A stretch of 18,392 nucleotides of DNA from Caldilineaceae bacterium (GTDB lineage: Bacteria; Chloroflexota; Anaerolineae; Caldilineales; Caldilineaceae). The stretch is taken from assembly GCA_019637645.1 (NCBI GenBank), contig JAHBVH010000113.1:1-18392 (forward strand), given 5' to 3'. The translations under genes and the position numbers were made by a program. Of this stretch, positions 1 to 18,392 are shown in pieces. The notes under the pieces were generated by a model. The model had not been told where the DNA came from, searched no databases, and was given only the letters and a program-made list of their open reading frames with translations. Every line of letters starts with the position of its first letter. The stretch's first letter is position 1.

Positions 1-176
1 GTCGGATCGGCGACAAGGGTGTACGTTGTGCAGGCATCGTTTGCAATAGACGCGCACTGGCTGATAACTACATCTGCCCCATGAGCTGGTCGTGCGGTGG
101 CAAAGGTGCTCCATTCAGGTAGCTCTAGGGAGGAAAGTACATGGACACCGGCATAGTGATAGCACCATTCACTCAT
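1..176 (-). CDS. HPr-kinase-related protein of RiPP/lasso clusters, N-terminal fragment
   Basis: This frame opens at an ATG at 176-174 and stays open to the left window edge, giving 58 residues; the rest lies outside. The ATG shares one base with the TGA of the gene before it, and an AGGAG at 185-189 (minus strand) sits 8 nt upstream, so translational coupling is likely. The protein begins MSEWCYHYAGVHVLSSLELP and later has an ADVVIS stretch. The pattern Y-x-Y-x-G, then S-x-L-x-LPE, then D-V-x-I resembles the start of HPr kinase-related proteins found beside lasso peptide cyclases; in those clusters such kinases can phosphorylate the peptide. The Walker A loop that would prove a kinase is beyond the edge. 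Its family is inferred from the start alone and from its partner, so the call is moderate. Reality as a gene is better supported than its function. Confidence 0.6.
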   Translation of the reverse strand, partial: MSEWCYHYAGVHVLSSLELPEWSTFATARPAHGADVVISQCASIANDACTTYTLVADP

Positions 177-2119
177 CAAATCGGCTCCTGGGCAATGGCT
201 GGCAAAACGTTGGCTTCAAACCAAAGCAGAAAGTAGCCAGTCATCATTCCCCCTAACAAGCTCCATTGGTAGTCCGCAAACTGCGACCCGCGTTCCCAGC
301 CCGTCCCTGGCATCGTATCCGCGAGGTGGCGCAACCGTGGTAGATCCAAATAACGCTGAATCGTGGCATTTTCGGCAAAGCGCGTAAGATCAGCCTGGAT
401 CGTGGCGCGTTGGGCTAGCAATGCTTCATACCAATCAGCTGCTTGCATGCCTCGCTTGGGGTTGTGCAGCACAGCCTCGGGCAGGCGACCGGCCATGGCC
501 CGCCGGATCAATGACCGCGTCTCACGTCCACGTCGCCATTGGGCTTCCGGTACAGCAAAACAAAACTCGACCAACCGCTGGTCACAGGTTGGGTCACGCC
601 GGCTCAGGCCAAAGCGGGCCTCATTCGCCGCATCGTAATCGCTACCAGCAATCCACTGGATGGCATCGTTGCGCAAGCGCCGTTTGCGGCTAGCCATGGG
701 AAACTGCTGCGCTAGCCACTGCTGGCGGTGTCTGGCCTGTAACAACTCGGGCCGTAAGGGGGTCGCCATGGATGGCACGGCGAAGAGGGCGCGTAGACCC
801 GCGTGACGCACGTTGGCAACCATAGCCTGCAAGCGACTGGGCAAAAGTGGTAGCACTCCCTCATGGACCAACGTGCGCCCCGCTGCACGCTCATTGGGTG
901 CGTGGCTACGCGCGGTCGACCACGCTTCGCGCCACGCACCTTGCTGCAACAGTTCGGGCAGCCGGCTTGCGCCTACCCAACTGACACTCAAGTTCCCCCC
1001 TGCTCCATTCAACAGGACACGAACCCCTTGCTCCTGAGCCTGAGCATGAATGGCCTCGATCCAGACCCGATTGCTCACATTGGGAAAGGGGGCGTGCTGC
1101 GCAGCAAAGAGCGCATCGAGATCGGCAAAGAGGTCCTGTCCTGTGGTGCGTACTAGCTTTAGCTGTAGATTGGGATACCGTTCCGCAATGGCCTGCACAA
1201 GGGGTGTTTCATCCGCATATTTACCGGAGGGCAGCGGGGCGTCGAACCCAACACGTGGCACTTCGGTAAAGGCAGCTAGTGTTTTCCCTTGGGCTGCCAA
1301 TAAACGGGCCGCGGTTGCGGCGACTGCCGATGAGTCTAACCCGCCGCTCAGCGAAATCCCAATGGGATAGAGGCTGCGTAGCCGGTTTTGCACCGCGCGT
1401 GTAAAAAGCTCGTCAAAGGCTTCGACATATTCCTCATCGTGCGCATAGTGCAGACGGCGCTCCAAGTCTAATTGCCAGAAAACGCGTTCTTCTACGCCGC
1501 GTTGGCTGACCCGCAGCCATGAGCCAGGTGGCAATTTTTTCAAACCGGCATAGAAGGTGTCATGGGGGCCAGCATCCAGGAAGGTTTCGATGGCGAGGGT
1601 ACGCGGCACCCAGGGCAACGCGAAGAGGCCGCCTAGCATCGTTGCAAAGGCAAATTGATGTGGCGTTTGGCAGTAATAGAGCGGGCGATTGCCAAGCGGG
1701 GAACGCGCCAAAAATAAATGTTGCTGGCGTTCATCCCAAAGGGCAAAGGCATAGTCACCCATGAGCTGCCGGGGCGCGTCTGTTCCCCAGCGTTCATAGG
1801 CACGCAAAATTAGGGCAGAATCGGGCAGGGTGTTGACTTCGGCAGCGTCGAGCCGTAAGTGGTCAGCCAACTCGGCGCGATTGTCCAAGCGCCCGTCACT
1901 CACCAAGACGAGTTGACCATCAATGCTGGGCAGAGGCTGGCGTTCGTATTGATCCTCAGGCGTAATGATCATCTGCCGTTGCGCCAAACCGATATGACCT
2001 TGCTGCCAACTGTTGGCACCATCAGGTCCGTGCGCCGCTAAACGTGTGCTCATGTGCTTCAGCTCCTTGGGCGCGATCGGCTGAGCATCGAAAGCATATA
2101 ATCCAACGATGGCACTCAT
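176..2119 (-). CDS. asparagine-synthetase-like protein lacking the glutaminase Cys (lasso cyclase type)
   Basis: A 647-residue protein with an N-terminal glutamine-amidotransferase-like domain (about 2-190) and a C-terminal ATP-pyrophosphatase domain (about 230-600) with the PP-loop SGGLDSS at about 258-264. The start is MSAIVGLY, so the Cys2 of true AsnB (MCGI) is Ser; glutamine hydrolysis should be lost while ATP-dependent acyl activation can remain. This is typical of lasso peptide C proteins, which activate a side-chain carboxylate and close a macrolactam. The following gene resembles HPr-kinase homologues of lasso clusters, which supports that reading. The start fits the family, but the 20 nt before it show no Shine-Dalgarno sequence, so it may be leaderless or weakly initiated. 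No precursor peptide, B peptidase or recognition protein is visible in the window. A role in amidating a cell-wall or polysaccharide substrate remains possible. Confidence 0.85.
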   Translation of the reverse strand: MSAIVGLYAFDAQPIAPKELKHMSTRLAAHGPDGANSWQQGHIGLAQRQMIITPEDQYERQPLPSIDGQLVLVSDGRLDNRAELADHLRLDAAEVNTLPDSALILRAYERWGTDAPRQLMGDYAFALWDERQQHLFLARSPLGNRPLYYCQTPHQFAFATMLGGLFALPWVPRTLAIETFLDAGPHDTFYAGLKKLPPGSWLRVSQRGVEERVFWQLDLERRLHYAHDEEYVEAFDELFTRAVQNRLRSLYPIGISLSGGLDSSAVAATAARLLAAQGKTLAAFTEVPRVGFDAPLPSGKYADETPLVQAIAERYPNLQLKLVRTTGQDLFADLDALFAAQHAPFPNVSNRVWIEAIHAQAQEQGVRVLLNGAGGNLSVSWVGASRLPELLQQGAWREAWSTARSHAPNERAAGRTLVHEGVLPLLPSRLQAMVANVRHAGLRALFAVPSMATPLRPELLQARHRQQWLAQQFPMASRKRRLRNDAIQWIAGSDYDAANEARFGLSRRDPTCDQRLVEFCFAVPEAQWRRGRETRSLIRRAMAGRLPEAVLHNPKRGMQAADWYEALLAQRATIQADLTRFAENATIQRYLDLPRLRHLADTMPGTGWERGSQFADYQWSLLGGMMTGYFLLWFEANVLPAIAQEPI

Positions 2120-2568
2120 AGGGTGTTGTAACCCAACAATTAGTGGCTTATTTTCACGGAATCTATTGTTTGAAACTGAGAGTAAAAGATGGGATGAAAA
2201 GACGGGATTTCGAATAATAACTTATTTATCTTTTACGCTATAACAAGATACCTTTAACAATAATCTGATATCTATAAAATGTAAATAGATATTATTACGT
2301 ATTTCTAATCTTCCTTACTGTAAAGTAATTCGGAGAGTCTGTTCTTCTCCTACTCCTTGGGGGCATCAGCGGATGCTACGCGCGGATTGAGCGGATTTAA
2401 CTACTTGCCATGTGCGTCTAATAAAGTTCTGTATCTACCGTGGTTTTGTCGTTCCACAGGCACTGATTCAAGCGGCCACTGAGCAATCTTTGTGATACAC
2501 TTACTTCGGTATAGGTCGCTCGACCTCATACAGCATCGGTGTACACATGTACTTGCCATCCCCAGCTC
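2120..2568. other. AT-rich intergenic region between divergent genes
   Basis: About 450 bases with no convincing gene on either strand. The part at 2150-2330 is much more AT-rich than the rest of the window and should hold the promoter of the minus-strand cyclase gene, though I could not fix clear -35/-10 boxes. It contains an inverted repeat with arms ATATCTAT (2268-2275) and ATAGATAT (2285-2292), a possible operator. At 2369-2396 three GCGGAT units occur in a row, a degenerate relative of the palindrome at 11656-11701, next to a small hairpin GCATC/GATGC (2363-2376). No lasso precursor-like ORF with a leader was found here. Confidence 0.6.
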
Positions 2569-2618
2569 CGTTGGGACGACCCAACGCAGAACAACCTTAG
2601 GGAGGGGACGACCTCTTC
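2569..2618 (+). promoter_or_regulatory. guanidine-II (mini-ykkC) riboswitch
   Basis: Two hairpins, each with an ACGA tetraloop, stand in tandem. P1 has a perfect 7-bp stem CGTTGGG/CCCAACG (2569-2586) with loop 2576-2579. P2 has a 7-bp stem with two G-U pairs (2601-2618) and loop 2608-2611. A 14-nt linker separates them. Paired stem-loops with ACGR loops just before a start codon are the hallmark of the mini-ykkC motif, known as the guanidine-II riboswitch. An AAGGAG ribosome site (2624-2629) follows 5 nt later and the start of a guanidinium-exporter-type SMR gene lies 8 nt beyond that, the expected target. In this class ligand binding at the loops generally frees the ribosome site, so translational activation by guanidinium is the likely mode. 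Confidence 0.9.
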
Positions 2619-2637
2619 GACAAAAGGAGTATTGTTT

Positions 2638-2958
2638 ATGGCGTGGGTGATCCTCTTGATTGCTGGCTTGCTAGAAGCGGTCTGGGCCCTCTTATTAAAG
2701 CAGTCCGATGGCCTGACCAAGCCAATGCCGACCGTTGGCTTTTTTATCAGTTTACTGTTAAGTATGTTCCTCTTGGCCCAAGCGCTGCGTACTCTCCCCG
2801 TAGGCTCGGCCTATGCCGTTTGGACCGGCATCGGTGCCGCCACGACCGCGATTATCGGGATGATCTGGCTGGGCGAGTCGCGCGAAGTGTTGAAGATCGT
2901 CTCCTTGGTCTTGTTGCTCGCTGGCATTGTTGGTTTGCGTATTACCAGCAGCCACTGA
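2638..2958 (+). CDS. gdx: SMR-family guanidinium exporter (Gdx/SugE)
   Basis: A 106-residue membrane protein with four hydrophobic helices (about 3-21, 30-50, 56-78 and 84-102), the standard length and layout of the small multidrug resistance family. It starts MAWVILLIAGLLEAVWALLL, with the essential membrane Glu at position 13, and has the LPVGSAYAVWTGIGA loop/helix and a LGES segment typical of the SugE/Gdx branch rather than EmrE. Members of this branch export guanidinium in exchange for protons as dual-topology dimers. The start at 2638 is chosen because AAGGAG (2624-2629) precedes it at 8 nt; the longer open frame upstream only reads through the riboswitch. The guanidine-II riboswitch in front independently supports guanidinium as the substrate. 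The gene stands alone, followed by a terminator. Confidence 0.93.
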   Translation: MAWVILLIAGLLEAVWALLLKQSDGLTKPMPTVGFFISLLLSMFLLAQALRTLPVGSAYAVWTGIGAATTAIIGMIWLGESREVLKIVSLVLLLAGIVGLRITSSH

Positions 2959-2983
2959 GGCTTAATCGAGTTCCTCCCGTATA

Positions 2984-3037
2984 AAAATGGTTTTAGTTGA
3001 CGACTCCGCCGAGATGCTGGTCAACTAAAACCATTTT
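2984..3037. terminator. bidirectional terminator between convergent genes
   Basis: A perfect 18-bp inverted repeat (2984-3001 and 3020-3037) encloses an 18-nt loop. The inner stem is AGTTGAC/GTCAACT and the outer ends are AAAATGG and CCATTTT, so each strand leaves the hairpin with a short T run. It lies 25 nt after the exporter stop codon and about 35 nt from the stop of the converging histidine kinase gene, the right place for a shared factor-independent terminator. The long loop and AT-rich stem are unusual, so a small palindromic repeat that has been put to use is an alternative. Confidence 0.7.
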
Positions 3038-3045
3038 AGCTTATC

Positions 3046-3066
3046 GACCAGAGCCCTGACAGGTTT
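3046..3066 (+). repeat. half copy of the CTGACAGGTTT palindromic repeat
   Basis: This stretch reads GACCAGAG, then CC, then CTGACAGGTTT. Apart from the two extra C bases it matches the left arm of the hairpin at 11778-11796. The loop and right arm are absent and the histidine kinase stop codon follows within 10 nt. It is best read as a truncated or decayed member of the repeat family seen complete at 9784-9843 and 11752-11836. Confidence 0.55.
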
Positions 3067-3071
3067 TGTGT

Positions 3072-4958
3072 TTACAAGGGAGCCGCAAGGGGTAGGGCTA
3101 GATAGAAGGTGCTGCCCAGCTTGTGATCAGGCGCTTCTACCCAAAGTTTCCCTTGAAGCGCTCTGACCATCTTCTGTGCCAGATAGAGCCCTATCCCTAG
3201 CCCCCGATGCGCACCGACATTGCTGCACCGATAGAAGAGGTCAAAGATGCGGCCGCGCTCTTCGGGCGGGATGCCGATCCCTGCATCCTCAATGGCGAAG
3301 AGACAGTCGGTGGCGGTATCGGTGCAACGCACGTGCACAGTCGAGTGTGCCGGGGCAAATTTATAGGCATTGCTTAGCAGTACTCGCAGAACGGCATGGA
3401 CTAGATCCAGATCGGTGTTGATCCGTTGTTGGCTTGGTTGAAAGGCAAAGCAGACGGTGTGCTCTGCTGTTGCTTCACCACCCAGTCGCTGCTCCAGATG
3501 TGCGCCTAGGGCTGTGACTGTATAAGGGCATGGCTTGAATGGTAACTCCTGATCCAGGTTAATGGTCACAATCTCTTGGAGCATGGTGCTAAGATAGATT
3601 GTTTGCTCGCGGAGAATCGTATAATAGCGATCACGCTTTTCCTGGGCTAGGGTGTTAAAACGATTGATCAAAATATCAACGGTGAAAGTAATGACGCTGA
3701 GTGGTGTGCGAAACTCGTGCGAAATGGCGTTGATCAGCGCTGCTTTCAGGTGCCGCAGTTCCTCTTCTTGCCGCAACGCATGCTGGAGATCCTGGGACAA
3801 GCGCTGTTCGCGTTGGAGCGACGCTTGCAAGTCCATCGTGCGCCGTTGCACTTCGTTCTCTAATTCTTTGGCGTGGTGTTGCGCGTTTGCTACGGCTTGT
3901 TGGCTAAGGCTGAGATCATGCTCAATCTCAACTACCCGCAACAGAATCTGGTTGCGCAAATCGAGAATCGATTCCCGCAGGGCTTGATATTTTTCGAGAT
4001 AGTCAATGGCCTTGGCAAAGCGTCGCTGTCGGCGATAGACTTGTGCAATGGCTTGGTAGATATGATATTCGTAAAACGGTTGGTGCTGGCTTTGGGCCAA
4101 GGGGAGCGCACGATGGAGATAGGCTGATGCCACTTTCCACTGCCGTAGGTCGCTGTGTAAGATCCCCAGCACCCAACACGCGGCCATTTCGCCGTAGGGG
4201 TTACGCGTCTCTTCCACTTGGGCCACTTGGAGAGCAGTTTCCAGCGCTGCTTTGGCTTCCTCATATCGGCCTAAGCCCCAGTAGGCAAAGCCCAAATTAA
4301 AATAGTGAACGCTGCGCGCATTAGGCCGATTCCACGCGTCCAGGGCATGGGCTTGCAGCGAACAAGCTAGCGCACGTTCATATTGACGCTCAAAGCTCAG
4401 GGCGTTGCTATAGTGATCGAGCGCCGACTGTAAACGATACCAATCTTCGATTTCCGTAAAAAGTTGAACGGCTTTTTCGTAACAGGGAAAGGCTTCTTGG
4501 TGGGCCCCCACCGCGGCGTAGATGATCCCACGGAATAGGTAGGCGACTCCTTCTTCAATCCGATCTTGATTTTGGATGCTAGCAAGCTGATGCTGAAAGT
4601 TATAGCGTAAAGCGACTAGATATTTGCCAATACGCAGGGCGTTATACGAAATCGCGCCAAAGATCTCGGGCAGTAGATCGAGGAAATGGTGCGCTTGACA
4701 AAGCTTGAGCGCTTTCTCGCCTTCGGTCAGGCCCTCCGTAAAGTTGGCTTGAAAGGTTAAACATCGGCTCAGCAAGATCTGACTTTCCACCACCCCGCGC
4801 GGATAGCTAGCATAGATCGCCTCAGCTAAGTGACGTGTTTCTTCAATAAGCGACTGTACTTGGCGCAGATCAGCTTGATAGACGAGCCCCGCGATTTGAC
4901 GATTGCGGTGCTGGACAATCGCAATCTGCTCTTCTAATGAGCTGGCCGGTTGGTTCAT
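3072..4958 (-). CDS. soluble TPR sensor histidine kinase
   Basis: A 628-residue cytoplasmic protein without membrane helices or signal peptide. Residues about 40-330 are tetratricopeptide-like helical pairs (for example YEKAVQLF and GRYEEAKAALETALQVAQ). A coiled coil follows (about 340-405), then a HisKA dimerisation domain with the phospho-acceptor His414 in SHEFRTPL. The HATPase domain has the N box (LLSNAYKF, Asn530), G1 (DAGIGIP, Asp558), an FDLFYR F box and G2 (GLGIG, 586-590). All key residues are present, so it should be active. The TPR part probably senses a protein partner rather than a small extracellular ligand. No response regulator is in the window, so it is an orphan here. The ATG at 4958 has no strong ribosome site, but a strong-looking promoter lies upstream at 5085-5112. 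It converges with the guanidinium exporter. Confidence 0.9.
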   Translation of the reverse strand: MNQPASSLEEQIAIVQHRNRQIAGLVYQADLRQVQSLIEETRHLAEAIYASYPRGVVESQILLSRCLTFQANFTEGLTEGEKALKLCQAHHFLDLLPEIFGAISYNALRIGKYLVALRYNFQHQLASIQNQDRIEEGVAYLFRGIIYAAVGAHQEAFPCYEKAVQLFTEIEDWYRLQSALDHYSNALSFERQYERALACSLQAHALDAWNRPNARSVHYFNLGFAYWGLGRYEEAKAALETALQVAQVEETRNPYGEMAACWVLGILHSDLRQWKVASAYLHRALPLAQSQHQPFYEYHIYQAIAQVYRRQRRFAKAIDYLEKYQALRESILDLRNQILLRVVEIEHDLSLSQQAVANAQHHAKELENEVQRRTMDLQASLQREQRLSQDLQHALRQEEELRHLKAALINAISHEFRTPLSVITFTVDILINRFNTLAQEKRDRYYTILREQTIYLSTMLQEIVTINLDQELPFKPCPYTVTALGAHLEQRLGGEATAEHTVCFAFQPSQQRINTDLDLVHAVLRVLLSNAYKFAPAHSTVHVRCTDTATDCLFAIEDAGIGIPPEERGRIFDLFYRCSNVGAHRGLGIGLYLAQKMVRALQGKLWVEAPDHKLGSTFYLALPLAAPL

Positions 4959-4989
4959 GGCACAAAGATTCCCATTTGCAAGCCGATCG

Positions 4990-5018
4990 TGGGGAAAGCC
5001 ATACCCATTCTTTCCCCA
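4990..5018 (-). promoter_or_regulatory. hairpin in the 5' leader of the histidine kinase mRNA
   Basis: A perfect 9-bp inverted repeat (TGGGGAAAG at 4990-4998, CTTTCCCCA at 5010-5018) with an 11-nt loop lies 31 nt before the kinase start codon, inside the roughly 120-nt leader predicted from the promoter at 5085-5112. It could affect transcript stability or translation. No known riboswitch class is recognised. Confidence 0.4.
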
Positions 5019-5084
5019 AAACAGAGAAGATGCCTAGGCGCAGGCTTGTTCATCGCGATAGTTATCTACAAAACGGTGATTAAT

Positions 5085-5112
5085 AATATATACAAGCAAT
5101 CTCAAATGTCAA
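5085..5112 (-). promoter_or_regulatory. sigma-70-type promoter for the histidine kinase gene
   Basis: On the minus strand a perfect TTGACA (-35, 5112-5107) is followed after 16 nt by TATATT (-10, 5090-5085), with a TATTAT at an 18-nt spacing as an alternative. Transcription would start near 5078 and run into the kinase gene with a leader of about 120 nt. This is the best promoter match I noticed in the window. Confidence 0.55.
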
Positions 5113-5120
5113 CGGTCAAC

Positions 5121-5138
5121 TGTATGAACCTGTATGAA
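5121..5138. repeat. tandem TGTATGAA boxes, possible activator site
   Basis: Two identical octamers TGTATGAA (5121-5128 and 5131-5138) are spaced 10 bp apart, one helical turn, just upstream of the -35 box of the minus-strand promoter. A second pair of direct repeats, GTCAAC, overlaps the -35 side (5108-5113 and 5115-5120). Direct repeats at one-turn spacing next to a -35 box are a common layout for activator or response-regulator binding. The binding protein is unknown. Confidence 0.35.
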
Positions 5139-5308
5139 TTCCAAGGCAAGCGCTCACTTCGTCATCGCTGTGGATAAACCCTGTATTTGTAAGGTTCGCG
5201 GTGGCCCTGGCACAAATCACTAGCCTGAATCACCCTCGTCAACCGGACACGCGGCCTTGGGGATCGATCTGTGCTTCCTACTGTAGTCTGGTTTGGTCAC
5301 CTCCCCTA

Positions 5309-5322
5309 TATCATTTATGATA
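5309..5322. promoter_or_regulatory. palindrome TATCAT-TT-ATGATA before the sigma factor gene
   Basis: A perfect 6-bp inverted repeat with a 2-bp centre lies 30 nt before the sigma factor start, within the stretch where its promoter should be. It could be an operator for a dimeric regulator. It is short and AT-rich, so chance is possible. Confidence 0.3.
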
Positions 5323-5351
5323 CCTTGCGGTAATGCTGTATAAAGGTAATA

Positions 5352-5975
5352 GTGAGCTGGATGATGACCCAGGAAACAAAGTTTCAGGTAACCAATCAAC
5401 GCTTGATCGAGCGTTGCCGTCACGGTGATACGACCGCGTGGCAAGCGTTGATCGACCGCTACGTCCGTTTGGTTCACTCGATTCCGGTACGCTACGGTCT
5501 CGCACCAACCGAAGTCGAGGATGTCGGGCAGGAGGTCTTTTTGGCGCTTGCCCAGCAACTTCACCAAATTGTTGACCCCGAAAGCCTGCCCGCTTGGTTG
5601 ATCACCACGGCGCGCCGCGCCAGTTGGCGCCTGTTGCAGGCCCGCAAGCGTGAACAGCCCCTAGAAGACCATGAATTGGTCGATAGCCCGGTCGCCGATA
5701 CCCATGCTCCCCTCGGGGCGCAAGCTCCCTCTCTTCAGGATCTCTTCCAAGGCTGGCAAAACCAAGAGGTGTTGACCCAAGGCTTGACCGCGCTTGGCGA
5801 ACGCTGCCGTCAACTGCTCACCTTGCTCTTTATCGATCCCCAGGAACCTTCCTACGATGAGATTAGCGTCACCCTGGCCCTTCCCAAAGGAAGCATCGGC
5901 CCTACGCGCAACCGCTGTCTTCAGCAATTGCGCGCCATTCTCGCCGGGCTCGGTTTTACTTCGATCACCGATTAA
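5352..5975 (+). CDS. ECF-type RNA polymerase sigma factor
   Basis: A 207-residue sigma-70 family protein. Region 2 spans about 14-85 (LIERCRHGDTTAWQALIDRY, then EVEDVGQEVFLALAQQL and a basic ARRASWRLLQARKR). A linker of about 45 residues follows, then region 4 at about 145-200 with the helix-turn-helix in SYDEISVTLALPKGSIGPTR. Region 3 is absent, as expected for the ECF group. The start is a GTG at 5352 with AAAGG (5342-5346) five bases before it; ATG codons at 5361 and 5364 are alternatives with poorer spacing. An in-frame stop at 5331 limits any extension. The anti-sigma-like gene follows after 82 bp and a TPR-CHAT protease after that, suggesting one regulatory operon. The exact ECF group is not assigned. 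Confidence 0.88.
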   Translation: MSWMMTQETKFQVTNQRLIERCRHGDTTAWQALIDRYVRLVHSIPVRYGLAPTEVEDVGQEVFLALAQQLHQIVDPESLPAWLITTARRASWRLLQARKREQPLEDHELVDSPVADTHAPLGAQAPSLQDLFQGWQNQEVLTQGLTALGERCRQLLTLLFIDPQEPSYDEISVTLALPKGSIGPTRNRCLQQLRAILAGLGFTSITD

Positions 5976-6057
5976 AAATTGATGTATTTTTTTACCAAAG
6001 GTCGCCACCTTTAGGATAGAGGAGAAGCAGTGGAAGGATGCCGGAAAGTAGATAGCG

Positions 6058-6663
6058 ATGATGCATATTTTAGAAGATACATTCTACCAATGGGTTTTTG
6101 CCGACGGTGTGCCGAGTGCCCAAGAGCAGGCTCATCTCCACCAATGTCCAAGTTGCCATGCTTACCTGCTGGGTTTGCACCAGATGGCGCAAGAGTTCCA
6201 AATCGCCCGTGCTAGCGAACCAAGCACGGCTGCCTTAACTCGCTACTACCACTTTTTTGAAGAGATCGCGCAATTCCCTTCGCTGGTGCAGCGGCTGGGA
6301 ACTTGGCTCACCGCCCAACTACAGTGGGACGGACGTCACCAGCCCGCTTGGCAAGGTGTACGCAATGCCCAACGCGTCAGCTATCGCCTGCTCTATGTCA
6401 CCGATGAGGCCGAAATTGAGTTATTGATAGCACCCCAAGAGGGCCAATGCCAGATCGAAGGGGAAGTGATTGCCCTTCGTGACCGCGTCCCTGGACAATG
6501 TGAGATCTACGCGTTGCCAGCCATGTCACCGCTGGCGACGACGCCCTGTGACCCCGATGGTCGGTTCCGGCTGGGGACCTTTCCGGTTGGGCACTATCAA
6601 CTCCACATTCGCTTCGACCAGGACGACCTTACGCTGGTGATCGATGATTTGGAGTTGTCCTAG
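6058..6663 (+). CDS. zinc-motif anti-sigma-like protein with C-terminal beta-sandwich domain
   Basis: A 201-residue soluble protein with no membrane helix. Near the N terminus H26-x3-C30-x2-C33 (HLHQCPSC) matches the zinc-binding anti-sigma (ZAS) motif that clamps ECF sigma factors. Residues about 55-110 are helical with aromatic residues, and about 128-200 (GQCQIEGEVIALRD onward, ending IDDLELS) look like a carboxypeptidase-regulatory or transthyretin-like beta sandwich. The gene sits directly after an ECF sigma gene, the usual partner arrangement. The next gene, a CHAT protease, begins on the base after this stop codon, so the two are probably translated together. The beta domain may sense a ligand or be the protease target; this is inference. 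The start has a tandem ATG (6058 and 6061) and only a weak ribosome site (GGAAAG, 6043-6048). Confidence 0.72.
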   Translation: MMHILEDTFYQWVFADGVPSAQEQAHLHQCPSCHAYLLGLHQMAQEFQIARASEPSTAALTRYYHFFEEIAQFPSLVQRLGTWLTAQLQWDGRHQPAWQGVRNAQRVSYRLLYVTDEAEIELLIAPQEGQCQIEGEVIALRDRVPGQCEIYALPAMSPLATTPCDPDGRFRLGTFPVGHYQLHIRFDQDDLTLVIDDLELS

Positions 6664-9657
6664 ATGGCGACTGCCGAGCCAGCTACCCCATTGACTGCCG
6701 AACAATGGGCCCACCTGGAAACCTTGGATCAACCTGCCGCCCTAGCCTATGTAACCGCACAGGGCGCACTCCACCCGGTGACAGTCACCGCGTTGGCTAC
6801 GATGGCGCTTGCCCAAGCCGAGCATGCCCCCCCCCTGGCTGCCCACTGGCTTGCGCTGGCCGAAGCGCTCGAAGCCCAACTGGGCAATGCCCCGGCGCGC
6901 CTTGCCCAAATTGCCTATGCCCAAGCGCGCCTCCAACTGGTGCGGGGCGAGTTGACCGTGGCCGAGGCCATGCTTCGGCAAGCCCAGCTCGCGTGGCAGC
7001 GCGCCGGTGATGCCGATGGCTATAATCGCTCTTTGTTGGGGCTGACCCAGATCCTTGCCATGCAGGGGCGTTACCCCGAAGCCGAAGAGGCAGCTCGCCA
7101 CGCCATCGCCACCGCGACGAGCGAGCCCGCGGCTGATCAGCCGCTTCTTCCCCTCATGCGGCGGGTAGCGGCCCATCATAACCTAGCAACGCTGTTGCTC
7201 TATCAAGAACGCCATGCCGCCGCCCTGACCGAATATGAAGCGATTCGGCAACTCTTGGTGACTGCGCAAAGCACGGCCCAACGGGCGGAGGAAGCGGCCG
7301 AGCTGACCAGCAAACTCGCCCACAGCGATCTCAATCGGGCCACGGCCTTAACCTTTCTCGATCAACCTGGCGCGGCGGAAAGCGCCCTTCAACAAGCCAT
7401 TGCCCAATTTGCTCAACTCTCTGACGCGCTCAATGTCGGTCGTAGTCGCACGAATCTAGGCCGTCTCTACTTGCGGACAGGCCAATACGCAGCGGCGTTG
7501 GCGAGCTTTGAACAAGCCTTCCATGAGCTGCTAGGGCCCACCACGACCATTGCCACGCTGGCCATAGACGAGTTGCGCCTCGCCGATGAACTGTTGCTCG
7601 AATATGCCACGGCGTGTCTGATCATCAACCTGTTGCCCGAAGCCACCCAATTGTTGGCCCACTGTGAAACGCTCTTTCGCAGTGCCAACCAACCCTATGA
7701 ACTCGGCCAAACCCGCTACACCCAAGGTCTTATCGCCTTGCGTACCCAACAGTGGCAGGCCGCGGAAAGTACCTTGGATGAAGCCGCCACGCTCTTTGCC
7801 GCGCTGCAAAACTCATTCTGGCTGAATCGTACCCGCTTGGCCCAAGCCACCGCCGCCTATACACAGCAACAGCTCACCCAAGCGCGCACCCTGCTGGATC
7901 TCTTATTGGTCGAGACCACGCCCACGCCTGCCGCCTCGCTAGCCTGGGATCGGAGCGGCCAGATCGAGGCTCATTTGCTCTATACGCGGATCGAGCTGGC
8001 CCAAGGCGCGCTCGCCGATGCACGCCAGCGCGCTACGCTCATTGCGGCCTTGCTCAAAGGACCCGTGGCTGATGAGGATCATACCCACCTCTGGCCCCAC
8101 CTTGCCCAGCAACTGCAACACCTGCTGGGCAAGATTGCCCAGGCCACGGGCGATCATACAACGGCGCGGCACCATTTGCAGGCTGCATTGACCCAACTGG
8201 AAGCGCAACGGGCAACGCTGGTGGTAGAAGAGATGCGCAGCGCCTTTGTCGATGACAAAAGTGAGCTTTACGCTGATTTGGTTGAGACGATTTTTGCGAT
8301 GGCCCCCCAAGAGCCGGCCTCCGCTGATCCAGCGACCGTGGCCGAAGCCTTTGGGGTGATCGAGCAGGCCCGTTCGCGCGTCCTCTTAGAACGGCTCCTC
8401 ACGGCGCTCGAGGAACCCGCCGCCAGTGCCGTGGATGCCACCGACGCCCTCCGGATTCGGCAATTGCGCGACCAACTCCACTGGCTCTATAACCAACTCA
8501 TGGGCGAGAGTGGCAGCCGCCGGGTGGATGCGCAACTGAGCCAGCAACTTCAGCAGATCGAAGCCGCGCTCCAGCAAGTGGCTTGGCGGCAATCTCCGCT
8601 GTTGGCGCAAGCCCAAGCGGTGGACCTGCCCACCTTTCAACAGAGTCTGGCTCCCGATCAACAGGCGATTGTCTACGCGGCTCTCCACCAAGAGCTTTTG
8701 GCCTTTGTGGTTGATCGTACCAGCGTGCGCGTCTATCGCCAGCTAACAACGTTGGCGACCATCCAGGCGGCGACGACGGAATTGCGCTTTCAGCTTGGCC
8801 GGGTTGAATTGGGGCCAGCCTATCTCGCTCGCCATCAAGCGCGGCTCACCGAGCGGCTCCAGGCCGCGTTGCATCAGCTCTATCAACTGGTTTTGGCTCC
8901 CATGGCCGATGCGCTCTATGCCAAGCGCATTCTCTTTGTGCCCTTTGGCCCGCTCCATCGTCTGCCCTTGCATGCCTTATGGGATGGCACCCACTACTGG
9001 ATTGAACGGGCCGAATGCAGCTATGCCCCTAGTGCTAGCTTGGCTGTTCTGCGGCGGCAACCGACCCTGGCTGGCGCTCTAACGCGCTGGGCGGGCTTTG
9101 CCGTCCGCGATCCATCGATCCCTGCTGCCAGCGAAGAAGTGCTCCGGTCGGCGGCCTACTTTGCCCAAGCGGCCACCTATCTGGATGAGCAGGCCAATCG
9201 TACCAATTTGTGGCAGGCTGCGGCCCACCATGACATTTTGCACTTGGCTACCCATGCACTTTTTCGCCCAGATAACCCCTTCTTTTCGGCCCTCAAATTG
9301 GGCGATGGCTGGGTCGATGTGCGAGAACTCTATCAACTGCCGTTGGCCGCGCGTTTGGTGGTGCTCAGTGCCTGTGAAAGTGGGGTGGGCGAGCTGGCCG
9401 GTGGTGATGAATTGGTGGGGCTTGCCCGCGGCTTTTTGGGCGCAGGCACCTGCGAATTGATCGCGAGCCTGTGGAATGTCCATGATGCGAGTGCCGTGCA
9501 ACTGATGGAGCGTTTCTACCACCATCTGCGCGATCTGCGCCAACAGGATCTGCCGTCGCTGCGTCCCGCGGCTGCCCTGTGTGCCGCCCAACGCCAGGCG
9601 ATTCAGGAGCACCAACATCCCTATTATTGGGCCGCTTTCTTTGTGATCGGTGCGTAG
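6664..9657 (+). CDS. TPR-CHAT caspase-like protease
   Basis: A 997-residue soluble protein. Residues about 50-540 are tetratricopeptide-like helical repeats (for example ALASFEQAFHELL and AESTLDEAATLFAAL), followed by a helical stretch (about 595-660) and a C-terminal CHAT domain (about 680-997). The caspase-type dyad is present: His864 in HLATHA and Cys904 in SACESG, followed by GGDELVGLARGFLGAG and the family ending in PYYWAAFFVIG. It should therefore be a complete, active cysteine protease whose TPR part reads a partner or signal. An ATG abuts the stop of the anti-sigma gene, with GGAG (6651-6654) 9 nt upstream. With the sigma and anti-sigma genes this suggests a protease controlling sigma factor release, but the substrate is not shown by sequence. 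Some CHAT proteases are also used in bacterial self-killing defence, an alternative role. Confidence 0.92.
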   Translation: MATAEPATPLTAEQWAHLETLDQPAALAYVTAQGALHPVTVTALATMALAQAEHAPPLAAHWLALAEALEAQLGNAPARLAQIAYAQARLQLVRGELTVAEAMLRQAQLAWQRAGDADGYNRSLLGLTQILAMQGRYPEAEEAARHAIATATSEPAADQPLLPLMRRVAAHHNLATLLLYQERHAAALTEYEAIRQLLVTAQSTAQRAEEAAELTSKLAHSDLNRATALTFLDQPGAAESALQQAIAQFAQLSDALNVGRSRTNLGRLYLRTGQYAAALASFEQAFHELLGPTTTIATLAIDELRLADELLLEYATACLIINLLPEATQLLAHCETLFRSANQPYELGQTRYTQGLIALRTQQWQAAESTLDEAATLFAALQNSFWLNRTRLAQATAAYTQQQLTQARTLLDLLLVETTPTPAASLAWDRSGQIEAHLLYTRIELAQGALADARQRATLIAALLKGPVADEDHTHLWPHLAQQLQHLLGKIAQATGDHTTARHHLQAALTQLEAQRATLVVEEMRSAFVDDKSELYADLVETIFAMAPQEPASADPATVAEAFGVIEQARSRVLLERLLTALEEPAASAVDATDALRIRQLRDQLHWLYNQLMGESGSRRVDAQLSQQLQQIEAALQQVAWRQSPLLAQAQAVDLPTFQQSLAPDQQAIVYAALHQELLAFVVDRTSVRVYRQLTTLATIQAATTELRFQLGRVELGPAYLARHQARLTERLQAALHQLYQLVLAPMADALYAKRILFVPFGPLHRLPLHALWDGTHYWIERAECSYAPSASLAVLRRQPTLAGALTRWAGFAVRDPSIPAASEEVLRSAAYFAQAATYLDEQANRTNLWQAAAHHDILHLATHALFRPDNPFFSALKLGDGWVDVRELYQLPLAARLVVLSACESGVGELAGGDELVGLARGFLGAGTCELIASLWNVHDASAVQLMERFYHHLRDLRQQDLPSLRPAAALCAAQRQAIQEHQHPYYWAAFFVIGA

Positions 9658-9783
9658 TGGAGCTGAAACCTTAAATTCGGTCATCGCGTTAGTCGGGTCA
9701 CGGACTCGGTAGAAGCCTTTTACCAGTTTATTTCTCAATCTCCATCACGCGTGCTGTCTGGAATGTTGGTGCCGTTGACAGGG

Positions 9784-9843
9784 GTTACGGCCAGAGATCT
9801 GACAGGTTTGGAAAACCTGTCAGGTCTTGCCCAAGTGCGTAAC
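9784..9843. repeat. palindromic intergenic repeat, copy 1
   Basis: An 11-bp perfect hairpin CTGACAGGTTT (9799-9809), loop GGA, AAACCTGTCAG (9813-9823) is framed by GTTACG (9784-9789) and CGTAAC (9838-9843). The sequence CCAAGTGCGTAAC after the hairpin is identical to that in copy 2 at 11818-11830. Compared with copy 2 it lacks about 16 nt between the left terminal repeat and the hairpin. It lies between the CHAT and subtilase genes and could also act as a terminator or processing site, although no T tract follows. Confidence 0.75.
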
Positions 9844-9866
9844 GCCTATTTGTATTGGAGTAGAAG

Positions 9867-11630
9867 ATGAATATTCAACCACTAGTCACACAAGCAACCC
9901 CTTGCCCCCAACGCCTAGCTACCCTGGTGAGTACGCTGCTGCTGACGTTGCTGCTTTTGCTCAGCTTCCAGATGACTGTCCAGGGCGCGCCCTCGTTGGG
10001 CGCGCTTGATGATGACGATGATGATATTGAGATCGAGGGGCGTGTCACCCAAGCCCCGGCTCATCCCGCTGGTTATGGTCTTTGGTTGGTTCTCACCCCG
10101 GATCAGGTCACCTATCGTGTGATAGTAGATGAGGAAACCGAATGGGAGGAAGGCATTGCCGTGGTCGGCCAGTGGGTTAGTGTCGAAGGTGAACTCACTG
10201 CCCCGCTGGAAATCCTGGCCGAGGAGATCAAGCGAGAAGAAGATGAGATTGAGGGCTTTCTCCTTTCTGTGCCAGCGACGCTTGATGGGGTGGGCGATTG
10301 GGTGATCCAAAGTGACAGCACACAGACCTACACGATCCGCGTCGTAAGCTCAACCTTGCTCGAAGATGGGGTTCTCTCCCCAGGTGTGTGGGTCGAAGCC
10401 GATGGCTGGTGGCAGCCTGATGGCACCTTTCTGGCCACAGAACTCTGGTTGGATGACTTTGAAACGAATCAAGTGGTCGTGCGCCTGGCAACGGGGGTGC
10501 TTTCGACAACGATTGCCAGCCAATATGGCTTGACACCACTCCAAACCTTGCTAGCTTCGGGCAATATTCACCTCTTTCAGACCGCTGATGATCAAGAGGA
10601 GACCATTGTGGCCGAGCTAAGTGCTAACGCTACCCAAGTGATCTGGGCCGAATTGAACTATGTGGGTGGCATCCCCGAAGGCGACGGCTATAAAACCTGG
10701 CATTGGGGTGGGGATGATCCAACCGGCTACATCAACCAAAACGCCTTTGCACAAATCAACCTGACGGGCACCACCACCGCTACCACGACCTTTCAGGGCC
10801 AGGGCATCACCATCGCCGTGCTCGATACTGGCGTTGATCTCGATCATCCAGTCTTGGCCGCGCGCCTCTTGCCGGGTTGGGACATTATCAGTGATGATGC
10901 CCTGCCCGATGACGAAGGCTTTGGCTTGGGCTGGGGGCATGGCACCCATGTCACGGGCATCCTCGCCCAAGTTGCACCACAGAGCCAGATCCTGCCCGTG
11001 CGTGTGCTGGATAGCAATGGGCGTGGGAACACCTTTACCTTGGCCTATGCCATTGAATGGGCCGTGAAACAGGGCGCAGATGTGATCAACCTCAGTCTCG
11101 GCACCCCTTTTGATTCCTTTATCTTGCGCGATACCATTCAACAAGCCACCGCTCAAGGCGTCATTGTGGTAGCGGCGGCTGGCAATATGAACACCGATCA
11201 GCCCCAATTTCCTGCCAGCTATCCTGCCGTGATCGCGGTAACGGCGGTCGATGGCAACAACCAAAAGGCCGCCTTTGCCAACTATGGCGCTGGTTGGGTT
11301 GATCTCGCCGCGCCCGGTGTCGGCATTATCTCGACCATGGTGGGGCCATTGGGGAGTGGCTATGCCACCTGGAGTGGCACCTCTATGTCCGCCCCCTTTG
11401 TCAGTGGCACGGCGGCGCGCATTCGCCAAGCCCTCCCCGCTGCCACCGCGCCGCTGGTTGAACGCTATCTGCGGAGCCATACCCAATCGCTCGATAGTGT
11501 CAACCCCGCCTATGCGGGCCAATTAGGGGGGCTGCTCAACGTGAGCGCCGTCCTCACCGACGCCCCCGTCGATAGCCAAACCCCATTCGAGTCCGCCAAC
11601 CAACTCTACTTGCCCCTGATCCGCCAATAG
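9867..11630 (+). CDS. secreted subtilisin-like serine protease (S8) with N-terminal beta repeats
   Basis: A 587-residue protein with a signal peptide (hydrophobic core about 17-36, likely cut near Ala41), then an aspartate run (DDDDDD, about 49-54). Two repeated beta modules follow at about 55-125 and 128-197, of the DUF5666-like pattern (IEGRV, then WVSVEGEL; IEGFL, then WVEADGWW). The peptidase S8 domain spans about 310-555 with the triad Asp320 (VLDTGVD), His358 (GHGTHV) and Ser506 (GTSMSAP), and oxyanion Asn440 (AAAGN). All catalytic residues are intact. The C terminus ends in LYLPLIRQ, a tail common on secreted Chloroflexota proteins, perhaps a sorting signal. GGAG (9857-9860) lies 6 nt before the ATG. 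It follows the CHAT gene on the same strand after 209 bp with a repeat in between, so shared transcription is uncertain. Confidence 0.93.
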   Translation: MNIQPLVTQATPCPQRLATLVSTLLLTLLLLLSFQMTVQGAPSLGALDDDDDDIEIEGRVTQAPAHPAGYGLWLVLTPDQVTYRVIVDEETEWEEGIAVVGQWVSVEGELTAPLEILAEEIKREEDEIEGFLLSVPATLDGVGDWVIQSDSTQTYTIRVVSSTLLEDGVLSPGVWVEADGWWQPDGTFLATELWLDDFETNQVVVRLATGVLSTTIASQYGLTPLQTLLASGNIHLFQTADDQEETIVAELSANATQVIWAELNYVGGIPEGDGYKTWHWGGDDPTGYINQNAFAQINLTGTTTATTTFQGQGITIAVLDTGVDLDHPVLAARLLPGWDIISDDALPDDEGFGLGWGHGTHVTGILAQVAPQSQILPVRVLDSNGRGNTFTLAYAIEWAVKQGADVINLSLGTPFDSFILRDTIQQATAQGVIVVAAAGNMNTDQPQFPASYPAVIAVTAVDGNNQKAAFANYGAGWVDLAAPGVGIISTMVGPLGSGYATWSGTSMSAPFVSGTAARIRQALPAATAPLVERYLRSHTQSLDSVNPAYAGQLGGLLNVSAVLTDAPVDSQTPFESANQLYLPLIRQ

Positions 11631-11654
11631 CCTCTCGGTAACTGCGGGAAAATA

Positions 11655-11702
11655 GGACGCGGAAGGACGCGGATTTTTATGAATCCGCGTCCTTCCGCGT
11701 CT
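11655..11702. repeat. 20-bp palindrome of GCGGAT type, possible terminator
   Basis: A perfect 20-bp inverted repeat (11656-11675 and 11682-11701) with a 6-nt loop begins 25 nt after the subtilase stop. Each arm itself contains the near-repeat GACGCGGA twice, and a further ATCCGCGTCC follows at 11704-11713. The three GCGGAT units at 2369-2396 look like a decayed relative. It may end the subtilase transcript and may be an extragenic palindromic repeat common in this genome. Confidence 0.7.
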
Positions 11703-11751
11703 ATCCGCGTCCGTTATCTGCCTGCGCTACTGCCAACCAATTTTAACAAAA

Positions 11752-11836
11752 TTAGAAGTTACGCAGTTGATCGGCGTGACCAGAGCTGACAGGTTTGGAA
11801 AACCTGTCAGCTCTGGTCCAAGTGCGTAACTTCTAA
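11752..11836. repeat. palindromic intergenic repeat, copy 2 (MITE-like)
   Basis: An 85-bp element with 14-bp perfect terminal inverted repeats (TTAGAAGTTACGCA at 11752-11765, its complement at 11823-11836). Inside is a perfect 19-bp hairpin (11778-11796 and 11800-11818) with a GGA loop. The core CTGACAGGTTTGGAAAACC and the right flank CCAAGTGCGTAAC are shared with copy 1 at 9784-9843. Terminal repeats, small size and no coding capacity suggest a non-autonomous mobile palindrome of MITE or REP type; no clear target-site duplication is visible. Confidence 0.75.
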
Positions 11837-11926
11837 AAATAATAAATTCATGTATTTTCCTGCCGCGTTGCGCGCTCCTCTAAAGAGAGGCTGCTGAATT
11901 AACAGCCCGTTAATAATCCAGGCTTG

Positions 11927-11971
11927 GTCAGCAAGGTAATTGTCGGGAAAGTCTACTTCCCCGTTGCTGAC
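11927..11971 (+). promoter_or_regulatory. structured leader before the glycosyltransferase operon
   Basis: Outer arms GTCAGCAA (11927-11934) and TTGCTGAC (11964-11971) pair perfectly over 8 bp, and within them GGGAA (11945-11949) pairs with TTCCC (11957-11961). The structure ends 33 nt before the first glycosyltransferase start. The rest of the 11837-12003 gap shows only a short hairpin CCTCT/AGAGG (11878-11891). It matches no riboswitch class known to me and could be a leader hairpin or an operator. Confidence 0.35.
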
Positions 11972-12003
11972 ACCGGATTACCAGTAGATAAGGATTACCA
12001 TTT

Positions 12004-13314
12004 ATGTATCTACACCGCACGCCAAATCAATTGCGCATTGCGCTCTATTCTCATGATACCCAAGGGCTCGGCCATATTCGGCGCAATGTGGCTATCGCCG
12101 AAGCGCTTGCGGCTGGCCTCGACCAGCCCGCCATTTTGCTCATTTCGGGCGCGCAAGTGGCAGGAGCCTTTGATCTGCCGCCAGGTACGGACTGCCTCAC
12201 CGTGCCAGCGCTGGGCAAAACGCCGACAGGCCAATATCACGCGCGGTCGTTGGGCGTTTCGCTCAATCGCTTAGTGGAACTGCGGGCGACCATGATCCAA
12301 GCGGCCTTGACCGCCTTCGACCCGGATGTCTTGATTGTGGATAAAGTGCCGCAAGGTGCATTGGACGAACTGCTGCCCGCGCTCCAAGTCTTAAAGGCAA
12401 CCGGTAAGACCCGTTGCATCCTGGGCCTGCGCGATATTTTGGATGATCCGGTAACGACCCGCCACGAATGGGTCAAAAGTAACAGCGACCACCTCATCCG
12501 CACCTATTATGATGCGCTGTGGGTCTATGGCGATCCCACCGTCTACGATGCCGTAACCGAATACGACTGGGCTCCTGATATTGCCGCCAAAGTCGCCTAT
12601 ACCGGCTATCTCAATCGCTTGCAAACCCGCACCGAGCCCCTGGATCGCAACCCCACTCTCCTGGACGCCTTGCAGGTTCATGATCGGCGCTTGGTTCTCT
12701 GCGCCGTGGGGGGCGGCCAGGATGGCTATCCCGTTGCCCATGCCTTTGCCCAAACGCCCTTGCCCGCAGATACCGTTGGCGTCTTATTAACCGGGCCTTA
12801 TATGCCCGCCGCGCAACGGGCCGAATTACAAGCGCTAGCCCAGCAACAGGCTAATCTGCACTTGATCAATTTCACCACTGATCCCGCACCCCTCTATCAA
12901 CGGGCCGACGCCGTGATCGCGATGGGGGGCTACAACACCACCTGTGAAATTTTGGCTGCCCAGAAGCACGCCCTGTTGGTGCCGCGCGTCACGCCCCGCT
13001 TGGAACAGTGGATTCGGGCCCAACGACTGCATGAACTGGGTGTGCTCGATATCGTTCACCCCGATCATCTTTCCCCCGCGCGGATCGCCCACTGGCTCCA
13101 CCAACGCCCGCGGCCCTTGGCTAGCCGTTGCCCCATCGATCTTGATGGCCTGACCCGGCTGCCCCACTTGTTGACCAATCTCGTCACCGATGCCCCCCGC
13201 CCTGCCCAACCGACCTATCCTACGCTTCACCCGATGATGGAGAATCACTATGGTAACCACAACCGCACCACACCGCGTCGCGTACCTGCTCAAAATGTAC
13301 CCGCGCTTCTCTGA
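12004..13314 (+). CDS. GT28/MurG-like glycosyltransferase (COG4671 type)
   Basis: A 436-residue soluble GT-B glycosyltransferase. The N-terminal lobe has the SHDTQGLGHIRRN motif (16-28), whose G-x-GH loop is typical of MurG/GT28-like predicted glycosyltransferases. The C-terminal lobe has DAVIAMGGYNTTCEIL (302-317), the nucleotide-sugar-binding turn of this family. There is no signal peptide, so it acts in the cytoplasm or on the inner membrane face. TAAGGA (11989-11994) lies 9 nt before the ATG. Its last 65 nt overlap the next gene in another frame, and its C-terminal tail (about 405-436) looks unstructured, so the stop may have been displaced by a frame change. It opens a run of glycosyltransferase and export genes. 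The donor sugar and acceptor cannot be read from the sequence. Confidence 0.85.
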   Translation: MYLHRTPNQLRIALYSHDTQGLGHIRRNVAIAEALAAGLDQPAILLISGAQVAGAFDLPPGTDCLTVPALGKTPTGQYHARSLGVSLNRLVELRATMIQAALTAFDPDVLIVDKVPQGALDELLPALQVLKATGKTRCILGLRDILDDPVTTRHEWVKSNSDHLIRTYYDALWVYGDPTVYDAVTEYDWAPDIAAKVAYTGYLNRLQTRTEPLDRNPTLLDALQVHDRRLVLCAVGGGQDGYPVAHAFAQTPLPADTVGVLLTGPYMPAAQRAELQALAQQQANLHLINFTTDPAPLYQRADAVIAMGGYNTTCEILAAQKHALLVPRVTPRLEQWIRAQRLHELGVLDIVHPDHLSPARIAHWLHQRPRPLASRCPIDLDGLTRLPHLLTNLVTDAPRPAQPTYPTLHPMMENHYGNHNRTTPRRVPAQNVPALL

Positions 13315-14503
13315 GACCTTTATTGTCAACGAGATCCTAGCCCACGAAGCGGCTGGCTTGGCCGTGGAAATCTTCTCGCTGCGCGCCCCGACTGATGGGC
13401 GTTTTCATGCCGATTATGCCCGCGTGCAAGCACCGGTCACCTATCTCCACGCGGGCTTGCCCAAAGTGACGGAGTTCTGGCAGCAGATCCAGCAGACGGC
13501 CAAACGCTTCCCCGCGCTTTGGGATCTCCTGCGCGATGAGCCCACGCTGGGGGTAGATGATCTCTACCAAGCACTGCTCTTGGCCCCATTGGTCGTCGAT
13601 CGGCAGATTACCCTGCTCCATGCCCACTTTGGCTCCGTGGCGACGACGGTGGCCCGTTTGGTCAGCCGTTTGACGGGGATTCCCTATACCTTTACCGCCC
13701 ACGCCAAAGATATTTTTCACGAAGCGGTAGACCGGGCCGATCTCCATGCCAAATTACAAGACGCAGGCGCGGTGATCACCGTGAGCGAATACAATGTCAG
13801 CTACTTGCAGGATCTCTATGGTCATGCTGCTGCACGAGTCCAACGCATCTACAATGGCCTGGATCTGACCAAATTCCGCTACGCCACCCCCCTGGACCGG
13901 CCACGCCAGATTGTGGGCGTGGGCCGGCTGATCGAAAAGAAGGGCTTTGGCGACCTGATCGATGCCTGCGCGCTCCTGCGCGACCGCGGTGTTGACTTCA
14001 CCTGCGCGATCATCGGTGAAGGGTCCGACCGCAAGGCGCTCCACGCGCGCATTGACCAGCACAACCTGAGCGACCTCGTTCGTCTCCTCGGCCCCCGGCC
14101 CCAAGCCGCGGTGATCGAGCATGTCCAAGGCGCGGCGGTCTTTGCCGCTCCCTGTGTCATCGGTGGCGATGGCAACCGCGATGGCCTGCCCACGGTTTTG
14201 TTAGAAGCCATGGCGCTGGGCACGCCCTGTATCGCGACGGATGTCACGGGGATTCCCGAACTCTTGCAGCCCACCGCTGGGGAAGAGACCGGCCTGCTGA
14301 TCCCCCAACATGATCCGGCAGCCCTGGCCGCGGCGCTGCAAGCCTTGCTCGATTCGCCCCGCCTCCGCGTCCAGCTTGCCGAACGGGCTCGCCAGCAGAT
14401 CGAGACGCACTTTGATATTCAGAAGAATACAGCTCACATTCGCAAGCTCTATGCCAACCTAAGCCCCCAGTTGGCCGAACAGCAAGCCTGGGAGGTGGCC
14501 TAA
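13250..14503 (+). CDS. GT4 family glycosyltransferase
   Basis: A 417-residue GT-B protein. The start region LLKMYPRFSETFIVNEILAH resembles the colanic-acid/exopolysaccharide GT4 branch, followed by LLHAHFG (about 123-129) and FTAHAKDIF. The C-terminal lobe has VGRLIEKKGF and the donor-binding segment DGNRDGLPTVLLEAMALGTP with Glu319 and Asp311 in the E/D-x7-E positions. It should transfer a sugar from a nucleotide donor with retention. GGAGA (13239-13243) lies 6 nt before the ATG at 13250, so this start is preferred even though it overlaps the upstream gene by 65 nt; an internal ATG at 13295 would remove conserved residues. The stop overlaps the next start as TAATG, which shows tight coupling. 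It probably builds the same glycan as its neighbours. Confidence 0.9.
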   Translation: MVTTTAPHRVAYLLKMYPRFSETFIVNEILAHEAAGLAVEIFSLRAPTDGRFHADYARVQAPVTYLHAGLPKVTEFWQQIQQTAKRFPALWDLLRDEPTLGVDDLYQALLLAPLVVDRQITLLHAHFGSVATTVARLVSRLTGIPYTFTAHAKDIFHEAVDRADLHAKLQDAGAVITVSEYNVSYLQDLYGHAAARVQRIYNGLDLTKFRYATPLDRPRQIVGVGRLIEKKGFGDLIDACALLRDRGVDFTCAIIGEGSDRKALHARIDQHNLSDLVRLLGPRPQAAVIEHVQGAAVFAAPCVIGGDGNRDGLPTVLLEAMALGTPCIATDVTGIPELLQPTAGEETGLLIPQHDPAALAAALQALLDSPRLRVQLAERARQQIETHFDIQKNTAHIRKLYANLSPQLAEQQAWEVA

Positions 14504-17500
14504 TGCGCATTGCCTATCTCTGTGCTGATCCTGGCATTCCGGTCTTCGGGCGCAAAGGCGCGTCGATTCACGTCCAAGAAGTGATCCGCGCCCTGTTGCG
14601 CCAAGGCGCGACCGTGGAACTCTTTACCAATCGGGTGGGGGGGGATACTCCGCCTGGTTTGGAGACAGTGACTGTCCACAAAATGCCCGACCTGCCCAAA
14701 GGGATGGATGCCGGGGAACGCGAACTGGCAGCGTTGGCCGCCAATGTGGAATGGGTGAATACGCTAGCGGCTGCTGGCCCTTTCACCCTGGTCTATGAGC
14801 GCTACTCCCTCTGGAGTGATGCGGGCATGACCTTTGCCCAACAGCAAGGCATCCCGGGGTTGCTGGAGGTCAACGCCCCGCTCATCGAAGAGCAAAGCCA
14901 GCACCGCACGCTCTGTCATCGGGACGCGGCCGAAGTGGTGGCGCAACGGACCTTTGGCGCGGCCAGTGCGATCTTGGCCGTTTCCGATGGCGTGGCCGAT
15001 TATCTCAAGCAGGTGGGCTCTCCTGCTGACCGCGTCCATGTCGTGCCCAATGGGGTGGATCTGGCGCGTTTTGTCCAATGTCCCTTGGTGGGTGGCAAAG
15101 CCGTTGATCCCGCCACTAAGCCCTTTACGGTGGGCTTTGTGGGGACACTCAAAGCGTGGCATGGTCTGGAGGGCTTGGTCGAAGCCTTCGCCCTGCTCCA
15201 CCATTGGGTCCCCAATGCGCGGCTCTTGTTGGTGGGGGATGGCCCGCTGCGCGAGTCATTAACGGCTGACCTAGCCGAACGGGGCCTGCTGGCGGCCACC
15301 CACTTTACCGGTGCCGTCGATCACCGTGAAATTCCCGCGTGGCTGGCGGGCATGGATGTGGCCGTCGCGCCCTATCCACCGCTGGAGAACTTCTACTTTT
15401 CGCCGCTCAAGGTCTACGAATATATGGCCGCGGCGCGCCCGGTTGTCGCCAGCGCCATCGGCCAGATCAACCGCGTGATCACCCACGAACAGAATGGGCT
15501 ACTCTATCCCGCCGGAGAGACCAAAGCCCTAGCGAGCGCCCTGTTGCGGCTCTACAAGGATCCCGAGCTGGCCCAACGCCTGGGCGACGCCGCCCGCCAG
15601 ACCATCCGCCAACATCATACCTGGGATGCGGTGGCCCAGCGGATTTTGGCGTTGGCCGGGGTAAATGACGGCGCTACGCGTACACCTCCCAGCACACCCC
15701 CCAACGCACCACCTGCCGACCGCCCTGATCGCCCGGCCACCCGCCCCAGCAAGCCCCAGACGTTGCAGCAAGCCTTACCCGGTTTGGGCGAAATTCTGCG
15801 CTACTTTCGCCCCGAGATTCTGCAACAACGGATGCTCATTGCCGTGGCCGTGGTGAGCATGGTGGCGGGGATTGGTCTGCGCCTATTGGAGCCGTGGCCC
15901 CTGAAATTTATTGTGGACTTCCTCAGCAATGGGGACAGCCGTGGGTTGCCGCTTTGGCTCACCAGCCGTTTGGGCGCGGAAGGGATCTTGGCCGTCGCGG
16001 CTGTGGGCGCGGTGGCGGTGGTAGCCGCGGGCGCGGTGACGAATTATCTAAGCACTGTCACTATGGCGCTCGCCGGTAACCGGATCTTAACCCAAGTCCG
16101 AGGGCGGCTCTATCGGCATCTGCTGAACCTCCCCTTGGCCTATCATACCCGTGCCAAAGGGGGTGACCTGCTCACCCGGCTCATCGGCGATATTGGCCGC
16201 CTCGAGGAAGTGGCCGTGACTGCCATGTTGCCTCTGCTCATTAGCTGTCTGACCCTGGTCGGCATGGTGAGTATTATGTTTTGGCTCAACTGGCAACTGG
16301 CCCTGCTCGGCTTGGCAACCTTGCCGTTGGCAATGCTGACCATGTCGCGCTTCTCGGGGCGTATCCGCCGCACCGCGCGAGATCAGCGGCAGCGGGAAGC
16401 CGAGCTAGCCGCCACCGCAGCTGAGTCGCTAGGCGCGATCCGGGTGGTCAAGGCGTTCTCTCTGGAAGAGAGCTTGAGCGCCATCTTTGGGGCGGCCAAC
16501 CAAAAGAATCTCAAGGATGGCGTGCGGGGCAAGCGCCTTTCGGCCAGCCTAGAACGGGCCATTGACATTTTTATCGCCACGGGTACCGCGCTGACGCTCT
16601 GGTATGGGGCCCATCTGGTGCTGCGCGGGGCGTTGACCTTGGGCGATCTGATCGTCTTTCTCAACTACCTCAAAAGCGCGTTCCGGCCCATGAGCGATCT
16701 GGCGAAATATACCGGGCGTATTGCCAAGGCTGTGGCCGCCGGGGAACGGATTCTGGATGTCCTGGCAACCGAGCCCGCCATCCAAGATCGGCCCGATGCC
16801 ATTGTCGCGCCCCGTCTTCAAGGCGCGGTGACCTTTGACCAAGTTAGTTTTGGTTATGAGCGGGCGCAACCGGTGTTGCGCAATGTCTCCTTGCATATTC
16901 CCGCTGGGCAGAAGGTGGCACTGGTGGGGCCGTCTGGCGCGGGGAAATCCACCCTGGCCAGCCTGCTCTTGCGGCTCTATGAACCAACCGCGGGTACCAT
17001 CTTGGTCGATGGCTTGCCGCTGGACACCTACACGACCCAGTCACTGCGCAACCAGATGAGTGTAGTCCTCCAGGAAAGTCTGCTCTTTGGCGACACGGTG
17101 CGCGCCAATCTGCGCTATGGCGCACCTGCTGCCGACGATGAAGAGATCGAAGCTGCGGCCCGCCAGGTCAATGCCCATGACTTTATCATGGCGCTGCCCG
17201 AAGGCTATGCGACGGTATTGGGTGAGCGGGGGGCAACGCTCTCTGGTGGGCAACGGCAGCGGCTGGCGATTGCCCGGGCCGCCGTACGCCGAGCGCCCCT
17301 GGTCATTCTCGACGAGCCCACCGTAGGGCTGGATGAGGAAAATGCCCAAGCGGTCCAGCGGGCCTTGCAAGGCTTAACGGCCTACGCGACGACCCTGATC
17401 ATCACCCATGATCTGCAACTCGCCGTCACCGCGGATCGCATCCTCTATTTGGAAGATGGCGCGATCCGCGAGGAGGGCACCCACGCTAGCCTGTTGGCCC

Positions 17501-17601
17501 TCAATGGTCGCTATGCGGCCCTCTACAAGCTGCAAACGCGGGATAAGACGGCGCCGGAGGCCGCGACCGCGCCGGAGGCGCACCATGCTTACACCGCCTG
17601 A
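14503..17601 (+). CDS. fusion of GT4 glycosyltransferase and ABC exporter (permease plus ATPase)
   Basis: One 1032-residue frame with two complete enzymes. Residues 1-385 are a GT4 glycosyltransferase (GRKGASIHVQEV, VPNGVDLARF, VGTLKAWHG, SPLKVYEYMAAARPVVAS at about 300-317). A proline-rich linker runs from about 388 to 425. Residues about 445-740 are an MsbA-type transmembrane domain with roughly six helices, and about 780-1015 an ABC ATPase with Walker A GPSGAGKST (Lys815), LSGGQ (913-917), Walker B with Asp937 and Glu938, and the H-loop His969. It would dimerise into an exporter with two tethered glycosyltransferases facing the cytoplasm. No stop or frame break is seen at the junction, so the fusion appears genuine. 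The ATG overlaps the preceding stop (TAATG), with a strong GGAGG (14491-14495) upstream. Export of a glycosylated lipid or polysaccharide unit is likely but the substrate is unknown. Confidence 0.92.
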   Translation: MRIAYLCADPGIPVFGRKGASIHVQEVIRALLRQGATVELFTNRVGGDTPPGLETVTVHKMPDLPKGMDAGERELAALAANVEWVNTLAAAGPFTLVYERYSLWSDAGMTFAQQQGIPGLLEVNAPLIEEQSQHRTLCHRDAAEVVAQRTFGAASAILAVSDGVADYLKQVGSPADRVHVVPNGVDLARFVQCPLVGGKAVDPATKPFTVGFVGTLKAWHGLEGLVEAFALLHHWVPNARLLLVGDGPLRESLTADLAERGLLAATHFTGAVDHREIPAWLAGMDVAVAPYPPLENFYFSPLKVYEYMAAARPVVASAIGQINRVITHEQNGLLYPAGETKALASALLRLYKDPELAQRLGDAARQTIRQHHTWDAVAQRILALAGVNDGATRTPPSTPPNAPPADRPDRPATRPSKPQTLQQALPGLGEILRYFRPEILQQRMLIAVAVVSMVAGIGLRLLEPWPLKFIVDFLSNGDSRGLPLWLTSRLGAEGILAVAAVGAVAVVAAGAVTNYLSTVTMALAGNRILTQVRGRLYRHLLNLPLAYHTRAKGGDLLTRLIGDIGRLEEVAVTAMLPLLISCLTLVGMVSIMFWLNWQLALLGLATLPLAMLTMSRFSGRIRRTARDQRQREAELAATAAESLGAIRVVKAFSLEESLSAIFGAANQKNLKDGVRGKRLSASLERAIDIFIATGTALTLWYGAHLVLRGALTLGDLIVFLNYLKSAFRPMSDLAKYTGRIAKAVAAGERILDVLATEPAIQDRPDAIVAPRLQGAVTFDQVSFGYERAQPVLRNVSLHIPAGQKVALVGPSGAGKSTLASLLLRLYEPTAGTILVDGLPLDTYTTQSLRNQMSVVLQESLLFGDTVRANLRYGAPAADDEEIEAAARQVNAHDFIMALPEGYATVLGERGATLSGGQRQRLAIARAAVRRAPLVILDEPTVGLDEENAQAVQRALQGLTAYATTLIITHDLQLAVTADRILYLEDGAIREEGTHASLLALNGRYAALYKLQTRDKTAPEAATAPEAHHAYTA

Positions 17602-18392
17602 TGCTGCGTTGGTGGCGCGCGAGGTGCACTTGCCTGGCTTGGGTCACTTGCTCGACCCTGCCGCTTGCTTGGCGCTGATCCAAGCGGCCCAACCCACGCC
17701 CATGCAATGCCTCAAGCCGGTCTATGTGCGCTACAAACCGGCAACGAGCTGCCTGGTCGCCTATGCAGTCCGCAGCGTCACAACCACCGTCCCCACCTAT
17801 TGCTACGGCGTCGCCTTTCGCCACGATGAGGTGGACAAGCTCGCCAAAGCACAGACCAAACGTTACGCCACCAGCCCCCTCGGTTGGGACGCGCTGGTGG
17901 ACGAGCAGCATGCGCTGGTGTTCTATGGCTTTCCCAATGATCGCCGGCTCAAGGCGCTACGCTGCTTACAAGATGCTGGCAAACGCACGCGCTTGTTGAC
18001 GAATCTAACCGTTGACCCCACCGTGGCGCATGGGCAACTCGTGCCTTTGCGCTATAAACCCGAACGGCGCTTGGTGGCCTGCGTGCAAGGGGCCACCCGT
18101 CAGCGGCTCCTCCGCTTCTATGCTGAGGATGAATTTACGGTCGCGGCGGCCAACCATCAGGCGATCCAGCCGACAGCCTACTTTGACACGCCGCACTTGA
18201 TCGGGCTGGATGAAGCCAACCAAGTATTGCTACTCACTTGGCTGGCCGGTGAGCCTTTTGAGCGGTACCTCGTGGCGGCGCGGGCGGACGAAGGGGAAGC
18301 GGCTTGCCGTTGGGTGGGTCGCGCCCTGGCCGCTTTTCATGCCCAATCTGTGCCGCTGGCGAACCACTACACGTCTGCGGGAGAGGGGGAAG
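17585..18392 (+). CDS. aminoglycoside-phosphotransferase-fold kinase, 3' end missing
   Basis: An open frame from an ATG at 17585 runs to the window end (269 codons and one base). It overlaps the fusion gene by 17 nt and has GGAGG (17574-17578) 6 nt upstream. The start is MLTPPDAALVAREVHLPGLG. Two similar strands occur, VYVRYKPATSCLVAY (46-60) and VPLRYKPERRLVACV (153-167), then a hinge-like LLLTWLAGEPFERYL at about 217-231 and GRALAAFHAQ. This fits the APH/choline-kinase-like fold up to the hinge; the catalytic HGD loop would lie past the window end. These kinases phosphorylate small molecules or sugars, and their pairing with glycosyltransferases and an ABC exporter suggests a substrate in the same pathway. 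The fold call is moderate because the catalytic part is not visible. Confidence 0.72.
   Translation, partial: MLTPPDAALVAREVHLPGLGHLLDPAACLALIQAAQPTPMQCLKPVYVRYKPATSCLVAYAVRSVTTTVPTYCYGVAFRHDEVDKLAKAQTKRYATSPLGWDALVDEQHALVFYGFPNDRRLKALRCLQDAGKRTRLLTNLTVDPTVAHGQLVPLRYKPERRLVACVQGATRQRLLRFYAEDEFTVAAANHQAIQPTAYFDTPHLIGLDEANQVLLLTWLAGEPFERYLVAARADEGEAACRWVGRALAAFHAQSVPLANHYTSAGEGE

Follow-up and report, generated by a model that had tools for sequence, protein, structure and literature searches.

The 18.4 kb stretch of Caldilineaceae DNA analysed here (18,392 nucleotides, hereafter the window) carries genes for an ECF sigma factor, a two-domain protein referred to below as the middle protein (P0002), a TPR-CHAT cysteine protease and a subtilase, together with two copies of a putative promoter element and a further group of ORFs, as follows:

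5352..5975, + strand: ECF sigma factor; GTG start, with an alternative ATG at 5361
5983..6014, + strand: putative sigma-dependent operon promoter; -35 element TGTATTTT at 5983-5990, 16-base spacer, degenerate -10-like element CACCTTTAG at 6006-6014
6058..6663, + strand: middle protein P0002, 201 amino acids; anti-sigma domain plus beta domain
6361..6363, + strand: Arg102 codon of the middle protein, candidate cleavage site, in the loop that follows the beta domain's first strand
6664..9657, + strand: TPR-CHAT cysteine protease, 997 amino acids; Pfam CHAT 188 bits; His864, Cys904, Asp941
9867..11630, + strand: secreted S8 subtilase carrying DUF5666 domains, the unit's fourth gene
11851..11885, + strand: promoter element again (second copy), behind the subtilase; matches TGTATTTT-N16-CTCY exactly
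12004..17601, + strand: candidate regulon of three ORFs behind the second promoter copy, encoding two glycosyltransferases and one fusion of a glycosyltransferase with an ABC exporter

An earlier note on this DNA had described the sigma, middle protein and CHAT genes as lying in order on one strand, the last two joined stop-to-start, and both observations hold: the three reading frames are open at these coordinates on the + strand, and the TAG stop codon of the middle protein gene (6661-6663) directly abuts the ATG of the CHAT gene (6664). Initiation at the ATG at 5361 gives the 204 amino acid database version of the sigma factor (P0021). The same note took the three genes to be a unit. That they are conserved together, across phyla, has stood up, but the limits of the unit need to be redrawn to take in the subtilase (9867-11630) as a fourth member and a promoter of its own. 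To judge from gene order in relatives, the ECF sigma, middle protein, TPR-CHAT protease and S8 subtilase form one four-gene unit.

Side-by-side conservation of the three genes was sought in related genomes, and the claim survived the search. A CHAT-alignment scan of named genomes gave 25 loci; altogether 86 loci, the window included, were read, 74 of them with a CHAT ORF of at least 400 bits, and counts were made on the unthinned set, which includes near relatives such as L015 and L016. Forty-two loci have a CHAT scoring at least 720 bits and 35 of these have 1.5 kb of sequence on both sides. In these 35 full-context loci (window included) the middle protein is present in 35, the sigma in 34 and a same-strand subtilase after CHAT in 31, all four genes lying on one strand in 31/35; the profile used to pick out the middle proteins was itself made from 25 of them, so that they are not an independent set. 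The incomplete loci are L019, L136 and L137, where the subtilase lies elsewhere in the locus, and L023, where neither sigma nor subtilase was found. Among 22 full-context loci with a CHAT of 400-720 bits, the middle protein is found in 15 and a same-strand subtilase in eight. The middle protein and CHAT genes are no more than 50 bases apart in 48 of 60 loci, the larger gaps in the other 12 being due in part to the start-codon calls of the ORF finder.

Named close homologues of the window sigma and CHAT come mostly from Caldilineaceae (Chloroflexota), and loci of the unit occur in Caldilineaceae, other Chloroflexi and Anaerolineae, TA06 (L014), Acidobacteria (L019) and Acidimicrobiaceae (L022), with L130-L141 belonging to the phylum of L022. 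CHAT matches at E<=1e-60 were seen in at least 45 of 150 genomes of one class and at least 26 of 296 of one phylum; these figures are lower bounds, as few candidates were scored per genome, and count CHATs rather than whole units. Protein distances correlate between all pairs of the four genes (r 0.78-0.92) in the 33 of 74 loci that have all four genes and a CHAT of more than 850 amino acids, a correlation from which shared ancestry has not been removed and which cannot tell co-evolution from shared descent.

The window sigma is an ECF (sigma70 group IV) factor: region 2 scores above the Pfam cut-off (Sigma70_r2, 39.3 bits against 24) and region 4 below it (13.8 bits against 24.1), the NCBIfam sigma70-ECF model matches residues 29-195 with 57 bits (cut-off 42.9), and ECF structures are among the matches in a PDB profile search. 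A second version of the unit is found at 19 loci between L096 and L125, in which the middle protein has two zinc motifs (in L096, one of the two lies above the Pfam zf-HC2 cut-off). The first type of sigma was not found in any of these 19 loci; 9 of the 12 aligned upstream ORFs of this branch match sigma70-ECF at E<=0.01, suggesting that most of its loci carry a very diverged sigma, and profile comparison relates the second type to the first with 92% probability (E 5e-7).

The middle protein had been described in the earlier note as a soluble anti-sigma factor with a ZAS motif. Solubility and the anti-sigma assignment find support, a class I anti-sigma factor of soluble type being the probable identity of the protein, but the zinc motif is missing in 25 of 60 middle proteins and so is dispensable, the term 'zinc anti-sigma' fitting some branches only. 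In P0002, the anti-sigma domain covers residues 1-75 or so and the C-terminal beta domain residues 83-200 or so. The former contains the motif H26-x3-C30-x2-C33, its three ligands invariant in 12 aligned sequences (P0002 included); Hx3Cx2C is a non-obligatory feature of the anti-sigma domain (ASD) of class I anti-sigma factors. Searched against Pfam zf-HC2 and NCBIfam, P0002 itself matched neither. The NCBIfam model NF052375 ('anti-sigma factor') matches 9 of 25 aligned middle proteins at E<=0.01, below the curated cut-off, and its best match (1.8e-9) is a zinc-less middle protein (L021). A PDB profile search with the middle protein found RsiW (E 0.0024 over residues 8-67) and, more weakly (E 0.4-0.8), ChrR, DdvA, RseA and 3hug_B, the last of which is presumably RslA. 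An AF2 model has four helices in the N-terminal part (pLDDT 90) and a beta sandwich in the C-terminal part; the protein also gives weak carboxypeptidase-regulatory-like matches, below the Pfam cut-off.

Position 102 is Arg in all 60 aligned middle proteins, followed mostly by Gly, Ser, Asn or Ala, and mean pLDDT is 75 for residues 91-100 and 74 for residues 101-110. We propose Arg102 as a candidate site for cleavage by CHAT. The window protease itself has the CHAT domain with a His/Cys dyad by which CHAT peptidases are recognised, and its sequence thus identifies it as one. His864 and Cys904, said in the earlier note to be intact, are invariant in all 74 CHATs read, the window included, and Asp941 is kept in 73, the remaining one having a gap. 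When the PDB was searched with the CHAT region, the best matches (best E 3e-18) were to chains whose names are CHAT domain protein, TPR-CHAT or Csx29, the first of these being type III-E proteins; the five chains shown, which look like one protein, have Ser at the Asp941 position. Separase appeared at E 0.25 or worse. In separase, an Asp of this kind confers Arg specificity, and by analogy Asp941 may be the acidic S1 residue of CHAT.

The window subtilase (Pfam Peptidase_S8 165.8 bits, DUF5666 40.8 bits) has an N-terminal hydrophobic segment and three catalytic motifs, all three of which were found with a simple pattern in 31 of 48 subtilases. Strong hydrophobic segments are present in 42 of the 48, as against none of 60 middle proteins, 1 of 74 CHATs and 1 of 37 sigmas, which makes the middle protein, rather than the subtilase, the natural candidate for a CHAT substrate.

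The element at 5983-6014 departs from the strict promoter pattern at two positions, and matches of this kind are no more frequent in the window alone than chance would give. In a PWM scan leaving the window locus out, the two window copies, placed by the scan at 5982 and 11850, tie for the top score (19.9 each; third site 17.6). Promoter counts were based on the 37 of 42 loci with a CHAT of at least 720 bits that have both sigma and middle protein. Of these 37, 26 have TGTATTT in the 260 bases behind the sigma stop, against a mean of 0.42 and a maximum of 3 on shuffling, and the 260 bases behind the S8 gene contain it in 10 of 31 loci (shuffled mean 0.30); it is found upstream of sigma in one of 36 loci (the window itself, at 5182), after CHAT in none of 36, and before the middle gene of the second-sigma-type branch in none of 17. 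GTATTTT is present in 9 of 11 Caldilineaceae gaps between sigma and middle protein (shuffled mean 0.095). Relatives share, soon after the sigma stop, a -10-like element some 16 bases past TGTATTT(T), which by eye falls into a CTCT type (Caldilineaceae), an ACTGT type (L015, L016, L021) and a GCAT type (L130-L141).

Genome-wide, the strict pattern gave nine matches in eight genomes (two in the control), five of them at the module, with three of the eight genomes lacking a match. A GTATCA variant gave two matches in eight genomes (control none), both at the module of G001, which carries the variant, and missed the site of L012 in G008; the GCAT version gave 15 matches in 11 genomes (three in the control), eight of them at the module, with no match in two of the 11. 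Combining these strict versions, 15 of 26 matches lie at the module; the patterns were drawn by eye from module sites, which are thus included by design, and the rarity of matches elsewhere is the informative part. A looser pattern is not specific, since it gave 22 matches in six genomes against 14 in the control. Conservation of an ECF-like promoter after the sigma stop, and its rarity in whole genomes, suggest that the sigma probably transcribes the middle protein, CHAT and subtilase genes from the element behind its own gene.

Further promoter copies precede genes for DUF5666 proteins (in L001, where it is the second gene, and in L010 and L158) and, in L150, for a cytochrome-c7-like protein; the N-termini of all of these look hydrophobic by eye. 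Glycosyltransferase genes follow copies in the window and L003. L152 and L157, two of the four strict matches outside modules, have no convincing gene close behind. The genes behind the further copies thus point to a likely output at the cell surface or outside, and we infer that the window ORFs at 12004..17601 may be under sigma control.

Taken together, the data fit a self-contained, autoregulated sigma switch, a reading to which we would give an even chance. At rest, the middle protein would hold the ECF sigma through its anti-sigma domain. CHAT would be activated by a signal in the cytoplasm, for which the TPR part would probably be the sensor, and would then cut the middle protein, most likely in the loop, close to where the beta domain begins, that contains the invariant Arg102; such cleavage of the inhibitor by CHAT is a plausible proposal. 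The freed sigma would transcribe the middle protein, CHAT and subtilase genes from the promoter just after the sigma gene, synthesis of the inhibitor acting as negative feedback and synthesis of the protease as an amplifier, along with a small number of genes whose products are secreted or lie at the surface, and the subtilase would be an output of the switch. The four-gene unit, the intact dyad and the conserved promoter-like element can be read from the sequences, and the anti-sigma identity and the pairing of sigma with promoter have good support; sensing of a signal, cleavage and its site, and the subtilase as output are proposals. To our knowledge, substrates are known for few of the TPR-CHAT proteases, common as these are; here a substrate candidate, the target sigma, a promoter and the probable output genes all lie within about 6 kb. 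A broader formulation, which we put forward only tentatively, is of a widespread CRISPR-free switch in which an Arg-specific CHAT would cut every middle protein after Arg102, freeing a sigma that drives little beyond its operon. Such a switch would exist in two versions or more, differing in sigma type and having one, two or no zinc motifs, and would be the kind of module from which the sigma branch of Craspase could have been assembled.

Other explanations can be envisaged. The first, which we regard as unlikely though deserving of attention, is that the zinc anti-sigma is itself the sensor, releasing sigma on oxidation as in ChrR, RsrA and RshA, with CHAT and subtilase mere outputs of the regulon. 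Both proteases do sit behind the putative sigma-dependent promoter, and the available parts of two sources indicate that soluble zinc anti-sigmas often sense oxidants (PMC8999054, PMC7406223). The unit persists, however, where the zinc motif has been lost, and the proximity of the middle protein and CHAT genes is closer than a mere output would need. Somewhat less probable still is that CHAT, by binding to the conserved beta domain of the middle protein, pushes the sigma off and leaves the protein uncut, the dyad then having some other substrate. The beta domain and Arg102 are indeed more constant than the anti-sigma domain, of which some units retain little, but invariance of His864 and Cys904 argues that catalysis matters in every copy read. 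A third explanation, that the proteases act on sigma itself to keep its level low, was put forward for ECF54 in the available part of PMC8999054. We consider it improbable here: it assumes that there is no anti-sigma factor, yet one is probably present, and with its N-terminal hydrophobic segment the window subtilase should not meet the sigma. That the genes are merely neighbours with no common pathway is scarcely credible, nothing having been found in its favour and both the four-gene association in 31 of 35 full-context loci and the correlated distances (shared ancestry included) speaking against it.

The switch proposed above, in which CHAT cuts the inhibitor, resembles several known systems in part. 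EACC2-caspase systems, as described in the available part of Kaur et al. 2021 (PMC8195603), likewise have a caspase-like peptidase near an ECF sigma and a TPR protein, but have EACC2 and DUF1822 domains, and neither an anti-sigma-beta protein nor a subtilase is described in that part. The class I anti-sigmas ChrR, RsrA and RsiW share with the middle protein Hx3Cx2C on an N-terminal helical domain; they differ in having a cupin or membrane part where the middle protein has a modelled beta sandwich, and here the next gene encodes a CHAT protease.

The ECF54 sigmas (model sequence SFT86700.1 from Geodermatophilus amargosae) are closer. The available part of PMC8999054 reports them beside CHAT, subtilase and 'carboxypeptidase' proteins, so that the association of sigma, CHAT and subtilase is not new, and regulation by proteolysis was proposed there from these neighbours, without an anti-sigma factor. 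The carboxypeptidase match here is to a regulatory-like domain below the Pfam cut-off, and because of such weak matches in the middle protein the ECF54 context is probably the one described here, a likeness judged on gene neighbourhood. L142, L145 and L147-L149, which have other gene orders and middle proteins that, where found, are short or weakly matching, may lie closer to it. The point of difference is the probable anti-sigma domain of the middle protein: an anti-sigma model matches 9 of 25 such proteins, and P0002 has Hx3Cx2C. What is new here is the anti-sigma domain, the promoter and the second sigma type with its double zinc motif. For ECF sigmas described without an anti-sigma factor, a diverged one may have been overlooked.

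The Craspase/CASP system (Csx29, Csx30, CASP-sigma) has the same kinds of part, a TPR-CHAT protease, an ECF sigma and an inhibitor of the sigma made of two domains, and according to the available part of PMC10028731 the cut that Csx29 makes in the inhibitor falls in a small, flexible loop of the C-terminal domain. The earlier note held that these parts occur here without CRISPR genes, and accordingly no Cas families were seen among the nine proteins of the 18.4 kb window scanned with Pfam, nor any CRISPR-array-like direct repeats (at least 20 bases, within 200 bases) in the window. When the PDB was searched with the middle-protein profile, Csx30 was not among the matches listed, which is weak evidence. 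By its scores the unit falls outside type III-E: the window CHAT reaches 77.8 bits with the Csx29 model, far below the cut-off of 300, and none of 14 relative genomes passes. Should the middle protein indeed be cut, the sigma branch of Craspase would be one case of a broader, CRISPR-independent logic.

Four further features lie in the window:

2568-2958, + strand: Guanidine-II riboswitch and SMR exporter ORF (Rfam and NCBIfam matches)
3072-4958, - strand: TPR-histidine kinase
9801-9823 and 11788-11810: inverted repeat GACAGGTTTGGAAAACCTGTCAG
14503-17601, + strand: glycosyltransferase-ABC exporter half fusion, 1032 aa

The riboswitch (RF01068, 35.7 bits) is followed directly on its 3' side by the SMR ORF (about 2638-2958, +), which scores 111.9 bits against a SugE-type NCBIfam model, under the cut-off of 126. 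This ORF probably encodes a guanidinium exporter controlled by its riboswitch.

The kinase gene adjoins the sigma-CHAT module on the opposite strand, and identical repeat copies stand before and after the module's subtilase gene. In the fusion, a single protein joins the glycosyltransferase to the membrane and ATPase domains of the exporter half. Among relatives, loci L096-L125 hold a second type of unit, combining a very diverged sigma factor and a double zinc-motif anti-sigma protein with the same CHAT family.
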